Origin: Vulcanisaeta distributa JCM 11216
GTDB lineage: Archaea; Thermoproteota; Thermoprotei; Thermoproteales; Thermocladiaceae
Direction of reading: 5' to 3'
Assembly (NCBI RefSeq): GCF_001315985.1
Contig: NZ_BBBI01000001.1
Span: 248,001 to 312,000, forward strand
Length of the DNA: 64,000 bases
Of the stretch, positions 1-64,000 are shown in pieces; position 1 is the first letter of the stretch; every line of letters begins with the position of its first letter. The notes under the pieces were generated by a model. That model was not told the origin of the DNA. It was given only the letters and a program-made list of their open reading frames with translations, and made no database searches. A program made the translations under genes and the position numbers.

Positions 1-314
1 GGAAGAATGCATGGGTTAGACCCTTAATCTTAAGGGAGTATATGGGCTCTATTATAGCCTTGAGAAACCACTTTGATGAATTTATTGTTTCATTAATAAC
101 TTTATAACTAATGCCTGGGGGGGTGGGTATTCAAGTCTCAGCCTTACCCCAGTCCTCATTTCCCCAGAAACCTTATTCCTACTTACTATAATATTTACAA
201 GCATAAATTAGGTTGAATAGGCGCAGGATTATTATAAATATTAATTTCCCTTCGCAATTCTCTGCCACTCATTATTAGTCTCACGTTAGTATGGCATGGC
301 CGCTCAACAATAAA
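1..314. other. intergenic, no gene found
   Basis: I see no open frame with family resemblance, no tRNA fold and no convincing hairpin here. It contains one G7 tract near 117-123 and AT-rich stretches. It lies downstream of the leftward helicase gene and probably holds its 3' end. Confidence 0.5.
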
Positions 315-2641
315 TTAGAGGTAATCAAGCAATGAACCACGTCTCCTATTATAACCCGATTTACTACCCTCTTGTCTCGTAACCTCCACCGTTGATGGTT
401 TCATTACTTTACCCTCCTTAATTAATTTCCTGGCCTGCTCAACTATCGAGTGGGCAAGCTTATCACCAAAACCCCTAATAGTGCTTATGACCCTCGGATC
501 CGCATTGGCCAAGTCCTCAATGCTCCTGAAGCCAGCATTATAAAGTGCCCTAGCTCTGGCCCTGCCAATGCCTTCGAGGTTTGTTACGAATTCAATCAAC
601 TCATCTTTAACGCCGTATGTCAACCTCCACCTAAGTATGTTCAGTCTCTCCTCATGTCTTCTCATGTTGAGGGCATTGGCGAGCTTAGTCACCGCGCTGG
701 CTAACCAATCCATCAAGTCACTATATACTCTCAAATCACCGGGCCCCCCCACGTCATAGTTCTTGTACAGCTCATCCTCGGAAACCTCGTTAGCCCAGTC
801 AAGGAGCATCACTGCGGTCTTCACTGTGGAGAGGTAATCCTCAACCTCCTCATCCTCAAACTCCCCATTCTCAATTTCATCCCTAGTAATTGGTGGCTTA
901 ATCAATAGGTAATCCCAGTTATCGAGTACGAGTTCCAGGTAATCCTCGAACTCATTCCTCCTAACCCTCAGCCTCGGCACCTCCGGTGACTGAACAATTA
1001 AGTGAACGTAGCCTAGGTTGTTAGTTTCATCCCTAGTCCTAAGTCCACGAATATAGGTATTCGCCGTGTACGGGTCCAGGTATAGGTTATTTAGTAATGA
1101 ACCCAGTACTGTTGCGGATATGTAATCATCCCTCCTCTCAAGGAACCCCCCCGACTCAACCAGAAAGTTAATGATGTCATCTACTCCTCCTCAACAGGTC
1201 TCTAAGGAATTCATTCCTGTGAAAGCCACCTTGCACGTATCCGAGGGTTGATGATATGAACCTCATCACGTCATCAATACTCGAGGCATAGCCGCTGGCT
1301 ATTGCCGATAGCATGTGCGTGGCCAGGTTCTTATCAGTCAGGAACTTGGACTTTATGTCCTCAACCTTAGCACCTATATAGTTCCTAATTAGGTAATCAA
1401 CCTCATCCTCGCCCCCCCTGGCAATGAGTATAGCCTCGCCGTACGGGTCAAGCCCAGGCCTACCGGCCCTACCGGCCATCTGCTTGTACTCCATCACGGG
1501 GAGCTCCTCCATGCCAATGCCGGCTCGTACCTCCTATACTCATGGATAATAACCCTCCTAGCCGGTAAATTAACGCCTGCGGCCAATGTCGTTGTCGCAA
1601 CAACGACCTTGATCAGCCTATCCCTAAAGGATGATTCTATGATTGTCCTAGTTTCCATGTCGAGACCAGCATGATGAAACGCAACACCGCATCTAACAGT
1701 TTTCGATAACTCCTCACCAAGCAACTTGGATTGGGAGGCCTCGATTATCGCGCCAGAAATCCTCGCTAATGCGTTGGGTTCTATGAGCTTTGTGCCGTAA
1801 TTGCATACGTAGTGGGCGATTTGCTGGGCGAGCTTGACCGTGTTTGCCCTTGAGTTAGTGAATACAAGAGCTTGACCGCCATTAATTATCGTATCCATCA
1901 CAAGCGTTAATACGGGATTGCCCAAGTCCTTAATAGTCTCCCTGGACCCATCAGCATAGTAAATAACTCCATCATAGTACACACCCTCTCTAAGCTTCAC
2001 GGGTCTCCAATCAGAGATCACGAGCTCTGCATTTAGGTAATTTGCGACCTCTTCGGCATTACCCACGGTAGCCGACAGGGCAAGCATCTGGGTATTAAGA
2101 CCCAGTGCTTTTACCTTTGCAATTATTGATTCGATGGTTGGGCCTCTCCTATCATCATCGATATAGTGAATCTCATCAATGACCAAAACACCGACCTGCC
2201 TAAGCCACTCAGCCCTATGTCTCAGTATGCTGTCGAGCTTCTCATACGTGGTAACCACTATGTCATAATTCATGAGCCAGGCATCCTCCTATCATACTCA
2301 CCGGTTGTTACGGCAATCCTAACACCAAGCTTCTCGTAAATCCTCAAGTCCCTGGCCTTCTCGTAGGCCAGGGCCCTCAGTGGTACGGCCATTATTGCCT
2401 TAACATTCCTCGTAAGCACGGCATTTACCATTGCCAATTCAGCCATTAGGGTCTTCCCAGTGGCTGTGCTTGTGCACATGACAATGTTCTTACCATCAAA
2501 CAAGCCCTTGCGCACGGCCTCCTCCTGCGGTGGGTAAAGTTCCTGAATGCCCCCCCTCTCCCTAATTATGAAATCCCTCAATATGTCTGGAAGCGGCAGG
2601 TCAGTAACACGCAAACCAATCAACCAATTACCAATCTTCAA
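315..2641 (-). CDS. hel308: Hel308/Hjm-type DNA helicase (frameshifted)
   Basis: Superfamily-2 Ski2-like helicase of the archaeal Hel308 type, known from other archaea to unwind 3'-tailed forks in replication-fork repair. Rejoined it is about 775 residues, usual for the family. In order I see YPPQ near residue 35, Walker A TSTATGKT, motif II DEIH, motif III SAT, the motif V region AAGVNLPAR, motif VI QMAGRAGRPG, and a C-terminal helix-hairpin-helix (LEGIGRARARAL). The frame breaks near 2282 and 1509 are each repaired by restoring one G to a GG; a third lies near 1181. Conserved motifs continue across all of them, so sequence error is likelier than decay. RERGGIQ near the start probably has one Gly too many from a seven-base run. 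The ATG at 2641 gives the normal Hel308 N-terminus. Confidence 0.88.
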
Positions 2642-2668
2642 CAGGATTAATAAAGAGTTAAGGCCTTA

Positions 2669-3801
2669 TCAAACGCATAATTCATGGGCCTCGGTATCAA
2701 TGTCCCAAGTACTCGGCCAATTACCACCAAACCTATCAATTAGGTATGGCCTTGCGTAGTCAGGCCATGAACCATCAAGCACGTAATTAGTAACGGCCAG
2801 GGCAAGGGCAGGGCCGACCTCGGCCCCCCCATACCCATTAAACCCACCAATAAGGAGTAGTCCATCATTGATGCGCCAATCACAGGTCTCGTGTCTGGTG
2901 TTCCCTCGCAATAACCAAACCTGGAACCAATGAGCCTGACCCTACCGAGCCTGGCCCTAACCTTTTTTCTGACCTCGTCTAGGAAATCATTGTCGACACC
3001 CCCCCTCTCCCTGCCTGGTTCCGTGACCTTAAAATTGCCATCACCGCCAACGATTATCGAAAGCCTCAAACTACTTAATGCATTATCGAGCATGGAACCA
3101 AGGGGGGGTCTCACGTAAATGCCGAGAACGTAATCATAAATTATATCATTTACCACCCTACCAAGGAACGCCGCTGCTTGGCACTTATAGGGCAGTAATG
3201 GCACCTTTAAATTGGCGTTCCTAATGATCATGGAATTCCAAGCACCAGAGGCAATAATTACGTAGTCACCACGGAACTCCCTACCATTTACCAAGACCTT
3301 AATGCCGCCATCAACAAACTTAATACTTGCGAAGCCATTAACGTAGTTGATACCCTTGATCTTACGAACCCTACTTATTAATAATGGGTAATTAACGAGG
3401 TTATCACCATTACTACTAAGTATGTAAACCTCCTCCTCACTAACCCTCTTGATACCGTACTCACTTACGTCACTTATGATTCGTGTACTCGCCCCAGCGT
3501 CATGCCACATACTCATTATTTGCATGGTATCGTTATAGCACGTGGTTGGTATTATCGTGATCGAATCCACGGGTCTCAACACATTGGTCCCAACCTCCCT
3601 GGACAATTCCCCCCCATACACATCCTCACTAATCCTCGCCAGCCTTATGTCCTCAGGAAACCTCAGGAGCTTTGAGTGGATAAGTGGGAACCTTGGCTTC
3701 TGTAGGTCTGAGTTTATCAGGGTGACGTTTACATTCCTCGAACTAAATAAGTACGTGAGCACCGTCCCTATAACACCTCCGCCAATTATCACGACATTCA
3801 T
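2669..3801 (-). CDS. FAD-dependent oxidoreductase, DAO family (frameshifted)
   Basis: Flavoprotein of the D-amino-acid/glycine oxidase-like (DAO) superfamily, about 377 residues when rejoined. The N-terminus has the dinucleotide-binding beta-alpha-beta fingerprint IIGGGVIGTVL at residues 4-14. The C-terminus has the second FAD-contacting segment GGFNGYGG. The break near 2850 is repaired by restoring one C-run base (TCC to TCCC on the sense strand), which joins the long part to a tail ending at 2669. The substrate cannot be read from sequence; DAO members oxidise amines, amino acids or glycerol-3-phosphate. It lies 26 bp downstream of homoserine kinase on the same strand, so co-transcription is possible. 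Confidence 0.75.
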
Positions 3802-3827
3802 GCACTGCCCAGACCTGGAATTAGGTA

Positions 3828-4772
3828 TTAAGTATTAAGTTCTTTGCAGGGTATTTCATGAACGCCCACATTACTCGGCCGCGTAATGATTAATACATAG
3901 TCCCTCAACCCACCTTTATTCAGTAATTCGCCTATTCGGTCTCTAGGCGGTTCACGGTCAAAGACCCCAAATAGTGACGGACCAGCGCCGGATAATGCCA
4001 CGCCAATCGCGCCAATCCTTAACAGGGCATCCTTAACCACTTGGTAGTGTGGGTAGAACTTGGCCCTTATTGGTTCAACGATTGAGTCACCCATCAACGC
4101 CTTACCGAGTATCTCCCTATTATTCGTTATCAATGAGTAAACTAGCATGGATACATAGGCCGAGTTATTCTTGAGGTCCTTCATGTCCACGGCGCTCGGC
4201 AACACCCTACGCATCTCCCCCCCCGTACTCACCTTACTACCGGCCAACACAATCGCAAGCCAATAATTACCGGGCACCTCAACCTTTACGAAATCCCCAG
4301 TCACAGGGTTAATAATGACCAAGCCACCCAGCAAGGACGCAGCCACATTATCCATGTGAGGAACACCAGCCGCCGCGGTTTCACCTAAGGCCGCGATATT
4401 TATTAATGACTTATAATCAAGGTTAGCACCCAATAACTTATTCAATGCGTAGGTTAGGGCTGCAGCGTCGGCACCACTACTACCCAAACCGCTTGCTGGT
4501 TTAATTTCCTTCTTAACGATAACCCTCACACTGAAGTCAAGCCCCCCCGTAACCCTCCTAAACTCCTCAATTACTGGGTAAAGCGTGGTGGCTCTATAAT
4601 CGCTTGGTAAATAATGTGAGTAACTTCCAACAAATTTGATATCGTCATTACCACCCCCCCGTCTTACTTCCACGTAGATATCATCGTATGGTTCTATAAT
4701 GGCAAGCGACATTATGTCAAATCCAGGTCCTAAATTGGCTATAGAGGCTGGGCTCCTAATACATATTGGCAT
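3828..4772 (-). CDS. thrB: homoserine kinase
   Basis: GHMP-superfamily kinase that phosphorylates L-homoserine in threonine biosynthesis; 314 residues, close to the family norm. The start MPICIRSPASIANLGPGFD has the ThrB N-terminal SPAS-N-GPGFD signature. The ATP-binding GHMP loop is PASGLGSSGADAAA near residues 90-105, and the C-terminal ALSGAGPSLFG motif is present. No frame break is needed. An eight-base C run near 4217 encodes the GG of STGGEMRR and may be over-long. The gene starts behind a 225-bp non-coding stretch with repeats. Confidence 0.9.
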   Translation of the reverse strand: MPICIRSPASIANLGPGFDIMSLAIIEPYDDIYVEVRRGGGNDDIKFVGSYSHYLPSDYRATTLYPVIEEFRRVTGGLDFSVRVIVKKEIKPASGLGSSGADAAALTYALNKLLGANLDYKSLINIAALGETAAAGVPHMDNVAASLLGGLVIINPVTGDFVKVEVPGNYWLAIVLAGSKVSTGGEMRRVLPSAVDMKDLKNNSAYVSMLVYSLITNNREILGKALMGDSIVEPIRAKFYPHYQVVKDALLRIGAIGVALSGAGPSLFGVFDREPPRDRIGELLNKGGLRDYVLIITRPSNVGVHEIPCKELNT

Positions 4773-4997
4773 TGTTAATAAATACGGTACCTATTTATAA
4801 TCATTAACCTAGGCGTTCACTAATGAATGCCTTTTGTTTCGTTGACATGGAGGATCACTGGGTGTCGACCCACGTATTTAATTAATTACCTAAATACAGG
4901 GCAAGAACCTAGGCGTTGCATTAACTAAGGATTTAATGCACAGTGCATTCATGTAAGGATTTTAAGCCTTAATATCGATTCGTTGATCAGCGAATTA
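4773..4997. promoter_or_regulatory. intergenic region with direct and inverted repeats
   Basis: This gap lies upstream of thrB and downstream of the oxidoreductase operon. It carries a 12-bp direct repeat AACCTAGGCGTT at 4806-4817 and 4906-4917, exactly 100 bp apart. It also carries a perfect inverted repeat AATGCAC-A-GTGCATT at 4935-4949. Both are visible directly. A role in thrB control or in termination of the upstream operon is only a suggestion. Confidence 0.4.
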
Positions 4998-6012
4998 TTA
5001 CCGCTCTGGGTATGGTAACTCCTTCATTAGCGGTATTAAACCAGGTATCAACCACTTCTCCCACATCTCATCAACCCTCCTCTGTATGTACTCAATATCC
5101 TCATCAGTTAGGTGCTTAAACCTAGTCTGTCTCCTTATGTACTCCTTAACGGGCTTCCTCTTAATCTCGCCACTTGCTATTCTGGCGCTCGTGCTCGTCA
5201 GCTTGAACTTACCATACTCTATCTCAAAGAGCGGCCATATGCCCGTTTCGACTGCCAACTTACCTATTTCATGGCTGTACTTAGGTCGAAGCCCCCCCAG
5301 CCCTTCGGGCATGGGTCTAGGGTGTGTATGAATGTTGGTCCACCAATCTCCAGTGCCTTCCTTACCTTATTGTATAGGTCTATTGGGTCTGCCGCTATTG
5401 CCGTGGCCACGTACCTAACCTCCGGGTGCCCAACGGCCATCATTGCGGCCATGTTCTTCTTCCACCTATACTTCATGATCCTTACCTGCTTACCACTTGG
5501 CTGAAGGTCGTAAGTGCTCCGTATGGCGTCATTGTTGTTTCCTGTATATCCGTGTTTGCGCTGGATTCGTTATCATACATGAGTATTAGGAAGTTATACT
5601 TCGTGTGAGTCAGCGCATTGGAGACCTCCGACAGCCCCCCCGCATCTGCGCAGCCTAAGTCACCGCAAATGCCTATCACGTTTATCTTTTCATTGGGCAG
5701 CTTGCCCTTCTCCATAAGTGCCTTCAACGCGGCTGCCGTACCAACCACGGCCGACCCAGTCCCAGACAGTTGAGTGTGTATCCAGGGTAGCGCCCAGGCC
5801 GTTGTGTAATACGTCGTGTTAGCAACGTACATGCACCCAGTCGCTCCAATAACAATTGTGTTAGGGCCAGCCGCCTTGGCAACCCACCTAAGCACCATTG
5901 CCGACTCACAGCCCTGGCAGGTCCTATGACCAGCATCAAAATACTCAGTCTGAGCCATCTGTAGTAGGTCCTTGACTGTTCTGGCGAGCTTGATCGATAC
6001 CGTCACACCCAA
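4998..6012 (-). CDS. 2-oxoacid (possibly oxalate):ferredoxin oxidoreductase beta subunit (frameshifted)
   Basis: Thiamine-diphosphate-binding beta subunit, about 338 residues when rejoined. The N-terminus has the cluster-binding CQGC pair near residues 34-37. Next come GATGC and the TPP/Mg segment GICGDLGCADAGG, followed by YDNESSANTDIQ, the counterpart of YDNEAYMNTGIQ in pyruvate enzymes. The C-terminal CPKGW also matches the family. Two breaks are each repaired by adding one C to a CC, near 5490 (FSPSGKQVRIMKYR) and near 5286 (GFDPKYSHEIGK). GWGGFD probably has an extra Gly. It is the third gene of a gamma-delta/alpha/beta operon. Confidence 0.85.
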
Positions 6013-6060
6013 TCACCCCCCCATACCCTCCTTATAAATTTTTCTTCTATCCCCCCCATT

Positions 6061-7313
6061 TTACTCTCTAACTCCATACCAAATCACCCTCTGCTCAACC
6101 CTACCTTTTCTAGCTGCATCCAAAGCCATATTGAACATATTAATCGCATCGTTATAGGTGATCTCCCTACCACCAAGACCACCAATGAAGTTCATCATCA
6201 ATGGCCTATGCTCCGCCTCGTACAATGCACTCCTAATCTCGGTGAAGACAGCACCACCGTCAAATGGCGAACCAAAGGAGTAATCCCTATCCACGACAGC
6301 CACGACCTTAACGCCACTCAAGTAGCGTATTATATCATCAGTTGGGAATGGCCTGAACCACCTAATCCTCAGGAAACCAACTCTCTCACCCTTAGCCCTT
6401 AATCTCCTAACGGCCTCCTTAATTGGCTTAGAAACGGTGCCCATGCCGACCATGACCACATCAGCATCCTCAACCATGTACGGCTCAACAAATGGGTTCC
6501 CATAGTCTCTACCGAAGATCTTCGCGAAGTCCCTATAGGCCTCCTCAATAACCTTCCTCGCATTCTTCATCGCCTCATCCATCTGCTTCCTAATCTCCGT
6601 AACCCAATCCTCATTGACCTGCGGCGCCACACTAATCACATTGCTTGGGTGTAGCTTCCTATTGCCTAGGTCGTATGGCGGTAGGAACTTCTGAACCTTT
6701 GACTTAGGCGGTATCTTAAACACGTGCTCACTATGCGTCAGGAATGCACCATCCATTGAGATGCCCACCGGAAGCATGACCCTCGGGTCCTCAGCAACCC
6801 TGTACGCAATTAACGTGGTGTCTAAGGCCTCCTGGGCCGTATCAACCCAGACCAGGAGCCAGCCCACGTCCCTGACCATTAATGCGTCATTATGTTCGAC
6901 ACCATATGCGCCGGGGGGGTCGTCCAACGCCCTATTGCCTATCAATGCAACCACTGGGTACCTATCGGTGCTTATGGCCACGATGGCCTCAATAGCCAGT
7001 AACCAACCGACACCGCTTGACCCAACGAATGTCCTGGCGCCAACCGCGGATGCGTGCTTAACAATCTCGAACTGGTCATGCTCGTGGGCAGCCACTATGT
7101 ACTCGGCCTTCAGGTATCCATCAGCTATTAACCTAGCCACTGTCTGCATGACACCGCCATAGGGCCTTATTGGGTATGCTGACGTCACGTCAATGTCGGC
7201 AAGCATTAATGCGTAGGCAACGGCGTCGGTGCCCGTACCAACAACCTCCACCTCCTCATCCCCCCCTTAAGCACTGCCTCGAGACGCTTGGATTCAAGTG
7301 CGGAGACGGACAT
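6061..7313 (-). CDS. 2-oxoacid (possibly oxalate):ferredoxin oxidoreductase alpha subunit (N-terminal frameshift)
   Basis: Alpha subunit with the pyrimidine-binding fold of the pyruvate:ferredoxin oxidoreductase superfamily. The unbroken frame begins near 7251, but reading through a seven-base G run near 7258 gives a natural start at the ATG at 7313 (MSVSALESKRLEAVLKG) and about 417 residues. The substrate loop is YPIRPYGG where pyruvate enzymes have YPITPSS. In Moorella oxalate oxidoreductase an arginine at this position binds the second carboxylate. GARTF, with the other substrate arginine, is conserved. Oxalate or a similar dicarboxylic 2-oxoacid is therefore a reasonable inference, not proven. 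It is the second gene of the operon, with short gaps on both sides. Confidence 0.82.
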
Positions 7314-7321
7314 GCCCCCCC

Positions 7322-8358
7322 TCACCTCTTCCTCACACTTATTACCTGCGCCTTTGGTAATAATGACTCAAACCACTTCCTATAGGCCTCCCTATTCTCC
7401 TTCCAAGCCCTGTACTCATCAATGAACTTCCCATAGCCATCCTCAAACTCCATCTCATCAACCATAATTATTGTGTCAGGCACTGGGCAAACCTCAGCGC
7501 ACACTCCGCAACCCTTGCAGTAGGCTAGTGCTGGGTTGAAGTAGCCGTCTGGCGTGACGTCAAACACAGAGTCTGGGCAATACTCCCAACACAGGCTGCA
7601 CTTTATGCACTTGTCGAAGTTAATCACGGGCCTATAATGCTTGGCAGTGCCGCCAGTGAAGTATGGGTTCCTCTGGTTCGGCTTTAGGCCTGGTATTGCG
7701 CCGCCAATCATCATGTCCTTCCAACCGGGTAAGTGCGGTGGTTCATACTTATACGGCAGGCCCTCGCCAGGTCTGACCTCCCTCAACTTAACGAGTGATT
7801 GATAGGCCTCTAAAGCCCTGTTAACCCTCTCGCTGGGCTTATCAAGGCTCTCCAGGTACCTCTTAACATCATCAAGAGTGAGTATGCTGGGCATTACCTT
7901 GGCAATGGCGCCGAGGACCCTCTCCACAGTGCCGTCATCCGGGAATGTCCAGAAATCACCAATACTCCTCTCACCATAAACAACGACCAGGGTGTATGGG
8001 GGGGAGTCCCTGGCAGGTATGAACTTAAGTAACTCATCTGGGTTCCTCTTGGAAACCACGATTAATAAACCACCAGCCTCAACTTAAGATGGACTGGCTG
8101 AATGCCCTGCCAAGCCCAGGACTCAACACCCTTGAGTATGGTGTCATCAAGCACTATCGATACATCAACGTAGTCGGGCTCAACCCTAGCAGCCTCAGCA
8201 TCCAGAACCTCCTCGCTTGCGCCCTTGGCTACAACCACGAAGTACTTCGCAGGTGAACCATCCCTCTCCGGGTCATCACCATACCTCTGGTAGGACAATG
8301 CAACATTACCAGCCATCCTAGCCGCGTAAACAATCCCCCTGGCTAAATTCCTGGCCAA
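7322..8358 (-). CDS. fused gamma-delta subunit of 2-oxoacid:ferredoxin oxidoreductase (frameshifted)
   Basis: The N-terminal ~200 residues match the gamma subunit (RGIVYAARMAG, SPAKYFVVVA, DYVDVSIVLDDTIL, then ILTLDDVKRYLESL). The C-terminal part is a two-cluster ferredoxin delta subunit with CIKCSLCWEYCP and CKGCGVCAEVCP. The break near 8088 is repaired by one G, giving LEAGGLLIVVSKRNPDELL, so gamma and delta are one chain of roughly 345 residues. The ferredoxin domain would pass electrons from the TPP site to ferredoxin. The usual gamma motif GRGGQG is not visible. The earliest start I can support is a TTG at 8358, and the true N-terminus may be longer behind the C-run at 8373. Gamma-delta fusion and this gene order match the described Moorella oxalate oxidoreductase. 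Confidence 0.8.
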
Positions 8359-8553
8359 GTGTCTCTGGTGTATCCCCCCTATAAATGATCTCTATCGTGT
8401 ATATACTTGAAGCTTGAACAGACATTCTAATCAGAGATTGATTATATTGTACTTTTAAAGCAATGCCCTCCCAAGTATATTAAAAATAACACATTCGATA
8501 CGTTCTTTACGTGGACTCCGGTTTATAAACAATAATATATAGCATATATAGAT

Positions 8554-8923
8554 CTACGAAACCAACTGATTAATCCGTTCCCTAACCCTGGCCAGGGCCT
8601 CCGCGTTCTCCCTAAAATCATCCATTAGGTTATTTACGAAGTTTTCATCGATCTCCTCAGGCCTAGACAACGCCTCCCTAACCATCTCCTCAAGTGTGGC
8701 GCATCTTCTGAATACGTAATAAATAGCGTCGATATCAGCATCGCTTAGGCTTATTATCCCGGCCTCCAAGGCCTTGGAGACCACGTTCCATCCCCCAATC
8801 ACCGATAGTACTCTCGCTAGGAATTTCTATGTTTGCTTCCCTCAATTTCTCAAGCAATTTCTCCACAGTAAGTGCAACGGCATTCCTCAACCCAACAATT
8901 ATCGCATTTAACCTGTCAATCAC
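8554..8923 (-). CDS. small helical protein of unknown function (frameshifted)
   Basis: Not recognised. Two overlapping frames join into about 122 residues if a G5 near 8793 is read as G4 (IGDWGWNVVSKALEAG). The product is charged and almost wholly helical, with predicted coiled-coil stretches at both ends (VEKLLEKLREANIEIP; ALARVRERINQLVS). It has no membrane segment and no cysteine motif. It lies between the oxidoreductase operon and the MCM operon, with a start region rich in A/T upstream at 8924-8980. Confidence 0.55.
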
Positions 8924-8980
8924 GACAATATAAAACTAAATTAATAATTATAAGTATTTCGTAATTAAATAAAAAGTGTT

Positions 8981-11054
8981 TCAAATAAGCACCCTCTTAA
9001 CGTAACCAGGCTTAGGCATATAAATATCCCCTGACTTAAGTAGAATATTTATTGCCTTATCCACCGCCTGCCTATCAAGGCCTGCGGCCTCGGCCTCCTT
9101 ATACAGGTCCTCGACTCTAACGGCTTACCGCCACTGGACTCCTCGAGTTGAGCCAGTAGGTTCATTATCAATGCCATCCTCTCCTGGGTTGACTTCGGCT
9201 TTCCAGTCATTATTATGTCAATATCGATCTTCCCAGACTCAACATCAATACCAACACTACTCAGGTACTTCATGAAGAGCCTAATGGCCCTATCAGCATC
9301 CTCAGCCTCAACCACGGGGGGGCTAAGCCTCATCTTAGCCTCAGCCTCGGAAAGCCTAATCAAGGCTTCCAACTGCCTAGCCGTTATGGCAATTGGCGAA
9401 TCCGGTTCCCTGGACTTCGCCCTCATCTGCACGTAGAACTGCACAATCCTCTCCCTGGCCTCTGGCGTTAGTACTGGCTTGACGTGCTTACGGGCATAGG
9501 CAATGTACTTCCTAAGTAGGTCAGGCGGTATAATATCGGCAAAACCCTCGGGAACCTCGCCAGCATGCAGTGTCGTTATGTGCTCGGCAATTGCCTTGTC
9601 TCTATCTAAGTTTGGCTCATCCCTAATGATGAATATTAGGTCAAACCTCGATAATAAGGTGACGGGTAGGTCCACGTTCTCAGCCACAGTCCTATTGGGC
9701 AGGTACCTACCGAAGGCCGGATTAGCGGCGGCTAGAACACTACACCTGGCGTTCAGCGTTGCCACAATGCCAGCCTTGGCTATAGATACCGTTTGCTGCT
9801 CAAGGGCTTCATGAATCGCTACCCTGTCCTTGGTATCCATCTTATCAATCTCGTCAATAACAGCCACACCCGTGTCAGCAAGGACCAATGCACCGGCCTC
9901 TAGGTAGAACTCGCCAGTGTCCTTCTCGCGCACGACGGCCGCCGTCAGGCCGGCCGCCGAGCTACCCTTGCCTGTGGTGTATACGGCCCTTGGGGGGGCT
10001 ATCTTGGTTACGAACCTAAGCAACTGCGTCTTAGCCATACCTGGGTCGCCAACGAGCAGTATGTGTATGTCACCCCTAACCCTAATGCCGTCTGGGTAGA
10101 CCTTGGGTACGCCGCCGAAGAGTAGGCAGCTATGGATTCCTTAATGTCCTCCATGCCGTATATGGAGGGCGCTATTGACTTGATTATCCTCTCCCTAACG
10201 TCGGGCATCTTCGAAAGCTCCAGTATCCTCTTCTCATCCTCCGGCGTAATCTCGATCTCCACCAACTCCCTCTGCTGGCTCTCCACGTAATTAACCTCCA
10301 TGAAGCTGGAGACAACGGGTGGCTTACCCTTCCTTAAGTCGGCTAGGTCGAGGTTCATGATACCAACCAGGTAAACCCTATCGCCGGGCTTCACGGTATC
10401 GACCAAGTCATCAAGCAGTATCGCCTCAATACTCCTAGGCAACTGACCCGGTGGCAACTCCTCGGGCTTCTCCTGAACGATTACCTTCTGCCAATCAATG
10501 AACTCACTCCTCTCCTCAACAAACACCATACTATTCAATGCACCACACTTGGGACAACGCTTCGGCGGCTGAACAAAGCCCGTGGTTGGTTGGGGAATCT
10601 CAACCTCATAGCCACACTGCGAGCACCTGAACACGGACCTCCTAAGGTAATGCTTGGGCGGCGTCTGCCTGGTTATTATACCCTCAACCATTATCAACTT
10701 ACCCAAGACCTCACTCCTCAATCTCCTAATGGGCAGAGACTCAGGGAGTCTCCTAAACCTCATGTAGAAATTCCTAACCGACTTAGCCAGCTCTGGATCC
10801 CTCTCAGTTATCGCCTGCCTAACAGCCTCAGAACCGGCCTGAATAACCAACTGAGGTCTCTCAAGAAGCATGTCGGCGAGGTCCTTATTGCTAATTAGTA
10901 GGTCGTGGAAGTCAATCACCAAGGACCTCTTCCTCTGTATGATCATGTTATTAATCTCATCAACATACCTATCACTCGACTCAATAAAGCCCCCCCTAAG
11001 CCCCCCCTGGATCAACGAGTCGAGACTAACCTCGGCGGTTTCCGGCGTAGTCAT
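8981..11054 (-). CDS. mcm: replicative DNA helicase MCM (frameshifted)
   Basis: Archaeal minichromosome maintenance helicase, about 690 residues after repair. Features in order: N-terminal OB/zinc region with CSQCGYE and CPKCGAL; Walker A GDPGMAKT; Walker B with VIDEIDKM; sensor 1 LAAANPAFG; arginine-finger segment LLSRFDLIF; C-terminal winged helix ending SGDIYMPKPGYVKRV. One lost C near 10127 (ESIAALLFGGVPKVYPDG) and one lost base near 9123 break the frame. With the latter repaired the gene ends at 8981 rather than 9049. KIAPPRAVY probably has an extra Pro from a C7/G7 tract. The start overlaps gins23 by 4 bp, so the two are probably translated together. Confidence 0.92.
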
Positions 11055-11563
11055 TGCAGGCCCACCACTGCATTGAGGAATTCCTTGATTAATGGTGCGA
11101 TGGATTTAACGAGCTCCTCCTCCTCAATAGTTAGCTTGTCCAGGAAGTCCCTGGAATCCGCAATGCCGGGGGGGTTGACGGCAATTAACGTGAGTATCTT
11201 CCTAAGCCTCAACTGGGCGAGCTCCCTCAATTGCTGGGCGTAGATCCTAACGCTCTTCTGATCACCACTAACCATGCTGAGCCTAGCCCTGATGTAGAAG
11301 TCCCTGGGCAACTCCCTTAATTCACTGGGAGCCCTATTCTCAAGCCAAACCCTCTTAAGAATCTCCTCACTACCGACCCTATCCTCATCAAGCAGGGAGG
11401 CAACACCGCGCTTAATCAGGACCTCAAGCACGTTGGGTGGTGCATTAATTACGGAACCAGCCTTGGCAGGGGGGGCAATACTGATTATGCCTAGGTCAAC
11501 CCCATCAACGTCCCGCGTCAACACAGCCCTAACGCTAGGCATTAAGTACGAAAAACCCATCAA
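11051..11563 (-). CDS. gins23: GINS complex subunit Gins23
   Basis: A 170-residue protein whose N-terminal ~55 residues look like the small beta B-domain and whose remainder is helical (A-domain). That B-A order is typical of archaeal Gins23 rather than Gins15. The helical part includes RELPRDFYIRARLSM and LRELAQLRLRKI, similar to GINS sequences. Adjacency with mcm and a 4-bp ATGA overlap match the arrangement known from Sulfolobus. GINS joins MCM and Cdc45/RecJ-like protein in the CMG-type replicative helicase. Start could be either of the two leading Met codons. Confidence 0.75.
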   Translation of the reverse strand: MMGFSYLMPSVRAVLTRDVDGVDLGIISIAPPAKAGSVINAPPNVLEVLIKRGVASLLDEDRVGSEEILKRVWLENRAPSELRELPRDFYIRARLSMVSGDQKSVRIYAQQLRELAQLRLRKILTLIAVNPPGIADSRDFLDKLTIEEEELVKSIAPLIKEFLNAVVGLQ

Positions 11564-11628
11564 AAGTAACTACCACAAACCAATTAAAAAGGCACTACAG
11601 GAAAAGGATAAGTAATATTGATGAGATC

Positions 11629-11747
11629 CTAAGATGCAAAATCACGGCAATCCCCATCCATCACATCCTCAATAGCCCTCTCAATCTCCTCAACAGCGAT
11701 AGACCACCAAGCCTAATCACAATCCTCCCAGCAGCGTCCTTAACCAT
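11629..11747 (-). CDS. very small protein of unknown function (frameshifted)
   Basis: Reading the minus strand from the ATG at 11747 gives MVKDAAGRIVIRLGG; restoring one G to a GG then continues SIAVEEIERAIEDVMDGDC and stops at 11629, about 39 residues. The predicted shape is a beta strand followed by an acidic helix. It is not recognised. It lies 55 bp downstream of the 141-residue gene of the ATPase-TOPRIM operon and may be its last member. That the two halves form one sensible charged peptide is the main support. Confidence 0.4.
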
Positions 11748-11802
11748 ACCCTCACTAATGGCATATCAAGCCACTAAATTAAGCATTCACCTAACCCACA
11801 AC

Positions 11803-12228
11803 CTAACCCAACTGCTGGGATTTAGTAACATCCATGTAATCAACCTCAACCACATCCCTAGGATCAACACCAAGAGACTTGCTCAGGCGGTCAAGCACGT
11901 CAAGGGCATAATCAGCACTGGCGCCATAATCGGAGAAGGCAGAGAACTGAAGACCGGAATGCGCGATAATCCTAACCTCAGTCTCTGAGCCACGCTCAAT
12001 AATCAAGGTCATGCAGGCGAGGTAATGACCAATCCTAAAGAAGAACTTCTGCCCAAACGCAACGGCAACCCTGGGGGGGTTAGTACCCAAAACCGTGAAG
12101 TAAATATTAGAGGCTGGGTCATAATCCTTAATCACGTTAATGACAGAATCGAAACTCACAGGGAAGATGGCCCTAACTCCGTGAGCCAAAACCCTATTAC
12201 TCATCAAATCAGCATGAACCAAACGCAT
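11803..12228 (-). CDS. 141-residue protein of unknown function in the ATPase-TOPRIM operon
   Basis: Not assigned to a family with confidence. It has an N-terminal helix-strand region and a run of beta strands (NIYFTVLG, VAVAFGQKFFFRIGHYLACMTLIIERG, EVRIIAHSG). A long C-terminal helix, ADYALDVLDRLSKSLG, follows. This is reminiscent of small START/SRPBCC-like or DUF6054-like proteins, but that is a guess. Its start overlaps the preceding TOPRIM gene by 20 bp, which implies translational coupling. NPPRV probably contains one extra Pro from a seven-base run. Confidence 0.65.
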   Translation of the reverse strand: MRLVHADLMSNRVLAHGVRAIFPVSFDSVINVIKDYDPASNIYFTVLGTNPPRVAVAFGQKFFFRIGHYLACMTLIIERGSETEVRIIAHSGLQFSAFSDYGASADYALDVLDRLSKSLGVDPRDVVEVDYMDVTKSQQLG

Positions 12229-12855
12229 TCTTAAAGATATTTACTACATCGTTATTCCTTGGATCACTAAGGGCCTTCTCAATAGCATTGTGAAGACTTG
12301 AATCATCATTAACATACCCATAATCACGAAGAAAACTCTCCAAAGACGGAACTACAAAGATAAAACGAAAATGAACAATGCCGCCCTTATACCTCAAGGC
12401 ACAGTCATAGTACGTGAAGGACCTCACACGAACTTCCTGCCCACAATCCATGCCCGGTTTATGCTGTGGAAACCTATAATAGTTACTAATGAGATTATCA
12501 ACGTCACGTCTCAATTTATTGAAGGCACCAACCGCATCGTTAGAGTCGGAATCGCGTAAGACCAATACCCTAGTAAATGATTCACGGATAGAACGTAATT
12601 TACTAATTAGGATCATGACATTACGATTAAGCTATCCCTACCACCCTCAACAATGATTGGAACGTAAGGAAGCCGCCTGCTATCTATAATATGCCTAATA
12701 ATGGAGTCCTTATACTCAGGGCCCTGGTCCTTAACCTTGCAATTAACGTTAATCCTTCTGATCAATTCCTTAATAAATTCATAATCGTGCTTACCCTCAC
12801 ATAATATAATCAAGGCGTGGTTAGGGACCCCCCCTGAGGTCTGACTCGAGTTCAT
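12209..12855 (-). CDS. TOPRIM-domain protein, DUF3226-like (probably one gene split by an indel)
   Basis: The first part (from Met at 12855) contains ALIILCEGKHDYEFIKEL, the strand-Glu-helix start of a TOPRIM fold. The second part contains RVLVLRDSDSND, with the metal-binding DxD. As given, the first frame stops at 12613 and the second opens at 12616 through an ATGA. One restored C near 12620 would fuse them into about 216 residues, the usual size of DUF3226-type proteins. TOPRIM domains bind Mg2+ and cut or rejoin nucleic acid. The start lies inside the end of the ATPase gene (35-bp overlap). Either the gene is split by error or it is a genuine two-chain version; I prefer the first. Confidence 0.65.
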
Positions 12856-14115
12856 GTCTCTCGTCATACGCCTCCTCACCGCTCAACTGCTCATAATCAA
12901 TACTACCATCAGGCATTAAGTAAAGCCTAACCAACCTAACCCTATCAAGAACACCACCCTCCTTAGCCGCATTAAGCAGGTAATCAAGGAACTCAAGGGA
13001 CTGCGTGGCCATAACGAACTGAATACGATTAAGGAACCTAGCTCGACAATGTACTTAGTTATTACCTCCATAAAGCCAGGGTGTAAGTGAGTCTCAGGCT
13101 CGTCGATTAAGGCAACGTCAATGCCCATGATAATGAGACTAAGCATCCTAACCAAGGCCTTAAAGCCATCACCCATCAAGTCATAGGGTACGGAGACCCT
13201 ATTACCATTAAAATCAAGAATAACCTGCCCGCCCCCCCTATAATCATAGAAATAATGAACCTCCTTCCTCAATAGGTCAATTAACTCCGTCTGCTTATCG
13301 GGAGATAAATCATCTATTAAAAATGGGTATAACGACGAGTGTTGTATATGTATTGGTTCAACTTTCACCCTTTTACCAGTAATGATTATCTGACTTTCCG
13401 AAATAACTTTTCTTAACTGAATATTTACTAATCTCTTGGCTTCGAATGAATTTAATCCTAGCCCTTTCAACTCATTAATTATATTCTCACTAACTCCTAC
13501 TTCACTTAAGGGCGGTAATGCAACATTAAGCAGCTCACCATCAACATACGTACTTATGAAAATAGCATCCATTAACAGATCACTTACATGATTACTAAAT
13601 ACGGAAATCACACCGTCAACAAATTCCTTAATTGCATCAGGAAGATTCTTAACATCTTTACGTTCATGGACTAAGCGATCCCGCAATCCTCTACGAAACG
13701 CTTCCATAAGAATTTCTTGAGATCTCGGCGTTAACTCGGTGATCGATTTCACTACTTCTTGCATCACGTTATCGCGGAGATCACCAAGCCCATTGATGCC
13801 CTTGGTCACCCTCACCTCAATACTATGCTTCACGCCTTGGTCAACCACATCGCCAGAAATAATGGCAAGGCCCTTACTACTCCTTAAATTAATTAAGTAC
13901 CTACTCTTTGACTTAAGGTTTGAGAGCACATCGATGTTGGATGTGGCGACTTTAAAGTCATTAATTGATGAGAGGAGTAACTCGATGGCTTCCAGTGCCG
14001 TGCTCTTACCCGTATTATTCCTGCCAACGAATATCGTAATATCGCCAAGCTCAATATCAAGCCTGGTGAAGGGACCGTAATCCTCAAGCAGCAGCTGCCT
14101 CAATACAGTAACCAC
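12821..14115 (-). CDS. AAA/ABC-type ATPase of the OLD/RecF-like (AAA_15/AAA_21) group (frameshifted)
   Basis: About 431 residues. The N-terminus LEDYGPFTRLDIELGDITIFVGRNNTGKS holds a RecF/SMC-like Walker A (GRNNTGKST, residues 32-40). A long helical insertion follows. Near the C-terminus are a signature-like YDLMGDGFKAL, Walker B ALIDEPETHLHPG, and the final strand with switch residue FVMATQS. The break near 13037 is repaired by one G. This class of ATPase is found with TOPRIM nucleases in OLD, Gabija and PARIS anti-phage systems; here the TOPRIM is on the next, overlapping gene. DLRGGP at the end probably carries one extra Gly. Confidence 0.8.
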
Positions 14116-14136
14116 AAAGCAATTATAATAACTCAG

Positions 14137-14643
14137 TTAAAATGCCTTTTGAGGAGTTAAGTCACGACATACTCGCCCCCTCATCGTCGATCTCGACCAC
14201 CACGTACTGAGAAGGGTTGTGACAAAGGCGTAGGCGGGCATTAAAGCCGCTATCATTATTGGTACGTAAGTAGCCGTGTAAAGGACTATTAAATCATTAG
14301 GCGTTGGCGTGGTGGTTATTAAGTGGGGGGGTGGAAAACCTAGAACTACGTATAAGTAAGCAACTTCAAAAATGGGCGTGATTAGACATATGGCTAGATA
14401 AATCAGGGATTGAAGAAGAGCTCTCCTAAACCCATATTTAAACTCCACAATATCGTCTCTAAGGAACTTAGCCACAAGGACAAAACCAATTATTGAAATA
14501 GCCACTTGGTAGAGCATTGACAGTGAAAAACCCTTAACTACTACGGGCGGAACAATGAAAACCCAGGCAAATGGATTAAGAAAAACGGCAACACCAAGCC
14601 CGTACAATAAGCGGATATAATTTTGAGACATACTTATCACCAT
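14137..14643 (-). CDS. four-helix membrane protein of unknown function
   Basis: A 168-residue protein with about four hydrophobic segments (near residues 10-35, 42-60, 75-105 and 122-150). Its C-terminal tail is basic (WWSRSTMRGRVCRDL). It has no recognised family. Its stop lies 21 bp upstream of the ATPase start on the same strand, so it may be the first gene of the ATPase-TOPRIM operon. Met5 (MSQNYIRLLYG) is an alternative start. GFPPPHL includes a C7/G7 tract. Confidence 0.6.
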   Translation of the reverse strand: MVISMSQNYIRLLYGLGVAVFLNPFAWVFIVPPVVVKGFSLSMLYQVAISIIGFVLVAKFLRDDIVEFKYGFRRALLQSLIYLAICLITPIFEVAYLYVVLGFPPPHLITTTPTPNDLIVLYTATYVPIMIAALMPAYAFVTTLLSTWWSRSTMRGRVCRDLTPQKAF

Positions 14644-14744
14644 TAATTTCTGAGCCTAAGAGACATTTAAGTTTTGGCAGGACCACATAATTTAAACCCA
14701 CACCCTCAGTTTTAGTAAGAGACGCCATATGACAGCTTCATTAT

Positions 14745-15069
14745 GGTGGGCTTTTTCTCCGGATATTCAGACAAAAATACTCGAGAAATGATGAGGAAGA
14801 TTAATAAGCGGTGCTGATGGTTAAGTAATTGGATGAGCTCCTCCCGTCCCCCCCACTGAACAGTGATGTGAACCGGGCCGGCAGTGATCAACCCCCCCTA
14901 ATAAATCAACACATTAATGATCATCTAACCCCCCCACCTCATCACACCTCAGCCTAGGATGCCCAATCACCATCACTCAATGCCCAAAATGTCTCATCAA
15001 CCTTACCCAGGAATTTTCAAAAATAATACCAGCGATATCTATATATATTAGTTAAAATAAGGTGACTTA
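14745..15069. repeat. upstream repeat, copy A
   Basis: This stretch has the same order of sequence blocks as 17583-17884. Shared blocks include CAGACAAAA-TACTCGAGA, ATGATGA, TGCTGATG, GATGAGCT, CCCCCCACTGA, GTTGATGTGAACC/GTGATGTGAACC, GCCGGCAGTGAT, TCAGCCTAG, TTTTCAAAA and ATATATTAGTTAAAATAAGGT. Both copies end at the start codon of a secreted or membrane protein. It includes a TATA-like ATATATATTAG and an SD GGTGA 5 bp before the ATG at 15070. This looks like a duplicated promoter region; an embedded RNA is possible. Confidence 0.6.
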
Positions 15070-16065
15070 ATGAACCGAGCAATGAATAAGAGGGGCTCAT
15101 AATCATCCTTGGCGCGGCTGCCCTATTCACCGCCGTATTACTCACGTACCTACTCCCATCGTACTATGAACTTGCCTACCTCACGGTTAGGCCAGGCTTC
15201 CCTGTCATTAAGTATCCCAACGGCACCACCGTGGTTAATCCAACGCTGCAATTCGTCAATGGTGGCTTAGCCGTGCTAATGCTGCCGAATGGATCGCAGT
15301 ACGTATTCAATATAACGAGTGTTAATGGGTTCATGAGCCTATACAGGGTGATGCCTCAAGCATTTATCAAGCTCAGCGGGTCTAGGGCTATTGTCCTGGT
15401 CATACCGAACGCATTCAGGGGGTTGGGTTAAGATAAGGGGCGTTAATGTAACACTAACGTACTACTTCTACAATTACACCGTCATAAATGGCTCATCCCT
15501 AGAACTCACGTACCTACTCGATAGTCAGGTATTGCAGGAGTTAAATAAAACGAATTCAAGTCTCCTCAGGTATGCGCCCTACGCCATAAACGTACTACTA
15601 GCGAAGCCCAGCGAATACGGTGATAACCTAATTGTGACCGATTATGTTGAGTGGGATCTTAAGGACTTGCTTGGATTAACAGTAGCCAAGGCTGATCAGT
15701 ATGTGCAGTATGAGACTGACTGCGTATCAAGTATTTACTGGGCCACGGGCTGGATAGACGTCGGCGGCATACCTGGGTACACCTTCTACAACGAAATAAC
15801 CATTGGTGGGCAGATGTGGAGCGGTTGGGGGGGCAGTTTATCGGCGCCTCAAGTCACGTTCCCGCAACCGGTCTCATTTATTCAGGTTAAGGAATCGACA
15901 AGCTTCTATTTCGGCATTAATGAGAATGGTTATGGCGCCTATGGGCAGGTTGCGTCTGGAACAGTTGTTTGGGACCTATACCCAACGGGTATTTACTACG
16001 TTGCATCGGGCACGGCAATACTCAACTCGCCATCAAGCTCCGGTTGGCAGTCTGTCTGCAGTTAA
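15070..16065 (+). CDS. secreted, membrane-anchored protein of unknown function (frameshifted)
   Basis: About 330 residues. After MNRAMNKRG, restoring one G gives a hydrophobic signal/anchor (LIIILGAAALFTAVLLTYLL). The rest is extracellular in character, with many N-glycosylation-type NxS/T sites and a beta-rich C-terminal half ending in a possible disulphide pair (ETDCVSS and WQSVC). A second break near 15421 is repaired by reading G5 as G4 (AFRGWVKIRG). I do not recognise a catalytic motif. It converges on the G1 peptidase gene, overlapping it by 4 bp, and shares its upstream region with the small gene at 17885. Both may be acid-stable exported proteins. Confidence 0.7.
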
Positions 16066-17552
16066 TGAAAACCTAAGATTAGTGAAATTTCATAGACTTG
16101 GAACCCGGAGTCTATCCAGCTTGTCGTGCCGTAATAATAATACTCAGTCGGGCATGCACTTTGGTCGTAATTATTATAAAAAGATAGAACGTAGGCGAGA
16201 AAGCCCTGTGAGTTCCAGTTGAAAGCTCCTAAATCACCAATGGGATAGACGTAGCAGTTATACAGCCCTATCGATGGAAAGCTTGGCACCAATACCTCAC
16301 CTTGATTCGGCGATTCAACTATATATTGGGCATATGGGAAGTACGTTGAGTAACCATTGAAGTTATTGGACACGGTTACCGTGACGCACTGGCCCTGGCC
16401 ATTACCCTGCTGATTAACCACCTCGTAGCACACGGTCCATAGCTCAGTATTACCATTATTTGTAAAGGACGGGCTACTTATGTACGAATAAATGTAATAA
16501 CCCTCATACTGTGAATAAGGACCCTCCGCAAGAACCTGTGGTTCGTAATTAAAGGCCGTCCCAGTATACCAAATAATTATGGTAGGTCCAGATCCCTCCC
16601 ACATATATCCGGTCTGCATGTAGGGTACTAAATAATTATAGCTTGGTCCGTAGCCTACCCAGACTGCGACTGCTGTGTTTGAACCGCCGCTTATGCCTGA
16701 GGGTACGTATAGGTAGGCAGATACATCAGATAGTGAGTAATTGTTATAATAAACCACGTAACCAGCCCAACTTACTGTAGTTTCTGTTTCGTTTATTAGT
16801 CTTATCTTATTTATTTCCTGCACTATGCTCTTCGGTATTAAGGTTATCTCTATTCTCTCTATCCCCCCCATTGGTTCCAGCGGATAATACTTGACGTGTA
16901 TTATGCCGATTCTAGTGCCGTTTGGCGCAATTACGCTTATTGCGTACTCAACACCAACCACACCGACGACTAGGTAATTCCCAACCCTAATAATGTTCAT
17001 TATGAAGCCCTCACTAGCTGGGACAAGACTACCATCGCCTACATACTCCTTAACCACGGGTATGCCCATCAGTAACTTCACAGTACCATTGAACGCCTTA
17101 TCTAGGCTAAGCCTATTGTAGTTAAGGAACTCGCTAATTAAGCCCATGACGCCACCGAGACTGCTCTGTGCGAATATCGATGTTGGGATAACGAATTGGG
17201 AAGCGCCGCTAATGATGTAGCACGTGAAATTAACAACACCCACTGGCGGGGGGGTTATGCCGGTTAGGTTAATACAGTGTTGTTCACTGAGTGGTGGTTG
17301 TAGTGGCATGAACACTGGAGGTATCCAGCCACGTAGACCGGCGCAGGGGCATGGAGGACCGGCGGTAAGCGTCTCATTGAGTAGGGTCTTACTACCCTCA
17401 TAAACAATGAGATCAACCCAAGATCCAGCAGGGCATGGGCAAATAGGGGGCCTAGACATTTCATAAGCAAGATAAGCAGAGGCAATAGCAGCCGCAATAA
17501 CCATCATTAACACCATCACGACCAACCACCTTATTCTTGGGCCCATAGTCAT
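16062..17552 (-). CDS. membrane-anchored glutamic (G1/eqolisin-type) peptidase
   Basis: A 496-residue protein with an N-terminal hydrophobic anchor (residues 9-29) and a ~230-residue Asn-rich extracellular or pro region. From about residue 261 it resembles family G1 acid peptidases: SWAGYVVY (family NWAG-V), AVWVGYG (WVGIDG), MQTGY with the presumed catalytic Gln at 313, WY near 328, and AQYIVESP with the presumed catalytic Glu at 413 (AEWIVE-P). This is a recognition from motif order, not an alignment. G1 enzymes work at very low pH, fitting an acid-spring organism. Cys pairs (CPCP, CPC) near the N-terminus may form disulphides. No frame break. Confidence 0.65.
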   Translation of the reverse strand: MTMGPRIRWLVVMVLMMVIAAAIASAYLAYEMSRPPICPCPAGSWVDLIVYEGSKTLLNETLTAGPPCPCAGLRGWIPPVFMPLQPPLSEQHCINLTGITPPPVGVVNFTCYIISGASQFVIPTSIFAQSSLGGVMGLISEFLNYNRLSLDKAFNGTVKLLMGIPVVKEYVGDGSLVPASEGFIMNIIRVGNYLVVGVVGVEYAISVIAPNGTRIGIIHVKYYPLEPMGGIERIEITLIPKSIVQEINKIRLINETETTVSWAGYVVYYNNYSLSDVSAYLYVPSGISGGSNTAVAVWVGYGPSYNYLVPYMQTGYMWEGSGPTIIIWYTGTAFNYEPQVLAEGPYSQYEGYYIYSYISSPSFTNNGNTELWTVCYEVVNQQGNGQGQCVTVTVSNNFNGYSTYFPYAQYIVESPNQGEVLVPSFPSIGLYNCYVYPIGDLGAFNWNSQGFLAYVLSFYNNYDQSACPTEYYYYGTTSWIDSGFQVYEISLILGFH

Positions 17553-17582
17553 TGGGTTCTCCTAATCCGCGGGACTTTTTTT

Positions 17583-17884
17583 AACTTGAGTGTTCAGACA
17601 AAATACTCGAGAGATGATGAAGACTAATAAGTGATGCTGATGATTAATAGATGAGCTTTTCCTGTCCCCCCACTGATCTGTTGATGTGAACCAGCCGGCA
17701 GTGATTGCGATAATGCCATAAGTATTCAACAAACTATCCTCATCGCATCCTCAGCCTAGAATGTTTTAATTACCCTAATATACTTATTATATTGTATGAA
17801 TTACGAAGTTAAATTGTTTTGGATTACTTATGTTCTTTTCAAAATAACTCCGGCGATATATATTAGTTAAAATAAGGTTGCTTG
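17583..17884. repeat. upstream repeat, copy B
   Basis: Second copy of the region described at 14745-15069, in the same orientation and about 2.8 kb away. Spacing between shared blocks is conserved to within tens of bases. The 3' end GATATATATTAGTTAAAATAAGG runs directly into the ATG at 17885, as copy A runs into 15070. The duplication probably carried an exported-protein gene with its promoter, of which the copy B gene is now short or divergent. Confidence 0.6.
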
Positions 17885-18079
17885 ATGAACAAGCAAATTA
17901 TCATATGGAGCCTGATAATCCTTATGGCAGTGTTAAGTACAGTAATGGTCTTACTTCCCGTATATCGTGCACCACCGCCATGGCTTGGAGGAGGGACATG
18001 GAAGAGCTATCCTATGTCTATTAATCCCATAAGCCCGCTATGCGGACCTACGCCTCTTCCTCCTTGCTGGGCAATGTAG
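17885..18079 (+). CDS. small membrane-anchored peptide
   Basis: 64 residues: a hydrophobic N-terminal segment (residues 5-25) followed by a Pro-rich tail with two Cys (PLCGPTPLPPCW). The N-terminus MNKQIIIWSLIILMAV parallels the MNKRGLIIIL start of the gene at 15070, and the upstream regions match. It is therefore either a truncated paralogue or an independent small exported peptide. Start chosen at the ATG at 17885 by analogy with copy A rather than the TTG just before it. Confidence 0.5.
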   Translation: MNKQIIIWSLIILMAVLSTVMVLLPVYRAPPPWLGGGTWKSYPMSINPISPLCGPTPLPPCWAM

Positions 18080-18131
18080 TTATTTTTAATTTTAGCTAAA
18101 AGTTTAAAATAAAATTATTAAATTTTATTCG

Positions 18132-18590
18132 ATGAGGCGCTTATTTGATTTATTAATTGGATTTATAATAATTATTACGGGCATAACCATCGCATTACTC
18201 CTTTATCCATTTTACTTTCAAATCAATAGTGGTGCCATAATCATAATCGCCCTACTAATTCCGCTTCTATTTGGCGCCGTTGGCATTGGTTGGATCCTAG
18301 GTGGTTGGGCTGGGGGGGTTGGCGCGGCCATTGAGGAGTTGGGTCTCAGGTTCAGGATTTGGCTGCTCATGCACTTGCTATACGGTGATAGGGAATTCCT
18401 CATAGACCTAATGCTGATACAACACGTATTAATGAAAATATATGAAATACCCTACGAACTCTCCATAAACGGGCGCGAGGTCATAATCAAGGCACCACTG
18501 AGTAGGGACGCGGGTATCAGGCTCATGAACTACCTAAACCAGAGAATGAGTAAATTACTTATTGTAGGTGTAGAATCAATGGAGCAATGA
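18132..18590 (+). CDS. two-helix membrane protein of unknown function
   Basis: 152 residues with two strong membrane segments (about 8-28 and 35-55) and a Gly-rich WAGGVGAA turn, where one Gly may be an over-long G run. A cytoplasmic C-terminal domain of helix-strand character follows (REFLIDLMLIQHVLMKIYEIP, then VIIKAPLSRDAGIRLMNYLNQR). No family recognised. It follows the small peptide at 17885 on the same strand after 52 bp, so they may share a transcript. Confidence 0.6.
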   Translation: MRRLFDLLIGFIIIITGITIALLLYPFYFQINSGAIIIIALLIPLLFGAVGIGWILGGWAGGVGAAIEELGLRFRIWLLMHLLYGDREFLIDLMLIQHVLMKIYEIPYELSINGREVIIKAPLSRDAGIRLMNYLNQRMSKLLIVGVESMEQ

Positions 18591-18605
18591 GTAAGGTGGC
18601 AAATA

Positions 18606-20138
18606 CTACTGTGGCTTCGCGATACTCAGGGCGTTGATGAGTAGTTCCCTATCCTCACCGTTGCATACGATCACCGTACCCAACCACCTTACGAACCCTA
18701 ACACCAAGCCCAACAAGCTCATCCCTAAGCCTCCTGGCCTCCCCCCCAGAATCACCCAATGAAATCAATACGCAGGACTCGGTATACTCGTAGCCCCCCC
18801 TCCCATTACGGCCCTGGACGCGTGCACATGCCACCTCCCGACCCTGTACCTCCTAAGCACACCAACCACATCATCAATGCTCGGCATCCTCCTCGGCTCA
18901 CCATAAAACCTCTCATAAACACCGAGCATCCTAAGAATGCGACTAGTGTCCTCAATGGGCACATAAATCTCGAACTCACCATCACGCTATTAACACTGAC
19001 GTTGAACCCAATAGCCCTCAGATCATTGGCTATGGCCGTTGCTAACCCCCCCTCATCACTGGTGGACTTAGCCAAATACCAACCACGCCCTATGTTGTGC
19101 TTCCTCAATATTAATTCATGACCAAGCACGTTAATGACTGGGTACTTGGCGTAGGTCAGGCAGGGCGTCGAGTACCTAACGGCATCCACCAACTTAACAA
19201 CCCTATCAGTAAGCCCGTACGTAGCCACGAACCAGCCAAACCAACGATGTCACCAATCACCAACGCCTTAACCGGGCAAAGGATGTAATGCTCACTACCC
19301 CTAGCCGAGGAACCACCAAAGAACCCACCAGAACAACCATAAAGCCCACACAGGAACTCATCCATAAACCTCCTAACAGGCTCATCAACAACAAAGGAAA
19401 AACCAATGTCAAAGGAGCCACGACCAACATGACCAAGAACACCATCACCCAAAAACCAACCAAGCAACGAAGCCCTACCAATAAAACCATTAACCGCATA
19501 ATAAACAAACCTGATCTGCTTCTTCACTTTAACACTGTTCCAGTTGTTTATGGCGTTTCTGAGCCAGGGGGTTAGGTGGTTGGGTATCTTGGGATTATTG
19601 AGGAGATCTTGGGCTTTGATGTTATTAACCCTGAATATGTCTAGGTCGTGCTTATTCGTAATAACTACGTGGTATGAGACGGATAGCCCCCCCTCTTTCC
19701 CTCTGCCGCTGTTATGTAGAAGCGCATTGTCAATTTCTTCTCACGTAGGTAATTCCCCCCCACCGCGAATATAAATGACGATATTAAGTGCGGATCTGGC
19801 GTTGATGTTGATGTTATATTGCCACTTAAGTACACGTCACTTATTGCGAGCCCTGCTAAGACCTGCCTTAAGGCATCATGGTCAAGATTCACCTCATCTA
19901 ACTCAATATTTAATTTGAACGATTCACTTAACTCGTGCATCCTAGTGCCTAATCCTGAATTTCGCACATTCTTAACGCTATTGCGCTTTATTTCATCCCA
20001 ATTATTTACTATCTCATTGCTTAAGTTCGTCAGCAAGTTGTTGAGCTCTGACAACCTAATCTCTGAGCCATGTAGGTCCTTCGTTAGGTCCCGAATTGTG
20101 GCCATAGTTGATGCCCTTAACCACGGGTATTTAAGCAT
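18606..20138 (-). CDS. PaRep2b-like / LAGLIDADG-like protein (several frameshifts)
   Basis: Rejoined it is about 510 residues, read through breaks near 19686 (seven-base run), 19222, 18985 and 18660. The N-terminal part is helical (RLSELNNLLTNLSNEIVNNW) and beta-rich. The middle has LLGWFLGDGVLGHV, which resembles the core LAGLIDADG helix, followed by a SEHYILCP turn. A second half has GRGWYLAKSTSDEGGLATAIANDL and GFNVSVNS, the compact alpha/beta repeat seen in PaRep2b proteins of Pyrobaculum and relatives. The C-terminus, repaired, reads VVGTVIVCNGEDRELLINAL and stops at 18606. A role is unknown; PaRep2b genes are multicopy in Thermoproteales. Confidence 0.45.
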
Positions 20139-20218
20139 TACCCCCCCAATTGGTGTATTGTAAAATTGAACATTAAATAAAGGATAGCATTATAAAGCCT
20201 TGCACTAAGTTAGGTGCA

Positions 20219-20432
20219 ATGGTCTACATAAACACGGGCATAAGAATTCGCTGCCCCCAAATGTGGTAATTATGGAACATTAATCATAAAGACTAAAGGT
20301 AAGTATAGGCAGGCCTACGTAATCCACTGGCCAGATAAGCAGCACTACATATCAAAGTTCCTCCTCCTTGAAATGGGAATAGACATTGACAAAATCCCTC
20401 CCGCAACTAATGAGGCGGAAAATCACCGTTAA
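20219..20432 (+). CDS. small single-knuckle zinc-ribbon protein (frameshifted)
   Basis: From the ATG at 20219 the frame reads MVYINTGIRIRCP. Reading C5 at 20252 as C4 continues KCGNYGTLIIKTKGKYRQAY to a stop at 20432, 70 residues. CPKCGNYGTL is a classic zinc knuckle; no second knuckle is visible. The later part is basic then acidic (HWPDKQHYISKFLLLEMGIDID). Small archaeal proteins of this kind often bind RNA or DNA, but this one has no assigned function. It sits 75 bp upstream of rps30e on the same strand. Confidence 0.65.
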
Positions 20433-20467
20433 ATCAAATAATCCTCATTTAACCAATGAAGAAACAC

Positions 20468-20507
20468 TTATAAATAATAGGACCCCATAAAAATGCGGTG
20501 ATAGAAT
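20468..20507 (+). promoter_or_regulatory. TATA box and Shine-Dalgarno for rps30e
   Basis: TTATAAATAA at 20468-20477 is a good archaeal TATA box; transcription would begin near 20498. GGTGAT at 20497-20502 is complementary to the archaeal 16S rRNA tail (AUCACC) and ends 5 bp before the S30e start at 20508. An in-frame TAG at 20502-20504 excludes any start further upstream, so these elements decide the start position. Confidence 0.65.
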
Positions 20508-20666
20508 ATACCATCCCACGGCAGTCTTACGAAAGCGGGCAAGGTGAGGAGTCAGACGCCTAGGATTCCGCCTAAGCCTAGGAAGAATCTTATTCCTAGG
20601 AGGAGGAATAGTCGTAATTATAGGCGTTTGCTTTTTAGGCTTGGTCAGGGTCAGCAGGTTTCGTGA
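20508..20666 (+). CDS. rps30e: ribosomal protein S30e, apparent AUA start
   Basis: 52 residues with the unmistakable S30e core: [17 protein letters not shown], then [18 protein letters not shown], ending LGQGQQVS. S30e is a small basic protein of the archaeal/eukaryotic 30S/40S subunit. Family members begin Met-Pro-Ser/Thr-His-Gly; here the codon before Pro is ATA (20508-20510). An in-frame TAG lies two codons upstream and an SD is at proper spacing. Either AUA is used as the initiator or the base is wrong (ATG expected). A perfect hairpin (CCTAGGAA ... TTCCTAGG) lies inside the coding region and is explained by codon content. Confidence 0.88.
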
Positions 20667-20827
20667 TTTTGTTGTTTAAAATTTGTTTTGTTTCTTTGGT
20701 TTTGTTGTTTCCTTGTTTGTGGTGGGTGTTAATTGTGTGTTATGTTATTTTAAGTGGTTGGTGAGGTAATATATATATCAGATAAAATAAATAAGATACG
20801 TATGTGGTCTGTGGGTACTAAGGGGGG

Positions 20828-21070
20828 ATGCGTAGGAAGGAGGTTATTGAGGCAGTTGTTGCTGTGTCAATCGTGTTGCTTTTTGAGTTTGCGGCGCCAG
20901 CGATTGCTTTAGGTATTGGTACGATGGGTGTTGGTGATATAGTGGCTGCGGCAACCTTTGCGGCTGGTTTTGGAGAGGGGGGGGTTGCGTTTTGGGGGGG
21001 GAGGGTTCGTGGGAAACTGTGCTTACTCAATCTATTTAGGAATCACTCATGGTTGGGGGGGTGCGTTTAA
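20828..21070 (+). CDS. small exported or membrane protein of unknown function
   Basis: 80 residues: basic start MRRKEVIEA, a hydrophobic segment (10-30), a second weakly hydrophobic stretch and a short basic tail. It contains two eight-base and one seven-base G runs (near 20977, 20994 and 21055), so the C-terminal third is uncertain in frame and length. A TATA-like ATATATATATC lies about 60 bp upstream. It precedes the metalloprotease operon by 63 bp. Confidence 0.4.
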   Translation: MRRKEVIEAVVAVSIVLLFEFAAPAIALGIGTMGVGDIVAAATFAAGFGEGGVAFWGGRVRGKLCLLNLFRNHSWLGGCV

Positions 21071-21133
21071 TAGTCCATATCCCTGGTTTTGTACCTTTGT
21101 TACTGTGGGTATTGCGTGACGGTGTAATAAACA

Positions 21134-22014
21134 ATGCCGGCACTTAGGTTAAAAACGAAGATTTATAATTTATTTTTCGGCATTTTAATAGCCGCATTGG
21201 TATTTTTCACGGAGCTTTACCTGTCTGGGATTCTCAAGAACGTGAGGCTTTCGCCCACCCTGAATTATGTTGTAGGTAGTGCATGGAGCCTTCTAATAAT
21301 TGCATATCTAGTTCGTGGGGCGTACCGCGCGGTGTTCGGGTCTGTCAGGGATGAGGCGCTGCGACACATGGTGATTAATATCATTACATTGCTCGCGGTA
21401 TTACTTACCGCGGAACTTACGGGCATTATCTTCGTGTATCTTCATTATCTGTTTAGGCTTTCGATAGGTTATTTCGTGGGTTTTGTCATTGCCTATTTCA
21501 TATTGTCTATGTTGATTAATGAAGCTTTGATATACACCTACATTAAGGGTGCTAAGAGCTTTGATATTCATGGAAGTAAGCGTACGCCGATTCATTTAGT
21601 TAGTGATGGCAAGTATGGTGGTTATACCATAAGCATGCTTTACCATGATTTAATCATTCTGATGCATCCTGAGGTCTATGAGGGTGGTGTTATCGAGGTT
21701 ATTAATGCTCATGAGGACTATCACGCTAGGTATAAGCATACCGTGATCCTCAATGCCGTTTTATTCATTAGTGTATCCATCCTGGTTTATTACGGTGTTA
21801 GGGGTTACTCAATGCTGTGGACTGCGTTGCCCCCCCTCCTAGCAGTGCTAATTCTAATACTAATCAGGTCCTTTGAATTACTTGCTGACAAGGCGCCTAT
21901 GGTAAGTTGGGGCCTAAGTCCCTGGATTACTTTAAGGTAATACTTAAGTCGCTCTATGGCGTTAACGACCCGAGGAGAGCCCCCCCATTAAGTCTAGGAT
22001 TACCCACCCGGTAG
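21134..22014 (+). CDS. M48/HtpX-like membrane metalloprotease (frameshifted)
   Basis: Integral membrane protein of about 293 residues. Membrane helices lie near 10-32, 45-62, 80-105, 112-135 and 205-245. Between them is VINAHEDYHARY, an HExxH zinc site with the EVINAHEDYH context of HtpX-type gluzincins. FELLADK supplies the family's downstream glutamate helix. One lost G near 21894 breaks the frame; repaired it ends GVNDPRRAPPLSLGLPTR, the familiar M48 R--PLSLG--TR tail, with stop at 22014. It is first of three closely spaced membrane genes. Confidence 0.68.
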
Positions 22015-22021
22015 GAGGGAC

Positions 22022-22561
22022 TTGGTGTTGTCGAGGGGTGATATGATTGGCGCTTACGCGCCCTGGGAGTTTCCACTGCTTGCATCCTTAGTTGCCGGCT
22101 TCCTCGTTGTTATCCCCACATATGATTTACCTAGTGTTTATCTTAAGTTGGCGTTGCTTATTTACGTCGGAGTTATCATCGGTTCATTCTTATTAACTAT
22201 CCTGCTTGGTGTTATTTTTAGGCCTATCGTTAGATTGTTTAGTGGGGGCTTAGGTGATGAGCTAGTCGTGAACCTCTCCATGATGGGTGCGTCGATATTT
22301 ACAATGGTTTTTGCAGCATCTCCCGCCTTATATCTAGTCTATCATGTATGGCTTTACTCGAATATTACAGCCACGCTAATCTCGTTTTTGCTTCTGTCGT
22401 TAGTTTCTTGGCTCGCCCTGCGTAGTATAGGTCGTGCCTTTATGACTGCCGCTGTCCTCACGGCGATATTCATTGCCTTGAATTACTCACTATATTCGGT
22501 GTTGTCCCTTGTCCACGCCCTTTACATGCATGTATTGTTTAGGGGGGGTGATCCGTATTAG
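22022..22561 (+). CDS. five-helix membrane protein, middle gene of protease operon
   Basis: About 178 residues with five hydrophobic segments and few charged residues; no family recognised. A GGAGGG lies just upstream of a TTG/GTG start (22022 or 22025); the ATG at 22043 is a less likely start. It begins 7 bp after the metalloprotease and overlaps the SpoIIM-like gene, so the three are surely one operon. It may be a partner or substrate of the protease; that is inference. Confidence 0.6.
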   Translation: MVLSRGDMIGAYAPWEFPLLASLVAGFLVVIPTYDLPSVYLKLALLIYVGVIIGSFLLTILLGVIFRPIVRLFSGGLGDELVVNLSMMGASIFTMVFAASPALYLVYHVWLYSNITATLISFLLLSLVSWLALRSIGRAFMTAAVLTAIFIALNYSLYSVLSLVHALYMHVLFRGGDPY

Positions 22562-23054
22562 GAGCGTTTATGCCATTTTGGGTGGTGTGGTTATTATGTG
22601 GGTTGGCGTTGTAGGCGGTGTTTTGTTGGGTTATGTCTTTTCGCATGGCGTGTGCCTACATGCGGTGTATGATGTATCGCCGCTGGGCTTACTCTTAATA
22701 ATAATTGTTAGAAATGCGTCTTTTTCGCTGGCGGTCTTCCTAGTTAGTTATTCATTGTTCATAGCTTATCTCGTATTGTTTACTGAGGGTTTGTATGTTG
22801 GGTTCTCCATGTCTTTCACTGTGAGGAGTCTCACGGCCTTAATACCCCTGCTCCCTCACGGAATTATTGAGTTACTTGGTTACTCGTTGTTTGCATTGGC
22901 TGGTGTCAAGTACCATAGTGGTGACGTGGGTTATTGGAGACTTCTCGCCTTTGGAATTGCCGCGATAGTGGTGGCTGCGTTCATAGAGGCCTTTATATCG
23001 ACACTAATAGCAAGGCAGTTATTTAGTAAGGCCTTATGCAGTGTCGTTATTTAG
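22548..23054 (+). CDS. SpoIIM/DUF95-like membrane protein
   Basis: 168 residues from a GTG at 22548 that lies inside the end of the previous gene. Helices span most of the protein. LIPLLPHGIIELLGYSLFALAG matches the conserved PHG-(I/F)-E segment of the SpoIIM/DUF95 (stage II sporulation protein M-like) membrane family, found widely in archaea. These proteins are thought to regulate remodelling or proteolysis at membranes; the archaeal role is unknown. Pairing with an HExxH membrane protease makes a regulated-proteolysis module plausible. Confidence 0.6.
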   Translation: MIRIRSVYAILGGVVIMWVGVVGGVLLGYVFSHGVCLHAVYDVSPLGLLLIIIVRNASFSLAVFLVSYSLFIAYLVLFTEGLYVGFSMSFTVRSLTALIPLLPHGIIELLGYSLFALAGVKYHSGDVGYWRLLAFGIAAIVVAAFIEAFISTLIARQLFSKALCSVVI

Positions 23055-24532
23055 CCCTTGGTACTTTATCATTCAATTCCGAGGAATGATTATGCCGTAT
23101 GATTAACTCAAAAAGTGCAGCCAATGTAATTAGTAGGATAGTGATGAGTGCGATGTATGATGTGTCGTTTGTTAGGTAGTACCATTGGTCTTTGATTAGG
23201 GTTTTTGGTGTTGTTAGGTATGTGGTGCAGTGCCTAGTTGGCATTGTGTGTAGATGATTGTGTTGTTGCTGGTGTAGTCCATGTATAGGCTTGGTCCTAG
23301 GTCTCCGCTTATCCCTGACCATGAGAACCTGGTTACCCTGGTCAGCACTTCACCGTTGCTCACATTAACTATTATGAGGACCTCGGGTAAGCACACGTAG
23401 CCGCTCGCTGTGTACGTTAATGCGAATGGGCTTGCCAGTACTAGGAAGTAATCGCCCATTAGGTGGATTGCGCCGGCGCTGAAGGAGTATATCTTCACGG
23501 CGTAGCTCGGTGCGCACCAGGGTGGTTTGTAGCTCCAGATCGCCCTGTCCATGAGTACCGTGCCATTTAGGGTCACTGTGCTCATGATAAGCGTGTTGTC
23601 GTTCATCATTAGTACTATGCTTTGCCTTCATACGTCGTTACAGAGGTTAGATAGCCCATTATTGGTATTGACCAGGTCTCGTTGGTCACCATGTTCGTAC
23701 CGCATATGCGGGTTCCGCATAGGTAGATTACCGTGTTGTTTATTACGCCGTAAATCCTGGCGACACCTGATGGCGACGTAATGAATATACTCCTTATCAC
23801 CCCCCCGCCGCTTGCCCTATTTAGTAAGTATACGTGTATTGTCTTGTTGCATGGCACGGTCATTAGTACGTATTTGGTGCCTTCATGGATTCCTATATTA
23901 CCTGTTGTGCTGTATGGACCACATACGTCAGTTAATGTTTGATTCCAGGCCAGCGTGATGTATGGTGGCGAATCGCTCAGTTTGTAATAGGTTATGATCA
24001 TGCTGTTGGTTGATGGTGGGAGTATCATTATATACACGTGATTGCTGATCACGTTAAGTACGGTGGCGTACGGCGTGACTGCAATCACCGTGGAGTTTAT
24101 TACGTTGCCCATTAATGTGTTTATCACAGTTACATTTATTGTTGTCTCGGTGATGAGCCATTTACCAGTATGGTAAATATATTGGCCGTATGTTATGAGA
24201 AATAGATCATTATTAACTAGGGAGAAGGCGATCAACGGTGGTATGAGGCTGCTCGATACCACGTTCGTTACCCACAGCGTTTTGCCATTAATTACGTTAA
24301 CACCCTTAATTATTATTTCAGTGATTAATGTACGAAACGACAGTGGCGAATACTCACTGTATAGGATTATCTCATTATTTCTCATAGTGACTAACTGGTA
24401 CGGGCCTATAATCAATGTCCCTATGTATGGGAATGGGCTACCGAATATATACATATATGCTAAGTAGCCGTTAAGTAGGGCCAATACTATTATGGCGATT
24501 AACAGTGCCTTACGGATTAGCTGCCCGCTCAT
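23047..24532 (-). CDS. surface-exposed protein with N- and C-terminal anchors, paralogue 1 (frameshifted)
   Basis: About 495 residues after joining three frames (breaks near 23627, one C; near 23232, one G). An N-terminal membrane helix (7-28) is followed by a long beta-rich extracellular region. That region is built of short strand pairs, as in PQQ-like propellers (GKTLWVTNVV, GNVINSTVIAV), with many N-x-S/T sites and paired cysteines (CGTRICG). A C-terminal helix (YIALITILLITLAALFELI) ends in a basic tail. It closely resembles the next gene throughout. Function unknown; probably a cell-surface sensor or adhesin-like protein. Its 3' end overlaps the convergent SpoIIM-like gene by 8 bp. Confidence 0.7.
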
Positions 24533-24546
24533 TAATAAATTACTTG

Positions 24547-26001
24547 CTAATGCAGTTTCTTATAAAAGATTGTTAACGCAACTAATAGTGCGGTTGTGGC
24601 GAATGCATGTATGGTGTGTCGTTTATTAGGTAGTACCACCATTCATTGGTTATGGCTTTGGGTGTTGTTAGGTAGTAGGTGTATTGGTGATGGAATGTGC
24701 GTGAGTTTAGGGCGTTGTTTATTGAGTATACCACGTAGTCGTTACTTAGGTAGTTAATACCCAATGCTTGCCAGAGATTGTTAAATGAGTATGGGTATGC
24801 GTATAGGTACGCGATCCAGGCGGGTTTAGTAATGCTTACTACTACATGGCCGCTGCTTAGGTTTAGGATCACTATTGATTGAGGCATGCAGCCAAATCCT
24901 CCGCCACTGATGTACCATATTCCCTCAGGGAGTATGATTATTAATGCGTAGTTCCTGATTGGGTATGACTTAGCCATAAATATGTACCTAAGTCCCACTG
25001 AGCATAGCATTAGTGGTGTTGTGTATGTCCATAATTCCCTGCGGAATAGTAATGAGCCGTTGCTTGAAATGCCGTAGGCCCATATTGTGTATCCCGTGGT
25101 TGCTAGTACCAGGCTTTGTCTCCACTGATTGTTACTGATGTTACGCTGCCAATTATTGATAGTGTCCACGTTCTATTGCTAATGAAATCTAACCCACAAA
25201 TTTTACCTCCACACTGATAAATTAATGTGTTTCCGGCAATGCCGTACACGCTTGAGCCACGTCAGCCCTTAGCATTAACTTTCCATTACTTGCATTTAAC
25301 ACGTATGTGAGAGGTTTATCATTGCACGATACTGTTATTACGACGTAATTACCAAACCTCTTGATTCCAGTCACAGCTATTGAGAATGGTATACAGGAAT
25401 TAATAACCTCAGTACGCCAAACCTCAATGCCGTATGGTTCCCTGCTTAACAACTTGATGTCAATTACCGTAGTGTTTACGGGCCTTAATGGATCACTCAA
25501 TGGTATTATCACCACATACACGTCATTATCTATGGCATCCATAGCCATGTAATACCTCGTTGATGATGCTGCCGCCAGTACCGTATGGTTAATAATTTTT
25601 CCCGTAAATATGTTAATTATGGTTGCGTTAACAACAATCGGTGACTCCAGGTCATTATATATACCTCCATAAAGATTATACGTCGTGATGAACAATTTAT
25701 TACCAATTGGTATGAAGCGTATTAGTGGAAGGAGGCCTGGTACGTAGATGGTCTTCATCCAAATATACTTACCACTGGTTATATTCACTCCCTTAAGGTC
25801 TATTGAAGCCAGCGATACATCATAAAGTACTAGTACGCCTTTATACACACTGGCTACGTCATAATCCCCATAATAACCAAGCACCTTTACGTAGGGTAAT
25901 GGCGGTGCCAGTAAGTATATGTAAATTGAGTATGCATCAGTAATTACCAACACTACAATGATTACTATTAGCAATGTCCTGGTACTGATTCGCCTAATCA
26001 T
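24547..26001 (-). CDS. surface-exposed protein, paralogue 2 (frameshifted)
   Basis: About 485 residues after repair near 25248, 25122 and 24600. It is homologous to the downstream gene end to end: N-terminal anchor, CGGKICG (compare CGTRICG), SIIGSVTSVT (compare MGYLTSVT), YYLTTPKAI-NEWWYYLINDT (compare TYLTTPKTLIKDQWYYLTNDT). A C-terminal helix HAFATTALLVALTIFYKK appears only in the repaired frame. The genes are 14 bp apart on the same strand, a recent tandem duplication. Without the repairs the C-terminal anchor is missed. Confidence 0.7.
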
Positions 26002-26091
26002 TTTGAGTATTTCCTAGGGTATTCTTAAATTCTTTATACATTCATGCTTGGCTATAAGTCCTTTTAAATTGGCTATTGCCCTTGATTTTAA

Positions 26092-26670
26092 ATGAATGCA
26101 TGCAGTGAGCAATGCCTTAAGGTGTTGAGTGTTGTTAGGGATTTAATTATTAATAACTATTAAGGATTTTATTCGCTTTGCCGTGCTTTTTGGTTCGTTG
26201 GTTTATGGCGTGTTTGGCCCCCCCTTAGTGATGTGGATGTTGCCGTATTGTTTAGGGATGGTGTTGATATTATTGATGTGTTACCAACGTTCATTAGTGA
26301 CCTTGCCCTGGCTTTGGGCTTTCCTGAGGGTAGGATTGACGTTGCCGTGCTTAATGACCCGTTACTGCCCTTTGAGGTTAGGTTTAGGGCTTTGACTCAG
26401 GGCGTGCCCGTTTACATTGGTGATCGTGGGGGGGTATTCATTAGGGAGGTTGTTAGGGCAATTAGTCTTTATGGTGATTACCAAGTGTTTTTACGGGTTA
26501 ATGGATTTAATGAGTTGATTAGGAGGAGGTTGGTGAGTTGCGTGGGTCGATTAGGTGATTTATTAGCGGTTATTAAGAGGAATGTCGATGAGGTCGACAC
26601 CCTGGTCTCGTACCGGAATAACGCATTTAGTAGGTACCATAACCGTGCAGTAATACTCAACGAATGTTAA
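26092..26670 (+). CDS. MNT-type nucleotidyltransferase (frameshifted)
   Basis: Minimal nucleotidyltransferase fold: FAVLFGSLVYGVFGPLSDVDVAVLF gives GS then D-x-D after repairing a seven-base C run near 26222. The ATG at 26092 gives MNACSEQCLKVLSVV, and a second break near 26160 must be repaired. The total is about 190 residues. MNT proteins paired with HEPN proteins act as antitoxins, some by AMPylating the partner; the HEPN gene lies convergent 25 bp away. The C-terminal half is helical (RLGDLLAVIKRNVDEVDTLV). Confidence 0.72.
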
Positions 26671-26695
26671 CGAGACCAACACGATGATCATAATG

Positions 26696-27103
26696 TTAAT
26701 GCCAAGGCAATGAATTACGCATCGATGCTATTACCCACGGCGTAATCATAAAGCTAAGGGCAATCCTCAATAAGTCCCTGTAAAGGGCCTCAGCCAGTAT
26801 TTCACGGAGGGCATCAATGGAGACCTGCGAATAGTTATGCACTAGGACGTTCCTGAAGCCAATCATCCTCCTAAAGACCTTTGAATCATCACCACTTATA
26901 ACACCGGCCTGGCTCAGGTAAATGGGTACCTCTGAGTACGTAGATGGCGCCTTAAGGCCCTTCTCAACCATTATGTGCGAGCCCATGTCAATTAACGCCT
27001 GTATTGCAACCTGAAGCATGTGCAGTATAGCGTTCAGTAGCACATAATCACTGATTAACTCATTAACGCCGTACCTATCACGCTTACCGACTTTTGCGTT
27101 CAT
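26696..27103 (-). CDS. HEPN-domain (HepT-like) toxin candidate
   Basis: 135 residues, helical. The diagnostic HEPN motif R-x4-H is present as FRNVLVHNY near residues 87-95, the form used by HepT-type ribonucleases. Its neighbour is an MNT nucleotidyltransferase, the usual antitoxin partner, though here arranged tail to tail rather than in one operon. Two adjacent 12-bp palindromes stand 16-39 bp upstream of the ATG at 27103. No frame break. Confidence 0.72.
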   Translation of the reverse strand: MNAKVGKRDRYGVNELISDYVLLNAILHMLQVAIQALIDMGSHIMVEKGLKAPSTYSEVPIYLSQAGVISGDDSKVFRRMIGFRNVLVHNYSQVSIDALREILAEALYRDLLRIALSFMITPWVIASMRNSLPWH

Positions 27104-27118
27104 CGTTAATTCAATACC

Positions 27119-27142
27119 GCTTACGTAAGCAATTACGTAATT
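27119..27142. promoter_or_regulatory. two adjacent 12-bp palindromes upstream of HEPN gene
   Basis: GCTTACGTAAGC at 27119-27130 and AATTACGTAATT at 27131-27142 are each perfect palindromes, abutting, with a shared TTACGTAA core one turn of helix apart (12 bp). They lie immediately before the leftward HEPN gene, where an operator would sit. Sequence-visible; operator function is inferred. Confidence 0.55.
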
Positions 27143-27366
27143 ACTAACCTGGCTGTGTCGTGGGCTTTGTTAGGTATTGATATGCGTAGTGTGCTGAGGC
27201 TATGATTAATAATGCGTATGTGGGTTTCATTTCATGAAGTAGCTATTTCCGTATTTTTGCCCCCCCTTTAAACTGAATGGGCTTTTAAATCAGCAATATG
27301 TTGGGTAGGATTATTGATGAATTAACGTGGAAGTATGGGTAGGGAGATAACGTTATGCAGGGTTGT
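27143..27366. other. intergenic, no gene found
   Basis: No supported gene. A short rightward frame near 27298 (MLGRIIDELTWKYG) stops after 14 codons and may be a fragment. A C7 tract lies at 27260-27266. Confidence 0.4.
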
Positions 27367-28127
27367 TTAAGTCTCCTCAGGTGTTTCGTACCACCTAACC
27401 CTCTCTCCAATGGCTGCTCTCATTCTCCACTTCATGCTCTTTGGCGCCCTATCCATGGCCTCCCTAATCCTATTTAGGTTGTTCACGACCTTGTCCTTGA
27501 CCTTCCCCGGCAGTTCAATGGTGTTTAGGTAATTCAGCGTCCTCTCTATGTTTACTGTGGTCGTCTTGTAGAGTCCCCAGTCGTCTGATGTCAGTTCTAC
27601 TATCCTGCCCAGGTCTATGGTGCTCATGTCATCCCTATCGCCAAGCTCGAACTTATGGAGCATGGCAACTATGTCCTTGAGGTCCTTCTCATTAATCTCC
27701 CAGACCTGGAACTTCGTCATTAATAGGTCACTTGGTGGTATTGTTGGGCTGAACTTCTCGAGCCTATCCTTAAGCTCTATTACGTGGCTCTCCCTAAAGA
27801 TGTCGAGGAAAACATCAACCTCATGTTCATTTGGGTATCAAAGAACCTAAGTCTCTCCGCACCATGAAGCGCGTTAAACCTGACATCAGCCCTCAAGCCA
27901 AGTCCCTCAAGGGTCTTGGTTAACTTCCCCGAATCCCTCCTATGCGCTGCTATGTCTATGTCCTTAGGTTCGCGTATTAATGCCGGCACCTCAGGATATA
28001 CGTCACGAACCAAATAGGCTATGGCAACGCCACCAAGTAGCCTACATGTTAACTTATTACCTTCGCATGCATCAACAATAGCCAAGCCCCCCCTCTTAAT
28101 CTTCCTCTCAATGATATCCTGCGACAT
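27367..28127 (-). CDS. nucleotidyltransferase-superfamily protein (frameshifted)
   Basis: About 253 residues. LLGGVAIAYLVRD followed by REPKDIDIAAHRRD is the G-G ... D-x-D pattern of AbiEii/DUF1814-like nucleotidyltransferases. After the break near 27835, MEVDVFLDIFRESHVIELKD supplies the third acidic strand. The rest is helical (VWEINEKDLKDIVAMLHKFEL). A TATA-like TTTTATAAG on the minus strand near 28157 places transcription close to the ATG at 28127, favouring that nearly leaderless start. Could be an antitoxin-like or tRNA-modifying enzyme; no toxin partner is adjacent. Confidence 0.6.
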
Positions 28128-28289
28128 TACGATCATAGTAAGCCGTGGACTTATAAAACTTTTATTTTCATGGGTATGTGCCATGGTCGGCTCATTTTAT
28201 GTTTGTGAAATAGCATCAAGGCTTGGTGCCATTAAATATATACTATATTTACGTGATAGAAGACTTTATTAAGTCAGAAGTACCTAGTT

Positions 28290-29165
28290 ATGAATTGGGA
28301 GGTTGAGGTGGAGGGTGACGATCAATCGTCTAGTTACGAATCAGTTATAGGTACAGTTTATGATGAGTTAGCCCCCCCTGTTTATGAAAGAATTTTTCTA
28401 AGATTTTCCCAGTATTATAGGCATTTGTATAATGAATTATACGAAATATTTGGAAACTATTTTGATGGCATCAAGATACACAGTAAAGTCCTTGATCTAG
28501 GTAGCGGTACTGGCATTTGGACGATGCTACTTAGGAAGCGTGGATATCACGTTGTCAGTCTAGACATATCCCGTGTATCGCTAACTAAGTGCGTTAGATC
28601 CAAGAGATGCAGTGACCCGGTGCAGGGTGATGCCGTTAGGTTGCCGTTTAGGGCTGGGTTTTTCGACGCTGTTGTGGCGTATGGAAGTGTCTTCAACCAT
28701 ATCGTAAAGTCTGAGGAGGCCTTCAGGGAGGTTTCGAGGGTTTTAAGTAATGGTGGCTATTTACTGTTTGATGTTGATAACTTGGTATGCCCCCCCGACA
28801 TGGCCTATGAGGCGTTACTCGGTGGTATATCAATTAAGGGTTTCCTTAAGGGCTTAATTAAAGGTAGGGGGGGTCACGTGGGTTATTGGTATGGTAATGG
28901 TAATGAGGCAATACCCTTTAGATTCTTCACAATTAGGGAATTGCTTGACATACTGAGTAGTTATGGATTTGAGGTCGTGAGTCTCAGGGGGGGTATTCAC
29001 GTACTTTCGAATATAATTCCATCAAGGATGCATCAATGGAGTAGCGGTAGAATTACTAAGGCAGCATCACTATTGTACTCATTTGATAGGGTGCTGGGTA
29101 GGTATATGCCCTTTAAGTACGTGGCCACCACATTCCTCATTGTCAGTAGGAAATTAGGTTCTTAA
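28290..29165 (+). CDS. class I SAM-dependent methyltransferase
   Basis: 291 residues. Motif I VLDLGSGTGIWT (residues 71-82) binds SAM, SLDIS is the acidic motif II, and GDAVRLPF and DAVVAYGSVFNHI are post-I motifs; EVSRVLSNGGYLLFDVDN closes the Rossmann core. Substrate unknown; the type 11/25 methyltransferase group acts on small molecules. Four tracts of seven G/C lie inside the gene without breaking the frame, probably adding one residue each (APPV, CPPD, RGGH, RGGI). Confidence 0.8.
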   Translation: MNWEVEVEGDDQSSSYESVIGTVYDELAPPVYERIFLRFSQYYRHLYNELYEIFGNYFDGIKIHSKVLDLGSGTGIWTMLLRKRGYHVVSLDISRVSLTKCVRSKRCSDPVQGDAVRLPFRAGFFDAVVAYGSVFNHIVKSEEAFREVSRVLSNGGYLLFDVDNLVCPPDMAYEALLGGISIKGFLKGLIKGRGGHVGYWYGNGNEAIPFRFFTIRELLDILSSYGFEVVSLRGGIHVLSNIIPSRMHQWSSGRITKAASLLYSFDRVLGRYMPFKYVATTFLIVSRKLGS

Positions 29166-30505
29166 CCCTGGTATTGCTCGTCGAGCTTCTTAACCACTTG
29201 GTCTATCTTATCGATACCCTCATCAATCTGCTCCCTGGTTATTACTAGGGGGGGCGGCGCTATTATGAACCAGGACGGACCACTAAACACATAAACACCC
29301 ATGCTAAGTAACTCGGCGGCGAGCTTATCAACCGGCGTAGCCACGCCCCCTGTACTTATCCTCATACGTGCCGAAGGGCGTCTTCCTGCTATCCTTAATG
29401 AATTCAATGGCCCAGAACAACCCGACGCCCCCTAACATCGCCAATGCTCTTGTGCCTCTCCTTCAACTCCTCAAGTCTCTTACTCAAGTACTCGCCCATG
29501 GCCCTGACATGACTAAGCAAGTCAAGTCTCCTATACTCCTCAATGACCGCGGGTATCGCCGCCAAGGAGACTGGGTGAGCCTCGAAGGTGTGTCCATGCG
29601 CGAAGAACTCATCCTCGAAGTAATCAGCGATTCTCTTACTCACGGCCGTTATTCCGATGGGTACATACGAGGCCGACGCACCCTTAGCCGTTGTTAACAT
29701 GTCCGGCTTAACACCCCATAGGTTCACGGCCCACCAATCACCGACACGGCCCCCAACCAGTCATAACCTCATCAGCAATGAATAACACGTCATTATCCTC
29801 CGCAATCCTCTTAAGCGTTGGTAGGTACTCCTTGGGTGGAACGACGACGCCGTTAGTGCCGGTTATTGGCTCAACAAGTATCGCGGCCACATTCTTCTCA
29901 TTCTTAATGACGTAATCCACGTAATTAACGCATGCCAAGCCGCACTCAGGGTATTTAAGGCCGAGTGGGCACCTGTAGCAGTATGGCTCAGGCACCCTGA
30001 CAACACCATGCATTGTGTGTGGCTCAATGAACCAACGCCTATAATCGCCTGTCATGGATATTGAGGCAAGTGTGGAGCATGGTACGACCTATACCTAACG
30101 ATGACCTTGTAGGCAGGCTTCTTATAGAGCCTGGCGATCTTAACCGCAGCCTCATTGGCCTCGGTACCCGACGTTGAGAAGAAGAACTTCGTTAAGCCTC
30201 AGGCATTATCTCGAGCAATGCCCTGGCAGCCTTGGCCTTGACCTCCGTGGCAAAGACGGGGGGGATATGTATTGTAGGGTTTCGAGTTGTTTTTTGATGG
30301 CGTTGATCACGTTTTCATTACCATAACCAAGATTGACGTTGACAAATTGGGAAGAGAAGTCCAGGTATTTCCTACCCTGGGAATCATAGAAGTAAACACC
30401 CTCAGCCCTAACAATGTTCAGTGGTTCCCAACCCCCCCTCTGTTTACGCCAAGTGCTAAATAAATGTTCGCGAACAGTTCGACTAACATAATCGTCCATA
30501 CACAA
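29162..30505 (-). CDS. class III PLP-dependent aminotransferase (multiple frameshifts)
   Basis: About 448 residues in four or five joined frames (breaks near 30250, 30060, 29740 and 29390). Visible: N-terminal YFYDSQGRKYLDFSSQFVNVNLGYGN, PLP-phosphate segment around the lost frame, ILVEPITGTNGVVVPP, LFIADEVMTGWG with the pyridine-nitrogen Asp, and the Schiff-base lysine in TTAKGASASYVPIG. FEAHPVSLAA and a C-terminal GVYVFSGPSWFIIAPPL follow. These fit the omega-aminotransferase (GABA, putrescine, ornithine) group. It ends next to spermidine synthase on the same strand, 44 bp away, so a polyamine substrate is a reasonable inference. Confidence 0.8.
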
Positions 30506-30549
30506 TAGGTAATTTTGACATTATTATAACTTTAACGGTATTAGAGGGC

Positions 30550-31484
30550 TTAGGCGGGTAGGAATGTTGGGTTTTTGTCTGTTGCGGGCTTTATGGTTTC
30601 GTCGTTTAAAATGGCCCTTACATGCCTTGGTAACGTGAATAATGCCCTATGTATATCACCTTCATAAAATCTGAGTTCACCAACTATCCTCTCCTTAATT
30701 CTATTATTAACCTCATCGGGCAATAATATTGCTGGGTCATACCTCTTAGATCCAATTACGAAGCCCCCCCACGTACTATCGAAGGAGTGCATGTACACCT
30801 GGTAAGCCCTGACTATTGGGAATACCGAAGCGACAGTCCTGTAAATCGTGGCGAAGGTCCTTATGGAGTACGTCGTTGACGTGGCTTGGGTCACCATTAT
30901 ACCATCATCACTTAGCTTATCCCTAACAATGTTGTAGAACTCAATCGTGTATAGTAGGTATGATGGACCACCCTCAAGTGGGTCTGTAAGGTCCAGTATT
31001 ATCACGTCATACCTATCCCTTGATTCCTCAAGGAACTTCCTACCATCCTGAAGCACCAGCTTAAACCTTGGATCATTAAATACGCCCTGGCTCATCTCAG
31101 GTAGGTACTCCTTAACGAGCCTAATCACCTCATCATCAATATCGACCATGATCACCTCCTCAACACTCCTATGCCTAAGCACCTCCCTAGCCGTAGCACC
31201 CTCGCCGCCACCAAGAATGAGCACCCTCCTCGGGTTTGGATGCGTTATCATTGCTGGGTGAACGAGCGATTCGTGATAAACGAACTCGTCATACAACGAA
31301 CTCTGTATCTTACCATCGAGCACCAATGCCTTACCCAAGTCCTCAAACTCGACAATTGCAATCCTCTGATACTTGGTAACACCACTATACAGAACCCTCC
31401 TAATACCCCTAACATGGTAACTAAATGGTGTGTTAAACTCAATAAACCACGTACCTCCTTACTCATCCTCTCGAGACTCATCAT
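30550..31484 (-). CDS. speE: spermidine synthase family aminopropyltransferase (N-terminal frameshift)
   Basis: About 311 residues. Core motifs: LVLDGKIQSSLYDEFVYHE, VLILGGGEGATAREVL (SAM/dcSAM site), VDIDDEVI, DGRKFLEE and DVIILDLTDP. These transfer an aminopropyl group from decarboxylated SAM to a diamine. The N-terminus is off-frame before 31338; one restored base near 31445 gives RGFIEFNTPFSYHVRGIRRVLYSG and a start at ATG 31484 (Met7 is an alternative). DSTWGGFVIGS has a G7-derived Gly pair. Neighbour of a class III aminotransferase. Confidence 0.88.
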
Positions 31485-31606
31485 GTGAATTACCTAGCTC
31501 GACTTTTAAACATTATTTATGGTCAAGCACCACGCTGATTATGGAAGCATAAATAAGTAGGGGGGGAGACCATATTTTAACGGGGGGGATTTAATGAATG
31601 CTTGAT

Positions 31607-33100
31607 TCACCACCATTCCAGTAGTTTCTTCACATCATCAATCTTAGCCAGGTCTGCGTTGTATAGCGCAGCCATCTTGCTTATGTCGTAGTTGTACGAC
31701 CTGTAGAGCTCTATTACGCTTGCCTCTATTGAACCCTCCGCGTGTATCATACCAACCGAGAGCAGGGCGCCGAGGGCCGATAGGAATTCGCGAGCAACCT
31801 GGAAGAGCCTTATCCTGACCCTTGAGTCCGTGCCCCCCCTCTTACCAGCCAGGTACTTAACCATGTACTTCTCCTCGGTTGGGTTGCTTAACTCGCTTGT
31901 TGATGGTATGTCCGCCAGTAGGCCTCCGGCTACGTCTATCATGTCCTTAATGGCGTCTAGGTACTTGGCATTAGCCGTTAGCTTGCCCACGTTTGTGTAT
32001 ATTGGGTTTGGTATGCAAATGCCCGTGTTTGGATCCTTAATGCACTTCTCGGCTGAGGCTATGGCGCTGGATACTAGGTACTCCTTATACGTTATTATGT
32101 CAACGATATCCCTCCTAATGTGGGACGCAGTCTCAACATCGTTATACTCAGCAAAGAGCTTTGCATAGCCAAGTATTATATCAGCCAGGGCGGCCCTGTA
32201 GGATATCGCCGTGAACCTGTGATAGAGCGCGAAGGTTAGTCCGTACGGTGCAGCGAACTCATACTCGCCAGCCAGGAATACCCTGTCATTTGGTACCTTA
32301 ACATTGTCGAATATGGTTAACGTCTCAACCTCCACATTGGTCTTACCCATTGGGAATTCATCACCGAGCATGTTAATCTCAACCTCCCTCAGCGGTCTCG
32401 GTATCAAGACAATACCCTTGGCATTGACCGGCGTTGCAAATGCAACTGCGTAGTCGGCGTCCTCCTTAACCATATTCCTGTATGGCAGGACAATGAGTTC
32501 GTTAGCCGCGATGGACTGCGTCGTGTGAACCTTGGCACCCCCCCTGACAATTATTCCGTCAGGTTCCCTACCAACAATGTGGACGTAAAGGTCAGGGTCC
32601 TCCTGCTGATAAGGCCTGAGCATCCTATCGCCCTTAACGTCGGTCTGGGCAACGGCAATTGTGATATCATCCTTAACCACATGTTCATAATACCTCATGA
32701 CCCTATCATAGTAATTAGTGCCCCCCCTCGCCCTATCAAGTTGCTTGGATGCTATCATGAGGCCGAACAATGCGTCTGAACCAATGGTCTTCATTATATT
32801 GAACATGCCCCCCCTACCAAGCAGTGTTGTGTTGTAGATCAACCTGAACCTCTCAATTAAATCACTGGGGCTCCTGGGCACCTTATAGAACCTGCTTATG
32901 GTTCCATACTGAGTATCATCATATGTTAAGTATCTCCTTAACTCAGGATCCGCCTGCCACTTGTAGAGCTCAAGGGCGTGATTAATCGCGACCCTCAGAA
33001 CCTCATGCCTAGTAACATCATCTACGGGCTTACCCCCCCTATAATAAACGACCCTACCATCACGCAAACTATTAACATAATCCTCAGGAGACCTAACCAT
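31607..33100 (-). CDS. 4-hydroxyphenylacetate 3-hydroxylase-type flavoprotein (HpaB/4-hydroxybutyryl-CoA dehydratase superfamily)
   Basis: 497 residues with an acyl-CoA-dehydrogenase-like fold: N-terminal RSPEDYVNSLRDGRVVYYRG, TIGSDALFGLM, AVAQTDVKGDR, VRGGAKVHTTQ, FDNVKVPNDRVFL, YHRFTAISYR, NPIYTNVGKL and the C-terminal EGSIEASVIELYRSYN. The [4Fe-4S] cysteines of 4-hydroxybutyryl-CoA dehydratase are absent: CQRCVGMD is replaced by NIMKTIGSD and the later Cys by Ala. I therefore call it HpaB-like rather than a dehydratase of the CO2-fixation cycle. GRGGM, RGGT, RGGAK and KRGGT each carry a seven-base run and probably one Gly too many. It is divergent from the acyl-CoA synthetase gene. Confidence 0.8.
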   Translation of the reverse strand: MVRSPEDYVNSLRDGRVVYYRGGKPVDDVTRHEVLRVAINHALELYKWQADPELRRYLTYDDTQYGTISRFYKVPRSPSDLIERFRLIYNTTLLGRGGMFNIMKTIGSDALFGLMIASKQLDRARGGTNYYDRVMRYYEHVVKDDITIAVAQTDVKGDRMLRPYQQEDPDLYVHIVGREPDGIIVRGGAKVHTTQSIAANELIVLPYRNMVKEDADYAVAFATPVNAKGIVLIPRPLREVEINMLGDEFPMGKTNVEVETLTIFDNVKVPNDRVFLAGEYEFAAPYGLTFALYHRFTAISYRAALADIILGYAKLFAEYNDVETASHIRRDIVDIITYKEYLVSSAIASAEKCIKDPNTGICIPNPIYTNVGKLTANAKYLDAIKDMIDVAGGLLADIPSTSELSNPTEEKYMVKYLAGKRGGTDSRVRIRLFQVAREFLSALGALLSVGMIHAEGSIEASVIELYRSYNYDISKMAALYNADLAKIDDVKKLLEWW

Positions 33101-33236
33101 ACAAGCAATATAGTGAGTAGGGTTGTTAATTAAACTGCTTAGTATAGTAAATATATAGTTATTTATAATATAGTGTAATAAATTAGGTGAAATATATAAT
33201 GCTAATCTTTAATAACAAAATGATAAAATGTAAAAC

Positions 33237-34998
33237 ATGGAACTAATCACAAAACAGGTAGGTGATACTGAGGTTCAGGTCATACCCGAGGGGGATTACA
33301 TATGCGAGACTCATGATGACAGGCCCTGGTTTAGGTTCTGGCCTCCTAGGGTTACAAGAAGGATGGATTACCCGAGGGTTCCCTTATTCAATATCGTTGA
33401 AGTTTCAGCAATGAGGTATCCAGGTAAGGACGTTATCATTTACTACGGGTTTAGGATTAAGTACTCAGAGCTTTGGGACTCAATAATTAGGCTCTCGGCG
33501 TTTCTCTACAACCTTGGTATTGATAGGGGGGGTGATAGGGTTGCCATTTACATGCTAAATACACCCCCCCACTGGGTAATATCATTCTTCGGCATCCTAA
33601 GGGCCAATGCAATTGCTGTGCCAATAAACCCATTGGTCGCACCTGATGTGCTCGAGTACATATTGAAGGAAACTGGAGCTAAGGCTGTGATAACACTAAC
33701 ACAGTTACTACCTAGATTACTCAGTGTTAAGGATAAGGTCCCATCACTTAAGTACGTAATTGCCGGCAGATATAGGGATTACCTACCTGAAAAGCCTGAG
33801 CTCAAGCTTCCCCAATTAATGCTTACGGATCCCGAGGTTCCTCAGGGAGTTATTAATTGGAGGGATGCCATGGCATTCAACGGCAATCCACCCACCGTGA
33901 AGGTTACGTATGAGGACCTCGCCGCAATCCCTTACACATCAGGCACAACGGGTATTCCTAAGGGCGTTATGCATAGTCACGGTACCATGTGGGCGTCTAC
34001 GCTAAATGCGGCGGTTTGGTATAATATTGCACCGAGTGGTATTGTATTAACGGTATTGCCCATATTCCACGTGACCGGCCTGGTGCATTCTGTGCTTGTG
34101 CCCCTCTATGCTGGTTCAACAATGGTACTAATGACTACTTGGGACAGGGAGACTGCGTCGACGCCATTGAGAAATATGGGATAACTCATTGGACGAGTAT
34201 ATCCACCATGGTTGTTGATTTATTGGCAATGCCAGGTATTGAGAAGAGGAACCTATCATCATTAATACTGGCCGGTGGAGGTGGCGCGCCAATGCCCGAG
34301 GCCGTCGCCAAGAGGTTTAAGGAGTTAACGGGGCTTGATTACCTGGCTGGTTATGGACTTACTGAGACCTTCTCGCAAACCCACGTTAACCCACCTCACA
34401 GGGTCAAGATTGGTAGTGACCTCGGTATTCCACAACCCTGCACAGACGCCCTTGTGATTGACCCGGACACAAAGGAGGTTCTGCCGGTGGGTAAGACGGG
34501 GGGGAACTCGTGGTTAGGGGACCGAATGTGTTTAAGGGTTATTGGAAGAAGCCTGAGGAGACTAGGGAGGCGTTTATTGAAATTAATGGTAAGCTTTACT
34601 TTAGGACTGGCGATGTTGTTTATATGGATGATGAGGGTTACTTCTTCTACGTTGATAGGATTAAGAGGATGATTAATAGGGCTGGTTATAAGGTCTGGCC
34701 GTACAGGGTTGAGAACATACTGTACATGCACCCAGCCGTTCTTGAGGTTGCCGTAGTGGCGATACCCGATGTAAGGGTTGGCGAGGAGGTCAAGGCATAC
34801 GTGGTCCTTAAGCCGGAATACAGGGGGGGCAAGGTGAAGCCCGAGGACATAATACAGTGGGCTAGGGAGAGGATGTCGGCGTATGAGTATCCAAGGGTTG
34901 TGGAGTTCGTGGATTCATTGCCAAAGACAGCTACGGGTAAAATCGATTGGAGATTACTTCAGGAGCAAGAGAGGAAGAAGGTGGGTGGTAAGCAATGA
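33237..34998 (+). CDS. AMP-dependent acyl-CoA synthetase (frameshifted)
   Basis: About 587 residues in three frames. Motifs: YTSGTTGIPKGVMHSHG (P-loop), YGLTETFSQ, TGDVVYMDDEGYFFYVDR, INRAGYKVWPYRVE and the C-terminal catalytic lysine PKTATGKIDWR. One C lost near 34154 and a seven-base G run at 34498-34504 (five expected, TGELVVRGPNVFKGYW) cause the breaks. It activates a medium or branched carboxylic acid to the CoA thioester; substrate unknown. The stop overlaps the next ATG (ATGA), so it is co-translated with the lactonase-like gene, suggesting lactone opening followed by acid activation. Confidence 0.88.
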
Positions 34999-35960
34999 GC
35001 CGTGGTATGAGCAAGGTACCAATCGTTGGTGGAGGTGAGATAAACCCAGGTGACATGGGTATAACGTTATTCCACGAACACCTTAAGGTAACCACTGAGG
35101 TTGTTCGTTGGAACTGGCCGCACTTGTACAATGAGGATGAGGAGCTTAGGAGGGCCATCGACGCCGTAAATGCGGCCAAGAGGTATGGCGTTAAGACGAT
35201 CATAGACCTCACGGTAGCTGGGTTGGGTAGGGATGTTAAGTTTGATGAGAGGGTCGCGAAGGCAACCGGCATTAACATAATAATGGGCACAGGCTTCTAC
35301 ACATACACGGAATTACCGTTCTACTTCAGAAACAGAGGCATTGATTCGCTCGTTGATGCATTTATTCATGATATAACCATTGGTATTCAAGGAACTAATA
35401 CAAGGGCTGCGTTTGTTAAGGCCGTTATTGACTCACCTGGACTAACCAGTGATGTGGAGATGGCCATTAGGGCCGCGGCGAGGGCTCACATCAAAACCGG
35501 CGTCCCGATAATCACCCACTCATTTGTTGGTAATAAGTCAAGCCTTGAATTAATCAGGATCTTTAGGGAGGAGGGTGTAGACTTTTCTAGAACAGTAATT
35601 GGGCATGTAGGTGATACGGACGATATTTCATACATAGAGCAGATACTGAGGACTGGGGGGGCATTCGTAGGTCTCGACAGGTTCGGCCTAGATACATACT
35701 TACCACTCGAGAAGAGGGTTAAGACCACGGTTGAGTTGATAAGGAGGGGTTGGGTCGACCAGTTACTCCTCTCTCATGATTACTGCCCAACCATTGACTG
35801 GTACCCACCAGAGGTTGTTAAGAGCACGGTGCCAGACTGGTCAATGACACTAATCTTCGAGAAGGTAATACCAAGGTTGAAGAACGAGGGCGTAACCCAA
35901 GAGCAAATAGACAAAATACTCATGGACAACCCAAGAAAAATATTCACTGGAACACCCTAA
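34995..35960 (+). CDS. phosphotriesterase-like lactonase
   Basis: 321-residue amidohydrolase-superfamily enzyme with a binuclear metal centre. Metal ligands are visible in order: FHEHL (HxH, residues 26-30), carboxylated Lys in AAFVKAVID, His in ITHSF, His in IGHVGD and Asp in LLSHDY. Archaeal members such as the Sulfolobus enzyme are lactonases with weak phosphotriesterase activity; that is the likely activity here. The start overlaps the acyl-CoA synthetase stop by 4 bp. Confidence 0.87.
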   Translation: MSRGMSKVPIVGGGEINPGDMGITLFHEHLKVTTEVVRWNWPHLYNEDEELRRAIDAVNAAKRYGVKTIIDLTVAGLGRDVKFDERVAKATGINIIMGTGFYTYTELPFYFRNRGIDSLVDAFIHDITIGIQGTNTRAAFVKAVIDSPGLTSDVEMAIRAAARAHIKTGVPIITHSFVGNKSSLELIRIFREEGVDFSRTVIGHVGDTDDISYIEQILRTGGAFVGLDRFGLDTYLPLEKRVKTTVELIRRGWVDQLLLSHDYCPTIDWYPPEVVKSTVPDWSMTLIFEKVIPRLKNEGVTQEQIDKILMDNPRKIFTGTP

Positions 35961-36071
35961 TAACCATTAATTCCAAGAATTAAAACATGAAGGCACCCAT
36001 ATCGCACCTTCAGCGTCGAAAACAATGTAAATACCATAAGGACTAAGTAACAATAGCCATAGCTTAGGCAA

Positions 36072-36272
36072 TCAATTCCTTAACTCCTCAACCCGCATGG
36101 AGCCCCTACTCAACTCATACTCAACATTAACAAGCAACTCCCATAGTCTATCCAAGGCCTCGTCCTTACTCATTAATCCAGCCCTACCATGTGCAATAAT
36201 CCTCAAGGCCTCATCTATTAAATCAGTAACCGAGCACGAACCTGGTCGCCCAACTGACTTGTTCCGAAACAT
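36072..36272 (-). CDS. small helical protein of unknown function
   Basis: 66 residues: short basic start, then two amphipathic helices (VTDLIDEALRIIAHGRAG and KDEALDRLWELLVNVEYEL). No metal or membrane motif. Composition is protein-like, and a TATA-poor AT stretch lies upstream. Could be an antitoxin-like or regulatory peptide; not recognised. Confidence 0.45.
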   Translation of the reverse strand: MFRNKSVGRPGSCSVTDLIDEALRIIAHGRAGLMSKDEALDRLWELLVNVEYELSRGSMRVEELRN

Positions 36273-36591
36273 ACGTTTTCATTTGATTTATTTGATTTTT
36301 AAATTTTTCTATATCTTAATACAGATATTGTTATTTATACACTTAGTCAGTTTTATGTGAAATTGCTAATAACATTAAATGCCATGGTCACGACACGAAC
36401 AGAATCCTAGAATAATTAAGGTACAGATCGCCTTAATGCCATACCTAAACCCATTGAAGGAATAGGCTACAATTAGTTAAAATCATGAAAAACAGGGCAG
36501 GTGATAATCATACCCAATACCATAGCACTCGTTAGGAACCACATATAGATAGACCGAAAGCCTTAAAAGCATAGGGAAGGACCCATAAACC
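36273..36591. other. intergenic, holds the tRNA promoter only
   Basis: No protein gene or RNA fold found apart from the region upstream of the tRNA, where CCTTAAAAGC near 36561-36570 stands about 25-30 bp before the tRNA and could be its TATA box. Confidence 0.4.
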
Positions 36592-36675
36592 AGCGGGGGG
36601 GTAGGGTAGCCTGGTAGCCTGCGGGGGGGCTCATAACCCCGAGGTCCCCGGTTCAAATCCGCCCCCCCGCTACCA
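36592..36675 (+). tRNA. initiator tRNA-Met (CAU), with over-long G/C runs
   Basis: Cloverleaf elements in order: 5' AGCGGGG, D-arm GGGTAGCCTGGTAGCC, anticodon loop CTCATAA (CAU), variable AGGT, T-loop GTTCAAAT and 3' CCCCGCTACCA with encoded CCA. The A1:U72 pair and G/C-rich anticodon stem mark the archaeal initiator. The acceptor 5' run has seven G where four are needed after AGC. The anticodon stem has seven G opposite CCCC. The T-stem 3' strand is distorted by a C7. At 84 nt it is about seven bases too long, consistent with homopolymer inflation. Confidence 0.85.
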
Positions 36676-36763
36676 TAACTTAAATCTAGATCAAAATAAT
36701 TTAAATTAAAACAAAAGGCGATGTTGAATTATTTTAAAGTAAAAAGATATTAATTATTTTTGT

Positions 36764-36964
36764 TCATTTCTTTTTACAGCTCGTCAATGCGGATAATATG
36801 AATATTATGACACCTAATACTACGAATATCCAGCTATGCATGATAAATACGCCAGCTATTACCAATGCAATTGATAAACCAATACCAAACCAACAAACAG
36901 ACATTGATAATAAAAGGGCAACTACAAATGCCAAAAGTAATATGACAGTGGAGGAGACCGACAT
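36764..36964 (-). CDS. small two-helix membrane protein
   Basis: 66 residues, almost entirely two membrane segments (7-28 and 31-59) with a basic SCKKK end. No family recognised. It lies 9 bp downstream of the surface-protein remnant on the same strand. Confidence 0.45.
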   Translation of the reverse strand: MSVSSTVILLLAFVVALLLSMSVCWFGIGLSIALVIAGVFIMHSWIFVVLGVIIFILSALTSCKKK

Positions 36965-36973
36965 AGTCCCACC

Positions 36974-37570
36974 CTATGCACTGCTTACCTTGCTTCCATA
37001 CGTTTTTCTTCTCATTATTAGTATCAGCACTATAACGATGAGCGCAACGAGTATTACTGCAGTAAGTGGCGTGATGAATACGTTGATTGGTTTTGGCGGT
37101 TGAGGACTTGAGGGGGGGGTTGGCGATGTGGTGGGGGGGCTAGGTAATGACTTGAAGGTTACCTGTACTTGCAGATTATTACTTGTTATTGTTATTGTTC
37201 CTGATGATGGCATTACCGAGTATCCACTTATTGGCGTAATACTATAGTTGTATGTTCCGGCGGTTACATTAAAGGTTATGGTTGAATGGGAGGAATACTT
37301 GGTCTGTCCATCTAGGGTTACGGACACGTAGTACCTGGCGGAAGCAGATTCTATGAATGACACCACGTACTGAGCGTATGTGTTAATTATTGATAAGCTG
37401 ACAGACCCGGAGTTTACCACGTATATACACCCATTCATTGGGTCATACGCAATGGAGACCGGGGTTTCAACAACATCTATATTCGCTATGACTGAAGTAT
37501 TATCAATAACTGAAATGGATGCCGAGCCGACCGTTACGATATAAACATGCTCATTGGAAGGGTCATAGCC
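36974..37570 (-). pseudogene. C-terminal remnant of a YVTN-type beta-propeller surface protein
   Basis: The minus frame from about 37565 reads DPSNEHVYIVTVGSASISVID and then IAYDPMNGCIYVVNSGSVSLSIIN, two YVTN/NHL-like propeller blades. A PEGA-like domain follows (ARYYVSVTLDGQ, GTYNYSITPISGY), then a Pro/Thr stalk and a C-terminal membrane helix with basic tail. Upstream the sequence changes abruptly into a rightward remnant, and no start or earlier blades exist. It is a truncated surface gene; expression from Met at 37438 is possible but unlikely to be functional. Confidence 0.6.
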
Positions 37571-37599
37571 AAGGACTTGAATATGCGTCCACAGTAATA

Positions 37600-37892
37600 T
37601 TAGCTATAACAGAGGTACCGTTAATAACGGAGACTGAGATAGTGTTTAATGAACCTAATGGGTATTATCAATTTACAATACCCAGCGTAAGTAATTATGC
37701 GCCAACGCCATCCAGTGGTAAGTTACTGTAAGTAATGGAAATGTAATCATCACCGTATACTTCGCACAGGCACCTAGCTATCAATCGCAATCCAAACAAG
37801 CCATAGGCATCTTCGCCCTCAATTCATTACTTATTGACTTAATAATTGCCGTAATAATACTACTCACTACTCATAGTGATAATAGTTATTGA
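37600..37892 (+). pseudogene. C-terminal remnant of a thermopsin-like/PEGA surface protein
   Basis: The plus strand encodes, with breaks, FNEPNGYYQFTIPSVSNYAPTPSSG then VSNGNVIITVYFAQAP and a final membrane helix LLIDLIIAVIILL. This is the usual end of thermopsin-family and related secreted crenarchaeal proteins. No upstream catalytic part is present. It abuts the leftward propeller remnant near 37580, so two decayed surface genes meet head to head. Confidence 0.45.
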
Positions 37893-37980
37893 GGCTTTAA
37901 AACTAAGGAGAAAATGAGCCCTTATTATCAAATAACATTTAATTTATTGAGAAAAACCATCACAGTAACCCAGGGTTTTT

Positions 37981-37998
37981 GTCACGGTTTTTCGTGAC
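37981..37998. promoter_or_regulatory. perfect 6-bp hairpin upstream of coiled-coil gene
   Basis: GTCACG-GTTTTT-CGTGAC is a perfect inverted repeat. It lies 88 bp after the remnant gene end and just before a TATA-like CCTTAAATA near 38003, about 48 bp from the next start. It could be an operator or a terminator for the remnant. Confidence 0.35.
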
Positions 37999-38045
37999 GA
38001 TTCCTTAAATACGTATCAGAAATAAAGAGATATGGTGGTTGATTG

Positions 38046-38933
38046 ATGAATATGGGTATGGCTGGGCTGTTGGTTGCCGTGGTTGTTCTGGCAATTGTTT
38101 CTGTTTTCTTTGCGTATCAATGGTACACGTCAGTACTAAGCTATAGGCCTGAATTTCAATCGCTTGAGACTGAGTATAGTGAATTACTTTCCAGGTACAA
38201 CTCATTAATGACCAACTACACGAACCTGGAAAACAGCTACAATACCCTGCAATCACGATACACATCACTCCAAAGTCAATACAACACCGTGCAGTCCATG
38301 TACAACTCACTAATGATTAATTACACGAACCTGCAGACCGAGTACAACGAATGCGTATCAATGCAGGCTCCCTATACGACCTCAGGAACACAAACAACAT
38401 TACCTCCAGGTACTTATTACGGTATCTCCATGGGAATGTATACGCCTTATACGAATTCATCGCTTGACCCAGGCACGTATGTCTTTACCACGCAAACTCC
38501 GACAATATTTTACTTACTCATTAGTCCACAACCTATAACAAGTATACAAGGTTCATCTTTACCACAGGGTACATTAGTCTTCATGGGAGAGAACTCAATC
38601 ACATTAACTCTTAAGAAACCTGAGAATGTGGCCATATTAACACCAACGCAGACGCAGTTAACCATCACGTATAATGGAAAGCCGTTATATATAACCGCAA
38701 TTCAGAGTGCTCCCAATAGTCAAAATAGTTGTGGTTATAATGGTTATCCGTATGGTTATCAGGGATGTGGCCCCCCCATTTATATAGTATTATGGTTGAC
38801 TGATGGCACCCATTACTTCTATGTAAACGGAGCCCCATTTTGCACAGGGTTTACGGCAAACCCGGTAATGGGTGAGACTGCGATACCCATTGGCTCAGCC
38901 AATACGTGCTCGGGTGTAACAATTAATAGTTAA
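38046..38933 (+). CDS. secreted coiled-coil protein with NYTNL repeats
   Basis: 295 residues. A membrane anchor (6-24) is followed by a coiled coil of imperfect 21-residue repeats (SLMTNYTNLENSYNTLQSR, SLMINYTNLQTEYNE) covering about residues 38-105. A beta-rich C-terminal domain with GCG and cysteine pairs (NSCGY, GCGPP, FCTG, ANTCSG) then follows. N-glycosylation sites are frequent. Surface or pilus-associated role is likely; no family named. Start chosen at the ATG at 38046 rather than the TTG before it. Confidence 0.65.
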   Translation: MNMGMAGLLVAVVVLAIVSVFFAYQWYTSVLSYRPEFQSLETEYSELLSRYNSLMTNYTNLENSYNTLQSRYTSLQSQYNTVQSMYNSLMINYTNLQTEYNECVSMQAPYTTSGTQTTLPPGTYYGISMGMYTPYTNSSLDPGTYVFTTQTPTIFYLLISPQPITSIQGSSLPQGTLVFMGENSITLTLKKPENVAILTPTQTQLTITYNGKPLYITAIQSAPNSQNSCGYNGYPYGYQGCGPPIYIVLWLTDGTHYFYVNGAPFCTGFTANPVMGETAIPIGSANTCSGVTINS

Positions 38934-38966
38934 TTGGTTCATTTGCATTTCCATGATTAAAAAGTC

Positions 38967-39767
38967 CTATGACTCTATTTGTATTGGTATTTTTAGTACT
39001 CCTGGTGGCGTTAATGATACTCCATGGACTATGTTATACTTCCTACTTATGCTGGTCCTCACTGAGCCATAGCCCGTTAGTTCCACATCGCCTAGGCTTA
39101 TTCGCCCATTTATGCCGTAGCTCCTCGGTATCCTTATTGAGACATACTTAATGTTGTTGAGTATATCTAGGCTGAAGTAATCCCTTGGTGGGTAGTAGTA
39201 TAGGTTGAATGAGTAGTTATAGTTGAAGGTGCTTCCTGGGGGGGCCATTGATTTACCTAGATTAAAAACTAGATTGCATATGTTTATTGGGCACTTATCT
39301 CTCTCCAGTTTCTCCACCGCCTTCGCATCCCCGCATCTGAATCTCAGTGGTTCGTTCCAGTCAATGTCGCCATAAACCCTAACAAAAACGTTGTTTATGT
39401 CTGTAAGGCCCGTGTTCTGCATCGTTATGGAAACGCTGTGCTTCATGGTTAGGTAATTACTCGCAAAACCATTAACATTAAGTGTTATCCTTCCTCTTCT
39501 AATAAGGCTCCTACGCGATATGGGTAATGCAAGGTCATACCCCCCCTCACCATCAACGCACCTAATGATGATCCCCCCCATGCCAATACCCCCCCTACCT
39601 AATGCCCTTGAGAGCCTCTGTTGATGCCATGATGTGAGCCTCATTAATTCGGTGAACCTGGCGCAGGGAGAATAAAGCAATAGCCTAGTCATGATCGCTA
39701 ATAAAAATTGTAAATCATTATCAAGGTAGTACTTTTTAAGTTGCACAATATAGGTTATACTTATCAT
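38967..39767 (-). CDS. beta-rich protein of unknown function
   Basis: Up to 266 residues, but the ATG at 39692 (MTRLLLYSPCARFTEL) is a likelier start. The N-terminus is basic and helical. The remainder is beta-rich (ITLNVNGFASNYLTMKHSVSITMQNTGL, NNVFVRVYGDIDW) like CARDB/arrestin-type immunoglobulin folds. Cys at FRCGD, DKCPINIC may pair. The N-terminal half has three seven-base runs (RGGIGMGGI, GEGGYD), so Gly counts there are doubtful. Confidence 0.5.
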   Translation of the reverse strand: MISITYIVQLKKYYLDNDLQFLLAIMTRLLLYSPCARFTELMRLTSWHQQRLSRALGRGGIGMGGIIIRCVDGEGGYDLALPISRRSLIRRGRITLNVNGFASNYLTMKHSVSITMQNTGLTDINNVFVRVYGDIDWNEPLRFRCGDAKAVEKLERDKCPINICNLVFNLGKSMAPPGSTFNYNYSFNLYYYPPRDYFSLDILNNIKYVSIRIPRSYGINGRISLGDVELTGYGSVRTSISRKYNIVHGVSLTPPGVLKIPIQIES

Positions 39768-40039
39768 TTAAAAACTTACTTAAAGATACAAAAATAATTA
39801 ATAATAATTTACTTTGAATATTATTCAAAATTAATATAAAAATTAATTTCTTCTTCCACTATAAATTTATACTAGGTAGTATAATATACTCTACGCCATA
39901 TCACCTAAAATTTCTGCCTATATAATAATTATTTTATTAGATATATTTTGATTGAGGCATGTAAATACTCTTCTTTTATCTTTAGGGTGTGAGTATCGTT
40001 GGGGGGGTAAATCTTAAATAAATCTTTATCGTGTAATAT
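39768..40039. promoter_or_regulatory. AT-rich divergent promoter region
   Basis: No gene seen. The region is strongly A/T-rich and separates two divergent genes. TTAAATAAATCTTTAT at 40014-40029 is a TATA-like element close to the glycosyltransferase start at 40040. Confidence 0.4.
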
Positions 40040-41660
40040 ATGATAATGTTGTTAAGCTTTATGAAGTTAATGGTTAATGGAAGTTCCATCTCGTTTTTTT
40101 CCATTATTAATGTTTTTAGGAATATCGAGGATGCAGTTAATAGTGATGTGGAGTACATGCACGTCGTGATCAGCAATAGCACGTATTATGTGAATCAAAT
40201 CAACTCGTCAATAGGCGTCACCACAAATCAAGTCCCTAAATCATACATACCCAGTCTTAAAATAGTTTACGTTATCTACAGCATATTTTTGATCTTTATA
40301 TTAATTCAATTACTATCAATTGTGCATTCGGCTTATGGCTTCACGAAAGGCAGGACCATAGGTCCGGCCGCTGTTGATCCGTTACCCAGGATATCGGTTA
40401 TAATACCCATTAAGAATGAACCGATTGATGCAGTTGTTGAGGTTATTAAGGGGCTTCTAAATGTGGATTACCCCCCCTTAAACCTGCTTGAGGTTATCAT
40501 AGTGTCTGATGATGATGAGGCTTACGTTAAGGAACTTAACAACGCCTTAGGGCTAACGCTAAAGGGAATTAACCTAGATTACAGGGTTATTAGAAGGGAT
40601 AGGCCCGTTGGTTATAAGGGTGGTGCCGTTAACTACGCCGCGTCTCTAGCCACGGGAGACGTCATAACGATCCTGGACGTTGACACTAAGCTTCCTAGGG
40701 AGTACTTTAGGAGGGCCTTGGATTACTTAGCGGCTGGTTATGACGTGGTGGGAGCCCCCCCGTTCCTTGGGCTTCCTAAGGTCTCGACCAAGTTCAGTAG
40801 GGCCTTGACCATATTATTTAATGTATTGGCCATGGTTCAGGTAGTGGGTAGGGCAATGATTAGGACGAGAAGAGGCTTCTACATGCTCATAGGTAATAAT
40901 TTAACTATGCTTAAGTCGACTTTCATGAAATACGGCGGTTTATGCCACTGCAAGGCTGATGATATTGACTTAGCCATTAGGGTCTTGCTAAGTAGAGGTA
41001 GGATTGGGTTAATGGATGTATACGCGGTGACCGAGGTGCCCAGCACATACTATGCATTTAGGTCGCAGACCATTAGATGGGCCACTAACGATATATGGGC
41101 CCTCAGGAAATACGCCAGAAGGGCATTATCAATGGGTTTCCTGAACTACATTGATTTAATGCTATGGTTAATTAAGTACCCAACTGCCTACATAGGCCTG
41201 GCCTTAATGGTACTATCCCTATTCATGCAGTTAATAGGTGTATTAATACCACCGCTTCCAGTATTAATATTAATGATTGCCTCAGACATTCTGGGCCTAG
41301 TCATGATAATTCAATTACTAGATATAGGCCGCAGGCTTGGTTACAATATTCTAGATACCTTCAAGGCATTAATAGTAGGTGGCTTAACAGTTTATGCACT
41401 CACATACCCACTGGTGTTTTACTTAACGAAATCAGCCATATCCGACATACCCTGGATGAGGACACCCAAGGCTTCCCGAGCTTGAGACCGGGAGAATCAT
41501 TATTGAACAGTCAGTTATGTTAATAATGCTGGTGTTGGGCATAATCTTCCTATTAATGCATCGCCCATTAATATCGATCTATATGATAACCAACGCCGTA
41601 TTAATACTCACAGGATATAGAATAGGCATTGTAAAGATACCCATGGCTAGGTCCGGTTGA
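40040..41660 (+). CDS. membrane processive glycosyltransferase family 2 (C-terminal frameshift)
   Basis: About 539 residues. Membrane helix near residues 70-95; GT-A domain with PRISVIIPIKNEP, VSDDDE, the DVD metal motif in ITILDVDTK, the acceptor-site DDID and QTIRWA (Q-x-x-R-W). Several C-terminal helices follow. This is the layout of cellulose/hyaluronan synthase-like enzymes that polymerise and extrude sugars. A break near 41475 cuts off the last ~55 residues; repaired, the frame reads ELETGRIIIEQSVMLIML and ends at 41660. Confidence 0.82.
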
Positions 41661-41779
41661 TAACGCACACACGTTAATGCACTTTTACGGCATTCTCACG
41701 GTTTTCATCACGCTAGATATTGGCATATAAAATCATAAACATGAGTTCACCAAGGCCATTTTAAATCGTGATGATTATT

Positions 41780-41805
41780 ACGCCATCCCTTTTTTACTAT
41801 GGCGT
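41780..41805. terminator. convergent terminator hairpin
   Basis: ACGCCAT (41780-41786) and ATGGCGT (41799-41805) form a perfect 7-bp stem around a T-rich loop and are followed by TTTTA on the plus strand. It lies between the convergent ends of the glycosyltransferase (41660) and the activase (41814), the right place for a shared terminator. Confidence 0.5.
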
Positions 41806-41813
41806 TTTTACCT

Positions 41814-42809
41814 TCACTGGGCTTCCCTCTTCTTGGTGATTCCCCCCCTCCAAGTCACGAGTACGCGGCCATTATTCACCAGTATTGACCTTGCAATGCC
41901 CATTAATTTCTCCATCTTCTCCTCAGGTACTAATTCAGCGTTTTTAAGGGGGGGCCAGTCTATGCCTAAACGCTCATATTTAATGCTGCAGTATTTATTG
42001 AATGCCAGTAACTCATACCTCTCGGCCGTTGGTAGGTTATCCCTTATGAACTCGGCTATGCGCCTTATGTTATCTTCGTAATCCGTATAGCCAGGTATTA
42101 TTGGTGTGTGGACCCATATTGGCTTGCCTAGTTTGGCTATGTTTATTGCATTCGTCAATACCCTATCAAGCGACACACCAACATATTTGAGGTGCTTCTC
42201 TGGGTCCATTATCTTTATATCCAATATGACGAGATCCACTAATTCAATGATTGGTTTTGTATGTTCCCAGGGGAATGGTAATGCCGTTTCTATAGCCGTG
42301 TGTATGCCGAGACTCTTTAGTTTTCTCAACAGGGCTATCACGAACTTAGGCTGCATGGTTGGTTCGCCACCACTAATTGTAACACCACCACCCGATACGT
42401 CATAGAACACCTTATCCCTCATTACGACCTCCACGACCTCCTTAACCGTATAGCGCTTACCAACGACGTCTAGGGCACCCGTAGGGCAAACCTCAACGCA
42501 TCTACCACATAAGTCGCACCTCGCCCTGTTTATGACTATCCTACCGCTAGGCATTGGTATGTAGGTCAATGCATTTCTCGGGCAGGCACCTATGCACTTT
42601 AATTCATAAATACATCGATTCTCGTACCAAATCAATTCCGGGTATGGCTTAATACCCTCAGGGTTTTGGCACCATGGGCAATGAAGCGGACAACCCTTTA
42701 GAAACACTACGGTCCTTATACCTGGACCATCGTGGATGGCCTCACGCTCGATATTGAATATGAGACCTGTAACTTCATCATCATTTTTAAGGAATTCATC
42801 ACTTGACAT
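41814..42809 (-). CDS. glycyl radical enzyme activating protein (radical SAM)
   Basis: 331 residues. DGPGIRTVVFLKGCPLHCPWC has the CxxxCxxC radical SAM cluster. An inserted two-cluster ferredoxin module follows (CIYELKCIGACP and CDLCGRCVEVCP), typical of activases for non-PFL glycyl radical enzymes. GGGVTISGGEPTMQ binds SAM. It would abstract hydrogen from the glycine of the adjacent enzyme. The start lies 3 bp from that gene's stop; same operon. Confidence 0.9.
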   Translation of the reverse strand: MSSDEFLKNDDEVTGLIFNIEREAIHDGPGIRTVVFLKGCPLHCPWCQNPEGIKPYPELIWYENRCIYELKCIGACPRNALTYIPMPSGRIVINRARCDLCGRCVEVCPTGALDVVGKRYTVKEVVEVVMRDKVFYDVSGGGVTISGGEPTMQPKFVIALLRKLKSLGIHTAIETALPFPWEHTKPIIELVDLVILDIKIMDPEKHLKYVGVSLDRVLTNAINIAKLGKPIWVHTPIIPGYTDYEDNIRRIAEFIRDNLPTAERYELLAFNKYCSIKYERLGIDWPPLKNAELVPEEKMEKLMGIARSILVNNGRVLVTWRGGITKKREAQ

Positions 42810-42812
42810 AGC

Positions 42813-45269
42813 TCATGTCACTTCATACTCAAGCCTGGCTATTATCTCATCCTGAAGCTTCTTGGGAAGGTCAATGAAGCGCCAGGAATAACCAGTAACT
42901 TTAACCACTAGGTCCGGATACTTCTCGGGGGGGTGCTTCTGGGCATCTAGCAGTATCTCCTTACTTATTGGGTTGAACTGAACGTGCTACCCCCCCCAAG
43001 CATGAAGTACGCCAGGATTAACGATGCAAACTTTTCGAGACCCTCCTCATCCCTTATATTAGCTGGGTTAACGTTTAGTGTGAGCGATGTGCCGCTACTT
43101 ACCGTGGGTATGCCTATGCGTGCAGCTGACCTTAAAACGGCCGTGAGCCCATTCATTTGCGTGCCTTCCACAGGCGCTATACCATTGGAGACAGGTTCAC
43201 CAGCCTTCCTACCATCCGGCGTGGCGCCAGGTACTTACCCTCAAAGAGCTGTGACCCAGATACGGACACAAAGAGCACCCTCCATGTACCTCCCATCCAG
43301 AACTTCCTCCTCCTACCCTCCTGAACCATGACATCCGCAACCCACTGGGCTATTTCGTCAACATATGGGTCATCATTACCATACTTCGGAGCCTTCCTCC
43401 ACAGCATCTGCCTAACCTCCTCAGCACCCTCAAAATTGCTCTTCAGAAGCTCCAGTAATTGCTCCATTGTTAGTAACTTATTATCAAAGACAGCCCACTT
43501 AATCGCAGCGAGTGAGTTGGCTACCGTGGCCAGTGCCTGAGCGCTTATGGTTGCGTGGTTATAACGTGCGCCTCCCCCCCAGGTCACATCCTTACCAGAC
43601 TCCATACAACCCTCAATCGTTGCGCTAAACAACGGCAATGGGTAGTTCTCGGCAATCACCTTATCCTTCAACTCGGTTCTCCTCACCATGAGATCTACTG
43701 CATAGGACATCTGCTCAACAAAGGCCTTCTTTAAATCCTCGAATGACTTAAACTCCGTGGCCGGCGGCGTTGGTGCGCCCACAAGCCTCCAACCAGCGGC
43801 GCTTAGGTGTCCTCCAAATAACGTGGCCTCAAGCACCTGCGGTATCCTAACGGCCTGCCCTGAAGTATAACCATTGCTATTACCTGCGCCTGTGAGCTCA
43901 ACGCATCCGACTACCGCATAGTCCCTGGCATCCTCCAGCGAGTAGCCGTCAGCCATTAAATCCTTGATTATCGTCTTATCGTTATAGAACGCTAAACCAG
44001 CCGTGGTCCTCAAAACCTCCACGGCCTTCAAGACAAAATCCTTCGGCGTTTTCTCCGGGTGTATCCTGACCGCAAGCCCATCACGCCCACAGCCCTTCAA
44101 CCTCTTGAAGGCCTCAAGGAATAAGTAGCTGACGTCATTTACGGCATCCTCGCCATTCCTATCAACACCACCAATCGTAACTAGGTTCGGGCCTGCGTCA
44201 AGGAACGTCGCCAGTTACATAGGTACTCCATTATGAGCTCAAGGGCTTGATCAGGAGTGAGACGCCCAGCTTCAATGTCCTGCCTGTAGTATGGATATAG
44301 TAATTGATCAACCCTGCCAGGCCCCCCCATGATCAATTGATTACCGCCATGAGCTATTGAAATAGCGACCTGCGTAAACCATATTGCCTGTAAAGCCTCA
44401 ATGAAATTACGTGGTGGATTGGCAGGGACGTGCCTCATCCTCTCCGCAATCTCAAGTAACTCCTTCCTCCTCTCCTCGTCGGTAGTCTTGCTCGCCACCT
44501 CCTCGGCAAGTTTAGCATAACGCTCAGCAAATTCAATAGCCGCCTGCGCAGAAACCTCAACAGCCCTTAGGAAGTCCTCAGCCTTCTCATATGTGTTTTT
44601 GTCAATCTTACCCTCCATGAACTCCCTCCTAAACCTCTCTAGCTGCTCTCTGGCTTGTTTTATGATACCATTAAAGCCCAACTGAAGCACCTTCCTGAGA
44701 CCGATTATTGTATGTCCCTGCATTGGCACGACAGGAGCGAGTAAGTCATAAGTCGTCTGCACCGCCGCTAAAAAGGTCTCCCTCTTTTCCTTCAAAGGTT
44801 CTCCCAATAACCCGGCCTTCTCCCACTCCCTACGCATTAGAGCGCCTATTGTTCTATCCCTCCAGTAAGGCACAATCTCCTCCTTAAGCAATTTATACTC
44901 CTCCTCAGAAATCCTGGTATACCACTTCAGAGCCTCGGGCGATAAACTACCAATACCCTCAGGAAATACCTCCCTCAACTTCTCCTCACTCCTATAAAAG
45001 TAATATGGAATAAGTATTTCGTTTAAGTATATAGACATTTCAACATAAACAGGCTGGCCCAAGCCCTCCCTCTTCGATGATATGTGCCCAACAAGCACCT
45101 CCTCATCATCAATCCAAATCGGGTAATTACGGAAGGTCTCCTGAATAGCCAGGGCCGCTCGCATGGCTGGACCTATTGGCTTACCCTCAGTCTCCCTGTA
45201 TACCTTCGTAACCCACTTAACCCTCTCAAGATCAACAACTATGGGACTCGATAAAATCCTCTCCTTCAT
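42813..45269 (-). CDS. glycyl radical enzyme, diol dehydratase/lyase type (frameshifted)
   Basis: About 818 residues in four frames (breaks near 44190, 43225, 43175 and 42990). It has the N-terminal PFL domain, [18 protein letters not shown], and the active-site loop [13 protein letters not shown] with the thiyl Cys and the adjacent Glu of the GCVE group seen in glycerol/diol dehydratases and choline lyase. [22 protein letters not shown] and, near the end, [10 protein letters not shown] with the radical glycine are also present. The last part, from 42965 to the stop at 42813, is clear only after repair. Substrate is not determined; the divergent organic-anion transporter at 45621 may import it. 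Confidence 0.85.
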
Positions 45270-45620
45270 TTCTGAATACGTAAAGGCACACCACCTCCCA
45301 ATAACTTTGAAGTATCCATACTTATATTATAATCACAGACAACATTAAATAGCCTTCTTTTATACTTTATAAATATAGTATATATTATATTTCGTATCTA
45401 TATATAAAATAATAATTAAGGCAACGATCACGAGATTTTCCATAAAGTATATTAATTTTATCTAGGATAATTGACAAATACACAATAATAGCCCTTAAGT
45501 AATGTTTTGCGTAATTTAATGTATTAGCATTAAAAATATAATTTATATATTTCATTAGAAGGGATATATTTATTTAGTTGAGGTTATTTTAATACGAAAT
45601 TAATTACAATGATAATTTTA
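45270..45620. promoter_or_regulatory. divergent AT-rich control region
   Basis: 350 bp without a gene between the glycyl radical enzyme (left) and the transporter (right). On the minus strand GGGAGGTGG lies about 22 bases before the enzyme start. TTTATAAATATAG near 45366-45378 and AATTTATATATTT near 45541 are TATA-like elements facing the two genes. Shared regulation is plausible; no clear operator palindrome found. Confidence 0.45.
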
Positions 45621-46910
45621 ATGATGCCAGGATCAAGTGATGAGAAATTAGTTAATAAGGCTGTGAGAAAGGCATGGGCTAGGTTAATTCCCTTCTTACT
45701 TGTTGCGTTAATACTTTATAATTTTGATAAGGCTAGCTTTACATTCGCAATACCCGGTATGGAATCCGCCCAAGCCTGACTCCATTTATTGCGGGGCTGG
45801 CTGCAGGAATTTTCTTCTTTGGATATTTAACATTCTCAATACCGGGGACATACTTAACACAAAAATACGGCGTTAAAAATTACTTCCGATATGGATAGCT
45901 GGGTTTGGGATCTTCGCGACGTTAACAGGTTATGTTCAGAATGCGGTGGAGCTTTTAGTGATTAGGTACTTGGTTGGGTTCTTTGAGGGCCCATTTGCCC
46001 CAAGTATTACGTACTACATTTCTACGTGGTTCCCAAGAGAGCAAAGGGCATTGGCGATGTCCTTATACCTTCTTGGTATACCGATATCAGGCATTATTGG
46101 GTCCCCAATACAGGGCTGGCTCGTTGAGTTTTACGGTTGGAGGATCATGTTCATAGCCCTTGGCGTACCCACGATAATCCTTGGGTTATTGACGTTCTTC
46201 TACCTGACCGAGAGACCTGATAATGCAAAGTGGTTGAGCGAGAATGAGAAGAGAGCATTAATTAGTAGGTTGTTGGAGGAACGTAAGATCATCGAGGCAT
46301 CTACAGGAAAGTACAGCATAGGTAAGGCTGTTAGCGACTGGAGAACTATAACCCTAACCGTATATTACTTCTTCGCAGCATTGAATTTCTCCGGTGTCTT
46401 TGTTTGGACGCCTACGATATTGGAACTAGCCAGTAAGCTTGGTCTTTACTACATTGGGTGGATCCTAGGCGGTGTATGGTTTATTGTTCTTGTTATAATG
46501 GTGCTTTGGGGGGGCAGACACTCAGATAGAACCAATGAGAGGTATAACCACGTAGGAGTTGGCGTGATACTATCCCTTATCGGCGCACTACTGGCCTACT
46601 TATTCCCCCCCGCAAATATGTTAGTGCTTACCGTAGGACTATCCCTCATAATAATGGGTACGATGATGGGTATAAGCCATTCTGGGCATTAATAACGCAA
46701 CTCTTCACTGGGGGGGCGGCCTCGGCGACTGTTGTAGCGCTCGTAGATTGGGCTGGTAATGTTGGGTCCTTTGCGGGGCCAACAATATTCGGCTACCTTA
46801 ATTACATGACTGGGAGTTTCGTATCGGATTATTTAATTACATTAATCTTCTACGTAATTGCCCTGGCTCTTCTATACGGCGTGAAGTACATGGCCGAGAG
46901 AGGAAAGTAG
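45621..46910 (+). CDS. MFS transporter, anion:cation symporter type (frameshifted)
   Basis: About 430 residues, twelve predicted helices. WARLIPFLLVALILYNFDKASFTFA is the helix 1 pattern of the ACS group (phthalate, tartrate, 4-hydroxyphenylacetate permeases). RYLVGFFEGPFAPSITYYISTWFPREQRA is the strongly conserved helix 4/loop region. Breaks near 45776, 45888 and 46680 interrupt the frame. An in-frame ATG at 45609 is an alternative start. It faces away from the glycyl radical enzyme and may bring in its substrate. Confidence 0.8.
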
Positions 46911-47002
46911 GTATTTATAACCGGCATACATTAATTGAATTGCTTTGTCTGTTGGCATTAGTTTTAAATATGACTTGTTTCTGATAACGGTTTTGGTCAT
47001 TG

Positions 47003-48698
47003 ATGGAGTATAAGTGGGTTGTGTTGACTAATACGACGCTTGGAGTGATTATGTCTTCAATTAACATGTACATTGTCCTAATATCGCTGCCCACGATTTT
47101 TAGGGGGATTGAATGTTAACCCATTCCTACCTGGGGGAGTTTGATTACCTGCTTTGGGTTCTCATGGGCTACAGCATAGTCCTCGCCAGTGTCCTAGTTA
47201 CCTTCGGCAGGATCTCGGACTTATTTGGCAGGACTAGGCTCTACACACTCGGCTTTATAATATTCGCAGTAGCCTCGGTACTGCTCTCATTAATACCGAG
47301 TGATTCAGGTAATTTCGGTGCATTGTTACTGATAGGGTTTAGGGTTGTCCAGGCAATTGGTGGTGGTTTCATTATGGTTAATAGCACGGCATTACTGACC
47401 GATGCCTTCCCACCAGGCGAGAGGGGGGGTAGGGCCCTTGGCTTGAACCAGGCCTCCTTCATAATTGGCTCCTTCCTTGGAATAATACTGGGCGGCCTAC
47501 TCTCAAACTATGACTGGCACCTCCTATTCCTCGTTAACGTGCCCTTCGCAATAGCCGGCGCTGTGGTCCATATTTAAGCTAAGGAGGGTTGATAGGGGAA
47601 GTGCGAGGGTGAGGATTGATTACTGGGGTAACTTGACGCTCGCCCTCGGCCTCGTGTTAGTAACCCTGGGCTTCACATACGCACTGATGCCCTATGGAAA
47701 CTCGGAGATGGGTTGGACGAACCCACTGGTCATAGCCTCCTTCATAGCCGGTGCAGCATTAATAATCGCATTCATACCCATAGAGCTTAGGCAGGAGGAA
47801 CCACTCTTCAAACTATCACTGTTTAGGGTTAGGCCCTTCACCTACGGTGTGATGGCCCTCTTCCTATCATCACTGGCCAGGGGGCGCCATAATGTTCCTA
47901 ATAACAATATGGCTACAGGGCATATACCTACCGCTCCACGGCTTTAGTTATACGGAGACCCCGTTCTGGGCCGGCATATACATGTTGCCCATGCTCGTGG
48001 GCACCGTGGTAATGGCGCCAATCGGTGGTTCGCTCACGGATAAGTACGGCGCGAGGATCATAGCTACCGTGGGCATGGTAATAATAGCCATATCGCTCTA
48101 CCTACTCACGCTACTCCCCCCCTACAACTTCAACCTAGTCGAGTTCGAGTCAATACTATTCCTTAACGGTGTTGGCAATGGCCTATTTGCCTCACCAAAC
48201 ACCGCATCGATCATGAACGCCCTGCCACCAAGGGATAGGGGGGGTGCGGGTAATGGTATGAGGCAGACCCTGAGTAATGTTGGTTCTACGATAAGCATGG
48301 CCATGTTCTTCACAATAGCCATGAGCGTTTTCTCCCAGTACGTGCCAATTAGGATCCACAATATTGCCCTAAGTTATGGGCTACCCACAGGCATAGCCGA
48401 TGCACTGGCCAGCATACCAGCATCTAGCCTACTTTTTGCGACATTCCTCGGTATGGACCCCCCCGCATCGGTGCTGCCCAACTCAACAGTCAATAACCTA
48501 CCAGCAAGTGTGGTGAGGCTCCTGGACAGCAATACATTCCTACCCAGCGTCCTTGGACCACCATTCATGATGGGCCTCAGGTTCTCGCTGTACATATCCA
48601 TAGTCTTCGTGGCCATAGGCGCCGTGTTGTCATACATGAGGGGGGGTGGTAGGTACGTTTATGAGGAGAGCATAAGGGAGGGCGCATACGCATCGTAG
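47003..48698 (+). CDS. MFS transporter, DHA2 (14-helix) drug exporter type (frameshifted)
   Basis: About 565 residues, fourteen helices. The N-terminal MEYKWVVLTNTTLGVIMSSINMYIVLISLPTIF and GRISDLFGRTRLYTLGF (motif A) fit the EmrB/QacA group, as does GFRVVQAIGGGFIMVNSTALLTDAFPPGERG (motif C region). Breaks near 47111, 47568 and 47880 are repaired by single bases. Likely exports hydrophobic compounds; substrate unknown. Confidence 0.82.
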
Positions 48699-48843
48699 TA
48701 ATGCATCACCACTAACTTATCAAGCTCAATCCATGTCATAGACCTGACAGTTTTTGCCCTGAGCCTTAGTGCTCTACCTTATCTATGCCGTTATTTATTT
48801 GCCAGATAGAGAATATTTTACGATATAGATAAACCCGCCAGCA

Positions 48844-51247
<2,404 letters not shown>

Positions 51248-51251
<4 letters not shown>

Positions 51252-52086
51252 TTGAGGAGCTCTACATAAACAAGCTTCTTAACTACCTTGAGGAGGACGC
51301 GTATCCAGAGGATATAACCAGTAAGTTCCTTGAGGGCATTAGGGCCAGGGGGGGCATTGTTAAGTCTAGGGATGAGGGGGTAATCGCCGGGCTTAGGTTC
51401 ATAACCCCCCCATTCCTCAAATACCTCGGTTTCGAGGTAATTACGCACAAGCGCGATGGTGAGGCACTACGTAAGGGTGACATTATAATGGAGATAATTG
51501 GTGACGCGGGCAGGTTATTAACGGTTGAACGATTAACCCTGAATTTCCTCTCAAGGCTTTCAGGTATTGCCACTGCCACGAGCACCATGGTTAGGTTGGC
51601 TAGGTCCGTTAACCCAACGGTTAGGGTTGCCGGTACGAGAAAGACAACGCCCGGGTTCAGGGCATTTGAGAAGTATGCGATAGAGGTTGGTGGTGGCGAC
51701 CCACATAGGTTTAACCTGGCTGATGCAGTGTTGATTAAGGATAATCACGTATTAATTTACGGAGACCTTGAGAAGCTCATCAGGCTGATTAAGGAGAGGA
51801 CAAGCTTTACCAAGAAGATTGAGGTTGAGGTGTCTACGTATGAGGACGCAATCAAGGCCTATAGGGCCGGTGCCGATGCCATACTGCTCGATAATATGAG
51901 ACCCAGCGATATAATGCCAATAGTCAATGAGTTGAGGGGGGGAAGGTAATACTCGAGGCAAGCGGCGGAATAACACCTGACAACGTGATTGAATACGCAA
52001 GGACGGGCGTTGACGTGATATCCAGCGGTTACATAACGCATAGTGCCCGATCTCTTGATCTAACAATGGATGCGGAGAGAGCTTAA
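51248..52086 (+). CDS. nadC: nicotinate-nucleotide pyrophosphorylase (C-terminal frameshift)
   Basis: About 279 residues; converts quinolinate and PRPP to nicotinate mononucleotide, completing the operon pathway. Visible: [67 protein letters not shown] and [12 protein letters not shown]. The break near 51943 (seven-base G run, five expected) is repaired to give [22 protein letters not shown], the normal C-terminal phosphate-binding part, ending at 52086. Confidence 0.93.
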
Positions 52087-52089
52087 ACT

Positions 52090-52500
52090 AGACGACCATG
52101 CCTACCCCCCCAGACTGAACATAGTGACCTTAACCGGGACGCCAACCCCTCCTGGAATCACCTAATCACCTCAGGATTGAGTGATTCACCCGCTGAGCTA
52201 AACTTCCTAATCCTTAGGTTATACCTACCTATGTCCTTTACGGTGCCCATGATTAGTCCGTAAGCCGTTGGTGCAAAGGTAAAGTTAGTAGCCCTCAACT
52301 CCTCCAGTAACCTAAGCGTGTCCTCAGGGGGGAGAATGACCTGTCTAGGAATACGACGGGTTTACCAAACATCAATGGGTCTATGATACCGTAATAAGGC
52401 CACCCCAGGGGGGGTCTGCACTGTTTCAAATCACGTCACTCTCCTCAAGACCAATGCCGCACTTCATATAATGGTATTCAGAAGCCATGTTGGTCGAACT
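52090..52500 (-). pseudogene. fragment of an AMP-dependent acyl-CoA ligase
   Basis: On the minus strand, with several frame changes, I read YYGIIDPLMFGKPVVFLDRSF, then DTLRLLEELRATNFTFAPTAYGLIMG and YNLRIRKFSSAGESLNPEVIRW. These correspond to the middle of medium-chain acyl-CoA synthetases (the TAYR ... L--SAGE-LNPEV segment). The P-loop before it and the C-terminal domain after it are missing. Too short to be functional even with run-length repair, so this looks like a real remnant. Confidence 0.5.
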
Positions 52501-52569
52501 TTCTGTTTCTTTTTGGTTATTCTCGTGTAGTATGTTTTAAATGGGCCTTAAAATAATGCCTGCCATGAT

Positions 52570-53789
52570 ATGGGCATCACCAATAAGCGGAGCACTGGGT
52601 GGGTATTGACCCTACTGCCGTATAGCGTCGCCATCGGCCCGCTGAGCACCTTGATAACCCTTGAAATCGCCTCATTAATGGGTGGCCCGGTGGATGTTGG
52701 TTACGCCATGGCCGCGGCTCTGCCACCGGAATAATCGCCCCCCCACTGCTGTGGGGCTTCCTACTGGATAGGTACGGCAGTAAGGAGGTGCTTGCCCTGG
52801 GCTTCCTCGGTACGGCCATATTCATCCTGGCATTGTCATACGCGCCCAACGTTCCGCAGATAGCCCTTTACTACGCCGCTTCATCACTGTTCTCCTCCGC
52901 TGTTGGTGTCTCCACAAGCTTCATACTTGTCAAGTCCTCGAGTAAGCTTAGGCTTAATGAGTCGTACTCCATGCTCAACTTCATTAATTCACTGGGTTAC
53001 CTGGTGGGTGATGTCTCGGCGGCCGTATTATCGGGCTTCATGGATGTTAAGTCCATACTCCTCATCATGGGTTTACTGCCCATGGTATCCTCGGTTTGGT
53101 CCTTGGTCTCAGTACCGAGGATTACCAACGGCAGTGGGAAGGCTATGGAGAGACTGTTACCCGGTGGGCGGGGGGGGCTTAAGGTCAGCCTTGGCGAGTT
53201 AGTGACGCTATACCTTGCGCTCATTATTTTCTACGTCTCATCGGGCATCTTCAACACGCTTTATCCCTACGGCCTCAGGGTCGGCGGCTTATCGAGGACT
53301 TGGGTAATGACCATAATCTCCGTAGGCATGGGGGGGATCCAGATCGTGGGTTTCATGATTACGCCACGCATGATTAAGGTACTTGGTGGTAATGCCAGGG
53401 CTTCATCACGTGCATTACTCTTGAGGGGGCTTGTCGTACTTTCTAATTGGTTTAACTTCATCAACCCCCCCGAGACCATGATCATTACGGGGCTAACGCT
53501 ATACCCACTGGCCGCGGGTATCGCCTTCTCAACGTTCTACACGGCATCGAGCGTGATAGTCTTTGAGAGACTCAGCAGCGGTGAGGAGGGTAGGGGTCTT
53601 GGAGCCTATAACTTCATCACCGGCTCGGCATACCTGGCGGGTTCCTTGGCATCCGGCTACTTAGCAGACTCCATCGGCATTGGTAGGAGTTACATGGTCG
53701 CCGGCGCAATGCTTTGGGCGTCATCATACCTCTTTGAGCAGATACGTAGGTACGAGGCGGCGAGAAATAGCGTGATCAATGCGAATTAA
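52570..53789 (+). CDS. MFS transporter of unknown substrate (N-terminal frameshift)
   Basis: About 406 residues, twelve predicted helices. From the ATG at 52570 the frame reads MGITNKRSTGWVLTLLPYSV. One lost G near 52720 breaks it before GIIAPPLLWGFLLDRYGSKEVLALGF, a motif A (D-R-G-K) loop. A second such loop is SGYLADSIGIGRSY. GTTTTAAAT about 35 bp upstream could be its TATA box. No substrate can be inferred. Confidence 0.75.
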
Positions 53790-53878
53790 GCCGCGTAAAC
53801 TCATACCAATGCCTGCATATCATAACTTAATTAGTCTTCAGGCATAACTTTAATAGAGAGAGTAATTATTAACAGGTC

Positions 53879-55796
53879 GTGACAATTAAGGGTGTTAATG
53901 GGGGGGTTATAGGCTTCGTCAACCTCTCGACGGGTGAGGTCAAGAAGGTACAGGTGCCTGATGAGGTTTATAGGAATTTCCTGGGTGGTTATGGGCTAGG
54001 TGCCTGGTTCCTATACACCCACATGAAGCCTAAGGTTGACCCGCTTGGCCCCCGACAACATACTGGGCATAATATCGGGCCTACTAAACGCCAGTGGTAT
54101 TCCAATGACTGGTAGGTCCATGGCCGTTGGTAAGTCACCACTGACTGGCGGTTGGGGGGGTGATTCAAACGCCGGCGGTAGGTTTGGACCTAAGCTACTG
54201 GAGCTGGGTTGGACGCCATATTCGTCACTGGCGCCTCTGAGAAGCCCGTCTACATATTAATTGATAATGGCGAGATACACATAGAGAGCGCGGCCGACCT
54301 CTGGGGGGGTAAGACCGCCAGGGAAACCGAGGATGAATTAAGGCGCAGGTATAAGGGAGCCCAGGTGGTTAGTATTGGTCCTCCTGGCGAGAGACTTCAA
54401 TTGATCGCCGCCATTATTAATGAGTATGGCAGGGCCTACGGCAGGTCCGGGCTCGCCGCTGTGATGGGTAGTAAGAAGTTGAAGGCCATAGTCGCAGTCG
54501 GCGACAAGAAGCCGGAGATCCATGATAGAGACCTACTTAGGCAGAGGATTAAGGAGATGCTCGATGCCCTAAGGACGACTAGGGCGAGGGCATATGAGAT
54601 TTGGCATAAGTATGGAACAATATCAACACTGGACACAAGCGTTCTCTCCGGAGACACGCCAATCAAGAACTGGGCCGGCATTGGCGTTAGGGACTACGGG
54701 ACCAAGAACCTGGAGAAGTTCGGAACTAACACGGTTATTAAGGACAATGTCAAGCCCTACGGATGCGCCAGCTGTCCCGTGTCCTGCGGTGCGTGGATCA
54801 AGAGGAACACTAGGTACGGCCTCGTCGAGGGCCATAGGCTTGAGTATGAGACGGCTCCCTATTCGGGCCGGCATTATTAAATGCTGACCAGGACTCGGTG
54901 GTTTACGTGGGCGAGCTCTGCAACATGTATGGGCTCGATACCATATCAACCGCGAACGTGGTGGGCTTCGCCTTTGAGTTATACGAGAAGGGGATACTGA
55001 CGGAGAAGGATGTTGGCTTCCCACTGAGGTGGGGTGACCCTGAGGCCGTGGTTAAGCTCGTTGAGTTGATAGCCAAGGCTGAGGGTATTGGCAAGGTACT
55101 TGGACAGGGCGTTAAGAGGGCAGCGAGATAATTGGTAGGGGTGCCGAGCAGTATGCAATGCATGTTGGGGGTCAGGAATTACCATCACACCACCCGCAGT
55201 TCCTGCCGGGACTAGCCATTACTTATACGGCTGATCCAACACCGGCTAGGCACACGGCTGGTGGTGTCCATTGGTGGGGTGAGGGTGGTAAGAGGCTTTG
55301 GACACCCTTCGACATAGGCATGGACCTGGGCGCATCGCCTAAGTATGACTATAGCGATAAGGGCCGTAAGGCAGCCATAATAGCCATGACTACGCAGGTG
55401 GAGAACTCCCTGGGCTTCTGCCAATTCGCTTCCCAGGTAATTTATAGGACCCTACCATACATAGACCTGATATACGCGGTAACGGGCATGAAGTACACAC
55501 CGCAGGAACTGCTTAAGGTCGGCCACAGGATACACACGCTCAGGCAATTATTCAATGTCAGGGAGGGTGTCAACCCGAAGAGAGACTTCAAGCTACCTAA
55601 GAGGGTTCTCGAGCCATTCCCAGAAGGCCCACTTGCCGGAGTCAAGTTGACTGAGGAGGATGTGGAGAGGATGAGGGAGCAGTACTGGGAGACGCTTGGT
55701 TGGGACCCAAGCACTGGCTACCCGAGGAGGAGGACTGTTGAGGAGCTTGGGCTTGCCGAGATAGCCAGCGACATCATCAGCATCCTGCCTCCATGA
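53879..55796 (+). CDS. tungsten-type aldehyde:ferredoxin oxidoreductase (frameshifted)
   Basis: About 639 residues after repair near 54046, 54215, 54870 and 55128. AOR-family proteins carry a tungsten bispterin cofactor and one [4Fe-4S] cluster. Visible: N-terminal NLSTGEVKKVQVPDEVYRNFLGGYGLG, pterin-binding PLTGGWG-DSNAGG, GRSGLAAVMGSKKLKAI, cluster site CASCPVSC, and ELCNMYGLDTISTANVVGFA. A later Cys (FCQFA) may complete the cluster site. The aldehyde specificity (AOR, GAPOR, WOR) cannot be told. GTG start at 53879. Confidence 0.88.
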
Positions 55797-55853
55797 TCAT
55801 TTTACCTAATTAATACGATAGGTTTAAAAACGGTAATTCCCTAGCCATAACCC

Positions 55854-56726
55854 GTGCTTCGAGGAAGCATCATAACCGTATTATCAACAAATGAGCAGGA
55901 GGCCTTCAGGGTAGCGTCAATGCTTGGAAAGAGGGATAGGGGGGGTGAGGAGAGGGTTTACTATAGGAAGGTTGGTGATCTCGTACGTAGCATATTAATA
56001 CCAAGCCCAGGCAGCGTGCTTGATGAGGCCATAGCCCTCTCAATATCAAGCTCCTTCTACTTCAGGGTTAATAATGAGGTCACCTGGCTCGACGGCGAGA
56101 AGGCATTACTGCTTGAGGCCTCTGGAATACCCGGCGTGGTTCTTGCGGATGATACTAACCTATTCATGAAGTACTTCGGCGAGTTGGGCATCTCTAAATT
56201 CGTCTCCGAGTTTAGGGAGTTTGATGCTGAAGTTCCTGATAGGGGGGGTATTGTCTATGTTGATAGGGCGTTTAACGTCAAGGGTGTTGGTGTCGTGGTG
56301 CTCGGCTACGCATTGACTCAGGTGTCTGTTCATGACAGGTTCATTGCCTACCCAATGAAGTTGGAGGTTGAGGTTAGGAGTATACAGGTTCTTGATGAGG
56401 ATCAGGACTCGGTAATGCCGGGCACGCGTGTTGGCTTGGCGCTTAGGAATGTGAGGCTTGAGGATATTGAGGGTATACAGGCGTTGGTTAAGCCGGGTAC
56501 TAGGTTCATTGGTTCTATTAATGATTTCAATAGGTTTAAGTGGGGTGATGATGCCAGGGAGGTTCACGTGATCCTCAACGGCATTAAGGTCATGGGTAAG
56601 ATCGAAGGTAATAGTATTGCCTTGGCCAGGGAGTTACCCATGGTTAGTGGCAGGGCATTAATAATAAACGTTAATGCGAGACCCAGGAGACCAAGGATAG
56701 TTGGCTATGCCGTCATCAACGCCTAA
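55854..56726 (+). CDS. EF-Tu domain-2-like translation-factor homologue lacking GTPase motifs
   Basis: 290 residues. Residues ~145-285 look like EF-Tu/SelB domains 2 and 3: FNVKGVGVVVLGYALTQVSVHDRF, EVEVRSIQVLDEDQDSVMPGTRVGLALRNV, then a beta-rich end. The first ~140 residues keep an alternating strand-helix pattern but have no GHVDxGKS, DTPG or NKxD motif, so the G domain is degenerate. TTTAAAAA at 55823-55830 is 24-31 bp before the GTG start, suggesting a nearly leaderless transcript. Role unknown. Its 3' end overlaps the convergent CoA-transferase. Confidence 0.6.
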   Translation: MLRGSIITVLSTNEQEAFRVASMLGKRDRGGEERVYYRKVGDLVRSILIPSPGSVLDEAIALSISSSFYFRVNNEVTWLDGEKALLLEASGIPGVVLADDTNLFMKYFGELGISKFVSEFREFDAEVPDRGGIVYVDRAFNVKGVGVVVLGYALTQVSVHDRFIAYPMKLEVEVRSIQVLDEDQDSVMPGTRVGLALRNVRLEDIEGIQALVKPGTRFIGSINDFNRFKWGDDAREVHVILNGIKVMGKIEGNSIALARELPMVSGRALIINVNARPRRPRIVGYAVINA

Positions 56727-58360
56727 CGGCCTTCTCAACGACTTCAAGCAGGCCCATGGACCCATCCCTAAGCACTATGTCGTCCATTGGCTGTAGGTGC
56801 CTTGAAATCATGGGCTTAAACTCCATCTTATCCAATATATCCCTCTCGATGTCAACACCCGGTGCGTACTCCTCAAGGACCAAGCCCTCACTCGTCAGCC
56901 TGAATACGGCCCTCTCGGTTATGTAAAGGACCTCCTTACCCATCTTAAGGCCGAGTTCGGCGTTGAAGCCAACCTTGTATGGCCTCCTCACGAACTTTAT
57001 TATTGGCCCATCCCTAACTATGGCAAGCCTACCATTCATGACCGCTATATCCCTCTTACCCGCCGTGAACGCCCCCCCCGCGAAGTAAAGCCTCGGCGAA
57101 CCATGGGCAATGACCGGGAACCCACCAGGCCCTGTAACCCTCTCCGGCAGGAGGCTTGGGTTTACATCCCCATTGGGCCCAACCTGCATGAATCCCAGTG
57201 ATGCTGCGTCTATGATGCCGCCCTCGTACATTATGAATTGATCGGGCATCGGCAGTACTGCTTGGGGGATAACGCAACTCCGAAATCATCATCACCAAGC
57301 GCTATCCCACCCCCCCAGGGGCCGGACTCTACCGTGGTGACCACGTAATCCTCAATACCCTCGCTCCTTATTATCCTGGCCGCCAGTGCGGGTATCCCAA
57401 TGCCTAGGTTAACGGCTATTGGCCTACCCAATTTCTCCACGAGCCTGGCAAACTCGAGCACCACCCTCCTGGCTATTACGTACTCGAAGTCAGGCTTATC
57501 ATCGCTGGGTAGACAGACGTTACTCAGGACAACGCGACCGCACATGCTTGGGTCATACCTAACACTGGCCGATTGCGTGTGGTACTCAGGCGGTGAAGTA
57601 ACGATGTAGTCAATTAATGGGCCTGGTACATGAACATCCCTGGGATTAACAAACCTACTTACATACAGTACCTGGGCAATCACAACACCTGGTTTGGGTT
57701 GGGCCTTAACGGCCTGTGCTATTGCTAAAACGGTTCCGTATATCGCCTCCTCACTCATTGTTAGGTTGCCAAACTCATCAGCCGTACTACCCCCCCTGAT
57801 TAAGCCAACCCTTGGCTTTGGGCAGTCATAGAGCAGGTACTCATCACCATTAATGCTAACTAACTCAACCCTACAGGTCCTCCTCTCCCTCGCCAGGTCA
57901 TTTAAGTATATACCGTCCTGCCTAGGGTCGAGGAATGTCCCAAGGCCAACCTTAGTAATTGCTGGTAAGCCAGAGGCCACACTCCTAAACCACCTAGTCG
58001 CAACACCAATGGGGAATGAGTAGGCCTCAACCCTATCCTCAATAACTAACCTCTGCAGTGATGGTGCAACACCAAGGAACGGCATCATGAATCCCCCCCT
58101 AATGAAGCCGAAGTCGTTATCCTTAATCATGCGCTCGGCAATTAAATCAAACGCGCGCCCCCCCTGGCTGCAGGTAATGAGTCGGCAATTACGAATAAAT
58201 CACGTGGATGCCCCCCCGTCTCCCTATACCTATCATAAAGCCTAATGAGCAGGTACTCAGGGGGGGTTGTCGCCATGTTAAAGCCAGAGACCGCAATAAC
58301 ATCGCCATCCCTAATGATGCCCAATGCTTCACCAACATCAACAACCTTGCCCATAACCAA
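56716..58360 (-). CDS. acyl-CoA:carboxylate CoA-transferase, PCT/YdiF type (frameshifted)
   Basis: About 548 residues, a fused alpha-beta class I CoA-transferase. VDVGEALGIIRDGDVIAVSGFN opens the alpha half, with PRVGLIRGGSTADEFGNLT. In the beta half, VNLGIGIPALAA is followed by VTTVESGPWGG with the presumed catalytic Glu. IDAASLGFMQVGPNGDVN and FAGGAFTAGK follow. Breaks near 58140 and 57245 are repaired by single bases. It could move CoA between acetate, propionate or branched acids; activity is not specified by sequence. Confidence 0.86.
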
Positions 58361-58514
58361 GTAGTTATGAAACCTCGAAATTTATACCTTTATAAAAATG
58401 CATTTTGCCTAATCCCTTGTCGAACTATCATTGATCAAGAATATATGAAAATAAACAAATGAATAGAAACATGAAAACGAAGTAGGGCACAGTACGTGGG
58501 GACGCATCAATAAC

Positions 58515-58961
58515 TTATATGTCCACCACGAACGTGAGCTCCAGTAATTATCAGCCTTCCTAATCTCCATCATGTTGTAGGTCATTGCCTTAACTATTAG
58601 GCCCCCCCTATAACCATGCTTATTAATGTCGAAACGCTCACCACCAACGGTGGCCCTAATCCTGTACGGCCCATTACCCTCAATACTGACCTCCCTAAAG
58701 TAATCGCCATAGGCAAACTTCCTGCCATCAAATAGGTAAATGAACTCATCAATCCAATTAAACAATAACTGCTCTAGGTCCTCGCCCTCCACGTTAACCT
58801 CCACGAACTCCCTCGGTTCAACCCTATCAACGTAGTAGGTGAGGCCCGCAACCCCAAGCGCAGCATTCCTAAAGGCCTCCTCAAGCGTGCATCCGTAGCT
58901 ATCACGCGACGTCGGCCGTGTGCTCCCCATACTCATACCTGGCGGGTAATTGACACTGCAT
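58515..58961 (-). CDS. archease (frameshifted)
   Basis: About 149 residues. Archease activates the RtcB tRNA-splicing ligase. Read with repairs it begins [18 protein letters not shown] at ATG 58961, continues [16 protein letters not shown] and [11 protein letters not shown], and ends ELTFVVDI at 58515. The HTADV and terminal VVDI are family hallmarks. They appear only if a break near 58914 and one lost G near 58541 are repaired. Without repair the frame runs past the true end to 58409 with unrelated residues. Confidence 0.85.
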
Positions 58962-59048
58962 CAGGATACCGCTATTAAACCCCTTTAACAACCTTACGTG
59001 TTGTTAACCCGTGAGATTAACTTTTAAGGGTGTCAGTGATTCATTAAT

Positions 59049-61227
59049 GTGCATCGTTGGGTTTACGTGATTGATGCATCGGTTAGGTTCTTCATTAGGG
59101 ATATCAATTCATTTAGGTTATTAATCATTAATGCGGCGATACCAATAATCATACTCACGACATATGAATTATTAATGAATATACTTAATACATACATAGG
59201 TTCGTTGATTACTGCCGTAGCCCCCATACTCAGAGGCCATCATTAATAATGTGGTTTACTTCATAAACTCCATAACATACCTAGTAATCGCTGCCCTCGT
59301 TATAATCTTTCTCATAACGTCAGCATTCATGGTTAATGGCATAGTGAGGGATTTGAAGGAGGACTTCAGGGCTATGATTAACATCTTTAGGTCGGGTATG
59401 GGGGGGGTCATCACGTATATTGCATTAATAATGCTCCTAATCTCCCTATACTCACTCGCGTTGGGGGTCTCAATATCGGTAGCCCTAGTATTGGTGCTAA
59501 TGAAAATCCTGACAACATTAGGCGTAATACCAATTGTTAACTATGGCGTTGACGTAACAGGCGTATTACCAGCGGTGCTACCCCCCCTGGCCTGCGTCAT
59601 ATGCGTTACATACGTCATTGAGGGCATCATAGGGGGGGTGCGGAGGTATGCCTATCTACTAGGGTTTAATCGTAATTGCACTGTCCGTTTACCTGGTGGC
59701 TATTGCGCTCGGCTTGGTCACATCCACCATATTAGCCATGTATTACCTACCACAATTATTCCTCCTCAATATTGGTAATGCCACGATTAAGAAGGGTGGG
59801 TCGATATCGATATTCACTAGTTGGGTACCAATAAGCCTGGCCTACTCCCTTAGGGATATAGGTATAACGGCTATTCCCGAGGTTATAGTGCCGTCAATAG
59901 TCAATGGGACGCCAGTTATTGTGAGAGGTATTGAGCCAGGTTACATTAGTTACTACGGTATAAATGCCACGCAAACCGAACTAAGTAGGGGCGCGCTGGT
60001 TGGTCGTGAATTGGCTAAGGAACTTCATATTGAGGTTGGTGATGAAATAGTAATAACGTCCTTTAAGGGCATTACCAATAACGTGACAGTCATCGGAATA
60101 ATAAATTCAATTAAGTACCCACAGCTTAATTATGAAGTGGTGATGAACATAACCATGGCTCAACACCTGAATTCCCTACCAACACCCATAGTTAATGTAA
60201 TATACGTCAATGCGAGTAATGAATTAATAAGCAGGGTAAACCAGGTCTATGGGCTTAGAATAATCACCAACATGACCAGTGACTACTTGGCCGTACTAGA
60301 CTCGATGAATCACACAGTGTTTAATGGACCCCCCCTTACTAATATGACGATCGCATTACCCTTCGGTGCTTACTACGCGATCGCATACAATAAGTCGGCA
60401 ATTACCTGGTCCTCCCAAGTAATACTGACTGAGAACGTGACCATTCAGGTTATGAGCGTTTCTGTGCCTAGGTTCATAAACGTGGCCCACGCATTACCAG
60501 GTGAGTGGATCATCGTAGAGTGGCCCAATGGCTCACTAGTGAGTGATTACTACCTGTTGATTTACTATGGGAATGGTTCATTAGCGTATTCAACGGTGGG
60601 GGGGGTGGCGTTACGCCAGTGTCGCTGCCAGGAGGTATGTATAGAATTGTCGTAATTGCAGGTTCCACGTATTACTCCGTGAGTAGGTACTTAGGGCCTG
60701 GGTTGAATGTTACGATAGTGTTGACGCCGTATTCAATCATAATGAGTGAGTTGATGACCCACGCCTATAATTACTTCACAAGTGTGGTCTCGCTAGGTCC
60801 CTATTCAGGGCCTGAGGTATTAATTAGTGTGTTGAGGGTTGGTGTTGGTACATTCATTGGGATCATCATTAGCTTATTAACGGTTATCTCCATTGGTCTA
60901 GTGGGCATTAGTGAGTACTCGATTAATGTTAATAGGGAGTTGATCATGTACCTAAGGCTGAATAGGGCGGGTAATTTAAGCATGGCATTAATACTTGATT
61001 TCCCAGTAATAACCACGTACATAGTATCCACGGCGCTGGGCTTTGTCACCGCTAATTACCTATGGCCATTCATGGTTAGGTTAATGGATTTAAGAATATT
61101 AAGCCAACCAATTTACCTAATCACCGTGAGTAATTACTACCCATACATTACCGCGTTGATCACGGTTTCATCATTACTAATAATAATGTACTTAGTACCT
61201 AGGTTTAGGGTGGTGCATCTTGATTAG
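59049..61227 (+). CDS. FtsX/MacB-type ABC exporter permease (frameshifted)
   Basis: About 725 residues, with breaks near 59235, 59672 and 60607. N-terminal helices and a short loop are followed by a long extracellular domain rich in N-x-S/T (ELAKELHIEVGDEIVITSFKG, typical of MacB-like periplasmic cores). A C-terminal set of three helices holds VLRVGVGTFIGIIISLLTVISIGL and the FtsX-like MYLRLNRAGN loop. Such permeases drive export or lipoprotein and signal extrusion rather than import. The ATPase gene overlaps its end by 8 bp. Confidence 0.75.
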
Positions 61228-61864
61228 TGTCGGCATTAGTGCGGTTAATGTCTCTAAGTCCTTCAGCAACTATGCTGTGCTGAGGAATGTTAGTATTGAC
61301 GCACCGCCAAACTTAATAACCTGCGTGGCTGGGCCAAGCGGCAGTGGCAAGTCGACATTGCTGAGGATAATGGCTGGCTACCTAAGGCCTGATTCGGGTA
61401 GGGTCTTAATAAACGGTGTTGATGCTTACGTGGATTCAAGAGCCCGTAGCATTATTAACCTGGTCTCCTACGTGCCTCAGGACGACTTATTAATCAGTGG
61501 GTTAACGATTAGGGAGAATCTCAGGCTAGCCCTTAGGGTTCAGGGACTTAGTAATAGGGTTATTGAGGAGAGGATCAAATGGGTTAGTGGGTTATTGGGT
61601 ATTGAACATGTTCTTGATAAGAGACCTGGACAGGTGAGTGGTGGCGAGAGAAGGAGGGCCTCGATAGCCATTGCCCTTGCCAGGGATCATGAGTTCCTCA
61701 TTATGGATGAGCCCACGAATAGTCTGGATAGGGCTAACGTGGACTTATTAATAAGGATTTTAAGGGAGGAGGCTGGGTCCGGCAGGGTTGTGCTTGTGGC
61801 GACGCATGATCAGTACTTGATTAGGAATTCGGATAGGCTTTACATGATTAGGCTGGTGAGTTAA
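61220..61864 (+). CDS. ABC transporter ATP-binding protein (LolD/MacB-like)
   Basis: 214 residues. Walker A GPSGSGKST, Q-loop YVPQDD, signature VSGGERRR, Walker B EFLIMDEPTNSLD and switch His in VATHDQ are all present. Overlap with the permease gene shows they form one exporter. Start TTG at 61220. Confidence 0.92.
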   Translation: MISVGISAVNVSKSFSNYAVLRNVSIDAPPNLITCVAGPSGSGKSTLLRIMAGYLRPDSGRVLINGVDAYVDSRARSIINLVSYVPQDDLLISGLTIRENLRLALRVQGLSNRVIEERIKWVSGLLGIEHVLDKRPGQVSGGERRRASIAIALARDHEFLIMDEPTNSLDRANVDLLIRILREEAGSGRVVLVATHDQYLIRNSDRLYMIRLVS

Positions 61865-63494
61865 CAACGGAGTTTTAGGGCTTGAGTATATCCAAAGGGT
61901 CCTGCTTGAGTATGCCAGGTCATCACCAGACAGTGTGTTGAGTAGGTAGTTCCTTGGTATGCTAACCATGCTATAGCCCGAACCGTACAGAAAGCCAATC
62001 CTTATGTTCCTCTCAGTAATCATGAGCAGTCCGGATGGTGTCTCACCATGGAGAAGGTAAGTGGTTGGGTCTGAGGAGTTAATCCCCGTCATGAACATGA
62101 TCATTGATCCATAACTAACCGATGAGTATAGCGTGGAATTCCTTGGTATCAGACCATATATGGCGTTGAACTCCTCATAATCAATCATCCTATAGACGGT
62201 GAGGGTTGACGAGGTTGGTAACGAGTATGTGTATAGGGTTAGTACGGCGAACATGGGTAACGAAATTATCAGGACTGCCGTGATTGTGTACGCAGCCGCC
62301 TTAAGAAGAAACCTACGTCTCATGGCTGAGGCAATCACCAATGCCGTTGGTATTAGGAGGAAGGGCATCACGAAGTCCAGGGACTTGGAGAGGAATAGCA
62401 GCTCCATTGGGTTGCTGCCCATGAGCAGTACGTAGAGCATTATGGCGAGTGATATCACCGTGGTGGCGGCGATTACGGGCTTCTCAAGTCCGTAGAGGGC
62501 TAGGTAGAGTACGGCTATGAGGATTGGTAATACGTAGGGTACTGATGATAGAACCACAGCCCCCCCATTAAACCCCCCCTCCAATACGTAGGGTAGGAAC
62601 TTACCCATGGAGAACATGGCTATTAACGCGAGGGCAAGGACCGTTAATACGGTGTAAATCAGTATTCGTGACCCCCCCTACGCATTGTTACGTAGTCAAT
62701 TAGGAGGAGGGCTATGAGGATTGGTGTCGAGACTAGGCCTGGCGTTACGAAGGCAGTAACCGTAAACGCCCTCAGGTAGTCCATGTACCAGAAATAGGTG
62801 AGTAGGCCAAGGGCTATTACTGTAATTACAACATAAAGCCCGTGACTGACGTCATTATCACTCAAGTAATTATTCACCAACATCGTTATTGCTATTATGA
62901 AGGAGTATGCCAGGGCCATTAATAGCGTGAAGTGGTGGGCGAAGAGTATTGCTATGAAGGTCAAGACCATGACAACCAGGTTCTGCCTGAGGTGCCTCCT
63001 ATCCATTAGTGCCATGTACGTGGCCAGCATGTAGGTGTAGAACGGGTACTGAGCCGCGGTCTCCTTCATTACTGATGAGTCAACAAGGAGCTTAACACTT
63101 AGTACTGCGAATAATAAGCCCGTGATCAGGGTCACCGTGTTACTTCCCGTAAGCCTCCTCACAAATAATGCAAGGGGGGGTATTATTGATAGCGACGCGA
63201 GAATGCTCACGACATAGAACGACTGTAGAGGCCCTAGCCAAGCACTGACTGTGACAGGGCGAGCAATAGGTTCACCGTGGGCCACTGGTAATTGTAACTG
63301 ACCATTGATGGATTTTGTGATGGACCGAAGAGATAGCCAGTCCTTAACAGGGTTTCTGAGTGGGCTATGTGGATCCAGGAGTCTGGTATGTACGGTAGGC
63401 CATTAATCACGTAATTGAGCAGTACCAATGATGTGAGTATTGTGAGTGGTGCGATTATGGACGCGGCCCTAATCACTTCTCTATCTTTCTCCAT
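61862..63494 (-). CDS. multi-spanning membrane protein, GT-C glycosyltransferase-like (frameshifted)
   Basis: About 544 residues with ten or more hydrophobic segments. The first extracytoplasmic loop YIPDSWIHIAHSETLLRTGYLFGPS and the membrane layout resemble archaeal GT-C (dolichol-linked) glycosyltransferases, with DSW-H as a possible catalytic D-x-x-H. Frames join near 63245 and 62655. The C-terminal end is uncertain: one frame runs on into the convergent ATPase gene to 61760, another stops at 61862. It follows a family 2 glycosyltransferase on the same strand. Confidence 0.55.
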
Positions 63495-64000
63495 ACCAAC
63501 TCCTTATTCCACAGGTTCCTGATGGCGGCCACCACGAGTATTACCTGGGTAATGACCCAAGTCCTGAAGAATCTATTGATAAGTAGGGCGGCGCCTATCA
63601 GTAGTAATGCGATGGGTATTAAGGCGTCGTGCATTGCCGATATTATTATAAATACGATGCCTATCATGAAAAGCCAGGGATTAACTAGGTGCAGATATGA
63701 CTCATACATCATTATTTGCTTATAATCCTGGGTGGGTCCTTACCATCAATAATCACATACTTCAGGAATCTTGAGAAGTGCTGAATGAGGTGCTGAGCCC
63801 TCCTGACCCTCCACATCCAATAACCCTGCTCGGCACATACTCAATGCACCTGACGTCCTCGGGAATAATGGCCCTATAACCCATCAATGATATTAAACTA
63901 GCCGTATGACTATCATCAGCGCCCATATCCATTGGGAAACCACCAACCTTCTCAAGCAACTCCCTCCTAAATGCCGCTAGTTCGCCGTGGAATATCGCCG
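63473..64000 (-). CDS. glycosyltransferase family 2, C-terminal part (runs off window, frameshifted)
   Basis: The start lies beyond base 64000. Visible: FHGELAAFRREL then VGGFPMDMGADDSHTASLISLMGYRAIIPEDV, the acceptor-binding and catalytic ED/DD region of GT2. A basic amphipathic W-x-R-RRAQ stretch, two or three C-terminal membrane helices and RKIEK follow, ending at 63473. Breaks near 63816 and 63745 are repaired by single bases. The stop overlaps the start of the GT-C-like gene, so they form one operon, probably for surface glycans. Confidence 0.72.

Follow-up and report, generated by a model that had tools for sequence, protein, structure and literature searches.

In OLD-type systems, the ATPase controls a TOPRIM nuclease. 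PARIS has the ATPase and the TOPRIM activity on two proteins and requires both for defence, and the system is recognised by an ATPase matching AAA_15 (at least 32 bits) or AAA_21 (at least 27 bits) together with a DUF4435 gene (PMC9122126). In the published OLD tree, split enzymes of this type (class 4) occur in bacteria only, and many OLD clades are uncharacterised (PMC12796447). The sole characterised archaeal OLD protein, Cran1 of Saccharolobus, is an essential ATPase-nickase whose gene shares a putative operon with that of a membrane protein; it is a cell-cycle protein and apparently does not serve in defence (PMC12796447).

The locus considered here lies in the window, i.e., the whole stretch of 64,000 nucleotides that was analysed, which belongs to a Vulcanisaeta genome (G000). 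The original prediction read five tightly packed leftward genes as a candidate new defence-like operon. The open reading frames are indeed located there, but they do not form an intact operon, as the ATPase and TOPRIM genes are frameshifted and no single open frame in the window encodes the 39-residue peptide (11747-11629). The five-gene novelty does not hold, and the real part of the prediction is a defence-like split OLD pair that lies closest to the candidate system PDC-M38. With a probability of roughly 0.6, this pair is a two-gene split OLD-family module, consisting of an ABC ATPase and a separate TOPRIM nuclease, which forms an accessory cassette with OLD/PARIS-like antiviral action. The pair probably represents a diverged version of an already known type of defence module, not a new system of five genes. 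The features of the locus are as follows.

11051..11563, minus strand: GINS subunit (Pfam Sld5, 32 bits), a conserved anchor beside the variable locus, context only
11629..11747, minus strand: decayed C-terminal remnant of a MazE/AbrB-type (VapB) antitoxin, the predicted 39-residue peptide, outside the pair
11803..12228, minus strand: small alpha/beta protein of the P138 family, 141 aa here and 138 aa in V. distributa, sharing 20 bp with the TOPRIM gene, an optional neighbour
12209..12867, minus strand: putative TOPRIM-type nuclease, a separate gene with its ATG at 12867 or 12855, frameshifted near 12630
12821..14115, minus strand: OLD-type ABC ATPase, frameshifted near 13045, intact form 424 aa in V. 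distributa
14137..14643, minus strand: four-helix membrane protein, about 164 aa from the ATG at 14631, an optional neighbour
18624..20012, minus strand: LAGLIDADG-like gene in frameshifted pieces, 37-55% identical by tblastn to L013:101-1687, context only

Coding frames are often broken across the window. A 1-base indel breaks the ATPase gene and a second indel the TOPRIM gene, and the frame of the neighbouring MCM gene is split in the same manner. Since MCM is essential and the host genome has a completeness score of 67.75% at 2.42 Mb, these frameshifts are most likely assembly errors. The window also contains 147 G/C runs of 6-8 bases, 133 of which are exactly 7 bases long; where these align with V. 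distributa (G007), the run there is mostly 4 bases long. The extra 3 bases per run keep the frame, even inside MCM and GINS. Such 7-base runs occur throughout the window (e.g., 10600-11500) and likewise in L015 of G008; they are probably an assembly artefact, and the residues that they add, such as those that bring P138 from 138 to 141 aa, are probably artefactual as well. Because of the broken frames, gene models were taken from the V. distributa copies (G007, L013), which are intact and show the order ATPase, overlapping TOPRIM gene (at most 225 aa), P138, GINS and MCM. GINS was present in 20 of the 20 high-quality relatives searched.

The 399-aa ATPase reading frame of the window ends in a wrong-frame tail, and tblastn with the intact protein recovered residues 1-352 and 351-423 in two frames, the latter at 13048-12830. 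The protein carries the Walker A motif GRNNTGKST and the Walker B region LIDEPE.HLHPG, followed by ATQSLEFLD. The alignment columns GRNNTG, GDG and EPE.H.HPG are invariant, in agreement with the Walker A/B criterion of the OLD superfamily. The intact ATPase scores above the Pfam cut-offs against both AAA_21 (74.5 bits) and AAA_15 (54 bits), and matches the OLD-type PDB proteins PtuA, an OLD-family endonuclease, AriA and GajA. Among non-generic models, it is closest to PDC-M38A of PADLOC (67-102 bits in five lineages, aligned to the profile end), with 67 bits (E 4.6e-19) for V. distributa and 92 bits over the full length for G379; PDC-M38A is also the model that best describes the ATPases of G048 and G040. 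In G010, the Walker A Lys is changed to Arg and the TOPRIM protein is cut short, and this copy may therefore be inactive.

The second protein is likely a TOPRIM protein, as judged from motifs, weak profile matches and the placement of the key residues in a structural model; the call is likely rather than proven, as the fold searches gave no significant match. The Glu in LCEGKHDYEF and the DxD in LRDSDSND lie in motifs conserved in the G007, G010, G026 and G379 copies, and both are invariant in full-length copies. Weak similarity was found to PDC-M38B (E 2.2e-5 in G007 and 0.0023 in G379; the copies of G026 and G048 did not match in the profile comparison) and to the retron Ec67 RT/endonuclease fusion (E 0.0026). 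The match to DUF3226 (E 3.3e-4 and 20.9 bits in G007, 19.2 bits in G379) stays below the Pfam cut-off of 27 bits. In the predicted model (pLDDT 84), the Glu sits just after the first strand and the DxD just after the strand at 98-105. This placement, with the Glu after the first strand and the DxD after a later one, is that of TOPRIM folds. No significant match emerged when the model was compared with the folds of PDB and BFVD, or when PDB sequences were searched with a profile of the protein.

Depending on the start, the TOPRIM and ATPase genes overlap by 35-47 bp; the predicted overlaps of 35 bp here (12855-12821) and of 20 bp with P138 (12228-12209) are as described. In V. distributa, G010 and the window (ATG 12867), an in-frame ATG near the end of the ATPase gene comes after a Shine-Dalgarno-like GGTGAGGAGG, and the G379 pair likewise overlaps, by 20 bp. 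This layout fits, as far as sequence can tell, two genes coupled in translation and not a fused gene. The single 608-aa ORF formed by ATPase and TOPRIM in G004 occurs in an indel-rich genome. This ORF and the missing start codon of the TOPRIM frame in G026 prompted the idea of programmed frameshifting between the two genes, which was set aside given that the relative frame varies (+1 in G007, 0 in G004, -1 in G026), that G004 is indel-rich and that G007, G010 and the window have the ATG preceded by a Shine-Dalgarno-like motif. In the Thermoprotei MAG G026 (L063:6780-6910), the TOPRIM gene is read in frame -1 relative to the ATPase, next to a G-run, and contains no ATG, GTG or TTG before the LCEG motif; this missing start may reflect an indel, an unusual start or frameshifting.

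The pair is present in 5 of 12 Vulcanisaeta genomes and, as closely related copies, in two remote lineages (G026 and G379). In a search of 398 genomes of the phylum, Vulcanisaeta, G026 and G379 alone had ATPase profile scores above about 200 bits, and the TOPRIM profile matched in 11 genomes from 6 of 163 genera. Apart from weak matches, a scan of genome contigs returned only the B15_G16 MAG and the copies in Vulcanisaeta, and no relatives were found in viral contigs and plasmids. The same ATPase/TOPRIM gene order recurs in other families, by which the pairing is more than chance. Distantly related pairs (ATPase plus TOPRIM/DUF3226-like) stand side by side in G048, G040 and G041. The surroundings in G379 include a second AAA_21 ATPase and HEPN-MNT genes, i.e., defence-type company. 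In four Vulcanisaeta genomes (G000, G002, G004 and G007), ATPase-TOPRIM-P138 lies upstream of GINS. In G010, the membrane gene, the ATPase and a truncated TOPRIM gene stand beside a conserved HerA-like gene. Decayed states were found in G003, which keeps P138 and a TOPRIM remnant that has lost the DxD (SSGSDD), in G001, with an ATPase fragment and a P138 tail beside HerA, and in the sister genus (G018), with a TOPRIM remnant beside a LAGLIDADG-like gene. G008 has P138 only, and the GINS locus of G011 has none of the ATPase, TOPRIM, P138 and membrane genes.

It is doubtful that the pair represents a separate archaeal class of split OLD systems apart from PARIS, in which the ATPase and a TOPRIM nuclease lacking DUF4435 would provide antiviral immunity, while P138 and the membrane protein specific to Vulcanisaeta would be added as regulators or effectors. 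It is unlikely, too, that the pair belongs to a larger system whose effector or regulator is the membrane protein, P138 or both. The membrane gene, whose homologues begin MxQNY (the ATG at 14631 in the window) and whose product has four TM segments by hydropathy in the window and in G010, does occur almost only beside the pair (4 genomes). However, while intact in G010, it is a frameshift-broken pseudogene in the single-contig V. distributa genome despite the intact pair there, and no match was found in G004. P138 similarly follows the pair in the four genomes named above, shares 20-26 bp with the TOPRIM gene in V. distributa and in the window, and is under purifying selection (dN/dS 0.13-0.22), but it occurs without the pair in G008, in the sister genus (P138 genes of G021) and among unrelated genes in four genomes outside the family, whereas G010, G026 and G379 have the pair without an adjacent P138. 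Thus, the small-gene co-occurrence expected from the original prediction breaks down outside Vulcanisaeta, and P138 is probably an optional neighbour rather than a core part.

Relatives of P138 were found in 9 of 163 genera. Its AF2 model (pLDDT 84) gave weak helix-grip/SRPBCC-like matches in structure searches (E about 1e-3), and the V. distributa protein matched no Pfam model over cut-off and no NCBIfam, PHROGs or PADLOC model. P138 is a small Thermoproteota family with the conserved C-terminus Y-[ML]-D-x-[ST]-[KR]-S (L123, L124, L125 and L126, genes near position 5000). As for the 39-residue peptide, tblastn of the intact antitoxin of G004 (L017:9227-9466; MazE_antitoxin 51 bits, with a PIN-domain gene) recovered only the C-terminal 19 residues, at 11700-11644 (E = 0.008), and the N-terminal AbrB-type domain was not found intact in the window. 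Antitoxin copies or remnants also precede GINS in G002, G003, G004, G007, G008 and G010, decayed in G003, G007, G008 and G010, although the G010 pair sits elsewhere. By its position across these genomes, the remnant is tied to GINS and not to the ATPase-TOPRIM pair. The comparative loci thus rule out the five-gene operon: V. distributa has only a pseudogene of the membrane protein and G004 lacks the gene, P138 stands alone elsewhere, and the peptide is a VapB-type remnant.

Housekeeping in DNA repair or the cell cycle, in the manner of Cran1 and linked to the GINS-MCM replication genes, was offered as an alternative by the original prediction and is quite improbable. Cran1 shows that an archaeal OLD protein with a membrane-protein neighbour can be cellular (PMC12796447), and the pair adjoins GINS-MCM in several species. 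However, about half of the Vulcanisaeta genomes and almost the whole order lack the pair or retain it in decayed form, a patchy distribution that contradicts a universally conserved repair function, and in G010 the pair lies far from GINS (2.22 Mb vs. 0.49 Mb on the contig). Moreover, the V. distributa and G010 ATPase genes, at different chromosomal sites, are 97.9% identical in nucleotides with a dS of only 0.046, compared with dS values of 0.60 for GINS and 0.97 for MCM between the same genomes, GINS and MCM being 86–87% identical. This difference in dS suggests lateral movement, most likely of the module between the V. distributa and G010 lineages after their split, whereas Cran1 is inherited vertically and conserved. 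The ATPase (dN/dS 0.17-0.31) and TOPRIM (0.30-0.35) genes are, like P138, under purifying selection, yet faster evolving than MCM and GINS (0.025-0.08). The comparison of genomes fits an accessory, laterally moving module rather than core repair. Of the original prediction, the OLD/RecF-like ATPase and its overlapping but separate TOPRIM gene stand, and the patchy distribution and lateral movement of the pair are defence-like.

The LAGLIDADG-like gene is a possible agent of this mobility. In G007, its match to Pfam LAGLIDADG_3 falls just under the cut-off. The gene occurs about once per genome, with further copies at L014:4217-5722 and L062:4951-6596; it is near the variable locus in most Vulcanisaeta and in the sister-genus relative, and is missing from several genomes with an empty locus. 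A selfish cassette spread by this gene, in which the ATPase and TOPRIM protein would serve the element and not the host, is very unlikely: the gene does accompany the pair or a TOPRIM remnant in Vulcanisaeta genomes, usually within about 10 kb, but it lies about 44 kb off in G004, is only a fragment in G010, is missing in G001, is not among the relatives' matches in G026 and is present without the pair in G008. Elsewhere in the window (26233-27076), an MNT nucleotidyltransferase and HEPN-like pair is found in pieces on both strands, which suggests internal rearrangement; this pair is also near the same locus in G003 and G010.

For the two-gene antiviral module, the most likely function, by analogy with the OLD family, is ATPase-gated nuclease immunity. 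The ATPase and the TOPRIM protein would be translated from the overlapping genes at the variable locus upstream of GINS-MCM, and the ATPase would act as a nucleotide-binding scaffold that restrains the putative nuclease. Upon sensing an invader-associated signal, the ATPase would release the nuclease to cleave nucleic acid, by which the invader or the infected cell would be stopped. Complex formation, the nuclease activity of the second protein, the trigger, the target and the antiviral role are all inferred from this analogy. With a mobile split ATPase-TOPRIM pair that is intact in some sister species of hyperthermophilic archaea and decayed in others, it could be tested directly whether OLD-type immunity operates in Thermoproteales.

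Among known systems, PARIS (class 4 OLD, AriA + AriB), for which an anti-restriction protein is the trigger, shares with this locus an ABC ATPase and a TOPRIM protein on separate adjacent genes, and the ATPase scores exceed both AriA thresholds. The separate TOPRIM gene, which had been presented as new, is thus already the arrangement of PARIS (PMC10568477) and also that of PDC-M38. However, AriB is a DUF4435 protein, and no DUF4435 match was found at E<=1 in the TOPRIM partner, nor any in the genomes of 41 relatives; PARIS membership was rejected on the absence of this defining gene. The PADLOC AriA matches do not argue for PARIS, because their lengths, alignment ends and scores are nearly the same as those of the generic Pfam AAA_21 and AAA_15 models. 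The class 1-3 OLD nucleases, GajA and the retron OLD effectors have the same ATPase superfamily with an associated TOPRIM domain, but in a single chain, and reading of the neighbouring ORFs by eye recognised no GajB helicase or reverse transcriptase. Cran1 (class 5 OLD, Sulfolobales) is similar as an archaeal OLD ATPase beside a membrane protein gene; compared by description, it is fused, vertically conserved and essential, whereas the pair here is split, patchy and mobile. A literature search found no paper naming PDC-M38, and the TOPRIM partner resembles PDC-M38B weakly, the G026 and G048 copies not at all. By sequence comparison, PDC-M38 (PADLOC) is nevertheless the closest named candidate, since it likewise combines an ATPase (about 370 aa in most models) with a separate TOPRIM-type protein of about 220-290 aa.
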